From positions 1 to 40,823 of IMG/VR virus record IMGVR_UViG_3300032296_004021: a stretch of DNA of 40,823 nt, one strand, 5' to 3'. The stretch comes from a virus. Shown here piece after piece: positions 1 to 40,823 of the stretch. The notes under the pieces were generated by a model that worked only from the letters and a program-made list of their open reading frames with translations, was not told the origin of the DNA and ran no database searches. Numbering within the stretch: position 1 is the stretch's first letter; every line of letters begins with the position of its first letter. Made by a program: the position numbers and the translations under genes.

Positions 1-4
1 AAAT

Positions 5-32
5 AAAAACCCCCAATTACGGGGGTTTTTTT
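5..32 (-). terminator. Rho-independent terminator
   Basis: AAAAACCCCC and GGGGGTTTTT form a 10-bp stem around a 6-nt loop (15-20). It has A and T runs on both sides, so it could work in either direction. On the minus strand it lies directly after the stop codon of the secreted protein gene (31-330). Confidence 0.85.
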
Positions 33-330
33 ATTTAATGATTACAGGTAAAAAACCTTTTTTATATTTTTCTTTGTCGATGTATAGATATTTGTCTTGT
101 AATATTACCGAATCTCTATATCCGCCGGGGAGTGTAAGTATAACTAAATATGGATAGTAATCTTTGTGAGGTTTGAAGACTCTTAATTTTTTGTAAGTAT
201 TTTGACTTAATGAAGATTTATGAATTATAGTATCAGGTTTGGACCTTGTAATTTTAGCAGTAGAATTTGGTCTTTGGGAAAATCCGAAAAGGGGGATTGT
301 AAGTAAAACGGTTGTAAGAAACTTTTTCAT
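31..330 (-). CDS. Small secreted protein, unknown function
   Basis: This 99-aa protein starts MKKFLTTVLLTIPLFGFSQ, a signal peptide with the ..FSQ end typical of Bacteroidota exported proteins. The mature part is basic, with the segment KPHKDYYPYLVILTLPGGY. I recognise no domain. A TACTTTTG box, a Bacteroidota -7-type element, lies about 15-25 nt upstream of the ATG on the minus strand. The stop codon overlaps the T-run of the terminator at 5-32. It is probably a periplasmic or surface protein made during infection. Confidence 0.7.
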   Translation of the reverse strand: MKKFLTTVLLTIPLFGFSQRPNSTAKITRSKPDTIIHKSSLSQNTYKKLRVFKPHKDYYPYLVILTLPGGYRDSVILQDKYLYIDKEKYKKGFLPVIIK

Positions 331-427
331 ATTCTATGTTTGAAACACAAAAGTAATAAATCTTTTTTCAAAAAACAAAAAAAATTGATTTATAAAAATA
401 AAACCATTAATTTTGAAAAAAAACAAA

Positions 428-859
428 ATGAGTAAAGTAAAAATTTCCACATCTAAAGGGGACATGTTGGCCGAATTATATGACAACGAAACTCCTATTA
501 CAGTAAAAAACTTTCTTGACCTTATTGAAAAAAAATTCTACGACGGTCTCAATTTCCACCGAGTAATCCCTGATTTTGTAATTCAGGGAGGATGTCCCAA
601 AGGTAATGGAACAGGAAATCCTGGTTACTCCATCCCTTGTGAAGTGACCGCACCTAAACAATATCATGACAAAGGTGTTCTTTCTATGGCTCACGCAGGA
701 AGAAACACAGGAGGTTCACAGTTCTTTATTTGTCATAACAGACAAAATACTCAACACCTTGATGGTAATCATACTTGTTTCGGAAAAGTTGTAGAGGGTC
801 TCGAAGTAATTGACATGATTCGACCTCTTGACAAAATTAATTCAATCACCGTAATCTAA
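428..859 (+). CDS. Cyclophilin-type peptidyl-prolyl cis-trans isomerase
   Basis: This 143-aa protein should catalyse cis-trans isomerisation of Xaa-Pro bonds and so assist folding. It covers a whole minimal cyclophilin domain: FHRVIPDFVIQGG (43-55) with the catalytic Arg45, SMAHAGRNTGGSQFFI (86-101), and LDGNHTCFGKV (111-121). There is no signal peptide, so it should be cytoplasmic. I chose the ATG at 428 (MSKVKIST); an upstream TTG at 413 only adds a lysine-rich stub. The next gene starts 5 nt after its stop. Cyclophilins are uncommon in phages, and its substrate here (for example virion proteins) is unknown. Confidence 0.93.
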   Translation: MSKVKISTSKGDMLAELYDNETPITVKNFLDLIEKKFYDGLNFHRVIPDFVIQGGCPKGNGTGNPGYSIPCEVTAPKQYHDKGVLSMAHAGRNTGGSQFFICHNRQNTQHLDGNHTCFGKVVEGLEVIDMIRPLDKINSITVI

Positions 860-864
860 TAAAA

Positions 865-1278
865 ATGAAAAAAACCCTGTTAACACTTGTTATTGTTTTA
901 TCGACAATACTAACCTATTCACAATCTTATTATAAAGCATATGCAACCGAGATGTATGTTTATGATAATAAAAGTAAAGAATGGGAATTGTATCAGAAGA
1001 ACTCTGATACAGATATCATAATTGTGGTTGAGGATGAGTTTATTACATTTCAGGCAAAATCACCTTCGATGTATAAAATTTATGCCGATGGAAAAACTGA
1101 AATCAATAACAAAAGTTTGAAAGGTTATAGATATAACGGTAGAGAATTAAAAACTGATGACAAAATGGTTATTGATATTGTCAGAGATTTGAAAAATGAT
1201 GTTGGGATGATATCAATCATAAATTATGACAAAGGTTATAATTTGAGATTTTACATAGTTCCCGCAGAGACAAAGTAA
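865..1278 (+). CDS. Secreted protein, unknown function
   Basis: This 137-aa protein has an N-terminal signal peptide, MKKTLLTLVIVLSTILTYSQ, again ending in SQ. The mature part is rich in beta-type and charged residues (EMYVYDNKSKEWELYQK, DIIIVVEDEFITFQAKS) and has no cysteine pair or recognisable catalytic motif. It lies 5 nt after the cyclophilin gene, so the two are probably co-transcribed, and a terminator follows at 1285. It resembles small periplasmic proteins of flavobacteria, but I cannot assign a family. Confidence 0.7.
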   Translation: MKKTLLTLVIVLSTILTYSQSYYKAYATEMYVYDNKSKEWELYQKNSDTDIIIVVEDEFITFQAKSPSMYKIYADGKTEINNKSLKGYRYNGRELKTDDKMVIDIVRDLKNDVGMISIINYDKGYNLRFYIVPAETK

Positions 1279-1284
1279 TAAATA

Positions 1285-1309
1285 AACCCTCCTAAAAAGA
1301 GGGTTTTTT
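1285..1309 (+). terminator. Rho-independent terminator
   Basis: AACCCTC (1285-1291) pairs with GAGGGTT (1299-1305) around the loop ctaaaaa, followed by a T-run. It ends the unit of cyclophilin and the 137-aa secreted protein. Confidence 0.85.
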
Positions 1310-1318
1310 ATTTTCTTC

Positions 1319-1325
1319 TATTTAT
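1319..1325 (+). promoter_or_regulatory. TATTTAT box before a 38-aa membrane peptide gene
   Basis: TATTTAT stands 5 nt before the ATG at 1331 and directly after the preceding terminator. The same 7-mer recurs just before many start codons in this window and resembles the reverse complement of the T4 late promoter core. A promoter role is inferred, not shown. Confidence 0.45.
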
Positions 1326-1330
1326 TGTAA

Positions 1331-1447
1331 ATGAATAAGACCAAAATTTTCAATTTCCTCAAACTGTTTCTTTTGTTGTCAATAACAGGAGGACTTGTTT
1401 GGTTCTTCTATAGATTTTATATTGTTTTTTTTTCTTGGTGGTCATAG
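1331..1447 (+). CDS. 38-aa single-pass membrane peptide
   Basis: The protein starts MNKTKIFNFLKLFLLLSITG and ends FYIVFFSWWS. It is one basic segment followed by an almost wholly hydrophobic span, so a small inner-membrane peptide. A terminator upstream and a TATTTAT box 5 nt before the ATG support it as a real transcription start. Its 3' end overlaps the IscA-like gene tail to tail by 6 nt. A small holin-like or host-membrane effector role is possible, but nothing in the sequence decides it. Confidence 0.55.
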   Translation: MNKTKIFNFLKLFLLLSITGGLVWFFYRFYIVFFSWWS

Positions 1448-1774
1448 AGAAAAACTTTCACCACATCCGCAAGTTCTCGTTGCGTTTGGGTTCATCCATT
1501 CGAAACCTTTTCCATTAAGACCATCTGAATATTGTAATTCAGTTCCGAAAAGGTATAATACAGATTTTCTATCTATAACAACTTTAAGATTTTCACCCAC
1601 CACAACAGATTCATCGTATTGGTCAATCCGGTCATCAAAATCCATAGTATAAGATAACCCACTACATCCACCACCTTTGACACCAACTCTCAAAAAATGG
1701 GTATCTGTGGTGATTTTGGCTTCACCCATCAATTTCAAAACCTGTTTGAGAGCTTTTTCAGAAATAGAAATCAT
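1442..1774 (-). CDS. A-type iron-sulfur carrier protein (IscA/ErpA/SufA-like)
   Basis: This 110-aa protein has the full length of the family and its three invariant cysteines: Cys37 in GGGCSGLSY (34-42), and Cys102 and Cys104 in TCGCGESFSL at the C-terminus. Such proteins take Fe-S clusters from the scaffold and insert them into target enzymes. It is cytoplasmic and starts with ATG (MISISEKALKQ). The gene follows the outer-membrane-like gene by 3 nt, and an IscU-like gene lies further upstream on the same strand, so one operon could hold both a scaffold and a carrier. I cannot separate IscA, ErpA and SufA from sequence alone. Confidence 0.93.
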   Translation of the reverse strand: MISISEKALKQVLKLMGEAKITTDTHFLRVGVKGGGCSGLSYTMDFDDRIDQYDESVVVGENLKVVIDRKSVLYLFGTELQYSDGLNGKGFEWMNPNATRTCGCGESFSL

Positions 1775-1777
1775 TTT

Positions 1778-2581
1778 TTAAAAATTAAAACCTAAACCGA
1801 AGGTTCCAATTTTTTGTATTGGGTCATAATCGGTTTTTATGGTTATCATTTTTATGTCTTGGGTTATACCAAGCTTGATAGAGAAATAGTCTTGGACAAA
1901 GTTTACGAATGAGTATTTTCCGTTGTTAGATAAAATATAAAATTCATCAAAGAATTGGAAGTTTTCTTGTTCTTCTCCAAAACCAAACATTAAATGAGCC
2001 CCTGTATTTTTGAACTTTCTTCCGAGACCCAAATAAACTGACCACCCTTCTTCAATATTTGAAAGTTGTTCGTCATTCCAGCCCAAAGCATCGTATAGAG
2101 TTATATTATCATAAAATTGAGACCTGTCATTTTTAACTACCGTTGAAAAATCTAAAATAAAGTAGGTTTTATTTCCGATTGTAATCCAACCACCTATTTC
2201 ATTTTGGGTTGAATATTGTAATCCAAATCTGAACCCTAGATTTTTGCCCTTTACGGTATCTTTTCTTCCGTCACGATAGTAGATTCTTGCCGGTCTTCTT
2301 ACATTGAAATCATCATAGAAATAAAACCTATCGAATCTATCAAAATAATTGGGGGCACCCCAAGTATTCCATCTATTCCAAGTCGGAACATGTTGATATA
2401 TTACAGTTGTATTATTTCTCGGTCTTTGGGACTCTACTCTTATTTGTTGTTTTTGTTGAATCTCTGTAGACCTAGTAGCTGATTGAGTTTTTACATTACT
2501 TTTTTGATTTGACTCGGTTTGAGAAAAACTTAAAAAAGGTGTAATTAGTAAAATGATTAAGAGAAGAATAAACTTTTTCAT
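1778..2581 (-). CDS. Exported beta-rich, outer-membrane-like protein
   Basis: This 267-aa protein begins with a signal peptide (MKKFILLLIILLITPFLSFS). A Gln/Ser/Thr-rich linker follows (about residues 22-60). The remainder has alternating aromatic and polar residues (YFDRFDRFYFYDD, TYFILDFSTVV, GWSVYLGLGRKF) and ends GTFGLGFNF. The final Phe and alternating pattern resemble small outer-membrane beta-barrel proteins. It sits between the IscU-like and IscA-like genes on the same strand. A role in changing the host surface is possible; no specific family is recognised. Confidence 0.65.
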   Translation of the reverse strand: MKKFILLLIILLITPFLSFSQTESNQKSNVKTQSATRSTEIQQKQQIRVESQRPRNNTTVIYQHVPTWNRWNTWGAPNYFDRFDRFYFYDDFNVRRPARIYYRDGRKDTVKGKNLGFRFGLQYSTQNEIGGWITIGNKTYFILDFSTVVKNDRSQFYDNITLYDALGWNDEQLSNIEEGWSVYLGLGRKFKNTGAHLMFGFGEEQENFQFFDEFYILSNNGKYSFVNFVQDYFSIKLGITQDIKMITIKTDYDPIQKIGTFGLGFNF

Positions 2582-2640
2582 AATTTAAAACATTTTAATT
2601 GTTTCGAAGAAAGCCTGTAAGAATTGGTTTATTATTTTTT

Positions 2641-3039
2641 TCATAACTCGATTGGTTCTAATCCATTTTTTGTTCTGTAGTCATTTATTGCAGCTTTTAT
2701 TGCATCTTCGGCTAAAACACTACAATGAATTTTGACAGGAGGAAGATTCAGTTCTTCCACGATTTCCATATTGTCAATTTTAACCGCCTCATCGACTGAT
2801 TTTCCTCTCAACCATTCGGTTGCCAAACTTGAAGAAGCGATTGCTGACCCACATCCGAAAGTTTTAAATTTTGCATCGGATATTACACCCTCCTCATCCA
2901 CTTCGATTTGTAATCTCATGACATCTCCACATTCAGGAGCACCCACAAGACCTGTTCCCACATTTTGTTTGGTTTTATCGAGGGTTCCGATGTTTCTCGG
3001 ATTGGTATAATGGTCAATAACTTTTTCAGAATAAGCCAT
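2641..3039 (-). CDS. iscU: Iron-sulfur cluster scaffold protein (IscU/NifU-N-like)
   Basis: This 132-aa protein assembles Fe-S clusters as a scaffold in the Isc pathway. All key residues are present: Cys37 and Asp39 in PECGDVM, Cys63 in FKTFGCGSAIASS, Cys106 in KIHCSVLAEDAI, and the LPPVK motif (99-103) that the chaperone HscA recognises. The N-terminus YSEKVIDHYTNPRNIG is typical. It starts with ATG. A minus-strand TATTTAT box (3060-3066) lies 20 nt upstream, overlapping the box of the divergent gene at 3077. Downstream on the same strand are the exported protein and the IscA-like carrier. No cysteine desulfurase is seen, so host IscS would have to supply sulfur. Confidence 0.95.
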   Translation of the reverse strand: MAYSEKVIDHYTNPRNIGTLDKTKQNVGTGLVGAPECGDVMRLQIEVDEEGVISDAKFKTFGCGSAIASSSLATEWLRGKSVDEAVKIDNMEIVEELNLPPVKIHCSVLAEDAIKAAINDYRTKNGLEPIEL

Positions 3040-3054
3040 AATGATAAATTTAAC

Positions 3055-3066
3055 TATTTATAAATA
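3055..3066. promoter_or_regulatory. Divergent TATTTAT boxes in a palindrome
   Basis: The palindrome TATTTATAAATA carries a TATTTAT box on each strand. It sits between the IscU-like gene (minus) and the tagged 89-aa gene (plus), 15 nt before the plus-strand ATG and 20 nt before the minus-strand ATG. Confidence 0.5.
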
Positions 3067-3076
3067 TTGACACACG

Positions 3077-3346
3077 ATGAGGGAAATTATAATCACTGAA
3101 AAACAGCTTGTCAAGTTATTGGAGGTTGCCATGGACTTGGATATCTATGTCCAACCTGTTCATTATGATACATCAAATGGTAATGAAAACTTGGAAAGTA
3201 GTATTAAAGAAATGATTTCCAAATTAAATGAGATTCATCAAATGTTTGAAACAGGTAAAAAGATTTTTCCTAACCAAAAAACCGAACTTTTCAAGGTTTT
3301 GGATTCTTTGAACCAAATCTATGAAAAAATAAAATACATAAAATAG
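3077..3346 (+). CDS. Tagged small protein (ITEKQ-type N-terminus)
   Basis: This 89-aa protein begins MREIIITEKQLVKLLEVAMD, a clear member of the ITExQxxxLLE N-terminal tag class found also at 22579 (minus) and 40690. After the tag it is mostly helical and charged, ending in a likely coiled segment (ELFKVLDSLNQIYEKIKYIK). No enzymatic motif is visible. A TATTTAT box lies upstream. I infer a small virion-internal protein addressed by its tag, but this is not proven. Confidence 0.7.
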   Translation: MREIIITEKQLVKLLEVAMDLDIYVQPVHYDTSNGNENLESSIKEMISKLNEIHQMFETGKKIFPNQKTELFKVLDSLNQIYEKIKYIK

Positions 3347-3380
3347 TTTACTTATCTATTTTTCAATTTAAAATGTAAAA

Positions 3381-3575
3381 ATGAGACCACAGCCATCCAA
3401 CGAACAAAAAGCCCAAATCTACAATTATCTTTTAACAAGATATCAGAGAATTCAAGAGGAAATCAGATTGATTAAAGCTGACAAATTTGAGTTGAACGAA
3501 CAAGACGAAAGAAAAATCAAGGTTTTGGAAGCTGAAATGAAGAAAATCTACAACGATTCTCAAAAACTTTATTGA
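3381..3575 (+). CDS. Small coiled-coil protein, unknown
   Basis: This 64-aa, highly charged and probably wholly helical protein (YQRIQEEIRLIKADKFELNE, ERKIKVLEAEMKKIY) starts with ATG after a short AT-rich gap. It follows the tagged 89-aa gene on the same strand. Its last 7 nt overlap the end of the convergent nuclease gene. No family is recognised. Confidence 0.6.
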   Translation: MRPQPSNEQKAQIYNYLLTRYQRIQEEIRLIKADKFELNEQDERKIKVLEAEMKKIYNDSQKLY

Positions 3576-4210
3576 GAAAATTTCATTTTTGTTAACTTTT
3601 CCATTCTTTCTAATGAAATTTCATTATTTTCAAACCCATCTTGTTTGATAACTTCGTTTTTGAATAAAAAAGCAACAAATTTCTTGTCTTTTTTGATGTA
3701 AATCACTTTCCAACAGTATTCAGGAACCGAAACTCGACCAATTTTCTTAATTTCTCCCAAATTTCCCGCCCAAACCTTAATTGAGTCCTTAATTTTCGAT
3801 TCATTCCTTACAAATGTCTCGAGAGACTTCCAATCTCCAGCATTTAAACTGTGATATTGAGGTGTCATGTTGGAAAAATAGAAACATTCGTCCAAAACCT
3901 TTTGGGTTTGACATAAATTGTCTGCCGCTGGCATCATATGTCCTCTGTCAAATCCACTATTGACATAATCTTGGGATAAATTAGTTTGTTCGCTCAAAAG
4001 AGGGTCAGGTTTGAAGTTGTCTTTCCTTTTTAAAGGAGTTTTACAATCAACCTTTGCTTTTGTAACCCACCATTCAACTAAAACAGGGTGTTTTTTCGAC
4101 AAACTGAACACAGAAGTGTAGTTTGTATGAACTAATCTGATAGTATCTTGGCTATTTGAGTTAAAACAAACTAATACCGATAAAAGTATTAATAAGTTTT
4201 TCACATTCAT
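3569..4210 (-). CDS. Secreted DNA/RNA non-specific endonuclease
   Basis: This 213-aa protein has a signal peptide (about 1-21, MNVKNLLILLSVLVCFNSNS) and the beta-beta-alpha-metal nuclease core of the NucA/Serratia nuclease family. It has DRGHM (88-92) with the catalytic His91, and FSNMTPQ (112-118) with the metal-binding Asn, then a Trp at 127 as in relatives. It should cut DNA and RNA without sequence preference in the periplasm or outside the cell. It could degrade extracellular DNA, supply nucleotides or exclude competing phage DNA. The 3' end overlaps the 64-aa gene. Confidence 0.93.
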   Translation of the reverse strand: MNVKNLLILLSVLVCFNSNSQDTIRLVHTNYTSVFSLSKKHPVLVEWWVTKAKVDCKTPLKRKDNFKPDPLLSEQTNLSQDYVNSGFDRGHMMPAADNLCQTQKVLDECFYFSNMTPQYHSLNAGDWKSLETFVRNESKIKDSIKVWAGNLGEIKKIGRVSVPEYCWKVIYIKKDKKFVAFLFKNEVIKQDGFENNEISLERMEKLTKMKFSQ

Positions 4211-4213
4211 AAA

Positions 4214-4220
4214 TATTTAT
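4214..4220 (+). promoter_or_regulatory. TATTTAT box, plus strand
   Basis: AAATATTTATAAATG precedes the ATG at 4242 by 21 nt. It lies in the 31-nt gap between the divergent nuclease gene and the tagged 164-aa gene. Confidence 0.45.
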
Positions 4221-4241
4221 AAATGTAATAATCTAAAATTT

Positions 4242-4736
4242 ATGGGAAAAAGATTTATAGTAACGGAAGAAGAAAAAAACAGAATCCATAAAATGTATCT
4301 TTCCGAAGAACCAAAAAACGAGGAAAGAAGATTTTGTAATTCAGGAAATGTTAAATCATTGGAAGAAATTGTTGGAGATGCTGAAGCTAGTCCTTATGTA
4401 AAAGGAGTTGCTATTAGACAAAACGGAGTGAACGGCTTGGTGGATATGTTGGAATTATTAAAATTCTCAAGACTTGTCGACAATATCTCCGATGGAGGAG
4501 AACATTTAGCTTCTCAAGTCATGAACCAACTCAAAGGATACAAACCCTACAACTATTTTGACGAAACAAGAAAAGAATGTAATCGTGCGATGGATAAAAT
4601 CATCGAGTTATATAAAGAAAATGAACATGGTGAAGAACTTGTTCAGGATATAGAAAAGGTTTATGGAATGTCTCATCACTCACCAAGAGCAAAAGAGTAT
4701 TTAAAACATTCTTTGGAAATGTTAAGAGGAAAATAA
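4242..4736 (+). CDS. Tagged protein (VTEEEK-type N-terminus), unknown
   Basis: This 164-aa protein starts MGKRFIVTEEEKNRIHKMYL, then SEEPKNEERRFCNSGN. The N-terminal 20 residues match the tag pattern (I/L/V)(T/S)xEExxxI shared with proteins at 6394 and 26438. The body is helical and mixed-charge, with GNVKSLEEIVGDAEASPYVK and HHSPRAKEYLKHSLEML. No catalytic motif is recognised. It has an upstream TATTTAT box and is followed by a terminator, so it is a single-gene unit. Inferred to be a virion-associated protein. Confidence 0.7.
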   Translation: MGKRFIVTEEEKNRIHKMYLSEEPKNEERRFCNSGNVKSLEEIVGDAEASPYVKGVAIRQNGVNGLVDMLELLKFSRLVDNISDGGEHLASQVMNQLKGYKPYNYFDETRKECNRAMDKIIELYKENEHGEELVQDIEKVYGMSHHSPRAKEYLKHSLEMLRGK

Positions 4737-4766
4737 ATTGAATTGTTTTAATAATTTAGTATAATT

Positions 4767-4795
4767 AAAGTCCCAACTTGGGACTTTTATTTTTT
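4767..4795 (+). terminator. Rho-independent terminator
   Basis: AAAGTCCC (4767-4774) pairs with GGGACTTT (4780-4787) across an AACTT loop, and a T-rich run follows. The next gene starts right at its end (4796), so either transcription reads through or that gene has its own promoter. Confidence 0.85.
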
Positions 4796-5179
4796 ATGTC
4801 AACTCAATCACATATCGACAAGGTTAATTTACAACCAATGGTAATTCCTTACCCAACCCATGTTGGTGCACCAAAGATTGAACCCCAAGATTTAACGGCA
4901 TTTAAAAATCACGGACTTAACAAGGTCGACAGGGTCATCAAGAGAAAATACAAGGAACTTGTTAAAGAGGCAGAAAACCTCCAAAATTCGATTCTCCTTA
5001 ATCAGGAGATATACGAGTCGAATTATAAATTTGAACCGAAAATTGGGGAGATATATCACTTATACGAGGAATCTGATGGTGGGAGGACTTTGTCTTTGAT
5101 TGGACCGAATGAATGGTCAAAAAAGTATTTATATTCTGTGGAATTAAATTCTGATATGACATGGACCAAAGTAGATTAA
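4796..5179 (+). CDS. DUF2452-like protein
   Basis: This 127-aa protein carries the pattern I associate with DUF2452: THVGAPKIEPQDLTAFKNHG, then a helical charged stretch, IYESNYKFEPKIGEIYHLY and LSLIGPNEW. The family occurs in Bacteroidota and in phages, and its function is unknown. I chose the ATG at 4796 (MSTQSHID) because earlier in-frame starts lie in the terminator. The last 19 nt overlap the start of the next gene, which suggests translational coupling. Confidence 0.75.
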   Translation: MSTQSHIDKVNLQPMVIPYPTHVGAPKIEPQDLTAFKNHGLNKVDRVIKRKYKELVKEAENLQNSILLNQEIYESNYKFEPKIGEIYHLYEESDGGRTLSLIGPNEWSKKYLYSVELNSDMTWTKVD

Positions 5180-5457
5180 GAAGAATTTGTGAAAATGCTT
5201 TGGAAAATTCGTTTTCAGGGATGGTGATTACTGACTTTTTAGCTCAACCAACTCAAAAATTTGATGACGAGCAAAATAAGTGGGTTCCTGACAGTTTTTG
5301 TGTTTTCATTTCTATCAAAGAAAATATTGGACCCGAAATTGAAGCTTTCGAAATAATTCAAAATGAAAATGAAGTTCAATATTTTTTGGAATCATTAATG
5401 GGAGTCGATTGTTGTCTTGATTTTAGACAAAATTTCCCTAGAACTAGTATTATATAA
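5161..5457 (+). CDS. Hypothetical protein, coupled to the DUF2452 gene
   Basis: This 98-aa acidic protein (MDQSRLRRICENALENSFSG) begins inside the 3' end of the upstream gene in another frame. It contains FDDEQNKWVPDSFCVFISIK and ends in a Cys pair region (GVDCCLDFRQNF). The pattern of a short helix followed by beta strands is compatible with a small alpha/beta fold, but I recognise no family. Confidence 0.6.
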   Translation: MDQSRLRRICENALENSFSGMVITDFLAQPTQKFDDEQNKWVPDSFCVFISIKENIGPEIEAFEIIQNENEVQYFLESLMGVDCCLDFRQNFPRTSII

Positions 5458-5484
5458 TATTTTTTTAATTTTTACTATTAATCT

Positions 5485-5509
5485 ATTATTATTCTATAAG
5501 AATAATAAT
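5485..5509. repeat. Perfect AT-only inverted repeat
   Basis: ATTATTATTC (5485-5494) and GAATAATAAT (5500-5509) form a perfect 10-bp stem with the loop TATAA. It sits in a 122-nt AT-rich gap between 5457 and 5580. No T-run follows directly, so it may be a weak terminator or an operator. Confidence 0.5.
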
Positions 5510-5552
5510 TATTTCCCTCTTCTCGAAAATCTGTTTTTTTAAAAAAATCCAA

Positions 5553-5559
5553 TATTTAT
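5553..5559 (+). promoter_or_regulatory. TATTTAT box
   Basis: AATATTTATTTTTTG stands 20 nt before the ATG at 5580. Same element type as at 3055 and 4214. Confidence 0.4.
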
Positions 5560-5579
5560 TTTTTGTAAATTATCAAAAA

Positions 5580-5897
5580 ATGGATTCAGTTTGGACAGTA
5601 TTAATAACGGTAGTAACAGTTTTAGGCTCTGCAAGTGCGTGGAGATTTTATGAAAAAAGAGCCATGAAAAAAGAAAGAGACGAGGAGTTTATTCGTCACG
5701 ACTGCAAGGATAGAATATCTAAATTAGAGGTTCTACTCGAAAGTTCGTCCAAAGAAAAAGATGAAATGAGGTCAACAATACTTCGTTTGACAGAACAAGT
5801 TGCACAACTCGCGGTCAAGGTTGATTTTTTGCAAAAAGAAAATCATGAATTGATTGCAACTTTACAAAAGAGAAAAAGAACGGGTTCAAATAACTAA
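5580..5897 (+). CDS. Membrane-anchored coiled-coil protein
   Basis: This 105-aa protein has one N-terminal membrane segment (VWTVLITVVTVLGSASAW, residues 4-21) and then a long charged coiled coil (KDRISKLEVLLESSSKEKDE, STILRLTEQVAQLAVKVDFL). The topology (one transmembrane helix and a long helix) is like inner-membrane spanins or small phage membrane anchors. It stands alone between a TATTTAT box and a convergent gene, away from the lysis cassette at 15-17 kb, so a spanin role is uncertain. Confidence 0.65.
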   Translation: MDSVWTVLITVVTVLGSASAWRFYEKRAMKKERDEEFIRHDCKDRISKLEVLLESSSKEKDEMRSTILRLTEQVAQLAVKVDFLQKENHELIATLQKRKRTGSNN

Positions 5898-5898
5898 T

Positions 5899-6186
5899 TT
5901 AAGCATCCCACCTTACATAGGTTTTGATTGATTGGTCAGGAAATATATAGACCAAAGCGTCTTGTATTAACACATCGGCTAAAGTCCTGTCCATAATCTC
6001 TTCATTGATTGTATCACCCAAGATTATAACCGCTTCTAACATTAAAGATTTTGTGGTATAACTTTCTGAAATTGAATGAATTTTAATTTCTGTTCCTTTA
6101 CCATAGAACTGCTCCAATTCATTCTTATGTGAATCGTTAATATAGGACTCGATGAGACGCGAAATTCTCTTTTTCTTATCTCCCAT
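5899..6186 (-). CDS. Hypothetical phage protein
   Basis: This 95-aa protein starts MGDKKKRISRLIESYINDSH and contains LMLEAVIILGDTINEEI and ALVYIFPDQSIKTYVRWDA. A basic helical N-terminus is followed by beta-type sequence. A minus-strand TATTTAT (6212-6218) lies 25 nt upstream. The N-terminal helix could be another address tag, but it lacks the TExQ core. Function unknown. Confidence 0.6.
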   Translation of the reverse strand: MGDKKKRISRLIESYINDSHKNELEQFYGKGTEIKIHSISESYTTKSLMLEAVIILGDTINEEIMDRTLADVLIQDALVYIFPDQSIKTYVRWDA

Positions 6187-6219
6187 AAGAAAATTATACG
6201 AAAGAATTTATATAAATAA

Positions 6220-6351
6220 TTATCTTCCTTGACCTCTGTAAGCTTTTGGTCTTGGACTATGTTTGTTGTAAGACTTTTTAGCTGCCCCACCTTTTCTTTT
6301 TCCGAATGTAATTTTTCTTGAAACTCCTGCGGATTTTGAACCTTTTGCCAT
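6220..6351 (-). CDS. 43-aa very basic protein
   Basis: The protein is MAKGSKSAGVSRKITFGKRK followed by GGAAKKSYNKHSPRPKAYRG and QGR. It has many Lys/Arg, Gly and Ser and almost no acidic residues, so it probably binds nucleic acid. A minus-strand TATTTAT box (6370-6376) lies 18 nt upstream, divergent from the box of the gene at 6394. It could be a DNA-condensing virion peptide or a ribosome-associated peptide; I cannot decide. Confidence 0.65.
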   Translation of the reverse strand: MAKGSKSAGVSRKITFGKRKGGAAKKSYNKHSPRPKAYRGQGR

Positions 6352-6369
6352 AATTTACTAAATTTAGTT

Positions 6370-6389
6370 ATAAATAGACAGGTATTTAT
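6370..6389. promoter_or_regulatory. Divergent pair of TATTTAT boxes
   Basis: The minus-strand box (6370-6376) serves the 43-aa basic protein and the plus-strand box (6383-6389) stands only 4 nt before the ATG at 6394. The two genes are separated by just 42 nt. Confidence 0.5.
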
Positions 6390-6393
6390 TTTT

Positions 6394-6687
6394 ATGAGAC
6401 TCACAGAAGAAGAAAAAAAGAAAATTATCGACAAATATGTTGATGACACTTCCGATGATTTATTGAATCATCTGAAAAGAAGATATCCTTTACATATCGC
6501 GGATTTTGAATGGACTAAAGAACCAATTAAAACAATCTCTATTGACAGCAAACAATATTGGGTGAAGGGTAATAAAAAATTTTTAGTCAACAAGTTATAT
6601 GGTTTATGTGAAGATGTATGGATGCATTTAGGTGAAAATAAAATAAGAAGAACCATAAAAAAATTTTTGGATGTATATGGTTCCTAA
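6394..6687 (+). CDS. Tagged small protein (LTEEEK-type N-terminus)
   Basis: This 97-aa protein begins MRLTEEEKKKIIDKYVDDTS, matching the (L/V/I)(T/S)xEExxxI tag class. The rest is basic and aromatic (HLKRRYPLHIADFEWTKEPI, VNKLYGLCEDVWMHLGE, RRTIKKFLDVYGS). No known domain. The TATTTAT box ends 4 nt before the ATG. Inferred virion-internal or head-associated protein. Confidence 0.7.
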   Translation: MRLTEEEKKKIIDKYVDDTSDDLLNHLKRRYPLHIADFEWTKEPIKTISIDSKQYWVKGNKKFLVNKLYGLCEDVWMHLGENKIRRTIKKFLDVYGS

Positions 6688-6711
6688 ACTTGGAATTTCC
6701 GAATTTTTTTT

Positions 6712-6719
6712 TACATTTG
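6712..6719 (+). promoter_or_regulatory. Bacteroidota-type -7 element (TACATTTG)
   Basis: TACATTTG matches TAnnTTTG and lies 33 nt before the ATG of the 57-aa gene at 6753, a normal distance for a promoter. It may also drive the adenylosuccinate synthetase gene. No clear -33 motif was checked beyond the T-rich run upstream. Confidence 0.5.
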
Positions 6720-6752
6720 TTATGGTTCTGATAAAAATTTAATAGACAAAAA

Positions 6753-6926
6753 ATGAGATTAACAGAAAATTCAAGTATAACTTTTCAAAAAGATTCGGAT
6801 TATAAATTCGGATTCAAAATGGTTTTCAGAAATACAGGACAAATCAAAGTTTTTTCTTTCGCACTTTATTTGATAAAATATGTCCTCAATTTCAATTATT
6901 CAAAAATCAGAACAAGAAAATCTTAA
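6753..6926 (+). CDS. 57-aa hypothetical protein
   Basis: The protein starts MRLTENSSITFQKDSDYKFG and ends KIRTRKS. The first residues (MRLTEN) recall the tag class, but the helix that follows in other tagged proteins is missing. The middle is aromatic and hydrophobic (VFSFALYLIKYVLNFNY). It ends 3 nt before the adenylosuccinate synthetase ATG, so the two are likely one operon. Confidence 0.5.
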   Translation: MRLTENSSITFQKDSDYKFGFKMVFRNTGQIKVFSFALYLIKYVLNFNYSKIRTRKS

Positions 6927-6929
6927 TCG

Positions 6930-7934
6930 ATGATTAATTACGCACATGTAATTGTGGATTTGCAAGCGGGTGATACAGGTAAAGGAAAAGTTGCAAATTC
7001 ACTTTTAAAGAAAGGAAACTACACTCATGTCATTAGATATAATGGTGGAGGAAATGCTGGTCACACCATTTATGTTGAAGATAAAATGATTGTCACGCAT
7101 TTTATCCCATGTGGAGTATTACACGGAATCAAATCAATTATTGGACCAGGATGTGTTGTTGACCCATTCAAATTAAACGCTGAAATTGAAAACCTTGAAA
7201 GTATGGGTTTTCGAGTTAGAGGAAATTTATTTATCGACAAAAGAGTTCACATCATAACTCCTGAACACAAAAATGAAGATTCAACAGATACCATAATTGG
7301 AACCACAAAAACTGGTAATGGTCCTGCTTATCGAGACAAATATGCGAGAGTTGGAATAAGAGCAGAAAAGTGGGAAGGTTTGGAAGATATGTTAATTGAC
7401 ATTTATGAAGAACTTCATGGAGAAAAACATGTAAAGGTTTTATTCGAAGGGGCACAAGGAATTGAACTTGATGTAGATTGGGGTGATTATCCATATGTGA
7501 CATCTTCACACTGCACGGTTGGAGGTGCAATTTTGAATGGAGTTCCACCACAAAAAATTCAAAAGGTCTTTGGAACTGCAAAGGCTTACCGAACCTATGT
7601 CGGGAATAAGGAATTTGAAAAGAGTGATGAAAAATTTGACAAGATTAGAGAAATTGGAAATGAGTTTGGCTCGACAACAGGACGAAAAAGACAAATTGAT
7701 TGGTTGAATCTTGACGATTTGATTAAAGCAATTAACATCAATGGTGTAACCGATTTGATTATCAACAAGGTTGATGTTTTGAAAGAGTTGGGACAAGTCT
7801 CATTTCACTATAACGGAAACTTGAGTAATTTCAGTGATTTTGAGTCTTTCAGAAAACTTGTTGAAAATGTAATTTATAACAAATGTAGTTCTGTAGGTGA
7901 TATTACTTTTAGTATGTCCCCTTACGATATCTAA
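6930..7934 (+). CDS. Adenylosuccinate synthetase family protein, short form (PurA- or PurZ-like)
   Basis: The family joins aspartate to IMP with GTP, the first step to AMP. Phage PurZ relatives act on dGMP to make the 2-aminoadenine (Z) precursor. Motifs: P-loop AGDTGKGK (13-20) with catalytic Asp15, GGGNAGHT (39-46) with catalytic His45, GNEFGSTTGRKR (243-254) for aspartate binding, and NKVD (279-282) for guanine recognition. At 334 aa it is about 90 residues shorter than usual bacterial PurA, like archaeal and phage forms. The usual Glu after the catalytic Asp is Thr here. The Asp is kept; as I recall, characterised PurZ replaces it by Ser. So PurA, or an early-branching PurZ, remain open. 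Confidence 0.9.
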   Translation: MINYAHVIVDLQAGDTGKGKVANSLLKKGNYTHVIRYNGGGNAGHTIYVEDKMIVTHFIPCGVLHGIKSIIGPGCVVDPFKLNAEIENLESMGFRVRGNLFIDKRVHIITPEHKNEDSTDTIIGTTKTGNGPAYRDKYARVGIRAEKWEGLEDMLIDIYEELHGEKHVKVLFEGAQGIELDVDWGDYPYVTSSHCTVGGAILNGVPPQKIQKVFGTAKAYRTYVGNKEFEKSDEKFDKIREIGNEFGSTTGRKRQIDWLNLDDLIKAININGVTDLIINKVDVLKELGQVSFHYNGNLSNFSDFESFRKLVENVIYNKCSSVGDITFSMSPYDI

Positions 7935-7946
7935 ATCCTTATAAAA

Positions 7947-8477
7947 ATGAAAAAGTATCTAGTAACCCTCTCTGGTCGTGGAGCTGAAGTTTACATCCAC
8001 AAAATTGATGAAGAGCAAAAGAAAACTCTTCAAGAAATGGACATTGAAGATAAGGACCAATCTGTAGATTGGGACAAACTCAATGAGACCCTTAAAGTTG
8101 AAAATTGGGATTATGCCGATGTTAGTTATACAGGAGCATATCCATCCCCAACTTCATCTTACCTTGTTGTCATGGATGACCAAGATGAGATTGTTTGGGA
8201 GTCTGATGAAGACTATGAGTTATCTCCCATGAATGACGAGGACTATAAAATGGTTTATGAGAAGGATGTTCTTTTGATTGAACACTATGTAAAAGGGTCT
8301 TTTGCAACATATGCTTTTGAGACTGAAAACTTTGACCCAGAAAAACTTGCACCCATTCTAACTGAAATTAACGAGACCGTTGAACTCATTACGGGTATGA
8401 CTTATGATGGTCAGCCACTTGAGGTTGAGGAGTGGGGAGACAACTGGTCAAAGGGCGCATTTTTCTATATTTTTTAA
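7947..8477 (+). CDS. Acidic hypothetical protein
   Basis: This 176-aa protein is strongly acidic with many Asp, Glu and Tyr (DWDKLNETLKVENWDYADVS, DEIVWESDEDYELSPMNDED). It starts MKKYLVTLSGRGAEVYIHKI and ends WGDNWSKGAFFYIF. No catalytic motif is visible. It lies 12 nt after the adenylosuccinate synthetase gene and is probably in the same operon. The charge and compact size could fit a DNA mimic or a host-protein inhibitor, but that is only a possibility. Confidence 0.7.
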   Translation: MKKYLVTLSGRGAEVYIHKIDEEQKKTLQEMDIEDKDQSVDWDKLNETLKVENWDYADVSYTGAYPSPTSSYLVVMDDQDEIVWESDEDYELSPMNDEDYKMVYEKDVLLIEHYVKGSFATYAFETENFDPEKLAPILTEINETVELITGMTYDGQPLEVEEWGDNWSKGAFFYIF

Positions 8478-8485
8478 AAAAAAAG

Positions 8486-8517
8486 TTTGTCTGAATCAAA
8501 GAAGTTTCTTATCTTTG
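8486..8517 (+). promoter_or_regulatory. Bacteroidota-type promoter upstream of tRNA-like gene
   Basis: TTTG (8486-8489) and TATCTTTG (8510-8517) are separated by 20 nt, close to the Bacteroidota consensus (TTTG, about 19 nt, TAnnTTTG). Transcription would begin near 8524, in front of the tRNA-like gene. A small hairpin GATAC-TCG-GTATC (8549-8561) lies in the leader. Confidence 0.65.
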
Positions 8518-8586
8518 TAATGAGTTCGGAACTTACAGGCGATGAAAGATACTCGGTATCCAAGCTCAATTCAGTTCTTTAAATAT

Positions 8587-8677
8587 GGTTGTGGTAGCTC
8601 AGGAATTTCTTCGGAGATTCACGGTAGAGCAACGGTGTGAAAGCCGTGTGCCAGTGGTTCGACTCCACTCCCAACCA
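8587..8677 (+). tRNA. Aberrant tRNA-like gene, tRNA-Phe(GAA)-like, with a UUCG hairpin in its D-loop
   Basis: The acceptor stem GGTTG-(T)-GG / CCCAACC pairs fully if T8592 is bulged. The D-stem is GCTC/GAGC. The T-arm AGTGG-TTCGACT-CCACT is canonical and the variable loop has 5 nt. The D-loop carries an extra 18-nt hairpin (8603-8620): GAATTTC and GAGATTC closed by a C(UUCG)G tetraloop; without it the D-loop is a normal AGACGGTA. The anticodon arm is ACGGT/GCCGT with a 6-nt loop GTGAAA. By position of U33 the anticodon is GAA, though the loop is one base short. Discriminator A, no encoded CCA. It may be a decayed tRNA or a tRNA mimic. Confidence 0.6.
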
Positions 8678-8717
8678 CGAAAATTTTCAGATTTTTATCT
8701 GATTTTTCATCAGAAGA

Positions 8718-8749
8718 TTTGGAAGGCATCAAAATCTTTCTTATCTTTA
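8718..8749 (+). promoter_or_regulatory. Second Bacteroidota-type promoter
   Basis: TTTG (8718-8721) and TATCTTTA (8742-8749) are again 20 nt apart. The -7 element deviates in its last base. It would start RNA near 8757. Small hairpins at 8688-8713 just upstream could end the tRNA-like transcript. Confidence 0.5.
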
Positions 8750-8756
8750 CAAAGTA

Positions 8757-9062
8757 AATGGACAGCGGGTTTTAATTTCAACGGTGGTTCCCCATACTCA
8801 CCTGAAGTTTCGAGATTTTCACCGCTTTATAAGCTCAAAAATGAAACTCAAACAAAACACGGGAGGTTATTCGGATTGGGTATATCCGGCTTCACCCTTG
8901 AAAAGAAAACGACCCGGTCTTTTTTAGGATGTTTTTTGACTTCGAAAAAACAGTGAGTTGTCCACTTACGGGGTTATCGGTTTGATTCTCCCTTCCTCTT
9001 GGAAAAAATCACCTTATGTCCTGACGGGGACTTCGAGGGGGAGCGACGGCTCCCCCTTTTTT
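8757..9062 (+). ncRNA. Putative ~300-nt noncoding RNA
   Basis: This stretch has a promoter at its 5' side and a very strong terminator at its 3' end, but no credible protein gene: the only long frame also reads through the tRNA-like gene. It is GC-richer than its surroundings. GGACA (8760-8764) can pair with TGTCC (9017-9021), closing the whole element. Local hairpins include CGGAT-ATCCG (near 8875-8892) and GTCC-TGAC-GGGGAC (9018-9031). I found no signature of RNase P RNA, tmRNA, SRP RNA or a group I intron. Identity unknown. Confidence 0.4.
9037..9062 (+). terminator. Strong Rho-independent terminator
   Basis: GGGGGAGC (9037-9044) pairs with GCTCCCCC (9049-9056) across GACG, and six T follow. 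It ends the noncoding region before the LamG genes. Confidence 0.92.
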
Positions 9063-9078
9063 ATTTGGTGTATTTTGA

Positions 9079-9085
9079 TATTTAT
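9079..9085 (+). promoter_or_regulatory. TATTTAT box before the LamG genes
   Basis: GATATTTATCTTTTG lies 7 nt before the ATG at 9093, directly after the strong terminator, so a new transcript should start here. Confidence 0.5.
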
Positions 9086-9092
9086 CTTTTGT

Positions 9093-10115
9093 ATGGCAAC
9101 AATTACACCAATAGCTTATAATACAGGAAGCACAATATCAGGAACACTACAATATGGAAGTTTGTCTGTTGCAAATTCCGCTCAAGATTATGGTGTTGTG
9201 GGTGCTAATAACTCTGTAAAATATTATGGAACCCCTGACCAAGATTTGGGGTATGTAATTGCTTACCCTGATTCTACAGGGGGTCATAATGGAAAACCTG
9301 GAAATGTTCCTGCTTATATGGGGTTTGTAAGAACACCTGATTTTACAGATAGTTCATTCATAAATTCAGCACAGTTTGTGTCGACAATTTTCAATACTCC
9401 ACAAACATTCACTTCATCAACTCAAGCAAATACTTGGTTATTAAGTAATGGGTATTGGAATTCATATTCAAGTGTAATTACTGATGGTTTAACTCTTGCT
9501 CTTGATGCTGGTAACTCACTATCATATTCAGGTTCAGGAAACATATGGTATGATTTGGCGGGAACTCAACAAAATATAACTTTGGTAAACAGCCCAACCT
9601 TCACTTCAGGAGCAACATCTTATTTTAATTTTCTTCCAAGTTCAAGTCAATACGGAACTGGTAGTGGACAAGTTTTACAATCTACAGGATATACCAAGTC
9701 AGTTTGGTTCTATTTGAATACACTTGTTGCTGATAATAATTTGGTTAGTAGTGATACAGGTGGTCATTATATGTTCCTACAGGGAGGAAATAAAATTTAT
9801 GCTGGTAATTCCAACTGGGCGGGATTCCCTAACAACCTTCAATCTGTGACAACATTTAGTGCGGGGACTTGGTATAATGCAACTGTAACTTTTAATACTA
9901 CAGACGGGATGAAATTGTATGTGAATGGAGTTTTAGACGCAACTTACACCGCAGTCAAAACAGCATTTACAGGAAATGGTTCAATTAATATTGGTTCATA
10001 CTCTGCAGGTGGGAACTTATTGAATGGTAGAATCTCAAAAGTTTATTGTTTCGATAGAAGTATCACAGCAACAGAAGTTTTAAGAATGTATAATGCAACA
10101 AAATCTAACTTCTAA
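9093..10115 (+). CDS. Virion fibre/adhesin-like protein with LamG-type domain (paralog 1)
   Basis: This 340-aa protein starts MATITPIAYNTGSTISGTLQ. I chose the ATG at 9093 because it matches the start of the next gene and follows the terminator and box. Residues 1-125 form a domain shared with the neighbour (DLGYVIAYPD, VPAYMGFVRTPDF, TWLLSNGYWNSY). The C-terminal part is a concanavalin A/LamG-type jelly roll (SYSGSGNIWYDLAG, SVWFYLNTLVADNN, MKLYVNGVLDATYTAV, NIGSYSAGGNLLNGRISKVY). Such proteins bind glycans at phage tail or head surfaces. The Ser/Thr/Gly/Asn-rich make-up fits a surface protein. Exact location in the virion is unknown. Confidence 0.85.
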   Translation: MATITPIAYNTGSTISGTLQYGSLSVANSAQDYGVVGANNSVKYYGTPDQDLGYVIAYPDSTGGHNGKPGNVPAYMGFVRTPDFTDSSFINSAQFVSTIFNTPQTFTSSTQANTWLLSNGYWNSYSSVITDGLTLALDAGNSLSYSGSGNIWYDLAGTQQNITLVNSPTFTSGATSYFNFLPSSSQYGTGSGQVLQSTGYTKSVWFYLNTLVADNNLVSSDTGGHYMFLQGGNKIYAGNSNWAGFPNNLQSVTTFSAGTWYNATVTFNTTDGMKLYVNGVLDATYTAVKTAFTGNGSINIGSYSAGGNLLNGRISKVYCFDRSITATEVLRMYNATKSNF

Positions 10116-10123
10116 AATGAAAT

Positions 10124-11203
10124 ATGGCAACCTCAAGACCATTTGCATATAACACAGGTTCAACAATTTCAGGAACATTACAAGTTGGGAATTTAGCGAT
10201 TGGTCAAATTAATACAGGATATACTGCAGATTACGGAGGAGTAAAATGGTGGATGGGACCAAATGAAGATTTGGGTTATATAATCGCACATGAAACAGTC
10301 ACGGGAACCCAACCGAACCCTCTTTCAGTTCCAGCATATGTTGGATTCTGGAGAGTTCCAAGTTTTTATGATTCAGATTTTATAAGTTATGCCCAATATG
10401 TGTCCCGTTATGACGGGTCCCCACAAACATTTAGTTCAGGAACACAAGCAAGCACTTGGTTGACAACAAATGGCTATTGGAACAATTATACAGGACAAAC
10501 TTTACCTGTTCAATCAGGGTTGATTTTAGATTGGGATTTACAAAACACAAATTCTTACGCAGGGACAGGAACGGTAATTACCGACTTGGAGGCCAATTCG
10601 AATGGAAATTTGGTGGGGACAATAGACTACACTTCAGGACTCCCGAATTATTTGAATGTTCAAGGTAGCGCAACCGAGTACATTGTCTCAACCACAAACT
10701 TGAATCCTGATTTATCTCCTGTAAACACAGGAACCGCCATTTCATTATTCATTTGGGCATATCCAACTGACAACGGAGTTTTGGTGTCAGAAATAGGTGC
10801 ATCAACCAATCCTGACGCAGCAGGATGGCACGACTCTCAACTCGAAATTGTTTCAGGTCAATTGAAATTTAGAGTTTGGCCAACCACAAGTGGATTTTTG
10901 ACCTCAAATACTGCTATCAATCTCAATACTTGGAATTATATAGGTCTAACTTACTCGGGAACAACACTTACAGGTTATTTGAATGGAAATAGTGTCGGAA
11001 CTCAAACAGTGACCAGACAAACCCCATTCAATAATGGTAATACGGGTCTATATTATGCTTTAGGTGCACCTGATTTCACAAGCATGGGAGATGGAACTGG
11101 TATAAATTTCAGATTTGGAGGATTCCATGTATATAACAAAGGATTAACCGCATCCGAAGTATCACAAAATTATAATTACACGAAGGTTTTATACGGATTA
11201 TAA
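10124..11203 (+). CDS. Virion fibre/adhesin-like protein with LamG-type domain (paralog 2)
   Basis: This 359-aa protein starts MATSRPFAYNTGSTISGTLQ, almost the same as the gene upstream, and keeps the shared N-terminal domain (EDLGYIIAHETVTG, VPAYVGFWRVPSFYDSDF, TWLTTNGYWNNYTG). The C-terminal LamG-type domain is more diverged (TAISLFIWAYPTDNGVLVSE, LTGYLNGNSVG, FRFGGFHVYNKGLTASEV). The pair looks like a tandem duplication with a fixed anchor and varied glycan-binding domains. It begins 8 nt after its paralog and ends just before the holin-like gene. Confidence 0.85.
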   Translation: MATSRPFAYNTGSTISGTLQVGNLAIGQINTGYTADYGGVKWWMGPNEDLGYIIAHETVTGTQPNPLSVPAYVGFWRVPSFYDSDFISYAQYVSRYDGSPQTFSSGTQASTWLTTNGYWNNYTGQTLPVQSGLILDWDLQNTNSYAGTGTVITDLEANSNGNLVGTIDYTSGLPNYLNVQGSATEYIVSTTNLNPDLSPVNTGTAISLFIWAYPTDNGVLVSEIGASTNPDAAGWHDSQLEIVSGQLKFRVWPTTSGFLTSNTAINLNTWNYIGLTYSGTTLTGYLNGNSVGTQTVTRQTPFNNGNTGLYYALGAPDFTSMGDGTGINFRFGGFHVYNKGLTASEVSQNYNYTKVLYGL

Positions 11204-11228
11204 TATTTATTGGTAAGTAAATTACCAA
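11204..11228 (+). promoter_or_regulatory. TATTTAT box followed by inverted repeat
   Basis: TATTTAT (11204-11210) overlaps by one base the inverted repeat TTGGTAA-gtaaa-TTACCAA (11210-11228), which ends 3 nt before the holin-like ATG at 11232. The repeat could be an operator or an RNA hairpin that hides the start region. Confidence 0.5.
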
Positions 11229-11231
11229 ACT

Positions 11232-11528
11232 ATGAAAAAATTTTTCCATGATTTATTCAATGACGACAACTCTATCAACGAGAAGAGTGTCGTAGGCTTT
11301 ATGGCATTTCTGATGATGATTATTTTTGCAGTTGCGGACATTGTAACTGGATACATCGGAAAAGAATTAGTCATTAATGAATTCATCTTCGATGCATTCA
11401 TGTGGTTGGTACTTGGTTCTTTCGGTATTGGTTCTGTTGACAAATGGATTAACAAAACCAAAGGTGATACAACACCCCCTCCTCCTCCTCCACAAGAACC
11501 AACAGATAATTCTGAACCAACTTACTAA
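11232..11528 (+). CDS. Holin-like protein with two membrane helices
   Basis: This 98-aa protein has a charged N-terminus (MKKFFHDLFNDDNSINEKS), a first membrane helix (VVGFMAFLMMIIFAVADIVT, 20-39), a short loop, a second helix (FIFDAFMWLVLGSFGIGSV, 51-69) and a Pro-rich, polar tail with six prolines. Size and topology fit a class II holin, which makes inner-membrane holes that release the endolysin. It lies between the fibre genes and the tagged nuclease, apart from the endolysin at 15-16 kb. It is flanked by an inverted repeat before and a terminator after. Confidence 0.7.
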   Translation: MKKFFHDLFNDDNSINEKSVVGFMAFLMMIIFAVADIVTGYIGKELVINEFIFDAFMWLVLGSFGIGSVDKWINKTKGDTTPPPPPPQEPTDNSEPTY

Positions 11529-11536
11529 AATCTCTA

Positions 11537-11563
11537 AATCCCCTCCAATGTGAGGGGATTTTT
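11537..11563 (+). terminator. Rho-independent terminator
   Basis: AATCCCCTC (11537-11545) pairs with GAGGGGATT (11552-11560) across caatgt, followed by a T-rich run. It ends the fibre/holin unit. Confidence 0.88.
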
Positions 11564-11575
11564 GTTTATAATTGG

Positions 11576-11582
11576 TATTTAT
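11576..11582 (+). promoter_or_regulatory. TATTTAT box
   Basis: GGTATTTATATTG lies 6 nt before the ATG at 11589 and right after the terminator at 11537-11563, marking a new transcript. Confidence 0.5.
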
Positions 11583-11588
11583 ATTGAT

Positions 11589-12596
11589 ATGAGAGATTTA
11601 ATTAGAAGAGTTCTTAAAGAGGAAGTTTCGAACAAATATAGTACTGGTTGTGAATTTTTTCCGAAAAATTCTACAGATTATAGATGGTGTAAGTTTGCTG
11701 AAAACAAATTGTCAAAGACAACGAAGAAAGCCAAGTTGGCAATAGAAAGATATAAGAAAGATTATTTGTCGGATTACGGAGGTGAATATAAAGCTGTGAA
11801 ATACAACAAATCAATTGATTTTTTTAAAGATAGAAGAAGTGATGTTATAAATGCCTTGGAAAAATTCAAATCTACATGCCCCTCTTTATACAACTATGTG
11901 ATTCAACAAATGAATAAGTTTGTAGAAAGTTTTGTGATTTTGAACCAAAAAAATGAATATGATTTATTGAATAAGTTGAATACTAATTGGTCCGCACTTG
12001 CACTGATGTTGACATCTGAATTACCTGAAGACTATAAAAATTTAGATTTTGAAAAATCACTGAATTATTTTTTTGAGGATACTGACGAAAAATCAGGAAC
12101 GACTCCGTTTGAAAAATTTTTGGACAGATTGTTAATCGGAAGTAATGATGAATTGAAAGAAAAAATTTATTCGACAATAAAAGAAAAAACCAAAGCTGGT
12201 CAAGAAATTGAGGATGAATTTTACAATTATATCTCAAAATATACAGAAACAATACAATACGCAGGAGACTATTCATTTATGGACATGATTGGTATAGATA
12301 TGGTTGTTAAGAATCCTGATAATGAATGGGTTCCCGTTCAGGTAAAAAAATACTCGGGTGGGTGTGATAAGGCAGAATACAGAAAATCAATGTGTGAAAA
12401 TTGGTGTGTTTCCTACGAAAAGAATGTTTGGAAAATCAAAGTTTTTAAAGGAGACAATTTAGAAAAAAACAAAGTTCAATGCAAAAATTTACCTCTCAAC
12501 AAGACAACCTATTTGAATGTTCATGTTGATGACAGTGGTGTAGACCAAGAGTCTTGCGATACGAAAGAAATTATTTTGAAGAATCCGGATTTTTAA
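11589..12596 (+). CDS. Tagged protein with PD-(D/E)XK nuclease-like core
   Basis: This 335-aa protein starts MRDLIRRVLKEEVSNKYSTG; its first 12 residues match the LIRxxLxEE tag at 18542. I chose the ATG at 11589, 6 nt after the TATTTAT box. The long middle part is helical. Near residues 203-256 it has AGQEIEDEFYNYI, then AGDYSFMDMIGIDMVV with Asp237, and EWVPVQVKKYSGG with Gln251-Val-Lys253. The order Glu, GID, VQVK fits the PD-(D/E)XK fold of restriction and repair nucleases. Many cysteines follow in the C-terminal part (CDKAEYRKSMCENWC). If tag and fold are right, this is a nuclease carried in the virion. Confidence 0.7.
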   Translation: MRDLIRRVLKEEVSNKYSTGCEFFPKNSTDYRWCKFAENKLSKTTKKAKLAIERYKKDYLSDYGGEYKAVKYNKSIDFFKDRRSDVINALEKFKSTCPSLYNYVIQQMNKFVESFVILNQKNEYDLLNKLNTNWSALALMLTSELPEDYKNLDFEKSLNYFFEDTDEKSGTTPFEKFLDRLLIGSNDELKEKIYSTIKEKTKAGQEIEDEFYNYISKYTETIQYAGDYSFMDMIGIDMVVKNPDNEWVPVQVKKYSGGCDKAEYRKSMCENWCVSYEKNVWKIKVFKGDNLEKNKVQCKNLPLNKTTYLNVHVDDSGVDQESCDTKEIILKNPDF

Positions 12597-12610
12597 ATTA
12601 TCTTTGCCCC

Positions 12611-12832
12611 ATGCCGTTCGAGAAAAAACCTGAACCCAAGCCCACAAAGTGGGAAGTGGTTTATGAAGATGATGATTGTATTTCTATTTGGAGATACAAT
12701 TCTAAAACCTTTAGCCGTGGACCTGTAGAGGTCGAATACAAATATAAGAAAGGTTTTGTTCATCCTGGTTCCAAAAAGAAAACATTAGGAGAATTGGTTA
12801 AAGAATCCAAGAGAAAACAAAAGGGTGAGTAA
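12611..12832 (+). CDS. 73-aa hypothetical protein
   Basis: The protein starts MPFEKKPEPKPTKWEVVYED and ends in a basic tail (KKTLGELVKESKRKQKGE). It contains SIWRYNSKTFSRGPVEVEYK and looks like a small beta-rich domain with charged ends. A TATCTTTG element (12599-12606) ends 4 nt before the ATG, so the mRNA may be leaderless, or the element may be chance. Its last codons form one arm of a hairpin shared with the convergent gene. Confidence 0.6.
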   Translation: MPFEKKPEPKPTKWEVVYEDDDCISIWRYNSKTFSRGPVEVEYKYKKGFVHPGSKKKTLGELVKESKRKQKGE

Positions 12833-12843
12833 TTCTCACCCTT
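12821..12843. terminator. Bidirectional hairpin overlapping two stop codons
   Basis: AAGGGTGAG (12821-12829) pairs with CTCACCCTT (12835-12843) across taatt. It contains the last codons and stop of the plus-strand 73-aa gene and the stop codon of the minus-strand receiver-like gene, so it can end both transcripts. Confidence 0.7.
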
Positions 12844-13210
12844 AATAATTCAATTTCTTTTCGAAACTTTTAAGAACCGCAATAATGTTATCCCTACCAA
12901 CAGGATTTGCGGAGTGAACATTCCAAGAAGGTAAAGGGAGTCCGTTTCCCCAACAATAATCACAAAGCCATTTAGCACAGTCATAACCTGATTTAGATTC
13001 TTTTTTGAGTAATCTTGCTTTTTTCTTATTCATTCCATTTTCAACCATTTCTTTGGCAATATCTTCACCTAAATCATGGTCGAATGAAATTTCATCGGGT
13101 AAACCATTTTCTGTGATGTATTTCACAAAATCATCATAATTCCTGACAATCTCCCAACCTTCAGTCTTCGGATTTCTTATGTCGTCCAAGAACAACTTTT
13201 TTAATTCCAT
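12842..13210 (-). CDS. Cyclic-phosphate processing receiver-domain (cREC-like) protein
   Basis: This 122-aa protein matches the receiver-fold family predicted to process cyclic phosphates: LFLDDIRNP (6-14), GLPDEISFDHDLGED (36-50), SGYDCAKWLCDYC (74-86) and HSANPVGRDNI (99-109). The acidic DD and DHDLG residues would bind metal. I chose the ATG at 13210 (MELKKLF); a GTG further upstream lies in the preceding gene. The 50-nt overlap with that gene and the next overlaps suggest a translationally coupled operon with the metallophosphoesterase. The family is linked by others to RNA-end repair and conflict systems; activity here is inferred. Confidence 0.85.
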   Translation of the reverse strand: MELKKLFLDDIRNPKTEGWEIVRNYDDFVKYITENGLPDEISFDHDLGEDIAKEMVENGMNKKKARLLKKESKSGYDCAKWLCDYCWGNGLPLPSWNVHSANPVGRDNIIAVLKSFEKKLNY

Positions 13211-13424
13211 TTTTTTTCTTTTCCAATTTGTAGGATTCTCGACCAATAATCTGATATGCTTCAGTAAGATGCATACTAGATTGATTAATCAATTTTCTAA
13301 CCTTTTTAAATTTCTTACTTAATGGATGACCATAGAGATAGTCTTCAATTGTGAAAACCTGTATCATAATTCTATCCATCAACTCAAGGTAATGACCTTC
13401 GTTAATTTTTACTTTTTTAGACAT
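13161..13424 (-). CDS. Small basic helical protein, unknown
   Basis: This 87-aa protein begins MSKKVKINEGHYLELMDRIM and is basic throughout, ending KKKNGIKKVVLGRHKKSED. The start (KINEGHYLELMDRI) recalls the ITExQxxxLLE tag but is less exact. It overlaps the metallophosphoesterase gene by 8 nt and the receiver gene by 50 nt. Its basic tail could bind RNA or DNA, which would fit the neighbours, but no family is recognised. Confidence 0.6.
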   Translation of the reverse strand: MSKKVKINEGHYLELMDRIMIQVFTIEDYLYGHPLSKKFKKVRKLINQSSMHLTEAYQIIGRESYKLEKKKNGIKKVVLGRHKKSED

Positions 13425-14091
13425 AATCTATTTGTTTTGTTTCAGTGTCAAAATCTATTACAATTGGTTTGTTTTCATATTGGTATCTTTCATTCAAAAC
13501 AGAGGCATTCAAGAATTCGACACCAAAAAAATTCTTTTGTCCGTAAGCCCAATGAATGTGTCCACAGACATGTATTTTGGGTTGAACTTCCATAACTCTG
13601 TTGAAGAGGTCTTGACATCCGACCTGTTCACCACGCTGAGTGTAATCTAACATACCATAGGCAGGTCCATGAGTGATTAGAACATCAGTATTACCAGGAA
13701 TGAGTTTCCATTTTTCAGCCAATTTTTCACCTCTTGGTAAGTTGAAAGCCCAATCATAAAATTCAGGTTGCCAAGGACTTCCATAGAATTTTACTCCATC
13801 AATTTCCACGCCACTATCATAAAGATAATGAACTCCCTTTTCTTTATATTCAGGAGCAATGTCATGAACAATTTCAAAACCGAAATCGTGATTTCCTGCG
13901 ATGAAGATTTTATGGGTAAAATCGGTATTACTGAACCAATCTAAAAAATCTTTTATTTCGTTGGTTTTACCAACATTAGTGCAATCACCAGCATGAACCA
14001 AAACATCACCTGAACCAAGTATATTGTTGTATGCTTTGGATGTGAGATGTTCATGTTTTCCATGAGTGTCACTTATGAATACAATTTTCAT
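13417..14091 (-). CDS. Calcineurin-like metallophosphoesterase
   Basis: This 224-aa protein has the five metal-binding blocks of the family in order: SDTHG (7-11), HAGDCTN (33-39), AGNHDFG (65-71), ITHGPAYGM (about 139-147) and CGHIHWAYG (about 177-185). Such enzymes hydrolyse phosphomono- or diesters, including cyclic nucleotides. It resembles the MPPED-type branch by its short HGP and GHIH blocks. The substrate is unknown. The start codon overlaps the stop of the membrane-peptide gene upstream (ATGA), and the next gene overlaps its end, so it belongs to a coupled operon with the cREC-like gene. Confidence 0.92.
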   Translation of the reverse strand: MKIVFISDTHGKHEHLTSKAYNNILGSGDVLVHAGDCTNVGKTNEIKDFLDWFSNTDFTHKIFIAGNHDFGFEIVHDIAPEYKEKGVHYLYDSGVEIDGVKFYGSPWQPEFYDWAFNLPRGEKLAEKWKLIPGNTDVLITHGPAYGMLDYTQRGEQVGCQDLFNRVMEVQPKIHVCGHIHWAYGQKNFFGVEFLNASVLNERYQYENKPIVIDFDTETKQIDYV

Positions 14092-14246
14092 AAAATTTGT
14101 TGTTTATCTTCTTCGTTTGCGTCCCAATCCAAAAAATCATGTCCTTTATAATCAGGATGATTTCTTTTCATGTTATCGATACCCCTAACCCATATCCATG
14201 AGATTAGTCCGACGAAGATAAACATAATTAACCAAAAAACAAACAT
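14088..14246 (-). CDS. 52-aa membrane peptide, coupled to metallophosphoesterase
   Basis: The protein starts MFVFWLIMFIFVGLISWIWV, a single membrane helix, and then a charged cytoplasmic tail (RGIDNMKRNHPDYKGHDFLD). Its stop codon overlaps the ATG of the metallophosphoesterase (ATGA), which indicates translational coupling. It could be a membrane anchor or partner for that enzyme, but no family is known to me. Confidence 0.65.
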   Translation of the reverse strand: MFVFWLIMFIFVGLISWIWVRGIDNMKRNHPDYKGHDFLDWDANEEDKQQIL

Positions 14247-14261
14247 ATATAAAAAATTAAT

Positions 14262-14861
14262 TTAATCCCACCAACCTCTCATTCCTGAACCATCAAACCA
14301 TTTATCATATAAACCCCTTTTTTCTTTATCTGGAAGACTTTCATCGTTGAGCTTGGATTTATATTCATCTGAATTTTGACCCTTCAAAATGTCCCAAATT
14401 TCACTCCATTCACTTTCTTCTATTTGACGGGCTCTTTCATAAACTTTTTTATTATGTTCGTATTCTTCAGGACTATCTTCACGGCCTGTGAGCCAATTAT
14501 CTAAATTTTGGAGTTCCCCTAATTCTAGTTCCGCACGACTAACATAGTAATCAGTTTTAACATTATTAAGTAAGTCGATAACTCTATTAATTTTCTCTAC
14601 TTTTTTATTACGAGAAATTTCTTCTTCATGACCATCTCTTAAAACACTTGATGTCTTTTTTAGAGAACGACTAAAAAGTTGAAGGTTAAATGAATAGTCC
14701 CAACCTCTGAATTCCCATAATTCTTTTCTAAAAAACCATACATTCCTAAAAAACGCAGGAATTTTATATCTGAAGAGTTCATAAGTTTTATACCACCATG
14801 TTTGATGACGTATCATAACTTTTAATGACTTGAAAAAACTATCAGTATAAACTATTTTCAT
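14262..14861 (-). CDS. Hypothetical phage protein, helical
   Basis: This 199-aa protein is rich in Trp, Phe and charged residues. The N-terminal half (WWYKTYELFRYKIPAFFRNV, WFFRKELWEFRGWDYSFNLQ) is basic and aromatic, while the C-terminal half is acidic and helical and ends LYDKWFDGSGMRGWWD. It has no membrane segment and no catalytic motif I know. It follows the 70-aa gene by 6 nt on the same strand. The layout is similar to conserved unknown proteins of large phages, but I cannot name a family. Confidence 0.65.
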   Translation of the reverse strand: MKIVYTDSFFKSLKVMIRHQTWWYKTYELFRYKIPAFFRNVWFFRKELWEFRGWDYSFNLQLFSRSLKKTSSVLRDGHEEEISRNKKVEKINRVIDLLNNVKTDYYVSRAELELGELQNLDNWLTGREDSPEEYEHNKKVYERARQIEESEWSEIWDILKGQNSDEYKSKLNDESLPDKEKRGLYDKWFDGSGMRGWWD

Positions 14862-14867
14862 ATTTTA

Positions 14868-15080
14868 TTAGAGGATTGAGAGTTCTTTATCGTATAATTT
14901 ATATCGTAAATCTCGAACTAAATCACTAGCAGCAGAATGTCCGATTGTATTTTCATAAATACGAACAAAATTGTTAACAAGATTTTCACAATTTTTTGCT
15001 TGTTCAGGAGTCTTACAAGAATTAACAACTTCTGTTAACCACTTGAGAGAATCGCCCCAATGTTTGCTTTTGATTTCCAT
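14868..15080 (-). CDS. 70-aa hypothetical protein
   Basis: The protein starts MEIKSKHWGDSLKWLTEVVN and is wholly helical with two cysteines (NSCKTPEQAKNCENLVNNF). On the minus strand a TATATTTG element lies about 14 nt upstream of the ATG and fits the Bacteroidota -7 motif. It is the first gene of a two-gene unit with the 199-aa protein. Function unknown. Confidence 0.6.
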   Translation of the reverse strand: MEIKSKHWGDSLKWLTEVVNSCKTPEQAKNCENLVNNFVRIYENTIGHSAASDLVRDLRYKLYDKELSIL

Positions 15081-15105
15081 AGTTGAATATTTCTACAAAT
15101 ATAGT

Positions 15106-15143
15106 AAAAAAATAAGACCCGACAAAATTATTTGACGGGTCTT
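15106..15143 (-). terminator. Rho-independent terminator
   Basis: AAGACCCG (15114-15121) pairs with CGGGTCTT (15136-15143). On the minus strand the stem is followed by a TTATTTTTTT run. It can end transcripts from the endolysin gene. Confidence 0.8.
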
Positions 15144-15193
15144 TTGGAAAGGATATATGAGAACACTCTCGAGGAGTGATGTAAAGATAAATA
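15144..15193 (-). ncRNA. Possible short RNA between a TATTTAT box and a terminator
   Basis: A minus-strand TATTTAT (15187-15193) lies 44 nt upstream of the terminator at 15106-15143. Between them is the hairpin CACTC-CTCGA-GAGTG (15164-15178) and no ATG. If the box starts transcription, the product would be an RNA of about 70 nt. It may also only be the 3' tail of the endolysin transcript. Confidence 0.25.
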
Positions 15194-15239
15194 TAATCTA
15201 AAATCAAAAAAATACAAGTGGCAGTGTTAAAAACACTAA

Positions 15240-16070
15240 TTATTTCAATAACTGATAATATTCTTTGAAATGTTTGATTCTATCTGCCAATCCTATAGTT
15301 CCACCATTTACTCTTTTAGTAACTGCTGTCACTGTCGCATCATCAGCTCCTTTATCACAAATTGACCATAATTTGTTCGAATCAAAAAAGAATGCCGCAG
15401 AAGCCAAAGGATATTTGGTTGCGACTAAATCAGGATTTGATACTGTATCTTCACCTATGAATTTAGCAAAATTTGTGTAGTTTTGTTTACCTGTTAATTG
15501 TATAAAACCACGACCTCTAAATTTGAAACCTTCTTTTGTTGTTTCATCTCCATTACCCATTCTTCCACCATAAACTCTTGAGGCGATTTTTTCAGGGTTT
15601 CTTGCATAAGATTCAGAAAGGTTTCCTGGAAAATATTTTGGAAATATCTTTTTCAAACCATCGGAAGAGTAGTTTAAATTTTCTTGAACTGCTTTGAAAC
15701 CTCCAGACTCATGTCCACATTGAGCTAAAAAATGTGCTAATCTTAACGGGGTTGTGATATTGAATTTTTTTGCAGTGTCAGGAATTTGGGCAATTACCGC
15801 ATCAGGTATGTGTCCCTTGAGATTATTTAATTTGAAACCCTCCATTTGAGCTATAGGTTGAGATGGAACGGTTTCAGCTACAACTTGTGTGCCGAATAAC
15901 TTCCCCCATGTTCCCTCACCTACAATTCCATCGGGAGTCAAACCATTTTTTAATTGAAAAGCTTTAACCGCTTCTTCAGTCCCCCCACCAAAAATACCGT
16001 CAGCAGTTAATCCTAATTTGGATTGTAATTTTTTTACATCTTCACCAGATGAACCTTTTTTCAATAACAT
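15240..16070 (-). CDS. Endolysin: peptidoglycan-binding domain plus GH19 chitinase-like domain
   Basis: This 276-aa protein starts with a PG_binding_1 domain (GSSGEDVKKLQSKLGLTADG, 7-26, and GLTPDGIVGEGTWGKLFG). A short linker leads to a glycoside hydrolase 19 domain: LAHFLAQCGHESGGF (111-125) with the catalytic Glu121, YGGRMGNGDE (167-176), and FRGRGFIQLTGKQNY (184-198). It should cut the glycan strands of peptidoglycan. There is no signal peptide, so export would rely on a holin. A minus-strand TATTTAT (16085-16091) lies 14 nt before the ATG. It follows the spanin-like genes. Confidence 0.94.
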   Translation of the reverse strand: MLLKKGSSGEDVKKLQSKLGLTADGIFGGGTEEAVKAFQLKNGLTPDGIVGEGTWGKLFGTQVVAETVPSQPIAQMEGFKLNNLKGHIPDAVIAQIPDTAKKFNITTPLRLAHFLAQCGHESGGFKAVQENLNYSSDGLKKIFPKYFPGNLSESYARNPEKIASRVYGGRMGNGDETTKEGFKFRGRGFIQLTGKQNYTNFAKFIGEDTVSNPDLVATKYPLASAAFFFDSNKLWSICDKGADDATVTAVTKRVNGGTIGLADRIKHFKEYYQLLK

Positions 16071-16084
16071 AATTAAATTTTTTT

Positions 16085-16091
16085 ATAAATA
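16085..16091 (-). promoter_or_regulatory. TATTTAT box before the endolysin gene
   Basis: On the minus strand CTATTTATAAAAAAATT lies 14 nt before the endolysin ATG at 16070, in the short gap after the spanin-like gene. Confidence 0.45.
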
Positions 16092-16093
16092 GT

Positions 16094-16537
16094 TTATTTT
16101 GATAATACAAAGAAAGTTGACCACCCCAAAACAACAAAAGCGAAACCAACAGTAGTAAACCTTCTTTCTCTCCTATCGGACCAAACTTGTTTCTTAACTC
16201 TTAAATATTCTTCTTGCAAACGAATATTTTCCTCGTTCAGGGAATTTATGTTTTTACCTAATGAGATGATATTTTTATTCAATGAAATTAAACTATCATT
16301 AAAGGTTCTATTCAAACGAAATAACTCTTTTTTTGAATTTTCGATTACGACTGTTTTAGATTTAATAGAATCATTTAGTATCGAAAATTCTTTATTGATA
16401 TCCTGACCTTGTTTCAAAGTCATTATAACAACGGTGTCCCCATTAATAACTTTAGTTATTGGATACTGGCAATAACTTGAAAGGCTCACCAAAAGTGTTA
16501 ATATCGTTAAGCTGAGTTTTAAGAGCATTGTTTTCAA
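16094..16537 (-). CDS. Spanin-like periplasmic coiled-coil protein
   Basis: This 147-aa protein has an N-terminal hydrophobic signal (MKTMLLKLSLTILTLLVSLS), a long coiled coil rich in Asn, Leu and Glu (about 40-120, for example LNKNIISLGKNINSLNEENI), a basic stop (SDRRERRF) and a C-terminal membrane helix (TTVGFAFVVLGWSTFFVLS). Its start overlaps the lipoprotein gene by 86 nt in another frame, as spanin pairs often do. It should span the periplasm and help disrupt the outer membrane. The two hydrophobic ends are unusual for a classical inner-membrane spanin. Confidence 0.65.
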   Translation of the reverse strand: MKTMLLKLSLTILTLLVSLSSYCQYPITKVINGDTVVIMTLKQGQDINKEFSILNDSIKSKTVVIENSKKELFRLNRTFNDSLISLNKNIISLGKNINSLNEENIRLQEEYLRVKKQVWSDRRERRFTTVGFAFVVLGWSTFFVLSK

Positions 16538-16778
16538 TTTTTAATTGTTTATTTTCTTCTTTGAGTGTAGTGATTTGTTTTACAGTTTTTTCTACTTTGC
16601 CTGTAATTGTTGAATCACTTTTTTTATTTGCTGAATCAACGGTTGAAAGATTTTTTTGACTTTGTTGAATGATTGAATCAATTTGAAAACTTGTTTCATT
16701 TTTTTCTATATTTTTTTCATTATTATGGTTAGAACAACCTAAAACCAAAAGTGTTGATAAAACATATAACTTTTTCAT
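16452..16778 (-). CDS. Outer-membrane lipoprotein, o-spanin candidate
   Basis: This 108-aa protein begins MKKLYVLSTLLVLGCSNHNN, a lipoprotein signal with lipobox LVLGC and Cys15 as the modified residue. The mature part is a coiled coil (KVEKTVKQITTLKEENKQLK, IENNALKTQLNDI). The 3' part overlaps the next gene by 86 nt. Together with it and the upstream membrane protein, it forms a lysis cassette before the endolysin. The lipoprotein plus coiled coil plan fits an outer-membrane spanin subunit. Confidence 0.75.
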   Translation of the reverse strand: MKKLYVLSTLLVLGCSNHNNEKNIEKNETSFQIDSIIQQSQKNLSTVDSANKKSDSTITGKVEKTVKQITTLKEENKQLKIENNALKTQLNDINTFGEPFKLLPVSNN

Positions 16779-16779
16779 A

Positions 16780-17082
16780 TTAGTTTATTTTACCTAATTC
16801 TTGGAGAACATTTATTTTGGAAGCTAAAGCAGATGATGTGCTGTCGGATTTACGTAGTTGGTCGACTAAAACAGTCACTCTTTGTTCCAAAGATTCGATT
16901 TTTGCATCTTGTTTTTTCTGTATGTCTTGATTAGATAATTTTATATCAACATACAAATAACCAATTGCAATCAAAACAATGAATAACAAACCTTTGACAG
17001 GGTCCTTTGAAAATTCTTTGAATGAAATTGGAGGTTTAATCGCCCCTACGGCGGTGTCTACAGCAGTCTTTTTCGTTGCCAT
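16780..17082 (-). CDS. Membrane-anchored coiled-coil protein of the lysis cassette
   Basis: This 100-aa protein has a polar N-terminus (MATKKTAVDTAVGAIKPPIS), a membrane helix (GLLFIVLIAIGYLYVDIKL, about 31-49) and a periplasmic coiled coil (SNQDIQKKQDAKIESLEQRV and following). It fits an inner-membrane spanin or a pinholin-like subunit. It is the first gene of the cassette and ends 1 nt before the lipoprotein gene. A minus-strand TATTTAT (17151-17157) lies 68 nt upstream, giving a leader of about 60 nt. Confidence 0.65.
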   Translation of the reverse strand: MATKKTAVDTAVGAIKPPISFKEFSKDPVKGLLFIVLIAIGYLYVDIKLSNQDIQKKQDAKIESLEQRVTVLVDQLRKSDSTSSALASKINVLQELGKIN

Positions 17083-17150
17083 TTTCTTTTAATTTTTTAA
17101 TTTAATTTAAGAGAATCCCATTAGTTTTAATGAGAAGTATCTTGGTATTA

Positions 17151-17186
17151 ATAAATATTGGTTTGAATTGATTTTGTTATATTTAT
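17151..17186. promoter_or_regulatory. Divergent TATTTAT boxes, lysis cassette and PPK2
   Basis: The minus-strand box (17151-17157) faces the lysis cassette and the plus-strand box (17180-17186) stands 18 nt before the PPK2 ATG at 17205. Confidence 0.45.
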
Positions 17187-17204
17187 TGTAAATAAGTTTT
17201 GAGT

Positions 17205-18308
17205 ATGAAGTTAATTTCTGACATAGATAGAATTAGAGAAGTCATGGGAATAATCAAAGAATCCCAACAAGAAGAATATCCAAAGATGAATATGAATTTG
17301 AAAAAAACTGTTGAAATTTTACAGTTTTTAAAACTCTACTCTGGAAAATTGGAAAGAATGCTCGGTGACTTATCGGATTTCGCCAAAAATCAAGTTATTG
17401 ATTTTGATTTACTCGAGAGAGGATTAAGAAAGGTTTTACTGAAAAAAGGAAATAAAGAAAAAAACGTTGAAGAATACTTTTCCAAAGTTTTGAGTTCCCT
17501 TAAATATAGAGAAAGAGCCGGATATGGAACTGAACCTGAAAGTGAAGATTATGAATTCGAGATTGAGGAACCATCTATAATACCAAAAAAAGTATTCAGA
17601 AAAGAACTATATGAATTACAGGTAGAACTTTTGAAATTACAAGAATGGTTGAAAAAAACTGGAAAGACTGTAATCATAGTTTTCGAAGGTAGAGATTCCG
17701 CAGGAAAAGGTTCAACTATAAAAAAGTTTACTGAAAATTTGAACCCAAGATATTACAATGTAGTTGCTCTCGGAGTTCCAACACCAGAAGAAAGAAAAGA
17801 TTGGTGGAATCGTTATAAGAAAGAAATTAAACCAGGAATGATTAATTTCTTCGATAGAAGTTGGTATAATAGAGGACTGATTGAACCTGTTATGGGATAT
17901 GGTAGTCCCGAAGAATATGAAGATTTCATGGAGAATGTAGCAGATTTTGAATCTGATTTAGTTAAAGAAGGAGACTATTTGTTCAAACTTTGGTTTTCAA
18001 TCGAGAAAGATACACAAAAAAGGAGATTTGATATCCGTCAAAAATCACCACTAAAATATTGGAAGTATTCTCCCAACGACGCAAAAATGCAAGACCTTTG
18101 GGACAGATTTACTGAATTCAAAGAAAAATTGTTTGATAAAACATCAACTTTGAATAACCCATGGGTTATCATAGACGCTCAAGACAAAAGAATTTCAGGG
18201 CTCAACGCCATTAGATATGTTCTTCAGAACATTCCATATGAAGGAAAAGATGATAAAGTATTGGAAAGGGAGTATCCTGAAGTTATTGCGGTTCTCAAAC
18301 CTCAATAG
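17205..18308 (+). CDS. ppk2: Polyphosphate kinase 2 with N-terminal tag
   Basis: This 367-aa protein starts MKLISDIDRIREVMGIIKES; a TTG 6 nt earlier is less likely. The first 20 residues match the tag of the protein at 30015 (EINRSREIMG) and contain an IKE-S motif. Residues 21-120 are a helical extension not expected in PPK2. The kinase domain has Walker A EGRDSAGKGS (161-170), NFFDRSWYNRGLIEPVMGY with Walker B (about 214-232), and SPLKYWKYSPNDAKMQDLW. PPK2 moves phosphate between polyphosphate and nucleotides. A phage could use it to make NTPs or NDPs from host polyphosphate. The tag suggests it may be packaged in the virion. Confidence 0.93.
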   Translation: MKLISDIDRIREVMGIIKESQQEEYPKMNMNLKKTVEILQFLKLYSGKLERMLGDLSDFAKNQVIDFDLLERGLRKVLLKKGNKEKNVEEYFSKVLSSLKYRERAGYGTEPESEDYEFEIEEPSIIPKKVFRKELYELQVELLKLQEWLKKTGKTVIIVFEGRDSAGKGSTIKKFTENLNPRYYNVVALGVPTPEERKDWWNRYKKEIKPGMINFFDRSWYNRGLIEPVMGYGSPEEYEDFMENVADFESDLVKEGDYLFKLWFSIEKDTQKRRFDIRQKSPLKYWKYSPNDAKMQDLWDRFTEFKEKLFDKTSTLNNPWVIIDAQDKRISGLNAIRYVLQNIPYEGKDDKVLEREYPEVIAVLKPQ

Positions 18309-18502
18309 TCATCTTTCCAATTTTCGAACATTTCACGATTTGTCGATGAAATCCAAAGGTCTAAAAGTAAAAAAACCAAGAATGTTTGTATTTCAGAAAT
18401 CGGATGATTAGTAGAGAAATTTTGTTGGGCTAACCAAATTAAGATTTTAACACCACAATAAAGTCGAGTAATAAGGAGAAATATACCGATTACTATTTTC
18501 AT
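18302..18502 (-). CDS. Small membrane protein, unknown
   Basis: This 66-aa protein starts MKIVIGIFLLITRLYCGVKI and has two hydrophobic stretches (IGIFLLITRLYCGVKILIWL and FLVFLLLDLWI), ending in an acidic/aromatic tail (NREMFENWKDDY). It overlaps the PPK2 gene end by 7 nt on the other strand. A plus-strand frame over the same bases has no credible start, so this is the better reading of the 230-nt gap. No family is known. Confidence 0.5.
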   Translation of the reverse strand: MKIVIGIFLLITRLYCGVKILIWLAQQNFSTNHPISEIQTFLVFLLLDLWISSTNREMFENWKDDY

Positions 18503-18518
18503 TACTCAAAAATAAAAC

Positions 18519-18525
18519 TATTTAT
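18519..18525 (+). promoter_or_regulatory. TATTTAT box
   Basis: ACTATTTATTTGTAAATCC lies 16 nt before the ATG at 18542. Confidence 0.45.
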
Positions 18526-18541
18526 TTGTAAATCCAAATAT

Positions 18542-19168
18542 ATGAATAAGCTCAGAGAATTAATAAGAGAAACTTTAGAAGAGCACCTTGATAAGTCATT
18601 ATTACTTAAAGAAGATGTCAGAATTTCCGAAGCACTCCAATATCACATTGACAACCAAATGAATTTAACTAATAATGTTTTTAGGGCTTATTCTGAAGGA
18701 TATTTTGATTTAGTTAATGAAGTTAGGGAACTTTGGACTAAAGGTTTGATTGAACTAAATGAAGAAGATACATTGATGGTAGAATCAGATTTAGGTAAAA
18801 GGGTGAAAATAAATGGAGAAATAGTTTATTTGGATGCTCCATTTTTAGTTGAGGACGAAGATGAACAAGATGTTTTGGAAGAGGCTAAACATAGAGGAAA
18901 AAATGTAAAACTTGGAAAACCATTTAGAACACCTGGTGGACCGAAAAAGTTTGCGGTATATGTTAAAAGTAAAAATGGTGGTGTAAAAAAGGTTACTTTC
19001 GGTGACCCCAATTTGAGGGTGAGAAATAAAAATAAAGGGGCGGCAAAATCTTTCAGAGCCCGTCATAAATGTGACCAAAAGAAAGATAGAACAACCGCAG
19101 GATATTGGTCTTGTAATGTTGGTCGATATGCAAAACAATTAGGTCTTTCCTCATCAAATTCTTGGTAA
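18542..19168 (+). CDS. Tagged virion-structural-type protein
   Basis: This 208-aa protein begins MNKLRELIRETLEEHLDKSL, the same tag style as the nuclease-like protein at 11589. An ISE-A motif (RISEALQY) and an LEE-A motif (DVLEEAKHRG, near residue 114) follow; both fit a T4-type prohead protease site. After the second site the protein is very basic: KLGKPFRTPGGPKKFAVYVK, VTFGDPNLRVRNKNKGAAKS, FRARHKCDQKKDRTTAGYWS. That C-terminal module recurs in structural proteins of large phages as I remember it. I infer an acidic pro-region that is cleaved off and a basic, DNA- or capsid-binding mature part. Confidence 0.75.
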   Translation: MNKLRELIRETLEEHLDKSLLLKEDVRISEALQYHIDNQMNLTNNVFRAYSEGYFDLVNEVRELWTKGLIELNEEDTLMVESDLGKRVKINGEIVYLDAPFLVEDEDEQDVLEEAKHRGKNVKLGKPFRTPGGPKKFAVYVKSKNGGVKKVTFGDPNLRVRNKNKGAAKSFRARHKCDQKKDRTTAGYWSCNVGRYAKQLGLSSSNSW

Positions 19169-19512
19169 TGAATTTAGAAAAAATTAAAAATTATTTGAAT
19201 GTATTTTTGGAATCTGTTGTAATACCAAAAATAAACGAAGAAAGAAGTCAACAAGGCTATGAACCAATAAATCTTGAGGTTTTTCAGATTTTGAAAGGTA
19301 GTTATCAACCACCAACAATCCATGTTTTTCTTGACTCGGAACCTAAATTGAGAAAAGGTATGGGTTTGAAACCTGCAACTAGTCTTATGATGTCGCGTAT
19401 TGAACAAGATATTCGTGATTTTTTAAAATCTTTTTTTATTTTTAAAATTGCAATACATTGGAATAAAAGACCAACTTTAAAAAATGACTCCTTACACTCA
19501 ACAGATTTCTAA
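19168..19512 (+). CDS. Hypothetical protein
   Basis: This 114-aa protein starts MNLEKIKNYLNVFLESVVIP; its ATG overlaps the previous stop codon (TAATG), so the two are coupled. It contains GYEPINLEVFQILKGSYQPP and PTIHVFLDSEPKLRKGMG. Alpha/beta in character, without recognisable motifs. The next gene starts inside its 3' end. Confidence 0.6.
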   Translation: MNLEKIKNYLNVFLESVVIPKINEERSQQGYEPINLEVFQILKGSYQPPTIHVFLDSEPKLRKGMGLKPATSLMMSRIEQDIRDFLKSFFIFKIAIHWNKRPTLKNDSLHSTDF

Positions 19513-19750
19513 CGGAAAAATTTATAGAACATTCAGTCCTGATGTTGATTCAGACGAGTTAAAATGGCATCAAGACCTCAAAGACAGAAAAGTCACAATA
19601 ATCGAATCAGGAGGATGGTTATTTCAAATGGATGATGGTTTGCCAAACAAATTGTCAAATGCCGAGCAAATTTTCATACCCAAACTTGTTTGGCATAGAG
19701 TCATCAAAGGACAAGATAATTTAATAGTAGAAATTGAGGAATATGATTGA
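19484..19750 (+). CDS. Small phage protein with cupin-like pattern
   Basis: This 88-aa protein (MTPYTQQISNGKIYRTFSPD) contains ELKWHQDLKDRKVTIIESGG, WLFQMDDGLPNKL and IFIPKLVWHRVIKGQDNLIV. The WHQD start, GGW-FQ-DD middle and IPxxxWHRVIKG end are reminiscent of small single-domain beta proteins of large phages, with His residues that could bind metal. The cupin idea is weak. It overlaps the genes before and after by 29 and 8 nt. Confidence 0.65.
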   Translation: MTPYTQQISNGKIYRTFSPDVDSDELKWHQDLKDRKVTIIESGGWLFQMDDGLPNKLSNAEQIFIPKLVWHRVIKGQDNLIVEIEEYD

Positions 19751-19940
19751 TTTTGATTTAGATGAGATAGGGTATTTCAAGTATAAAGGGTATAATAATT
19801 TATTAGTGGATTGTGTCAAAGAATATCCAATAACTGAAGAAATAAGGGACTATCTTAAAAATAGGTTGTTGGAAATTGAAATAGAAACCAAAGAAAAGGA
19901 ACCGATAAGAATTAATGGTAAATTAGTTGTGATAATTTAA
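19743..19940 (+). CDS. 65-aa hypothetical protein
   Basis: The protein starts MIDFDLDEIGYFKYKGYNNL at an ATG that overlaps the end of the preceding gene by 8 nt. It is acidic and ends EPIRINGKLVVII. It is the last gene of a four-gene coupled unit from 18542. Tail-to-tail overlap of 4 nt with the minus-strand gene. Function unknown. Confidence 0.55.
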   Translation: MIDFDLDEIGYFKYKGYNNLLVDCVKEYPITEEIRDYLKNRLLEIEIETKEKEPIRINGKLVVII

Positions 19941-20719
19941 TCCTCTCCCAAAAACATATTTTTGACATCAAATTTTTTGACAAAAGAAGGAAATGCATCC
20001 TCATATGATTCAGGTGTTTCCTCGTTGATTTTGTTTGTGTATTGCCAATTCCAATAAAAATTGTCATTTGGTTTGAAACCAAAGAAGACATGAACTCTTC
20101 TTTGAGTATCTACAACATCAACACCATTCCAGTTATGTCCAGTACAAATGAATCCACTTTGAATATTTTCTAATATGTTTGATTCACCTAAAGTTGAATG
20201 TCTATTTTGTAACCAAGTCAATCTTTCAATTAATTTTTGATAAAACATCGAGGCTTGACCCCATCTCACAGAAGAAAAGAAAACTACCGCATTTGATTCC
20301 AAAAGTTCTTTCGAAATTTTCCAAAGCTCGTCATCAGGAAAATTAATATTAGCCCAACATCTATGTTCACCTGAAGGGTTTTTATTTTTGTCTTTCAGCA
20401 TTGCTTTTTTCACTCCACAAGAATTACCTTCGGCTCTCGAAACATTACCCTCACAAGGATATATCTTTAATTCAGGCACATCAATTAGGGTGGACTTATC
20501 ACCGAGATATTCATCAACAATCATCGCCAAGATGGTTGATTTGGGAATATCTATTTTATTCATATCCCAATTATATCTGTTTGAACAAGACAACAATAAT
20601 ACCTTGTCTAATTTTTGTAATTCCGAAATAGTTTTTTCCAAAGACTTTAGACTACCGGTTGAAGTATTCTTGAGACTTACATTATACTTGTCATAGAGTT
20701 CGTGTAATCTTTTTTCCAT
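19937..20719 (-). CDS. Flavodoxin-fold NAD(P)H/FMN reductase-like protein
   Basis: This 260-aa protein shows an alpha/beta pattern with KVLLLSCSNRYNWDMNKIDI and VVFFSSVRWGQASMFYQKLI (strand, flavin loop, helix), then ERLTWLQNRHST and GFICTGHNWNGVDVVDT. The strand followed by VRWGQAS and a long helix is typical of FMN-binding flavodoxin-like reductases (the YWGSxSxxLKxFIDR pattern). It should be a cytoplasmic oxidoreductase. Assignment rests on this pattern alone. A minus-strand TATTTAT (20726-20732) lies 6 nt upstream of the ATG. Confidence 0.6.
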   Translation of the reverse strand: MEKRLHELYDKYNVSLKNTSTGSLKSLEKTISELQKLDKVLLLSCSNRYNWDMNKIDIPKSTILAMIVDEYLGDKSTLIDVPELKIYPCEGNVSRAEGNSCGVKKAMLKDKNKNPSGEHRCWANINFPDDELWKISKELLESNAVVFFSSVRWGQASMFYQKLIERLTWLQNRHSTLGESNILENIQSGFICTGHNWNGVDVVDTQRRVHVFFGFKPNDNFYWNWQYTNKINEETPESYEDAFPSFVKKFDVKNMFLGED

Positions 20720-20725
20720 ATCTAA

Positions 20726-20732
20726 ATAAATA
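20726..20732 (-). promoter_or_regulatory. TATTTAT box, minus strand
   Basis: The box stands 6 nt before the ATG at 20719 of the flavodoxin-fold gene, in a 37-nt gap after the 329-aa gene. Confidence 0.4.
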
Positions 20733-20756
20733 CTCGAACATTGGAAGTTTGTGTCA

Positions 20757-21746
20757 TCAATCTTCGGAGGGCATAGTATACATTGGAGGTGTAAATCTCA
20801 TGGTTGTTAAATTGTCGGTATATGTTATAGTTTCATTTTCTATAGGTTGGGGGTATCTTGGTTCAGTTAAACCATTGGGTTCTTCAACGGCTTGTAAAAG
20901 GCTTATTTGTCTTCTAACATTTTCAAGGTCACTCAAACATTCTTGATGAACGGATTCTTGTAATTCCGATGAACACAAATTTTTATTTGTATCTTTTGAG
21001 GCAAAAACTTTTTTCACGACTGGAAAAAGATATCCATCAATTTCAGTTTCAAGAAAATCTACCCTCTTATCGGATGCAGACCAAAAACTCAATTCATCAT
21101 CCCCATCCAAGGATTTAAAACCACCTACCTTATATCCTGTTTTCTTATTAATGAAATAAACCAAAATACCTCTTCTCCAATATCTTTCGAAGTATTGTTT
21201 TTCTATTTGATATGTTGTACACCACTTGGTTCCCGAACCATATTTTGCGGACGAAGCGAAAGTCAAAGGTCTCAAAATTAACCATGTATCATCCTCATAT
21301 TCTTTGATAATCTGTTTTTCAAGTTCTTTCGACCATAATTTTATCTCAGCTAGCATTATGGCATTTCTTATTTCCTCAATATTTGAGTATTGACTAATAT
21401 CCTTTTTTTCTATCTTGTTACCATCAATCAACTCCATGAAGTTTGATAGCAATTTGAACTCCTCTTTAGAAAAATATTCTGAAATAAGATGAAAAGTATA
21501 TTTTTCATTAAGACTCAATCCTTGAACATCGATACCCCTTTCGCTAAGGTCAGTCTCTAATTCCAAATATATTTTTGAGGAATTTTCATCCTTGAAAACT
21601 TCTTTAAAGTTATATCTACTACCTAAAACTTTACACAAAAGTGGAAAATATTTATAACTCTTTGATTTATCGAATCTTTTAAAAAGGTCGAAGAGGGTGA
21701 TATTCAATTCAGGATATTGTTTTTTCAATTCATCGAGTCGGGACAT
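20757..21746 (-). CDS. GTKWCT-motif phage protein
   Basis: This 329-aa protein has a helical N-terminal half and a central motif block: DTWLILRPLTFASSAKYGSG followed by TKWCTTYQ (GSGTKWCT at 170-177), then ILVYFINKKTGYKVGGFKSL and ELSFWSASDKRVDFLETEID. The GTKWCT block with a following FIxxKxxxKxG segment is seen in unassigned proteins of many large phages and plasmids, as far as I remember. Its role is not known. The C-terminal 70 residues are likely flexible and contain PNGLTEPRYPQPIENETITY. It starts with ATG; an upstream TATCTTTA could be a promoter. Confidence 0.65.
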   Translation of the reverse strand: MSRLDELKKQYPELNITLFDLFKRFDKSKSYKYFPLLCKVLGSRYNFKEVFKDENSSKIYLELETDLSERGIDVQGLSLNEKYTFHLISEYFSKEEFKLLSNFMELIDGNKIEKKDISQYSNIEEIRNAIMLAEIKLWSKELEKQIIKEYEDDTWLILRPLTFASSAKYGSGTKWCTTYQIEKQYFERYWRRGILVYFINKKTGYKVGGFKSLDGDDELSFWSASDKRVDFLETEIDGYLFPVVKKVFASKDTNKNLCSSELQESVHQECLSDLENVRRQISLLQAVEEPNGLTEPRYPQPIENETITYTDNLTTMRFTPPMYTMPSED

Positions 21747-21798
21747 AGATAATTTTTTTTAAAGATAAAAAATTTTGAATTACGCGTCAAATAAAAAA

Positions 21799-21816
21799 GT
21801 CAGGAATTGACCTGAC
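21799..21816 (-). terminator. Terminator after tRNA-Ser
   Basis: GTCAGG and CCTGAC form a 6-bp stem around aattga, extended by AA/TT, with a T-run on the minus strand. It lies 6 nt beyond the 3' end of the tRNA-Ser. Confidence 0.75.
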
Positions 21817-21821
21817 TTTAG

Positions 21822-21909
21822 CGGAAGCGGTTGGATTCGAACCAACGGAACAGTTTCCCGTTCTCTAGTTTTCAAGACTAGCGCGATAGACCAACTCTGC
21901 CACACTTCC
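21822..21909 (-). tRNA. tRNA-Ser(UGA)
   Basis: Acceptor stem GGAAGTG/CGCTTCC with one G-U pair, discriminator G, anticodon loop CTTGAAA with anticodon TGA, a long variable arm (AACGG...TGTTCC region) as in serine tRNAs, and T-arm GTTGG-TTCGAAT-CCAAC. No CCA is encoded. A terminator follows directly. Confidence 0.95.
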
Positions 21910-21958
21910 TATTCATACCTAAAATTATTAAAATCTACTCACAAAGTCCAATTAAAAA

Positions 21959-22579
21959 CTACTTGAATTTGGAACTAATTTTTTTGACAATATTGTAAAC
22001 TAATTCAGATGATATTAAAACAACACCTGAAGCCAATAATCTTTCCGCAATCATTGCAGATGAACCATCCGCATCCGAACTTTTTTCTATTATTTTTTGA
22101 ATATCAGAAACAATAGGAATCAAAAACGCATAAGCTATGACTTCCATGAAATTATTTGTGACTACATTTATTGAATCCAAGAAACCGAAAAAGGAATTTT
22201 TCAATTTTAACCCTTTATCTAAAGCCGCCTCGAATGGTTCCTGTAAGTTACTGTCTTTTATTTTATTTAATAATTGACCAGTTACCCTTTTAGTTTCGAA
22301 AAAAACTAAAAATGCCACACCTGCTAAAATCAAATATCTTTCGTCTTCCGTTAAGTTGAATTGGCCTGTTTTAAGAAAGTTATCAAGAGGCATCACTAAA
22401 CCAGCAATTGCCGCTCCCCAAGACACCAACATTTTCACATTAATTTTGTATTTTTTTGTGACTCTGTTAGATACTTCAGAAATGAAAGAATACAACATTT
22501 TCATGTATTCTGTCATTTTGGATTTATCCTTCCCCTCCAAAATAATTCTTAACTGCTCTTCTGTAATCAAAAATTCCAT
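21959..22579 (-). CDS. Tagged multi-pass membrane protein
   Basis: This 206-aa protein starts MEFLITEEQLRIILEGKDKS, an exact member of the ITExQxxxLLE tag class, with ILE-G as a possible cleavage site. I chose the ATG at 22579, 7 nt after a minus-strand TATTTAT. Three or four hydrophobic helices follow: VSWGAAIAGLVMPLDNFL, YLILAGVAFLVFF, MEVIAYAFLIPIVSDI and LASGVVLISSELVYNIV. A membrane protein with a virion-type tag might be delivered with the DNA and form part of an ejection channel. That is inference. Confidence 0.7.
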   Translation of the reverse strand: MEFLITEEQLRIILEGKDKSKMTEYMKMLYSFISEVSNRVTKKYKINVKMLVSWGAAIAGLVMPLDNFLKTGQFNLTEDERYLILAGVAFLVFFETKRVTGQLLNKIKDSNLQEPFEAALDKGLKLKNSFFGFLDSINVVTNNFMEVIAYAFLIPIVSDIQKIIEKSSDADGSSAMIAERLLASGVVLISSELVYNIVKKISSKFK

Positions 22580-22586
22580 ACAACTA

Positions 22587-22609
22587 ATAAATATATGTGA
22601 TATATTTAT
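22587..22609. promoter_or_regulatory. Divergent TATTTAT boxes
   Basis: Minus-strand box at 22587-22593 (7 nt before the ATG at 22579) and plus-strand box at 22603-22609 (4 nt before the ATG at 22614). The two start codons are only 34 nt apart. Confidence 0.5.
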
Positions 22610-22613
22610 AATC

Positions 22614-23228
22614 ATGAAAGGTCAAATCAATCTTTTACCAAATGTTGGAGATAAAGTAGAGTGTCTTTACATGGATAAAGAATCTGATGTTCTACCAGGA
22701 ACCATAGGTGAAGTCGTTAGGGTTCAAGAAGACCCATTTGTTGATGATGCGGTTATGATTTATGTAAATTGGGAATCAGGAAGTTCCTTACCATTATTGT
22801 CTGACGCGGATAAATGGAGAGTTCTAAAAAAAGAAAATTTAGAGGAGCAGGCCAATGAACATCCTGAACACGAATTTTTTGCCAATAACACAGAAATTTT
22901 TGAATTCTTCGATTATAGATTCTTATTCAATTATTTAAAGAAAATTCAAGAATCAGGTATTACAAATATGTTTGGTTCCTCTCCTTTACTTTACGCTGGT
23001 GAAGAACATATTGATAGATATTTTGGTGAAGGGCAAGAGGACAACGAGGCTTTCCAAGAAGTTTTGGAGATGGCGGAGGAATCTAAAAGAAAAATGATTC
23101 AAGGTACTATGAAATACCTTGAATCAAAAGATATGGATTTAGAAATGGACAAATTTAATAGTCAAATAAAGAGAATGGCTAGACAAGTTTTAGGAATGTA
23201 TGTTAATTTTTATAACGTATTTACCTGA
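22614..23228 (+). CDS. Protein with SH3-like (DUF4314-type) N-terminal domain
   Basis: This 204-aa protein starts MKGQINLLPNVGDKVECLYM. Residues 10-75 resemble the small beta-barrel pattern of DUF4314: VGDKVECLYMDKESDVLPGT, GEVVRVQEDPFVDDAVMIYV, NWESGSSLPLLSDADKWRVL. The rest is acidic and helical (QEVLEMAEESKRKMIQGTMK). I chose the ATG 4 nt after the TATTTAT box; an upstream in-frame extension lies antisense over the divergent gene. Its last 19 nt overlap the tonB-like gene tail to tail. Function unknown. Confidence 0.7.
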   Translation: MKGQINLLPNVGDKVECLYMDKESDVLPGTIGEVVRVQEDPFVDDAVMIYVNWESGSSLPLLSDADKWRVLKKENLEEQANEHPEHEFFANNTEIFEFFDYRFLFNYLKKIQESGITNMFGSSPLLYAGEEHIDRYFGEGQEDNEAFQEVLEMAEESKRKMIQGTMKYLESKDMDLEMDKFNSQIKRMARQVLGMYVNFYNVFT

Positions 23229-24004
23229 AATGTTATAGATTGTTTTCTATAAGCTTTCACTTGTCTTCCGTTTTGAATTGCTGGGTTCCATTTGGGACCT
23301 TTTTTTATTGCTTTTATTGCAATTTCTTCCATACCATATCCATGTGAAGTTAGAGGTATTACATCACTTATGTTTCCATCTACATCAACAACAAATTGTA
23401 TAAGTGTTGTGTAAATTCCATCAGGTGCACCCTCTTCTGCAGGATTTACATCAGAAAGTGTTCTTTCCAAATATCTCTTCCATTTTTCGACACCACCTGG
23501 AAAACTAGCCTCAATTTCAACCTTCTCAAAGATTTCAGGTTCATATGGAACATCAATAATCCCATTACCAAAATCTGGTACATTATTTATTTGACAGGTA
23601 TCTCCTTTGACATTGATAGTCCCAATTTGAGCGTCACGCATGTCAACTTGAGCTGGTAGAGGTTCAGTTGGTTGGTCAACAATTATTGGTTCGGTAAACT
23701 TAACTGTTGAGGGTTGAGTAGTCTGAACTTCCTTTGGTGGAGGTGGTGGTGGAGGTTTGACCTCTTTTTCTTTAATTTCTGTTATGGTAATTTCAGTGGA
23801 AACATATTTTGGTTTTTCAATAGTTTGGTCTTTTGTTAAACCAAAAGCAAGGATTGATACACCGAAAATACCTAAAGTTACCAAAAGAGCTCTTGAGATT
23901 CTTTTGTTGTAACTTTTTCTTAATTCGTAAGCCCCGTAAAGTTTGTTTTTTCCCTCGAAGACTATGTCTAAATAATCTTGGTTGAGGATGTGTTTTGTTT
24001 CCAT
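23210..24004 (-). CDS. tonB: TonB-like energy transducer
   Basis: This 264-aa protein has all parts of a Bacteroidota TonB. It has the cytoplasmic motif NKLYGAYELRK (20-30), one membrane helix (ALLVTLGIFGVSILAFGL, 39-56), a proline-rich spacer with seven prolines (84-90) and a C-terminal TonB domain (about 163-264: SFPGGVEKWKRYLERTL, GIYTTLIQFVVDVDGNISDV, AIKAIKKGPKWNPAIQNGRQ). TonB carries proton-motive energy from ExbB/D to outer-membrane receptors. It is very unusual in a phage. It could keep nutrient uptake running during infection or act as a decoy that blocks TonB-dependent phages or toxins. No ExbB/D gene is near. Confidence 0.92.
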   Translation of the reverse strand: METKHILNQDYLDIVFEGKNKLYGAYELRKSYNKRISRALLVTLGIFGVSILAFGLTKDQTIEKPKYVSTEITITEIKEKEVKPPPPPPPKEVQTTQPSTVKFTEPIIVDQPTEPLPAQVDMRDAQIGTINVKGDTCQINNVPDFGNGIIDVPYEPEIFEKVEIEASFPGGVEKWKRYLERTLSDVNPAEEGAPDGIYTTLIQFVVDVDGNISDVIPLTSHGYGMEEIAIKAIKKGPKWNPAIQNGRQVKAYRKQSITFQVNTL

Positions 24005-24062
24005 AAAATTAGATTTTCTAATTAGATGGAATATGAATAAAATTTCACACCAAAATCAAAAA

Positions 24063-25226
24063 TTAATTTGATAAAGGTGCTTTAATTGATGGGTGTGATT
24101 GATAATCGACCAACTCTATTTGATTGGGATTAATTTTATCCCAAAGAATCTTGTAACCATCCATGTATTCGAAATCAAAATTTAAATTGACATTTGGTAA
24201 GTCATAAGAACTTCTTGTAATTTGTTCTTTGGCTTGTTCGATGTGATTTGAATATAGATGTGTGTCTCCCAAATTTCCAATTAATTGGTCAGGAACCATG
24301 TTCACTTCTTTGCTGAGCAACATCAGAAGTAAACCATAAGAAGCAATATTGAACGGCAATCCCAAAAATGTATCAACAGAACGTTGATTCCACATTAAAG
24401 AGATTGCTCTAGTTGGAAATTGTGCTTTATCTAATTGCTCCTTTACTTCCTTAAACACCCACTCTGGCTTTTCGTAATCCCATCCCATTTCATTTTCAAT
24501 ATGATTTTTCCACTCAACACATTTCGGGTCATTAGACCATTTCAAGTATGCATCACATCTTTCTTTCAAACTCAACTCTCTTGTATAAACTTGAAATCCA
24601 TAATGACAGGGGGGTAAAACCATTTCTTCGAGTTCAGCGACATTCCAAGCATTCACCATAAGTCTTCTTGAATCAGGATTGGTCTTAAGTTGATAAATTA
24701 GAACTTGAATTTGGTCATACCAAATTGAACCTTTCCTATTATTGTCATTCAAATCCAACCAACCTTGCCATTTTCTCCATTGTTTACCATAAATCGGCCC
24801 TAACTCACCCCAAATTTTTGCAAAATAATCATCAGTCTTTATTTCATCAATAAAGTCTTCTTTTGACATTACAAGAAACTCTTTGAGTTCTTTTGTGTCA
24901 TGATTAGGTTCGGAGTTGTCATCAATACTTTTTTCGATTTTTTGAACATAATTTTTATAAGCATCACCGTCCCAAATATGACAACCATTATCCACAAGAT
25001 ATTTGATATTTGTATCACCATTTAAAAACCACAGTAATTCTGTCACCATAGTTTTCCAAGCCATTTTCTTGGTGGTTAGGAGGGGAAATCCTTCACTCAT
25101 ATTATGACGGATTTGTCTTCCGAAAACAGATAAAGTTCCAGTTCCTGTCCTATCTGTTTTTTCTACACCATTATCAAGTATGTCTTGAAGTAAAGATTGG
25201 TATTGTTTGTCTATGGAGTTTTTCAT
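24063..25226 (-). CDS. thyA: Thymidylate synthase (ThyA type) with two insertions
   Basis: The enzyme methylates dUMP to dTMP with methylene-tetrahydrofolate. Motifs are DRTGTGTLSVFG (25-36), FPLLTTKK (47-54), ELLWFLNGDTNI (63-74), GPIYGKQWRKW (143-153), the nucleophile Cys207 in LPPCHYGFQVY, and NQRSVDTFLGLPFNIASYG (280-298). At 387 aa it is much longer than the usual 264. One insertion lies near 90-138. Another of about 55 residues (217-272, ERCDAYLKWSNDP... region) separates the active-site cysteine strand from the RSVD motif. The start overlaps the stop of the lipoprotein gene. Supplies dTMP for phage DNA synthesis. Confidence 0.95.
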   Translation of the reverse strand: MKNSIDKQYQSLLQDILDNGVEKTDRTGTGTLSVFGRQIRHNMSEGFPLLTTKKMAWKTMVTELLWFLNGDTNIKYLVDNGCHIWDGDAYKNYVQKIEKSIDDNSEPNHDTKELKEFLVMSKEDFIDEIKTDDYFAKIWGELGPIYGKQWRKWQGWLDLNDNNRKGSIWYDQIQVLIYQLKTNPDSRRLMVNAWNVAELEEMVLPPCHYGFQVYTRELSLKERCDAYLKWSNDPKCVEWKNHIENEMGWDYEKPEWVFKEVKEQLDKAQFPTRAISLMWNQRSVDTFLGLPFNIASYGLLLMLLSKEVNMVPDQLIGNLGDTHLYSNHIEQAKEQITRSSYDLPNVNLNFDFEYMDGYKILWDKINPNQIELVDYQSHPSIKAPLSN

Positions 25227-25546
25227 TGAATTGTCACTTGTGTTGTATGGGTTTTAGTAATTAAAGTATCTCTGTCTCTTATGACCCTTACTTTAATTGA
25301 ACCAAATGTAGTATCGTTTCTAACTTGGATATAAAATTTTGAATTCTCATTTGGGCTACCCCACCCGTAAATCCAACCATCGAAAATAGGTTGTGTTTTT
25401 ATTGTTCCGTCGATTGTTCTAAAAGAAGCGCTTATTTTAGGTGAAGTTGTTTCCACTTGATAATAGAAAAAATAAGTTTCTTTGTATTGTCTACAAGAAA
25501 CAAAAAGAAGGGAAAAAAATAAAAGTTTATAAATTATCTTTAACAT
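25223..25546 (-). CDS. Small lipoprotein
   Basis: This 107-aa protein begins MLKIIYKLLFFSLLFVSCRQ, with the lipobox LFVSC and Cys18 as the modified residue. The mature part is beta-rich (YKETYFFYYQVETTSPKISA, SIKVRVIRDRDTLITKTHTT). It overlaps the thymidylate synthase gene by 4 nt and the preceding gene by 20 nt, so they form one coupled operon. Likely anchored in the host outer membrane during infection. Function unknown. Confidence 0.7.
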   Translation of the reverse strand: MLKIIYKLLFFSLLFVSCRQYKETYFFYYQVETTSPKISASFRTIDGTIKTQPIFDGWIYGWGSPNENSKFYIQVRNDTTFGSIKVRVIRDRDTLITKTHTTQVTIQ

Positions 25547-25745
25547 AATTTTCCCATCTTTTTTTTATAAAGTTGGTGTCTTCATGAAAATACTCCATTT
25601 CAGACAACCATTTTAATAATTCTTCTACCCCATCCTGTTTACCCATTTCATAGGTTTTTTTAAGTGCTTCACAGCATCCCTTTGGGTTTAAAAAGGTGGA
25701 ATGAGCATTATGCTCCATCAAAATTTCGTAGAAGTCAGGTCTCAT
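25527..25745 (-). CDS. 72-aa hypothetical protein
   Basis: The protein starts MRPDFYEILMEHNAHSTFLN and is helical and acidic (KKTYEMGKQDGVEELLKWLS, RWENYVKDNL). The pattern MGKQDGVEELLKWL is seen in small phage proteins that contain a GxxxG-type helix, but I cannot name a family. The ATG overlaps the upstream stop (ATGA), and its 3' end overlaps the lipoprotein gene by 20 nt. Confidence 0.6.
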   Translation of the reverse strand: MRPDFYEILMEHNAHSTFLNPKGCCEALKKTYEMGKQDGVEELLKWLSEMEYFHEDTNFIKKRWENYVKDNL

Positions 25746-25963
25746 TTCTCAATAATCATGTTTGTATTTGCAACAGGGAAACGAGCAACAGGACGGCGAC
25801 TTTCAATATCGGAATTCATTTCAGAAACAATAACCTCATAGAAATGTTCGGTGACCTTTACAGTTGGAACATTTTCAATATTCATAAGAATTTGAGATTC
25901 TTGTGAGTGACCTTCGTAAAGTTTAACAGTTTTTGTGGTTGTGTTAAAATGTAGTGTTTGCAT
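25742..25963 (-). CDS. 73-aa hypothetical protein
   Basis: The protein starts MQTLHFNTTTKTVKLYEGHS and is beta-rich (PTVKVTEHFYEVIVSEMNSD, RFPVANTNMIIEK). I chose the ATG at 25963, because the longer frame would include the promoter TATCTTTG at 25983-25990. It is the first gene of the operon that continues through the 72-aa gene, the lipoprotein and thymidylate synthase. Function unknown. Confidence 0.6.
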   Translation of the reverse strand: MQTLHFNTTTKTVKLYEGHSQESQILMNIENVPTVKVTEHFYEVIVSEMNSDIESRRPVARFPVANTNMIIEK

Positions 25964-25982
25964 AAAAAAAATTTTGTTTATG

Positions 25983-25990
25983 CAAAGATA
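25983..25990 (-). promoter_or_regulatory. Bacteroidota-type -7 element (TATCTTTG)
   Basis: On the minus strand TATCTTTG lies 19 nt before the ATG at 25963. It probably drives the operon 25963 to 24063 (small proteins, lipoprotein, thymidylate synthase), which would place thyA in the class expressed by the host polymerase. Confidence 0.6.
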
Positions 25991-26013
25991 AGAAATCCCG
26001 ACCAAATAAACAA

Positions 26014-26253
26014 TTATAAATTTTGGAATTCCACAGGAGAATTTTCGTCAAAACAACACTTTTTCCAATCGGAAAGTCTTTTATTTTCTCTTGGAAGCAT
26101 ATGTTGCTCACGATGACCACACCACTTACATTCCCTTATCAAAACTCTAACATTTTCTCGTCCTGATGGGTGGTTTTTGATTGGGTGTTTTTCTCTTTTA
26201 TAAACCCAATTATGAAATGAAATTAAACAGAAAAGATATTTCACCGAAAACAA
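26014..26253 (-). CDS. Small zinc-ribbon-like protein
   Basis: This 79-aa protein begins with a non-ATG start (TTG; a GTG three codons on is also possible): MFSVKYLFCLISFHNWVYKR. It has RECKWCGHREQHMLPREN and WKKCCFDEN, so a CxxC pair and a second CC pair, which could bind zinc. The LFCLISFHNW start plus CxWCG is similar to small prophage proteins of the DUF1660 type. A minus-strand TATTTAT (26266-26272) lies 12 nt upstream. Start codon uncertain. Confidence 0.5.
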   Translation of the reverse strand: MFSVKYLFCLISFHNWVYKREKHPIKNHPSGRENVRVLIRECKWCGHREQHMLPRENKRLSDWKKCCFDENSPVEFQNL

Positions 26254-26283
26254 AAATTATCTCTTATAAATATTGGAAAAAGA

Positions 26284-26356
26284 AACAAGTGAGCTCCAAA
26301 TTAGGCGATATGTAAATTACCAAGATACTATCAGAAAATGGAGGAACCCACTTGTT
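26284..26356. other. Structured intergenic element (inverted repeat of 8 bp)
   Basis: AACAAGTG (26284-26291) can pair with CACTTGTT (26349-26356), and inside it CTCC (26294-26297) with GGAG (26340-26344 region). The element fills most of the 184-nt gap between divergent genes (26253 and 26438). No frame encodes a credible protein. It could be a small structured RNA or a regulatory leader; I recognise no riboswitch class. Confidence 0.4.
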
Positions 26357-26416
26357 AATACAAACATATGTAGAATTAATTTGAATGTCAAATAAAAAAA
26401 AACAATTTTTTGAAAG

Positions 26417-26423
26417 TATTTAT
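26417..26423 (+). promoter_or_regulatory. TATTTAT box
   Basis: AAGTATTTATAAAAAAATA lies 14 nt before the ATG at 26438. Confidence 0.45.
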
Positions 26424-26437
26424 AAAAAAATATTTTT

Positions 26438-27895
26438 ATGAAATTATGGGGAATTGGACAAATTTCGAGCTCTGAAAAAGACGACATTTTGTCAAAACAC
26501 AAAGAATTATATAACGGGTATAAAACATTATATCCCGATACACCAAATACTCAACCAATGTATACCTATGATTTTGCAGGTGACAAAGGTGGATTAGTTG
26601 TTAATAACAAAGGAGAAGTAAAACCATATACAAATTTTGGAATTAACGAATCAAAACAAGTTTGTTCTGAATGCGGAACCCCTTTGATGGAAGGTGAATG
26701 TATGGAATGTGGATGGAAGGGAGACATGCAAGAGTTAAGTCCGATGGATTTAATGAAAGGTGATAAATACAAATATAGTTCTCCATCATTTGAAGATGAA
26801 ATAGAATTCGACACCGAAGTTGAAGACAAATCTGGAGGAAAACCGATGTTCAAATTTAAAGGAGAAAAGGCTCATCACTTAATGGGAGATACAGATGTTG
26901 AAACATTTATTTCTTCACTTGATGAAGAAAAAGAAATGTGTTCAGAATGTGGTGGAAATATGATGGAAGGTGAATGCATGGAATGTGGTTGGAAGGGAAA
27001 TATGGAAGAAACTGAATGCAAAGAGTGTGGAGGTCCTGTCATGGAAGGGCAATGTATGGAATGTGGTTGGAAACAAGCTGATTTGGACCCTAAAGGAAGA
27101 TTTGATTATACAGATTGGGGTAGCAACCGCGAAGGAAGTTTTGAGCAAATGCACCACATGAAAGAAAGTGCAACATCAAACGCTCCATTATCTTATGGTA
27201 GACATTACGATGAGGTTAGAGAACCTTATAATTTCAAATCAAATGGTCCTGTAGGAGATGGTGGAACTTTGAGACAAAAAGACATTAATGAGGTTGGTTA
27301 TACAGGAGGTGGAAACGCACCTGTTTTTGAACCTGAATTTGACGCATATGATTTTGAAAGTGATGGACCAGTCGAAGATACATTTACAATAGATGCTCCC
27401 GATATGGATTTAGACCCAAAAGAAGTTAAAAAACCTTATAAGTTTATTTCACAAGGTGCTGAAATTGGAGATGCATATCCTGTTAACGAAGATGACACAG
27501 AATGGGAAATGATGGAGTCCGCTTGGGCTGATGAGTTGGATGAAGTTGATGTATCAGGTTCACAAGGAGTTTATGGGGATACCAAGAAACCTTATGCATT
27601 TGTTAGTGATGGACCAGGTGGAGCTGGACCTTACCAAACTCATAGTTGGGGTGGTCAGGAATTAAGTGAAGAAGACCCACAAGGTTATGAGGGAGAAGAT
27701 GAAGACGCATATTGGGAGTTAGATGTGGATGAAGTTAACCCTGATAAAATCAATAAAGATGCAACTTGGCAAGAAATCACAGACCTCACAGGTGAAGATG
27801 AATTCGCTCATGTTGACGAAGAATTACAAGAAAGTTTCCAAAACCAAAGAAACAAAATTAACGAGATGTTCTTACGAATGAAAGTTATAAAGTAA
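26438..27895 (+). CDS. Zinc-ribbon and tandem-repeat protein, tagged
   Basis: This 485-aa acidic protein begins MKLWGIGQISSSEKDDILSK, followed by HKELYNGYKTL; the SSSEKDDIL part resembles the EEK tag class. Three zinc ribbons follow with the pattern CxECGxxxMEGxCMECGWK: Cys76/79/88/91, 168/171/180/183 and 194/197/206/209. Then come four PYxFxSDGP repeats (about 262-273, 303-313, 331-340, 383-393) separated by acidic linkers. The C-terminus, FQNQRNKINEMFLRMKVIK, is a helix like the tags. The protein is likely a scaffold or assembly hub with repeated short binding motifs. I know no family. Confidence 0.75.
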   Translation: MKLWGIGQISSSEKDDILSKHKELYNGYKTLYPDTPNTQPMYTYDFAGDKGGLVVNNKGEVKPYTNFGINESKQVCSECGTPLMEGECMECGWKGDMQELSPMDLMKGDKYKYSSPSFEDEIEFDTEVEDKSGGKPMFKFKGEKAHHLMGDTDVETFISSLDEEKEMCSECGGNMMEGECMECGWKGNMEETECKECGGPVMEGQCMECGWKQADLDPKGRFDYTDWGSNREGSFEQMHHMKESATSNAPLSYGRHYDEVREPYNFKSNGPVGDGGTLRQKDINEVGYTGGGNAPVFEPEFDAYDFESDGPVEDTFTIDAPDMDLDPKEVKKPYKFISQGAEIGDAYPVNEDDTEWEMMESAWADELDEVDVSGSQGVYGDTKKPYAFVSDGPGGAGPYQTHSWGGQELSEEDPQGYEGEDEDAYWELDVDEVNPDKINKDATWQEITDLTGEDEFAHVDEELQESFQNQRNKINEMFLRMKVIK

Positions 27896-27903
27896 TATTT
27901 AAG

Positions 27904-27936
27904 ATACCCCGAAAAAAAACTCGGGGTATTTTTTTA
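27904..27936 (+). terminator. Rho-independent terminator
   Basis: ATACCCCGA (27904-27912) pairs with TCGGGGTAT (27921-27929) around an A-rich loop, and seven T follow. Confidence 0.92.
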
Positions 27937-27992
27937 TCATATAATTCAACTTTTCAATTATTTGATGATATTTGTTATTAAATTAAATAACG

Positions 27993-28295
27993 ATGGAAAT
28001 CAAAGAGATTGTATCATATTTTTTGAATAAAGATTCCAATATTTTGGAGGTGTCATTTAGAACAATTGAAGATAATGATGACCTTTTGAGAAACGACCAA
28101 ATAGATTATACATTAGTTGAAGATTACGGTTATGAACTCGAAACAGAATCATTTGATTTTTTTGACGAGGAGCTAGATGAAGATGAATTCCAAGACAAAG
28201 AAGAAGTTGAACTTGACGAATATGAACTTATAAGTTTTCTTAACGAATACTACACCATAAATTCTGACTTACTTCCAAAGGCAAATTTTTATTGA
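27993..28295 (+). CDS. Very acidic small protein
   Basis: This 100-aa protein starts MEIKEIVSYFLNKDSNILEV and has a very acidic middle (FDFFDEELDEDEFQDKEEVE). It lies alone between a terminator and the next TATTTAT box. The charge could reflect a DNA mimic or a host-protein binder, but no specific evidence supports either. Function unknown. Confidence 0.6.
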   Translation: MEIKEIVSYFLNKDSNILEVSFRTIEDNDDLLRNDQIDYTLVEDYGYELETESFDFFDEELDEDEFQDKEEVELDEYELISFLNEYYTINSDLLPKANFY

Positions 28296-28305
28296 GGTAT
28301 CTGAA

Positions 28306-28312
28306 TATTTAT
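28306..28312 (+). promoter_or_regulatory. TATTTAT box before the large virion-type operon
   Basis: GAATATTTATCTACATG: the box ends 4 nt before the ATG at 28317. It is the likely start of a transcript through to the terminator near 34717. Confidence 0.5.
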
Positions 28313-28316
28313 CTAC

Positions 28317-28571
28317 ATGAATCTTGATGTAGATTTTCTCATAAACTATTTTGACAAACTTTCGCAAATTTCCAAAAAAGAGATTGGGGAGCAGGATTCT
28401 GCTGCTGGCGGAGGTGGAGGTGGGAAAGGAAATAACCCTTCAAAATGGGCGGATACAGTAGGTGGACCGAAAAGAGGAGTTGCAAATAGTTTACCTAAAA
28501 AAGGTCAATACTGGGCATCACTAGTTGGGGGACCTGCAAGAGGTGTCGGTAACAAGTTGGGAACTGCTTAA
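28317..28571 (+). CDS. Gly-rich small protein with tag and duplicated WGGP motif
   Basis: This 84-aa protein begins MNLDVDFLINYFDKLSQISK and continues KEIGEQDSAAGG, so a helical leader ends in an IGE-Q motif. After a run of six glycines come two near-copies of a 16-residue unit: WADTVGGPKRGVANSL and WASLVGGPARGVGNKL. If the leader is cut at IGE-Q, the mature product is a 47-aa basic, Gly-rich peptide. It is the first gene of the operon with the 474-, 638- and 910-aa proteins. Confidence 0.7.
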   Translation: MNLDVDFLINYFDKLSQISKKEIGEQDSAAGGGGGGKGNNPSKWADTVGGPKRGVANSLPKKGQYWASLVGGPARGVGNKLGTA

Positions 28572-28581
28572 AAAAAATAGA

Positions 28582-30006
28582 ATGAGTAAGATAGATACTT
28601 TAAATGAAGAACTGAATAGAATTAGAACAATAATTTATGGTTCAAACCAAAATTTCTTGATAGAACAAAATGATGATTATTATTCTAGACAAGATGATTG
28701 GAATGAAAAATACAAGGCAATTAAAATTCCACAGAATTTAAAGGGAGGAGATGAATTGGCGGTACCAAAAAACACAAAAGTGAATTATTGGCAACCAAAC
28801 GATTCCAGAGTTCAATCGTTTTTCAAAGATTGGGAAGGTTCTATATGGGCCAAATATATCCCGAAAGAAAAAGATTTAGAACAAGTATTACCTGATGGAA
28901 CCGCACGTAATTTTTTTATATTCGAAGAAAAAAAATGGTATTACTCGCGAATCAAACGAATAGGGGGGAATGAGTATGGCCCTTGGAAATTAAATTGGTA
29001 TTATGACACAGAAGGAAATCCTTATGACCCGAAAAAATTTGCAGAAGGTTTAGTTGATGATAGGGGTTTTTTAGAAAGAGCGTGGGAATGGATTAAAAAT
29101 AATTGGAAGTCGATAGCTGAAGAGCTTCTTTGGGCGGTAGCCGCTGTAATCGTTGGAGCCTTAACTGGAGGTATAGGTGCTGAAGCAGTTTACGGTGTAA
29201 GAGCCGGTATGGTTGTGGCAACGATATTAGGAAGAGCAATTACTTATAGGGCTTTATGGAGATATTTGGGTGAAGCGGGAGTTTGGACTATAAAAGGAAT
29301 GATAAACATAGCCAACGGAAAAGAGGAATCAGGTGCGATTGATTTGTTATTTGGATTATTATTACCCGCGGTTCATGGTCTTGGCATAAATTCTTGGGGA
29401 TTAAAAGTGACTGAAGAAGAAGCTCTTTCACTAGCCACTAAACTTGTTGGTAAAACAGAGGCAGAAGTGATGGAATTATTAACAAAATCGGTAGCCGAAG
29501 GGGGTTTATCAAATGCGGATAAAAAGATTTTTAGACAACTTTTAGAATTAAATCCTCAAAAAGTTACTGAACAAACGAAGGCAGTTTTTAGAGAAATTAA
29601 TAATAGACTAATAGAAAGCGGTAAAGACCCAAGAACTGTTGCCGAACTTTCAGGACTAGTCTCAAAAGAAAGTATCCAAGCATTGGGAGACTACATACAT
29701 GCAAGGTGGTTCAGAAGGTTACCTGCTTATTTTATACATGATATGGTTGCAATTAATTATTTTAAAAAAATATTTGCAGCATTTGGACTTGAAGATGAGC
29801 CTGATATGGATGCATTTCAAGACGCCATGTTTAAGGCATACCAAACCGCTCCTGATAAAAACGAATTCATTAAACAAACCACAGAAATAATAAATAATTC
29901 AAAAGATTCTACCGCACTCATTAATTATTTTGAACAAAAAGGTTATATAGATACGAGTAAAATGAATATTCCTGTTTTGGAAAAAATTTACAACATTGAC
30001 AAATAA
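28582..30006 (+). CDS. Large tagged virion-type protein with hydrophobic segment
   Basis: This 474-aa protein starts MSKIDTLNEELNRIRTIIYG and continues SNQNFLIEQNDD; ELNRIR and the LIE-Q motif link it to the tags at 17205 and 30015. An N-terminal domain rich in Trp (WNEKYKAIKIPQ, WYYSRIKRIGGNEYGPWKLN) precedes a hydrophobic region (EELLWAVAAVIVGALTGGIG, then TIKGMINIANG), which may be membrane-active. The C-terminal half is helical. I chose the ATG at 28582, 10 nt after the small gene. The mix of a tag and a hydrophobic stretch fits an internal or ejection protein. No known family. Confidence 0.7.
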   Translation: MSKIDTLNEELNRIRTIIYGSNQNFLIEQNDDYYSRQDDWNEKYKAIKIPQNLKGGDELAVPKNTKVNYWQPNDSRVQSFFKDWEGSIWAKYIPKEKDLEQVLPDGTARNFFIFEEKKWYYSRIKRIGGNEYGPWKLNWYYDTEGNPYDPKKFAEGLVDDRGFLERAWEWIKNNWKSIAEELLWAVAAVIVGALTGGIGAEAVYGVRAGMVVATILGRAITYRALWRYLGEAGVWTIKGMINIANGKEESGAIDLLFGLLLPAVHGLGINSWGLKVTEEEALSLATKLVGKTEAEVMELLTKSVAEGGLSNADKKIFRQLLELNPQKVTEQTKAVFREINNRLIESGKDPRTVAELSGLVSKESIQALGDYIHARWFRRLPAYFIHDMVAINYFKKIFAAFGLEDEPDMDAFQDAMFKAYQTAPDKNEFIKQTTEIINNSKDSTALINYFEQKGYIDTSKMNIPVLEKIYNIDK

Positions 30007-30014
30007 TTATTAAT

Positions 30015-31931
30015 ATGGAAAATTTATTATTAGAAATTAATAGAAGTAGGGAGATAATGGGTTTAACCCCTAATATTATTTTGGAATCAAATGGATTTAA
30101 AATTGCATATGATTTTTGGAATAAGGTTGTTAAGAGAAGTGGTTCTTATGATGCTAAAGTTATGCAAAAGGATGTGGAAAAAGCCCTCACTAACGGAGGT
30201 GCTGGTGTAGAAAAGGCTTTGTTTAGAAAAACACTTATGCATCTTTTGGAGAAAACCACATTAACTGCGGAAGAAAGATTATTTGTCTCTGCTTTAGTCA
30301 GAAGATTTTTCACTCAAGAAATTACTGACATGGTAAATGGAATAAAGACTAAAGTTTTGGCCAATCAAGGAGGAAATCCAACTTTATGGAACAAAATGGT
30401 AACAGACCTTTCTGACCCAAATCTCACAACCGAATTTTTGACACAAAGGTTGAATCCCGCATTCAATGGGCAATTGACAGAGCTTCAGGTGCAAATGTTA
30501 AGAGATTTTGTATCACAATCTCCCATAACATTAAAAATACCAACAACAGTTCCTAATAAAATATTTAACGCAGCAGAAAGAGACATGTTATTAATGAATA
30601 GAGCTTGGGAGGATATCAAAGTTTGGGATACTGATGCAATTAATAAATTAAGAAGTAGAGCACCTGAATGGTGGAAAAAATATCAAATCTTTTGGAAAGA
30701 AGTTAAATTGATGTTTGGGGGTCTGAATAAATTAGTAGAGGAAACTCAACAATTGATTAAGACATACGAAGAAATGGCAGTCAAAGACCCAGTAGTTCTT
30801 GACCAAATAGGAGAAAATTTCAAGTTGATTGCAAGAAAAAGGGCGGACACTTATAGATACTTAAAATCTTGGTATGAAAATAATATACCGCAATCTTCCA
30901 TGATTTCTGACCACTTCAAAAGAGCAATTTTATCTAATAATTCTTATAAAGCAGCGGAAGCCTTTATTTTTAATGATGCGGAAAGAGTTAAATTTAGAGA
31001 GGAAAACGGTTCATTATCTCAAAGATTAACTAAAGCCAGAAAAATGTGGATGAAGTTAATGTTTCAAGAATTAGCGGGTATTAAATTAATATGGAATAAA
31101 TTGTTTGGTGATGGTAGCAGGTTGAAAAACTTTGTTTCAGACCCAAATTTTAAATATATGTTAAATGAGTTCGGGTGGGGAATGACATTATCCCCTGCTC
31201 AAATAAGAAAAATGGCAGAACTTTACGGGATTCCGAAAGTTTTATTGTACCAAATTCCTAAAGAATTATTAATACAATATGTAATAATAAGTGCGATATT
31301 CAGTTTTCTTAATCTTTTAAAGGATTCACTTTTAGGTTCCGTTGTTGGTTTAGAAAGATGGCAAAAAATGAAAGAAAAGTATGGTGAAACTGTGGAGTAT
31401 AAAAAGAATGAACAAGGTTTGAATGAAAAAGTAGAGAAGGATTTATCTTGGGTTCAGCAATATTGGAACTACATCAAAAATAGAGTTACGAATACTAATC
31501 TTGAAGGAGTGGCTGGTTTGGTTCCTGGACGTTGGGATAATCTTGTTCTTTCTGTAGACGATGCTATCTCTTCGATTGTTGAACTCAGCAGTACTGAGGG
31601 CAAAAGATTTAGACGAGACATTCAAGATACTTTTACTAATACTGGAAACCAAATTGATTCAGTAAGACAACAAATCAATACAACTTTAGAAAATAGAGCG
31701 AACGAAGCACAAAAAACAAATGTTACAGGAAACCTTCAAAAAGTTAAAGATTGGTTAACCTCGAAAACTCTGACTATCAAAGAAATGTCACCAACGACTG
31801 ATGGATTCATATTATATAGTGTAGAAACTAACAATAATGAACTATATAGTTTCCAATTTGATGAAACGGGTAAAATTATAAAAATCGAAAAGATTGATGC
31901 GGAAGGTAATATTTCTAATTTAGATATATAA
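30015..31931 (+). CDS. Large tagged virion-type protein
   Basis: This 638-aa protein starts MENLLLEINRSREIMGLTPN, followed by IILES (ILE-S after residue 24), the same leader type as PPK2. The body is helical and basic, with many Lys and Arg (REENGSLSQRLTKARKMWMK). One moderately hydrophobic stretch (LIQYVIISAIFSFLNLLKDS) lies near residue 425. The C-terminal part is coiled (RRDIQDTFTNTGNQIDSVRQ). It follows the 474-aa gene by 8 nt and precedes the 910-aa gene by 3 nt. Likely an internal head or ejection protein; no known family. Confidence 0.7.
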   Translation: MENLLLEINRSREIMGLTPNIILESNGFKIAYDFWNKVVKRSGSYDAKVMQKDVEKALTNGGAGVEKALFRKTLMHLLEKTTLTAEERLFVSALVRRFFTQEITDMVNGIKTKVLANQGGNPTLWNKMVTDLSDPNLTTEFLTQRLNPAFNGQLTELQVQMLRDFVSQSPITLKIPTTVPNKIFNAAERDMLLMNRAWEDIKVWDTDAINKLRSRAPEWWKKYQIFWKEVKLMFGGLNKLVEETQQLIKTYEEMAVKDPVVLDQIGENFKLIARKRADTYRYLKSWYENNIPQSSMISDHFKRAILSNNSYKAAEAFIFNDAERVKFREENGSLSQRLTKARKMWMKLMFQELAGIKLIWNKLFGDGSRLKNFVSDPNFKYMLNEFGWGMTLSPAQIRKMAELYGIPKVLLYQIPKELLIQYVIISAIFSFLNLLKDSLLGSVVGLERWQKMKEKYGETVEYKKNEQGLNEKVEKDLSWVQQYWNYIKNRVTNTNLEGVAGLVPGRWDNLVLSVDDAISSIVELSSTEGKRFRRDIQDTFTNTGNQIDSVRQQINTTLENRANEAQKTNVTGNLQKVKDWLTSKTLTIKEMSPTTDGFILYSVETNNNELYSFQFDETGKIIKIEKIDAEGNISNLDI

Positions 31932-31934
31932 TTT

Positions 31935-34667
31935 ATGAAGAAAAAAAATTTCATATTCGAACAAAGCATGTCAGATGCGGAGAAAAAGAGGTACGATTTT
32001 TTAAAGTCGAGAGGATGGGAAGATGCTCCTGCTGCTGATTTTGTAAGAAAAAAAGATGATTATGATTACACAAGTATAAATGCATTTGTATTATTAAGAA
32101 AGAAAAAAAGTTTACAGCCATTAGATGGTGACTCAACAAAATTTTTAGGAAAATATAGTGGAAAAGATTTTTTTTCTAAATTTGAAATAGTTCAGGGTTC
32201 AGAGGGTTTAGAAATAAAAAAATCTGCGGCAAAAACTAAACTTATTAAAACATCTGATAACAATTTTGAAGGTAAAATTATTGGTATCGATTTTGCAATA
32301 GAATTTGACGTTGAAGGGGAGAATGTTAAAGGAGGGACGATTCTATATAATCAGTTAGGAACAGAAAAAACTATACAATTTACCAAGGAATCACAAACTC
32401 CACCACCTCAGCCTGACCCGAACCAAAAACCGTCATCTTGTACTGATACATCTGAATGGGCGTGTATTGAAAAATTTGCATGTAAATATAATACTGACAC
32501 AGAGAAGTCTTCAGATGGTAAACAGAGAACATTATATGGAGGTGAAAATAATGAAATTGCAATTATTTTCAATCAAGATAAAACTTTAATTTATAGAAAA
32601 AAGGGTTCTTCTGACGCTTCAGGTAAATGGAGCTGTTCAGGGGATATTTTATATTATGAATTTCCTGATGGTAAAAAAATAAAGTGTGAAGATGGAAATT
32701 GTAAAGTTGATTCTCCAGGAAGCGGTAGTACACCGAGTCCCGAATCAGATGAGAAATCTTGTGAGACTCAAGTTGATTGCTCAACTATAGATGTAGATGA
32801 TGTTTTAGATGGAAAGAAAAGTTATAAGATGTGTATGAAATGCTCGACGATAAAAGAAATACAAGAAATCCCTGAATTCAGATTAAAATATTTTTATAAT
32901 CTTCGACAAGCCGGAAAACCTGAAATTACAGACAATATATTTGGTCCAATTATGAAAAAAACTGTTGAAGAATATCAAGACCAATATTTTCTTAAGATTG
33001 ATGGGATAATAGGGAAGGAAACTTTGTCAAAACTTTTAAACGTACCGATTATGGAACAGAAAAACAAAAAAAATATACTATTAGAACAAACTTCGATAAG
33101 GTCGAGAATTGAAAAAGAAGGATATAAATGGATTGAAGTTAAACAAGCCTTCGAAAAAGAATTTGCTAGTAAAGGGTTTCCGATGGGAAGTAAAGAAAGA
33201 AACATGCAACTTTGGAGTGAGTGGAGCAAAAATGGTTGGAGACCCAAAAAAAATGAACCCACACCTATTAATCCTGTAAAAGATGAACCTATACAAGATG
33301 ACCCCGAAGGTTTAAAAACGGCAACTGAAATTTTCACACAATCAGGTGTTATTAATTGTTTGAAACAACTCAAAAAATATCAATTAGTTAACGAAACTCC
33401 TCAAAAGGGAACTAATGGTTATTATTTGAAATTAAAAAATATTGGTACTTATACCGACCGTGAGTATTTTTTCTATACAGACGGCTCATTTAAAAAACTA
33501 TGGGGAAGACGAGGTCATGTCACCATGACTGCAGAACAAATGAAAGAATCAGGGTTTTGTCCTGAATTCTTTCAGTATTTAGAAAAAAGAGCCATAGGAA
33601 CTTCAGGTTCAGCAGGAACTAGTGGTTCGGCTGGAACAAGTGGTTCAGCGGGAACATCAGGTTCGGCAGGCACTTCGGGTTCAGCGGGAACATCAGGTTC
33701 GGCAGGCACTTCGGGTTCAGCGGGAACTAGTGGAAATTTGACAAAAAAGGATATAAGACAGTTAACAAAAAAAACCAAAAAATTACAAAGGGGAGAAAAA
33801 ATCAACAAAAGACAATGTAGATTAAGTATTGAACAATACTACAAAGCTTATAAAGGCGGGTTTACTTTGGAGGACTTTGAAGATACCAAACAAATTGTTA
33901 AAACCTGTATTGCTCAACACGGTGAAGATTTCGACAAGGACACAAATGATAAGGTGTATGAATTAAAAAGGATTAACAAGTATTGGGATGCGAAATATAA
34001 ACCTTTCCAAATTGTTGATTCAATTAAAAAAAGAAATTCAATTATAAAAGAAACTCTGAAAGAAAAATTATTTGAAATTTCAGAGCAAAAACAAAACTTA
34101 CAATTTAAGAAAAATATTACTGAAAGTAGATTAATTCCATTCGTTGAAAACATAAAGAATTTTAAAACTTCATCTTTTGATAAAAAAGTAAAAACAGGAT
34201 TCAGATTTATCAAAGAGGTTTCACAATTGAAGAAGAATAATATTTTATCTGAAGAATTGGGAGATGTTTTCAAAGGTCTATTTGGAGACTCGTTCTCGGG
34301 TCTATTAGACACGATGGCTAAACCAATGATTGATTCAGTTCTTTCCAAATTGGAAATTCCTCAAGGGATGAAAGAAGAAATTCTCACCAACATTTTGAAC
34401 AATAAAGTAGAGTTGTTAGAAAACATAAACTCTTGTGATGATTTTTCAAATTTTATATCACAAGAAATGTCTTTAGTTATCTCCAAAAAAGTTGAGTCCG
34501 AATCAATAACGGGAAATCAAATGATTGATGATTCAATAATTGAACTTATGACAAGTGAAAACTTCCAAGAAATTCTCAACGAGCATATCAAAACAGAAGT
34601 ATGTGATTTATTCGACAAATATGTCGAAAACGCGAAGAATTTGATTACAAAAATCACCCAAGATTGA
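31935..34667 (+). CDS. Large tagged protein with peptidoglycan-binding-like domain and GTSGSA repeats
   Basis: This 910-aa protein begins [20 protein letters not shown], with IFE-Q as a possible cleavage site. A Cys-containing lipocalin-like beta region follows (about 140-250). A PG_binding_1-like domain lies near 300-370 ([40 protein letters not shown]). Next, [20 protein letters not shown] repeats the N-terminal pattern with LLE-Q. A flexible GTSGSA linker (7.5 units) separates the helical C-terminal third, which has ISE-Q and ITE-S motifs. I infer a multidomain precursor cut into pieces during head maturation; the peptidoglycan-binding part suits cell entry. Confidence 0.75.
33597..33734 (+). 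repeat. 18-bp tandem repeat coding for GTSGSA
   Basis: Seven units of 18 bp (each GTSGSA) plus a partial GTSG unit. Copies differ at third codon positions (GGA ACT AGT, GGC ACT TCG and others), so protein sequence is conserved more than DNA. It forms a flexible linker in the 910-aa protein. Confidence 0.9.
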
Positions 34668-34716
34668 TGTAATCAGAATAAAAGAACAAAAATAAAAAGG
34701 GGGTGTTCTAAATTCT

Positions 34717-34743
34717 AAAAGAAGGGTTTTTAACCCTTCTTTT
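34717..34743. terminator. Bidirectional terminator between the virion-type operon and clpP-like gene
   Basis: AAAAGAAGGGTT (34717-34728) pairs with AACCCTTCTTTT (34732-34743). The stem has T-runs in both directions and includes the stop codon of the ClpP-like gene. Confidence 0.88.
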
Positions 34744-35407
34744 TTGTTTTAACAATTTCATCAATAATTCCGTATTCAAGAGCCTGTTGGCTATCCAACC
34801 ACAAGTCTCGAGTTGCATCTTGTTTAACCTGTTCAGGGTCTTTCCCACAATATTCACCAAGAAGTTCAAAAAGTGTGTTGTTAATCTTTGACCACTCTTT
34901 CATGGAGATTTCGGCATCTTGGATGTTACCAACCGCACCTCCTGATGATTGATGAAGCATGGTTCGAGAAAATTTAAGTGAGCTTCGTTTTCCCTTTGTT
35001 CCTGCACCGAGTAAGATTGAACCCATAGAAGCTGCCATACCTGTATTTACAGTTCGGATGTCACAGGCAATATAATTCATAACATCGACCATAGACAATC
35101 CTGATTTAACAGAACCACCAGGTGAATCGATATGCATCGTGATGTCGGTTTTATCGGAATTATCCAAGAACATAAGTTGGGCTTGGACAATTGTAGACAT
35201 TCTATCATCAACACCACCAGCAACCCATATAATCCTATCACGCATCAAACGAGAGAAAATATCAATTTGAGTTGCCCTCATTTCTCTTTCTTCCAAGATA
35301 TAAGGAGTCATGGAAGATTCAATTTGCGTTAGATGATTGTGAAGGTCCAACGAACCTTTACCCAAATGTTTTACATAGTAGTTTTGAAAATCTTGTCCGA
35401 TTGTCAT
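34730..35407 (-). CDS. clpP: ClpP-like serine protease
   Basis: This 225-aa protein has the ClpP fold signature: HIDSPGGSV (92-100), NTGMAASMGSILL with the nucleophile Ser127, TMLHQSSGG with His152, and RDLWLDSQQALEYGIIDEI with Asp201. Host ClpP degrades proteins with an AAA+ partner. Phage ClpP-like proteins are used either as head-maturation proteases or as host-like proteases. The HQP of usual ClpP is HQS here. It should be cytoplasmic. As no other prohead protease is visible in the window, it is a candidate for processing the tagged proteins, though true prohead proteases of T4 type belong to another fold. Confidence 0.93.
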   Translation of the reverse strand: MTIGQDFQNYYVKHLGKGSLDLHNHLTQIESSMTPYILEEREMRATQIDIFSRLMRDRIIWVAGGVDDRMSTIVQAQLMFLDNSDKTDITMHIDSPGGSVKSGLSMVDVMNYIACDIRTVNTGMAASMGSILLGAGTKGKRSSLKFSRTMLHQSSGGAVGNIQDAEISMKEWSKINNTLFELLGEYCGKDPEQVKQDATRDLWLDSQQALEYGIIDEIVKTKKKG

Positions 35408-35430
35408 AAATGAATATTTGAAGTTAGAAA

Positions 35431-35721
35431 TTACTCTGTTTCGTCGGAAATAATAGTTCCGAATTGCTCAGCCGCTTTGGGATTTCGTCTCATGAAAATC
35501 TGATAAGCAGTTTCATATCTTGAAAGTTCGATTTGACAAGGAAAGTTTTCCGAGTCAATAGAATCACAGAGTTTTTGCAGACTATCTCTTTGATACTGCA
35601 TTTTAACAAGTTCAATATTTTTCTTTTCAACTTTGAGTCTGTTGACATCCTGTCTTAACAGGGTCCAAAGAAAACTCAAAGAAACAATTACGAAGGCGAT
35701 TTTGAAAAATTTATCATTCAT
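35431..35721 (-). CDS. Membrane-anchored coiled-coil protein
   Basis: This 96-aa protein has one membrane helix near the N-terminus (IAFVIVSLSFLWTLL, 8-22), then a charged helical stretch (NRLKVEKKNIELVKMQYQRD) and an acidic end (AAEQFGTIISDETE). A pair of cysteines (CDSIDSENFPC) may form a disulphide in the periplasm. It lies 23 nt before the ClpP-like gene on the same strand. Function unknown; it could hold a partner at the membrane. Confidence 0.6.
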   Translation of the reverse strand: MNDKFFKIAFVIVSLSFLWTLLRQDVNRLKVEKKNIELVKMQYQRDSLQKLCDSIDSENFPCQIELSRYETAYQIFMRRNPKAAEQFGTIISDETE

Positions 35722-35748
35722 TTTAAAAAAGTATTAAAAGTTTTTGAA

Positions 35749-36234
35749 TTAAACAAATGTATTTTGATATTCACTCCAAACCTCTTTCAATTTCAGATTT
35801 TCTTCAATAAGAGTTGGAGCAAATGGTTTGTGTTTCATTTTCATCTTGGCTTCTTCGGGAGTGGAATCGGCTTTTTTCAAATTACACTTAAAACAAGAAG
35901 TCACAAGATTTGTCCATTCATTTGTTCCACCTCTTGATTTTGGAATTACATGGTCGATTGTAAGATTTCTACTTGAACCACAATACACACATTCATAATC
36001 ATCTCTTTTATAAATCCTATTTCTACTTGGACGAATGTTCTTTGTGTGATACCTAATATAGCGAAGAAGACGAATTATGAGAGGTCTGACATACTTCTTA
36101 TACCCAGATGTAATAGGAGACTCATCCGAACGGATTATTTCAGCTTTCCCCTTATCTACCAACACAAACCCCCTTTGAAAACTTGTGACATTTAAAGGGG
36201 TATAATCGTAGTTTAAAACCAACACACCACTCAT
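35749..36234 (-). CDS. HNH endonuclease
   Basis: This 161-aa protein starts MSGVLVLNYDYTPLNVTSFQ, the usual beginning of a common bacterial HNH family (VLVLNxDYxPLNV). The nuclease core has CVYCG (82-86), LTIDHVIPKSRGG (91-103) with the catalytic His95, TNLVTSCFKCNLKKAD (108-123) and a second CxxC pair. It should cut double-stranded DNA with metal. A TATTTTTG element upstream on the minus strand fits a Bacteroidota promoter. Such genes are often found near phage terminases, but no terminase is present here. Confidence 0.92.
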   Translation of the reverse strand: MSGVLVLNYDYTPLNVTSFQRGFVLVDKGKAEIIRSDESPITSGYKKYVRPLIIRLLRYIRYHTKNIRPSRNRIYKRDDYECVYCGSSRNLTIDHVIPKSRGGTNEWTNLVTSCFKCNLKKADSTPEEAKMKMKHKPFAPTLIEENLKLKEVWSEYQNTFV

Positions 36235-36283
36235 AGAGAAATAAATTTTTACAAAAATATGAGTTTTATGTAAAAAAACAAAA

Positions 36284-36448
36284 TTATCTTACAAGAATTA
36301 CTTCTGAACTAACAATTTCTCCTGTCGTATGAATAGCATCGATTCTTATTGCAACAGGTGCGGTATTAACATTCACCTCTTCTTTTTCTGTCTTATTGCA
36401 AGACAAGACCAATAAACTTAAACTTAATAAACCGATAATTTTTTTCAT
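36284..36448 (-). CDS. 54-aa lipoprotein
   Basis: The protein begins MKKIIGLLSLSLLVLSCNKT with lipobox LVLSC and Cys17. The mature peptide (VNVNTAPVAIRIDAIHTTGE) is short and beta-like. I chose the ATG at 36448, since the longer frame lacks a proper signal start. It follows the 188-aa secreted protein by 4 nt, so they are likely co-expressed. Function unknown. Confidence 0.65.
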   Translation of the reverse strand: MKKIIGLLSLSLLVLSCNKTEKEEVNVNTAPVAIRIDAIHTTGEIVSSEVILVR

Positions 36449-36452
36449 TTTA

Positions 36453-37019
36453 TTATAATTTAATTTTAGCAACATATTTTTTATGACCAATAATTTTGTC
36501 AGGAAATAATAACATTACATTTTTGAAGTTCACACCATCAGGGCTAACCTTGATAATATAATGACTTAAATCACTATCTTCTTCGACCTCAAAAGTTATT
36601 TCAATTGTTTTCGAATCCAATCTTTTTCCTTGAAAACTTTTGAACTTTATGGGTAATACCGTTCCTACCTGATTGTCGTTTTCGACCCAACCACTATCAG
36701 GAATACTGTTTACACAAAAACTTGTTGCCCTTGCTTTGACGTGTTCATCTTCAGATGGAATACCAGGAACAAATAGAATATAAGTCCCATTGGCAGGAAT
36801 TACTATCTCAACTAATTGATTTGTATGTAATATAAAATACTGAGCGTTGACCTGACAATTTTGTTTATTAACAATTGCAAATTGAAAATTACCTGTTTGG
36901 GAATTATAACCAACATAATCGATTCTTATAACAGAATTTTCATTTACTAAACCTCCATTTTGAGAGAAACCAAAATATGAGGAAATAAGGAAGGATAATA
37001 GGATTAAAAACTTTTTCAT
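36453..37019 (-). CDS. Secreted beta-rich protein
   Basis: This 188-aa protein has a signal peptide (MKKFLILLSFLISSYFGFSQ). The mature part is beta-rich, with VIRIDYVGYNSQTGNFQFAI, GTYILFVPGIPSEDEH and KTIEITFEVEEDSDLSHYII. The pattern ..YIIKVSPDGVNFKNVMLLF is like a fibronectin type III strand pair. It could be a surface-exposed or periplasmic binding protein. No catalytic motif seen. The lipoprotein gene follows closely. Confidence 0.65.
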   Translation of the reverse strand: MKKFLILLSFLISSYFGFSQNGGLVNENSVIRIDYVGYNSQTGNFQFAIVNKQNCQVNAQYFILHTNQLVEIVIPANGTYILFVPGIPSEDEHVKARATSFCVNSIPDSGWVENDNQVGTVLPIKFKSFQGKRLDSKTIEITFEVEEDSDLSHYIIKVSPDGVNFKNVMLLFPDKIIGHKKYVAKIKL

Positions 37020-37083
37020 ATGATGAATGTATAACTGAATAATAATAAGTGTATAGTTTATTGTCCAATTAATTCGACAAAAA

Positions 37084-37105
37084 AAGAGGTCATTTCTGAC
37101 CTCTT
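37084..37105 (-). terminator. Rho-independent terminator
   Basis: AAGAGGTCA (37084-37092) pairs with TGACCTCTT (37097-37105). On the minus strand a TTTTTTT run follows. It would end a transcript coming from the 37.13-37.25 kb region. Confidence 0.8.
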
Positions 37106-37128
37106 GATATTAAACGATTTTAATTTGT

Positions 37129-37248
37129 TTATGGTTTGAGATTTTCCAGTTCTCTTAACACCAATTTCTCATACATTAAATTCCAAAAGACACCACAGTG
37201 TTTTTGTCTTCTTAAAAATAAATATCTCGAAAATTTTCCCAAAGTCAA
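37129..37248 (-). CDS. Possible 39-aa basic peptide
   Basis: From a TTG start the frame reads LTLGKFSRYLFLRRQKHCGV, then FWNLMYEKLVLRELENLKP. The composition is protein-like and a minus-strand terminator lies right after it. There is no ATG near the start, and a TATTTAT box falls inside the frame, so the true start may be later or the frame may be chance. Confidence 0.3.
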   Translation of the reverse strand: MTLGKFSRYLFLRRQKHCGVFWNLMYEKLVLRELENLKP

Positions 37249-37257
37249 TTTTTTTTC

Positions 37258-37265
37258 TATCTTTG
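37258..37265 (+). promoter_or_regulatory. Bacteroidota-type -7 element (TATCTTTG) of tRNA
   Basis: TATCTTTG ends 10 nt before the tRNA(CAU) at 37276, matching the element in front of the tRNA-like gene at 8587. This recurring link between TAnnTTTG and tRNA genes supports host RNA polymerase use. Confidence 0.65.
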
Positions 37266-37275
37266 TAAAACAAAT

Positions 37276-37352
37276 GGACCCTTAGCTCAGTCGGTTAGAG
37301 CATCTGACTCATAATCAGGGGGTCGTAGGTTCAAGCCCTACAGGGTCCACCA
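37276..37352 (+). tRNA. tRNA with CAU anticodon (Ile2 or elongator Met)
   Basis: Acceptor GGACCCT/AGGGTCC, anticodon loop CTCATAA (CAT), T-arm GTAGG-TTCAAGC-CCTAC, discriminator A and an encoded CCA. The G1-C72 pair excludes initiator tRNA. Similarity of the 5' half and GGTCG variable region to tRNA-Ile2 of E. coli suggests Ile(CAU), read as AUA after lysidine modification, but Met is possible. Confidence 0.95.
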
Positions 37353-37362
37353 AAATTTTTTT

Positions 37363-37674
37363 ATGATTTACCCACCCACCGCCTATCCTTACGGAATAAA
37401 ACCTCAAAATGTTTTATTTTCGGAACACATAAATGTTATGAAAGAGGTGTTGGGTGAACCAATTCATGCTAACGAAAATTTGGAACTTTATGAATGGGTT
37501 AAGGAACTTTCCTCTGCGGATGTATTTGTAATCAAAAACTATCCCAAATCAAGTACCGACCCCAAATCAGACAAGTTTGATTGGTCAATCGAAGCCCAAT
37601 ACAAAGCGATTTCAGAAAAAGCATTAAACGAAATTCAAAAACTTATCAAAACCTCAACACAAAATGGAATATAG
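37363..37674 (+). CDS. Hypothetical protein, first of small-gene operon
   Basis: This 103-aa protein starts MIYPPTAYPYGIKPQNVLFS and contains YEWVKELSSADVFVIKNYPK and a helical end (QYKAISEKALNEIQKLIKTS). It starts 10 nt after the tRNA, so the tRNA promoter may drive this operon too. It overlaps the next gene by 11 nt. I recognise no family. Confidence 0.65.
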   Translation: MIYPPTAYPYGIKPQNVLFSEHINVMKEVLGEPIHANENLELYEWVKELSSADVFVIKNYPKSSTDPKSDKFDWSIEAQYKAISEKALNEIQKLIKTSTQNGI

Positions 37675-37918
37675 AATCACAGAAAATAAAGTTTACTCCA
37701 AAGGTAAGTTAATCAAGACCTTTTTTAGTATTGAGGAAAAAAACGTAATCTTGTTTGGTCTTTTTACTTTTTGGAAACTTGTGAAATATAAAAAAACAAG
37801 GAAATCCAAATGGACCCAAGCAAATTTTGATTTTTTGGTAGATGCGAAAAGAGTTCAATCAATTTTGGAAAGAAAATATCCGTTCACAGGGACAACAAAA
37901 AAAGTTGTTGAAAACTAA
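37664..37918 (+). CDS. 84-aa basic hypothetical protein
   Basis: The protein starts MEYRITENKVYSKGKLIKTF and is Lys-rich (KLVKYKKTRKSKWTQANFDF, RVQSILERKYPFTGTTKKVV). It could bind nucleic acid. The ATG overlaps the upstream stop region by 11 nt. MEYRITEN slightly recalls the tag but has no following LLE helix. Function unknown. Confidence 0.6.
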   Translation: MEYRITENKVYSKGKLIKTFFSIEEKNVILFGLFTFWKLVKYKKTRKSKWTQANFDFLVDAKRVQSILERKYPFTGTTKKVVEN

Positions 37919-37922
37919 AATT

Positions 37923-38138
37923 ATGAGTCAACAAACAGCACTTGAGTGGTTCATTGAAAATATACCAATTAGGTATAGAAATGCATTTTTGAACGATTGT
38001 AAAGAAGAGCTCGAAAAGGCTAAAGAAATGCAAGAGACTCAAATCAAAAATTCTTGGCATGATGGAAACTTGGTTGGGAGAAACGGATGGATTATCTCAA
38101 GTGCTCACGAATATTACAACGAAACATATAACAAATGA
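37923..38138 (+). CDS. 71-aa hypothetical protein
   Basis: The protein starts MSQQTALEWFIENIPIRYRN and continues with a helical charged stretch (CKEELEKAKEMQETQIKNSW) and NGWIISSAHEYYNETYNK. The pattern QTALEWFxE...EKAKEMEKxQI is common in small proteins of Bacteroidota phages in my memory. I chose the ATG at 37923, 4 nt after the previous stop; the longer frame overlaps that gene. It overlaps the next gene by 4 nt. Confidence 0.65.
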   Translation: MSQQTALEWFIENIPIRYRNAFLNDCKEELEKAKEMQETQIKNSWHDGNLVGRNGWIISSAHEYYNETYNK

Positions 38139-38389
38139 CACCAAAAGAAAAAGCAAAGGAACTAGTAAATAAGTTCTACGTCATATTGATGAAAAAGAAC
38201 TATCCTAATGTTGCTCAAATGGGTGCTGCAAAGGAATGTGCATTACTATCAGTGGATGAGATAATTGAAAGTAGAAAAGAAGATAATGGTTTTAATGATA
38301 CATTACTATCAGTTAGTGAATATTGGACAGCACATCCAATGTACTTAACTTACTGGCAAGAAGTAAAACAAGAAATTGAAAAGCTATGA
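38135..38389 (+). CDS. 84-aa hypothetical protein
   Basis: The protein starts MTPKEKAKELVNKFYVILMK and contains AAKECALLSVDEIIESRKED and EYWTAHPMYLTYWQEVKQEI. Such MTPKEKAKELVNKFY...AKECALLAVDEII proteins occur widely in phages of Bacteroidota; function is unknown. Overlaps of 4 nt at each side (ATGA) show coupling within the operon. Confidence 0.7.
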   Translation: MTPKEKAKELVNKFYVILMKKNYPNVAQMGAAKECALLSVDEIIESRKEDNGFNDTLLSVSEYWTAHPMYLTYWQEVKQEIEKL

Positions 38390-38646
38390 ACAAAGAAGAA
38401 CAAAAACAACACCTCATTGACCTAATGCGAATGGATGAAGAAGCTGGATTTTATGACAACATAGCTGTTAGTGTTACTAATATGGTGCACCCGCCTAACA
38501 GCTTTGTTTTTAAGCTGAAGCAAGAAGAAATAATTCGTATTGATGAAAAGGGATTTTATTACAAGGGAGAACTTATTGAGGATGCTGGAGAGGTATATAA
38601 ACTATTCAAAGAGTTTCTTCAAACTATCAACTACAAACAAGATTAA
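38386..38646 (+). CDS. 86-aa hypothetical protein
   Basis: The protein starts MNKEEQKQHLIDLMRMDEEA and contains VFKLKQEEIIRIDEKGFYYK, GELIEDAGEVYKLFKEFLQT. The KQEEIIRIDEKGFYYKGELIEDAGEVYKxF pattern is a small beta-hairpin plus helix seen in many short phage proteins. It is the last gene of the operon; a 9-bp hairpin follows. Confidence 0.7.
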   Translation: MNKEEQKQHLIDLMRMDEEAGFYDNIAVSVTNMVHPPNSFVFKLKQEEIIRIDEKGFYYKGELIEDAGEVYKLFKEFLQTINYKQD

Positions 38647-38652
38647 TTCAAA

Positions 38653-38677
38653 CGGGAAGCTGTGACAGAGCTTCCCG
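38653..38677 (+). terminator. Hairpin after small-gene operon
   Basis: CGGGAAGCT (38653-38661) pairs with AGCTTCCCG (38669-38677) with the loop gtgacag. No T-run follows, so it may pause or stabilise the transcript rather than end it. Confidence 0.5.
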
Positions 38678-38694
38678 CTATTAAAACAAATAAT

Positions 38695-38796
38695 ATGAAA
38701 CACGAAAAATGGTTTAATGGATTTATGTGGGGATTTTTTATTGGTGGAATAATTGGCGTTATAGTGGTTGATTTAGTTCAAAGAGGAATCCTATAA
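38695..38796 (+). CDS. 33-aa membrane peptide
   Basis: The protein is MKHEKWFNGFMWGFFIGGII followed by GVIVVDLVQRGIL. One Gly-rich membrane helix (FMWGFFIGGIIGVIVVDLV) makes it a small single-pass protein. It starts 18 nt after the hairpin. The GxxxG-like spacing would allow helix packing. Function unknown. Confidence 0.5.
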   Translation: MKHEKWFNGFMWGFFIGGIIGVIVVDLVQRGIL

Positions 38797-38818
38797 GAGA
38801 AAAGTCAGGTGGTAGAAT

Positions 38819-38899
38819 CACATTAAAATATGATTTCGTAATAAAAAGTATCATTATATTTTTTCGAATATCAACAAAACCACATTATAATATGATTTC
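38819..38899 (+). repeat. Direct repeat of 19 bp, two copies
   Basis: CACATTAAAATATGATTTC (38819-38837) and CACATTATAATATGATTTC (38881-38899) differ at one base and start 62 nt apart, about six helical turns. They fill most of a 164-nt gap without genes. They could be binding sites for a regulator. Confidence 0.7.
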
Positions 38900-38960
38900 A
38901 CATAACTTGTGTATAAATCTATAAACAACAAATATACCTTAACAAATAAAAAATAATACC

Positions 38961-39107
38961 ATGAATTATCTCAAAAAAATTACCCCGCACTTTCTTATTG
39001 TAATGGGAGGTTTTAGTTTCGCCACCGATTATTATACGATGGGAATGCTTCTTATTCTTATCGGAATCAGTCTTTTGATTGATAATGAAATCAGACCCAA
39101 AGAGTAG
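38961..39107 (+). CDS. 48-aa membrane protein
   Basis: The protein starts MNYLKKITPHFLIVMGGFSF and has two hydrophobic stretches (FLIVMGGFSFA and GMLLILIGISLLID), joined by a short polar loop (TDYYTMG), and ends NEIRPKE. It looks like a two-helix hairpin. It lies downstream of the direct repeats and upstream of a terminator, so it may be their regulated gene. Confidence 0.55.
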   Translation: MNYLKKITPHFLIVMGGFSFATDYYTMGMLLILIGISLLIDNEIRPKE

Positions 39108-39132
39108 TTGATAAACCGAAAATTTTCTACTA

Positions 39133-39187
39133 TATTTATTACTATGAAAACCAAACCCTGAACAAGGAATTGTCAGGGGGTTTTTTA
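39133..39187 (+). other. TATTTAT box, five-codon frame and terminator in 55 nt
   Basis: TATTTAT (39133-39139), ATG at 39144 (4 nt later), the frame MKTKP with stop at 39159-39161, then a hairpin CCCTGA (39156-39161) / TCAGGG (39173-39178) and a T-run. Either a tiny transcription unit or leader, or just the terminator of the 48-aa gene with a chance box. Confidence 0.35.
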
Positions 39188-39190
39188 AAT

Positions 39191-39268
39191 CGAGTAGTTC
39201 GGGAGTCCGGTTACCCGGCCTGCTTTGGGAGCAGGACAATTTCGCTGGTTCGAATCCAGCCTACTCGA
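39191..39268 (+). tRNA. tRNA-Pro(UGG)
   Basis: Acceptor CGAGTAG/CTACTCG, D-stem CGGG/CCCG, anticodon arm CCTGC-TTTGGGA-GCAGG with TGG, T-arm GCTGG-TTCGAAT-CCAGC, discriminator A. The variable loop has 8 nt, slightly longer than usual. No CCA is encoded. Confidence 0.95.
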
Positions 39269-39321
39269 CAATCGAGAAAAAAAGATTTGGATTCAAAACT
39301 AATTTTCTCGACATTTGTGAA

Positions 39322-39328
39322 TATTTAT
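39322..39328 (+). promoter_or_regulatory. TATTTAT box before HNH gene
   Basis: GAATATTTATTATTATGG: the box ends 4 nt before the ATG at 39333, within the tRNA cluster. Confidence 0.45.
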
Positions 39329-39332
39329 TATT

Positions 39333-39878
39333 ATGGAAAAAGAAATAATAAAAAACTCACAAACTATTTCTGAAGCGATAAAAAAAATTTATGGGTATGA
39401 CAACGGAAAAACCCGTAAAAAGTTCTTTGATTGCGTAGAAACAAATAATTTGGATATCAAACACTTGAAAAAAAAGTTGTCAAAGTATCCAATTATAAAA
39501 AAAGTTTGTCCTGTATGTGACACCGAGTTTGAAACAAAAAGTGGAAGTAAAGACGAAAAAACGACTTGTTCCTACTCTTGTTCCAACACACATTTTAGAA
39601 GCGGAGAATCTAACCCCAATTGGAAGAATGATTCTTACAGGTCAACTTGTTTCTATCATCATAAAAAGGAATGTATTATTTGTGGAGAAAATAAAATTGT
39701 TACAGTCCATCATTTTGATGAAAATCATAACAACAATTCTCCCGAAAATTTAATACCTTTATGTCCTACACATCATCAGTATGTTCATTCAAAATATAAA
39801 GATGAAGTTATCGATGTAATCGAAAATTATAGAAATAGTTTCATAATCTCCCTTAGCTCAGTTGGTCAGAGCATTTGA
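39333..39878 (+). CDS. HNH homing-type endonuclease overlapping tRNA-Asn
   Basis: This 181-aa protein has two zinc-type pairs at the N-terminal side (CPVCDTEF, 59-66; CSYSCSN, 79-85), a GESNPNWKND segment (91-100) like the NUMOD3 DNA-binding motif, and an HNH core: CIICG (114-118), VTVHHFDENHNNN (123-135) and NLIPLCPTHHQYVH (139-152). It should cut DNA as a mobile endonuclease. It sits inside a tRNA cluster, and its last ten codons plus stop lie within the tRNA-Asn gene (39847-39920). So the C-terminus SLSSVGQSI is tRNA sequence read as protein, which suggests insertion beside the tRNA. Confidence 0.9.
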   Translation: MEKEIIKNSQTISEAIKKIYGYDNGKTRKKFFDCVETNNLDIKHLKKKLSKYPIIKKVCPVCDTEFETKSGSKDEKTTCSYSCSNTHFRSGESNPNWKNDSYRSTCFYHHKKECIICGENKIVTVHHFDENHNNNSPENLIPLCPTHHQYVHSKYKDEVIDVIENYRNSFIISLSSVGQSI

Positions 39879-39920
39879 CTGTTAATCAAAGGGTCCTTGG
39901 TTCAAGTCCAAGAGGGAGAG
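39847..39920 (+). tRNA. tRNA-Asn(GUU)
   Basis: Acceptor TCTCCCT/AGGGAGA, D-stem GCTC/GAGC, anticodon arm TTTGA-CTGTTAA-TCAAA with GTT, T-arm CTTGG-TTCAAGT-CCAAG, discriminator G. No CCA. Its 5' half overlaps the 3' end of the HNH gene. Confidence 0.95.
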
Positions 39921-39925
39921 CATTT

Positions 39926-39999
39926 GGATTGGTAGTTCAGTTGGTTAGAATGCTGCCCTGTCACGGCAGAGGTCGCGAGTTCGAGTCTCGTCCATTCCG
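39926..39999 (+). tRNA. tRNA-Asp(GUC)
   Basis: Acceptor GGATTGG/CCATTCC with one T-T mismatch, D-stem GTTC/GAAT with one G-U pair, anticodon arm CTGCC-CTGTCAC-GGCAG with GTC, T-arm GCGAG-TTCGAGT-CTCGT, discriminator G. No CCA. Confidence 0.93.
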
Positions 40000-40004
40000 C
40001 TACA

Positions 40005-40077
40005 GCCTCCTTAGCTCAGCAGGTAGAGCATTTCATTTGTAATGAAAATGTCGTTGGTTCGAATCCGACAGGAGGCT
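40005..40077 (+). tRNA. tRNA-Thr(UGU)
   Basis: Acceptor GCCTCCT/AGGAGGC, D-stem GCTC/GAGC, anticodon arm TTTCA-TTTGTAA-TGAAA with TGT, T-arm GTTGG-TTCGAAT-CCGAC, discriminator T. No CCA. Last tRNA of the cluster. Confidence 0.95.
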
Positions 40078-40091
40078 CAAAAATAAATGTT

Positions 40092-40328
40092 ATGACAATT
40101 TTTTGGACTTATTATTTGATTTGTTTGTCTTATTGTTTTGTTATGAGTTTTAGAAACTACAGAAAGTTTGCAACTCCTGGTGATATGAACATTACACCAG
40201 GTTTGGATGCCATAGTTTTCCTTCTCCTTTGTTGGGCTTTGGCACCTGTGGATATTTTTCTTACTTTTGTGAGGTTATATAAAGACGCAGAACAAGCAAG
40301 AAGAAACGCAACAACAATAAATCAATAA
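40092..40328 (+). CDS. Small membrane protein, two helices
   Basis: This 78-aa protein starts MTIFWTYYLICLSYCFVMSF (first helix), has a basic loop (RNYRKFATPGDMNITPGLDA), a second helix (IVFLLLCWALAPVDIFLTFV) and a charged tail (KDAEQARRNATTINQ). It starts 14 nt after tRNA-Thr and ends 1 nt before the next gene. No family recognised. Confidence 0.65.
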   Translation: MTIFWTYYLICLSYCFVMSFRNYRKFATPGDMNITPGLDAIVFLLLCWALAPVDIFLTFVRLYKDAEQARRNATTINQ

Positions 40329-40329
40329 A

Positions 40330-40677
40330 ATGGCACACCCCAATCTGCACGCCAAAAGTTCGGCAAAGAAATTCGGTGGAAAACCCGAAGACTATATTCA
40401 TTTGCATGAGTGGTTGGATGAAACCAAAGGATGGTTCGGAGATTCTTTGCACAGAATGTTCCGACACCATTCAGAGGGTATTTTCGAAATGGAAAAAAGA
40501 TTTGGAACACAATTTACAAATAGTGATGGAAAAGTTGTGTATACAAGATATGTTGGTGAACAACATGTGAAAGAAGATTGCAACAATTATATACCTTCCG
40601 CAAAAGAATGGGTCAACAATATTTCCACAAATCAAAGACCTCAATGGATGTTAAGAACGCTTAAAATAGATGATTGA
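40330..40677 (+). CDS. DUF6915-like protein
   Basis: This 115-aa protein is MAHPNLHAKSSAKKFGGKPE, then DYIHLHEWLDETKGW and HRMFRHHSEGIFEMEKRFGT, ending with RYVGEQHVKEDCNNYIPSAK and EWVNNIS. The HAxSSAKKFGGxPEDYxxxHxWxDxSK, RHHxEGIF and YxGEQHVxEDxxxIP pattern matches a conserved family that I recall as DUF6915, present in phages and bacteria. Several conserved His suggest metal binding. Function unknown. It starts 1 nt after the membrane protein gene. Confidence 0.7.
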   Translation: MAHPNLHAKSSAKKFGGKPEDYIHLHEWLDETKGWFGDSLHRMFRHHSEGIFEMEKRFGTQFTNSDGKVVYTRYVGEQHVKEDCNNYIPSAKEWVNNISTNQRPQWMLRTLKIDD

Positions 40678-40684
40678 TATTTAT
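40678..40684 (+). promoter_or_regulatory. TATTTAT box
   Basis: GATATTTATTTATTATG: the box ends 5 nt before the ATG at 40690. Confidence 0.45.
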
Positions 40685-40689
40685 TTATT

Positions 40690-40823
40690 ATGCGTTTCAA
40701 AATCACTGAATCTCAATATCAGAAGTTATTGGAGGGTAAATATTACAACTATAAACCCGCGAGAGAATTTGATAAATTCTACGATACAAATTTAGCTCAA
40801 AGTTGGGAGTTCCCAAGAGGACT
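40690..40823 (+). CDS. Tagged protein, cut by the window end
   Basis: The visible part starts MRFKITESQYQKLLEGKYYN and continues YKPAREFDKFYDTNLAQSWE. The first 15 residues are a textbook case of the ITExQxxxLLE tag with LLE-G as the possible cleavage site, nearly the same as MEFLITEEQLRIILEG at 22579. A TATTTAT box lies upstream. The 3' part is beyond the window, so the function cannot be judged. Confidence 0.75.
   Translation, partial: MRFKITESQYQKLLEGKYYNYKPAREFDKFYDTNLAQSWEFPRG

Follow-up and report, generated by a model that had tools for sequence, protein, structure and literature searches.

Does a phage that encodes a polyphosphate kinase use the enzyme in the cell where it is made, or does it carry the protein within its virions into the next host? 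The question is raised by an open reading frame of 367 aa at positions 17205-18308 (plus strand) of a 40,823-nucleotide stretch of viral DNA – here called the window – which is a whole virus record of 40.8 kb and probably a fragment. The initial annotation, made from the sequence alone, proposed that this frame encodes a polyphosphate kinase 2 (PPK2) with a virion-type leader that is injected at the start of infection.

By family the product belongs to PPK2, and by similarity it is class I-like. The start is an ATG at 17205; a TTG lies two codons upstream at 17199, and relatives use the ATG. Pfam domain PF03976 covers residues 128-350 (E 5e-71; 239.3 bits vs a cut-off of 22.3), which bears out the domain itself and moves its start from residue 135, as first proposed, to near 128. 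The class I-like assignment of this core (17586..18254, plus strand) draws on PF03976, the nearest structures and the TIGR03707 score. Among solved structures the nearest are class I enzymes from Francisella and Sinorhizobium, with E values of about 1e-61 to 1e-65 for class I and about 1e-20 to 1e-26 for class III; the lowest E belongs to the two-domain PA01 protein 3czp, but is a sum over two domains. In Foldseek alignments the kinase cores of FtPPK2 (Francisella tularensis) and SMc02148 (Sinorhizobium meliloti) are 40-46% identical to that of the phage protein and have its Walker A and FDRSWYNR motifs in common. Because the score against NCBIfam TIGR03707 (272.7 bits) is below the equivalog cut-off of 301.8, we use the name class I-like, not equivalog. 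The catalytic motifs had been described as intact, and Walker A GRDSAGKG (162-169) and FDRSWYNR (216-223) are indeed invariant at nearly all positions in 27 aligned phage copies; as GxDxxGKG and FDRSWY they align with the solved class I enzymes. By codon comparison no other part of the protein is as constrained as the core (pN/pS 0.12). At least 104 IMG/VR stretches encode PPK2 relatives, the best 80 of them at 65-87% identity. The window fragment also carries genes for a PurZ/PurA-like adenylosuccinate synthetase (6930-7934) and a thymidylate synthase (24063-25226), as well as Fe-S assembly proteins (Fe-S_biosyn and NifU_N), a cyclophilin, ClpP protease and a TonB C-terminal domain protein (together at 1442-1774, 2641-3039, 413-859, 34730-35407 and 23210-24004).

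Compared with class I enzymes, the phage PPK2 adds a leader, a spacer and a small helical domain, all absent from its 80 nearest cellular relatives. The leader (17205..17261), delimited by conservation, pN/pS and a structure model of the protein (mean pLDDT 71), comprises a helix at residues 2-14, MG and the hxE site IKE-S; it reads MKLISDIDRIREVMGIIKE, then S, with a predicted cut after Glu19. The IKE-S noted early on within the first 20 residues is confirmed as a hxE site after a 15-residue helix, and nearly every one of 40 dereplicated phage PPK2s keeps the pattern M-x-L-L-x-E-I-x-R-I-K-x-V-M-G followed by hxE. The leader is under constraint and the spacer much less so (pN/pS 0.46 vs 0.80, codon comparison). 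A start codon set artefactually far upstream was considered and rejected, the leader being both constrained and conserved. Beyond the leader lie a spacer (residues 20-27; 17262..17285) of variable length and sequence in the alignment, a four-helix domain (about residues 28-100; 17286..17504) recognized by its predicted fold, compact at 30-100 in the model, and to which cellular homologs do not align, and an acidic flexible linker (residues 101-127; 17505..17585) evident from the alignment, all on the plus strand like the leader; pLDDT is below 50 at residues 14-26 and 102-119.

When modelled alone (80 aa) the helical domain reaches a pLDDT of 87, and in this data only phage PPK2s have one, with a related region in megaphage PPK2s. 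The structural search that had been proposed for a known N-terminal module gave no confident PDB match for the 80-aa domain (best Foldseek E 5.8; best VIA Z 5.7, to ParB, a match that may be due to chance). For most of the 80 nearest cellular PPK2s, homology to the window protein begins at about residue 124-131. None of the 80 has the leader, and the proposal that the N-terminal module is common among cellular PPK2s is rejected; the initial annotation had named a wide occurrence of the first 130 residues in cellular PPK2s as what would speak against it, and the comparison did not bear this out.

The same leader, designated leader B, is found on unrelated proteins. MKLISDIDRIREVMGIIKE of PPK2 matches MENLLLEINRSREIMGLTPNIILE of a 638-aa protein at 30015..31931 (plus strand), both followed by S, and scored with a profile derived solely from PPK2 leaders they reach 33.1 and 22.4 bits, in agreement with the early proposal that the two proteins bear one tag. 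In 1.94 Mb of related phage DNA this profile (13 columns; threshold >15 bits) has 96 matches, every one of them no more than 6 aa away from a start codon; there are none in cellular loci (0.52 Mb), Flavobacterium phage immuto (0.16 Mb) or T4 (45 kb), and a single, internal match in an unrelated megaphage (300 kb). The start-adjacent position of the matches and the near-empty controls argue that the leader is shared beyond chance. The matches in related phage DNA, every one N-terminal, fall into 13 protein clusters, namely PPK2 and 12 unrelated ones, one of which is that of the 638-aa protein. Among the proteins so tagged are an M23 peptidase, a glucosaminidase and an ATPase-like protein, as well as one with a weak match to a dual-specificity phosphatase and two that are weakly ParB-like. 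In 90% of tagged proteins a hxE site falls in the 12-aa bin directly behind the leader; the figure for later bins is 14-56%.

Within the window, the 638-aa protein has no match among phage records or the loci compared here, and a 474-aa protein (28582..30006, plus strand), for which a family search gave none, has by sequence a leader-B-like start, MSKIDTLNEELNRIRTIIYGSNQNFLIE, then Q. The 910-aa protein at 31935-34667 has a leader-like start and combines GTSGSA collagen-like repeats with a peptidoglycan-binding domain; hxE occurs at several places inside it. Conserved beside PPK2 is a 208-aa protein (18542..19168, plus strand; phrog_7595, E 7e-13) with a leader of its own, MNKLRELIRETLEEHLDKSLLLKE, then D; homologs occur in 77 of the related loci, and in 26 of the 40 dereplicated ones they follow PPK2 at a distance of no more than 600 bp, and the protein is a possible partner co-delivered with PPK2. 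Two 300-kb genomes, G001 and G004, have many ORFs whose leaders are of other kinds but end similarly, such as KLTESDLxRLVKRVIKE then Q, and MKYIITExQxKxLxE then Q, although counts under strict patterns are lower. Classes of the forms LTESDL..VIKEQ, YIITExQ..SEQ and LIKKxLxEE, with hxE at their ends, are present on dozens of ORFs in G001 (L098-L114) and G004 (L115-L130), which make up a candidate ejected proteome, mostly of proteins of no known function. FLRMK or MLRMK forms the end of the scaffold protein and of a conserved zinc-ribbon protein, and occurs solely at the C-terminus (four hits, about 0.1 expected; G001 105182-106759 and 154532-155764, G004 68007-69461, window 26438-27895); this ending resembles RIKxVM of leader B, and the two may bind the same head partner.

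A gp21-type prohead protease is present in eight of nine large contigs with related PPK2 and gp23 in six of the nine, accompanied in large relatives by portal, scaffold and terminase; neither gp21 nor gp23 was seen on the 40.8-kb window fragment, for which both are inferred from the relatives. Of 11 more distant contigs, all of them fragments, 8 lack a gp21 match. The predicted maturation site of the relatives' gp23, HLINE then A or S, resembles the leader ends, as against FLTE then A in T4 gp23. Phages with a leader-B PPK2 are T4-like, with hosts of Bacteroidota type. One contig (G005, 268,739 bases) has two gp21 and two gp23 genes, either because the assembly merged two phages or because the genes are truly duplicated.

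In T4, leaders send proteins to the prohead core and are then removed by gp21, and the T4 capsid-targeting leader (CTS) can be used to package foreign proteins (PMC9958956, PMC5694885 and PMC3012670). The phages described here resemble the T4 CTS system in having a short N-terminal leader that ends in hxE, gp21 and gp23 homologs (in relatives), diverse cargo with the leader as its sole common part, and an enzyme as cargo (Alt in T4). They differ in the leader itself – LLNEIxRIKxVMGxxxE for leader B, whereas T4 IPII and IPIII start MKTYQEFIAE then A – in having a polyphosphate kinase as cargo, and in the relatives' several classes of leader and much larger number of tagged genes. Since leader B shares the properties of the CTS but not its sequence, we consider it CTS-like in working and not a T4 CTS. 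A further parallel is with SPN3US and phiKZ, in which many internal head proteins are processed by the prohead protease and targeting by a propeptide is supposed; these propeptides often exceed 100 residues, compared with about 20 in the window PPK2, and no PPK2 is noted among the internal head proteins in the available part of the source (PMC5694885).

A late-type promoter-like element, TATATTTA (17178..17185, plus strand), lies 27 nt before the PPK2 ATG. The motif, [ACGT]TATTTAT or TATATTTA, shows strong enrichment ahead of genes in each of the two large genomes, and precedes 34 of 39 PPK2 genes at 13-40 nt from the ATG, compared with a mean of 5 and a maximum of 10 in 200 rounds of dinucleotide shuffling. 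It is found before 29/38 tagged and 12/18 structural genes, and before 0/15 replication or nucleotide-metabolism genes (structural vs replication, Fisher P 5e-5); related sequences are not independent, so these P values are guides. Gene classes were set by similarity to immuto, and 'late' is a label from gene function. Ahead of structural and tagged genes TATTTAT reads in the sense direction; the T4 late box TATAAATA has TATTTATA as its reverse complement. The window has the element once more, at 17151-17158, facing the divergent gene at 16780-17082.

PPK2s of more distant phages carry leaders of other kinds. Contig scans with the window protein as query found nothing, and those with an alignment as query gave the cellular set; the PPK2 of contig L136 as query found no viral relatives, and a second alignment (A2) did. 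Megaphage PPK2s (LR756502, LR745206 and LR756501) are 38-50% identical and start MINNFIKFINE then E, MPVYNFHKFINE then E, and MISNYDNFMNE then S, and these leaders do resemble the T4 CTS. In LR756502 (300 kb read) the leader motif is N-terminal 25 times, vs 2.4 expected from the rate elsewhere; this genome has a gp23 above the curated cut-off, with FHQINE then N close to its N-terminus, and a gp21-like match below cut-off. Further viral lineages from a mixed-alignment scan have leaders with FLREE, FLKEE, FLNES, FVVES, ITEGFF or ISEGFF. A hxE in residues 5-25 is present in 38/40 window-family PPK2s, 27/30 distant viral PPK2s with a short N-terminus (a set that includes a few window-family members) and 24/69 cellular PPK2s, and because of this last, background rate we do not count hxE alone as evidence.

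On distant viral contigs PPK2 also lies within polyprotein-like fusions of 533 to at least 1285 aa (L273:1071-4415, L288:1080-4934, L280:1827-3734, L312 and L315), several with hxE at the PPK2 borders. Three long ones (636 to at least 1285 aa) have hxE then GFF at the border, which is the exact leader-end position of three standalone PPK2 copies, and one long fusion (L288) also holds a peptidoglycan-binding domain. The L280 fusion ends with an HExxH-like stretch (RHEMEH). These arrangements suggest that the fusions are packaged polyproteins cut by a prohead protease.

The account that we favor, and consider likely as a whole, is that PPK2 would be made late in infection by a T4-like phage, drawn into the prohead by its N-terminal capsid-targeting leader and cut there after Glu19 by a gp21 homolog. 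The mature protein – small helical domain and kinase core – would stay in the head with the DNA and be ejected with it into the next host, where moving phosphate from host polyphosphate to NDPs would sustain the NTP supply before phage genes are expressed. The injected-kinase proposal of the initial annotation thus gains partial support, with comparison strongly supporting the capsid-targeting tag: gp21 and gp23 occur in relatives, the sites are of cleavage type, leaders of CTS type are lineage-specific, hxE marks fusion borders, late-type elements precede the genes, and 0/80 cellular PPK2s have the leader. Packaging in the virus head is on these grounds highly probable; that the enzyme is also ejected and does its work in the new host is a good prospect, if a somewhat less secure one. 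Class I PPK2 enzymes are held to favor NTP formation, and we lean slightly towards that direction for the phage enzyme.

Alternatively, PPK2 could be an ordinary auxiliary metabolic gene whose product acts in the cell after expression, its leader being incidental or a localization signal for somewhere other than the capsid. Most known phage-borne metabolic enzymes do work intracellularly, and the thymidylate synthase and PurZ-like genes of the window are without such leaders. We nonetheless think this improbable, given a constrained leader common to unrelated proteins, an element that PPK2 has in common with structural genes and that replication and metabolism genes lack, and the other CTS-type leaders that other lineages bear on PPK2.

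Two further readings accept packaging and differ in what the enzyme is for. PPK2 might be packaged and cleaved but have its job in the producing cell or prohead – in assembly, as a core component, or in handling polyphosphate or nucleotides during packaging – with ejection incidental. All of the packaging evidence fits this equally, and because FLRMK, at the end of the scaffold protein and of one conserved protein of 485 aa, resembles RIKxVM of leader B, tagged proteins may be core components. The invariant catalytic residues and highly constrained core are those expected of an enzyme, however, and tagged cell-wall hydrolases and other enzymes suit ejected proteins better than core parts; we regard a role confined to the producing cell or prohead as very improbable. 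Injected PPK2 could instead serve counter-defence or control, draining host polyphosphate (stress signalling) or refilling nucleotide pools emptied by abortive-infection systems. The packaging steps are the same as in the favored account, all packaging evidence fits, and T4 internal proteins are described as a diverse defence set that includes IPI against GmrSD (PMC3012670); however, no defence system is linked to the gene, and by sequence this purpose looks the same as simple NTP supply. We consider it possible but unlikely.

The open-access literature yielded no virion proteomics or N-terminal sequencing for phages of this PPK2 family, no virion proteome for immuto or its relatives, and no study of a virion-packaged or phage-specific PPK2, although absence there is not proof; the statement in the initial annotation that no virion-packaged PPK2 had been described agrees with this. 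What would be new is the PPK2 cargo and the leader class, the principle of delivery being already known. A broader proposal, for which we see even chances, is that virions have been equipped with an injected PPK2 time and again, in T4-like phages of Bacteroidota-type hosts as well as in several lineages of megaphages, each with its own capsid-targeting leader and some with a packaged polyprotein from which the prohead protease frees PPK2 and other effectors, and that host polyphosphate spent by the enzyme powers the first minutes of infection. If the account is correct, the leader profile, hxE and the late-type element would together give a sequence-based list of ejected proteins in uncultured T4-like phages, with dozens of candidates predicted per genome, most of unknown function. 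These phages would also bring their own energy-metabolism enzyme in with the DNA, and host polyphosphate stores would be tied to the success of infection.
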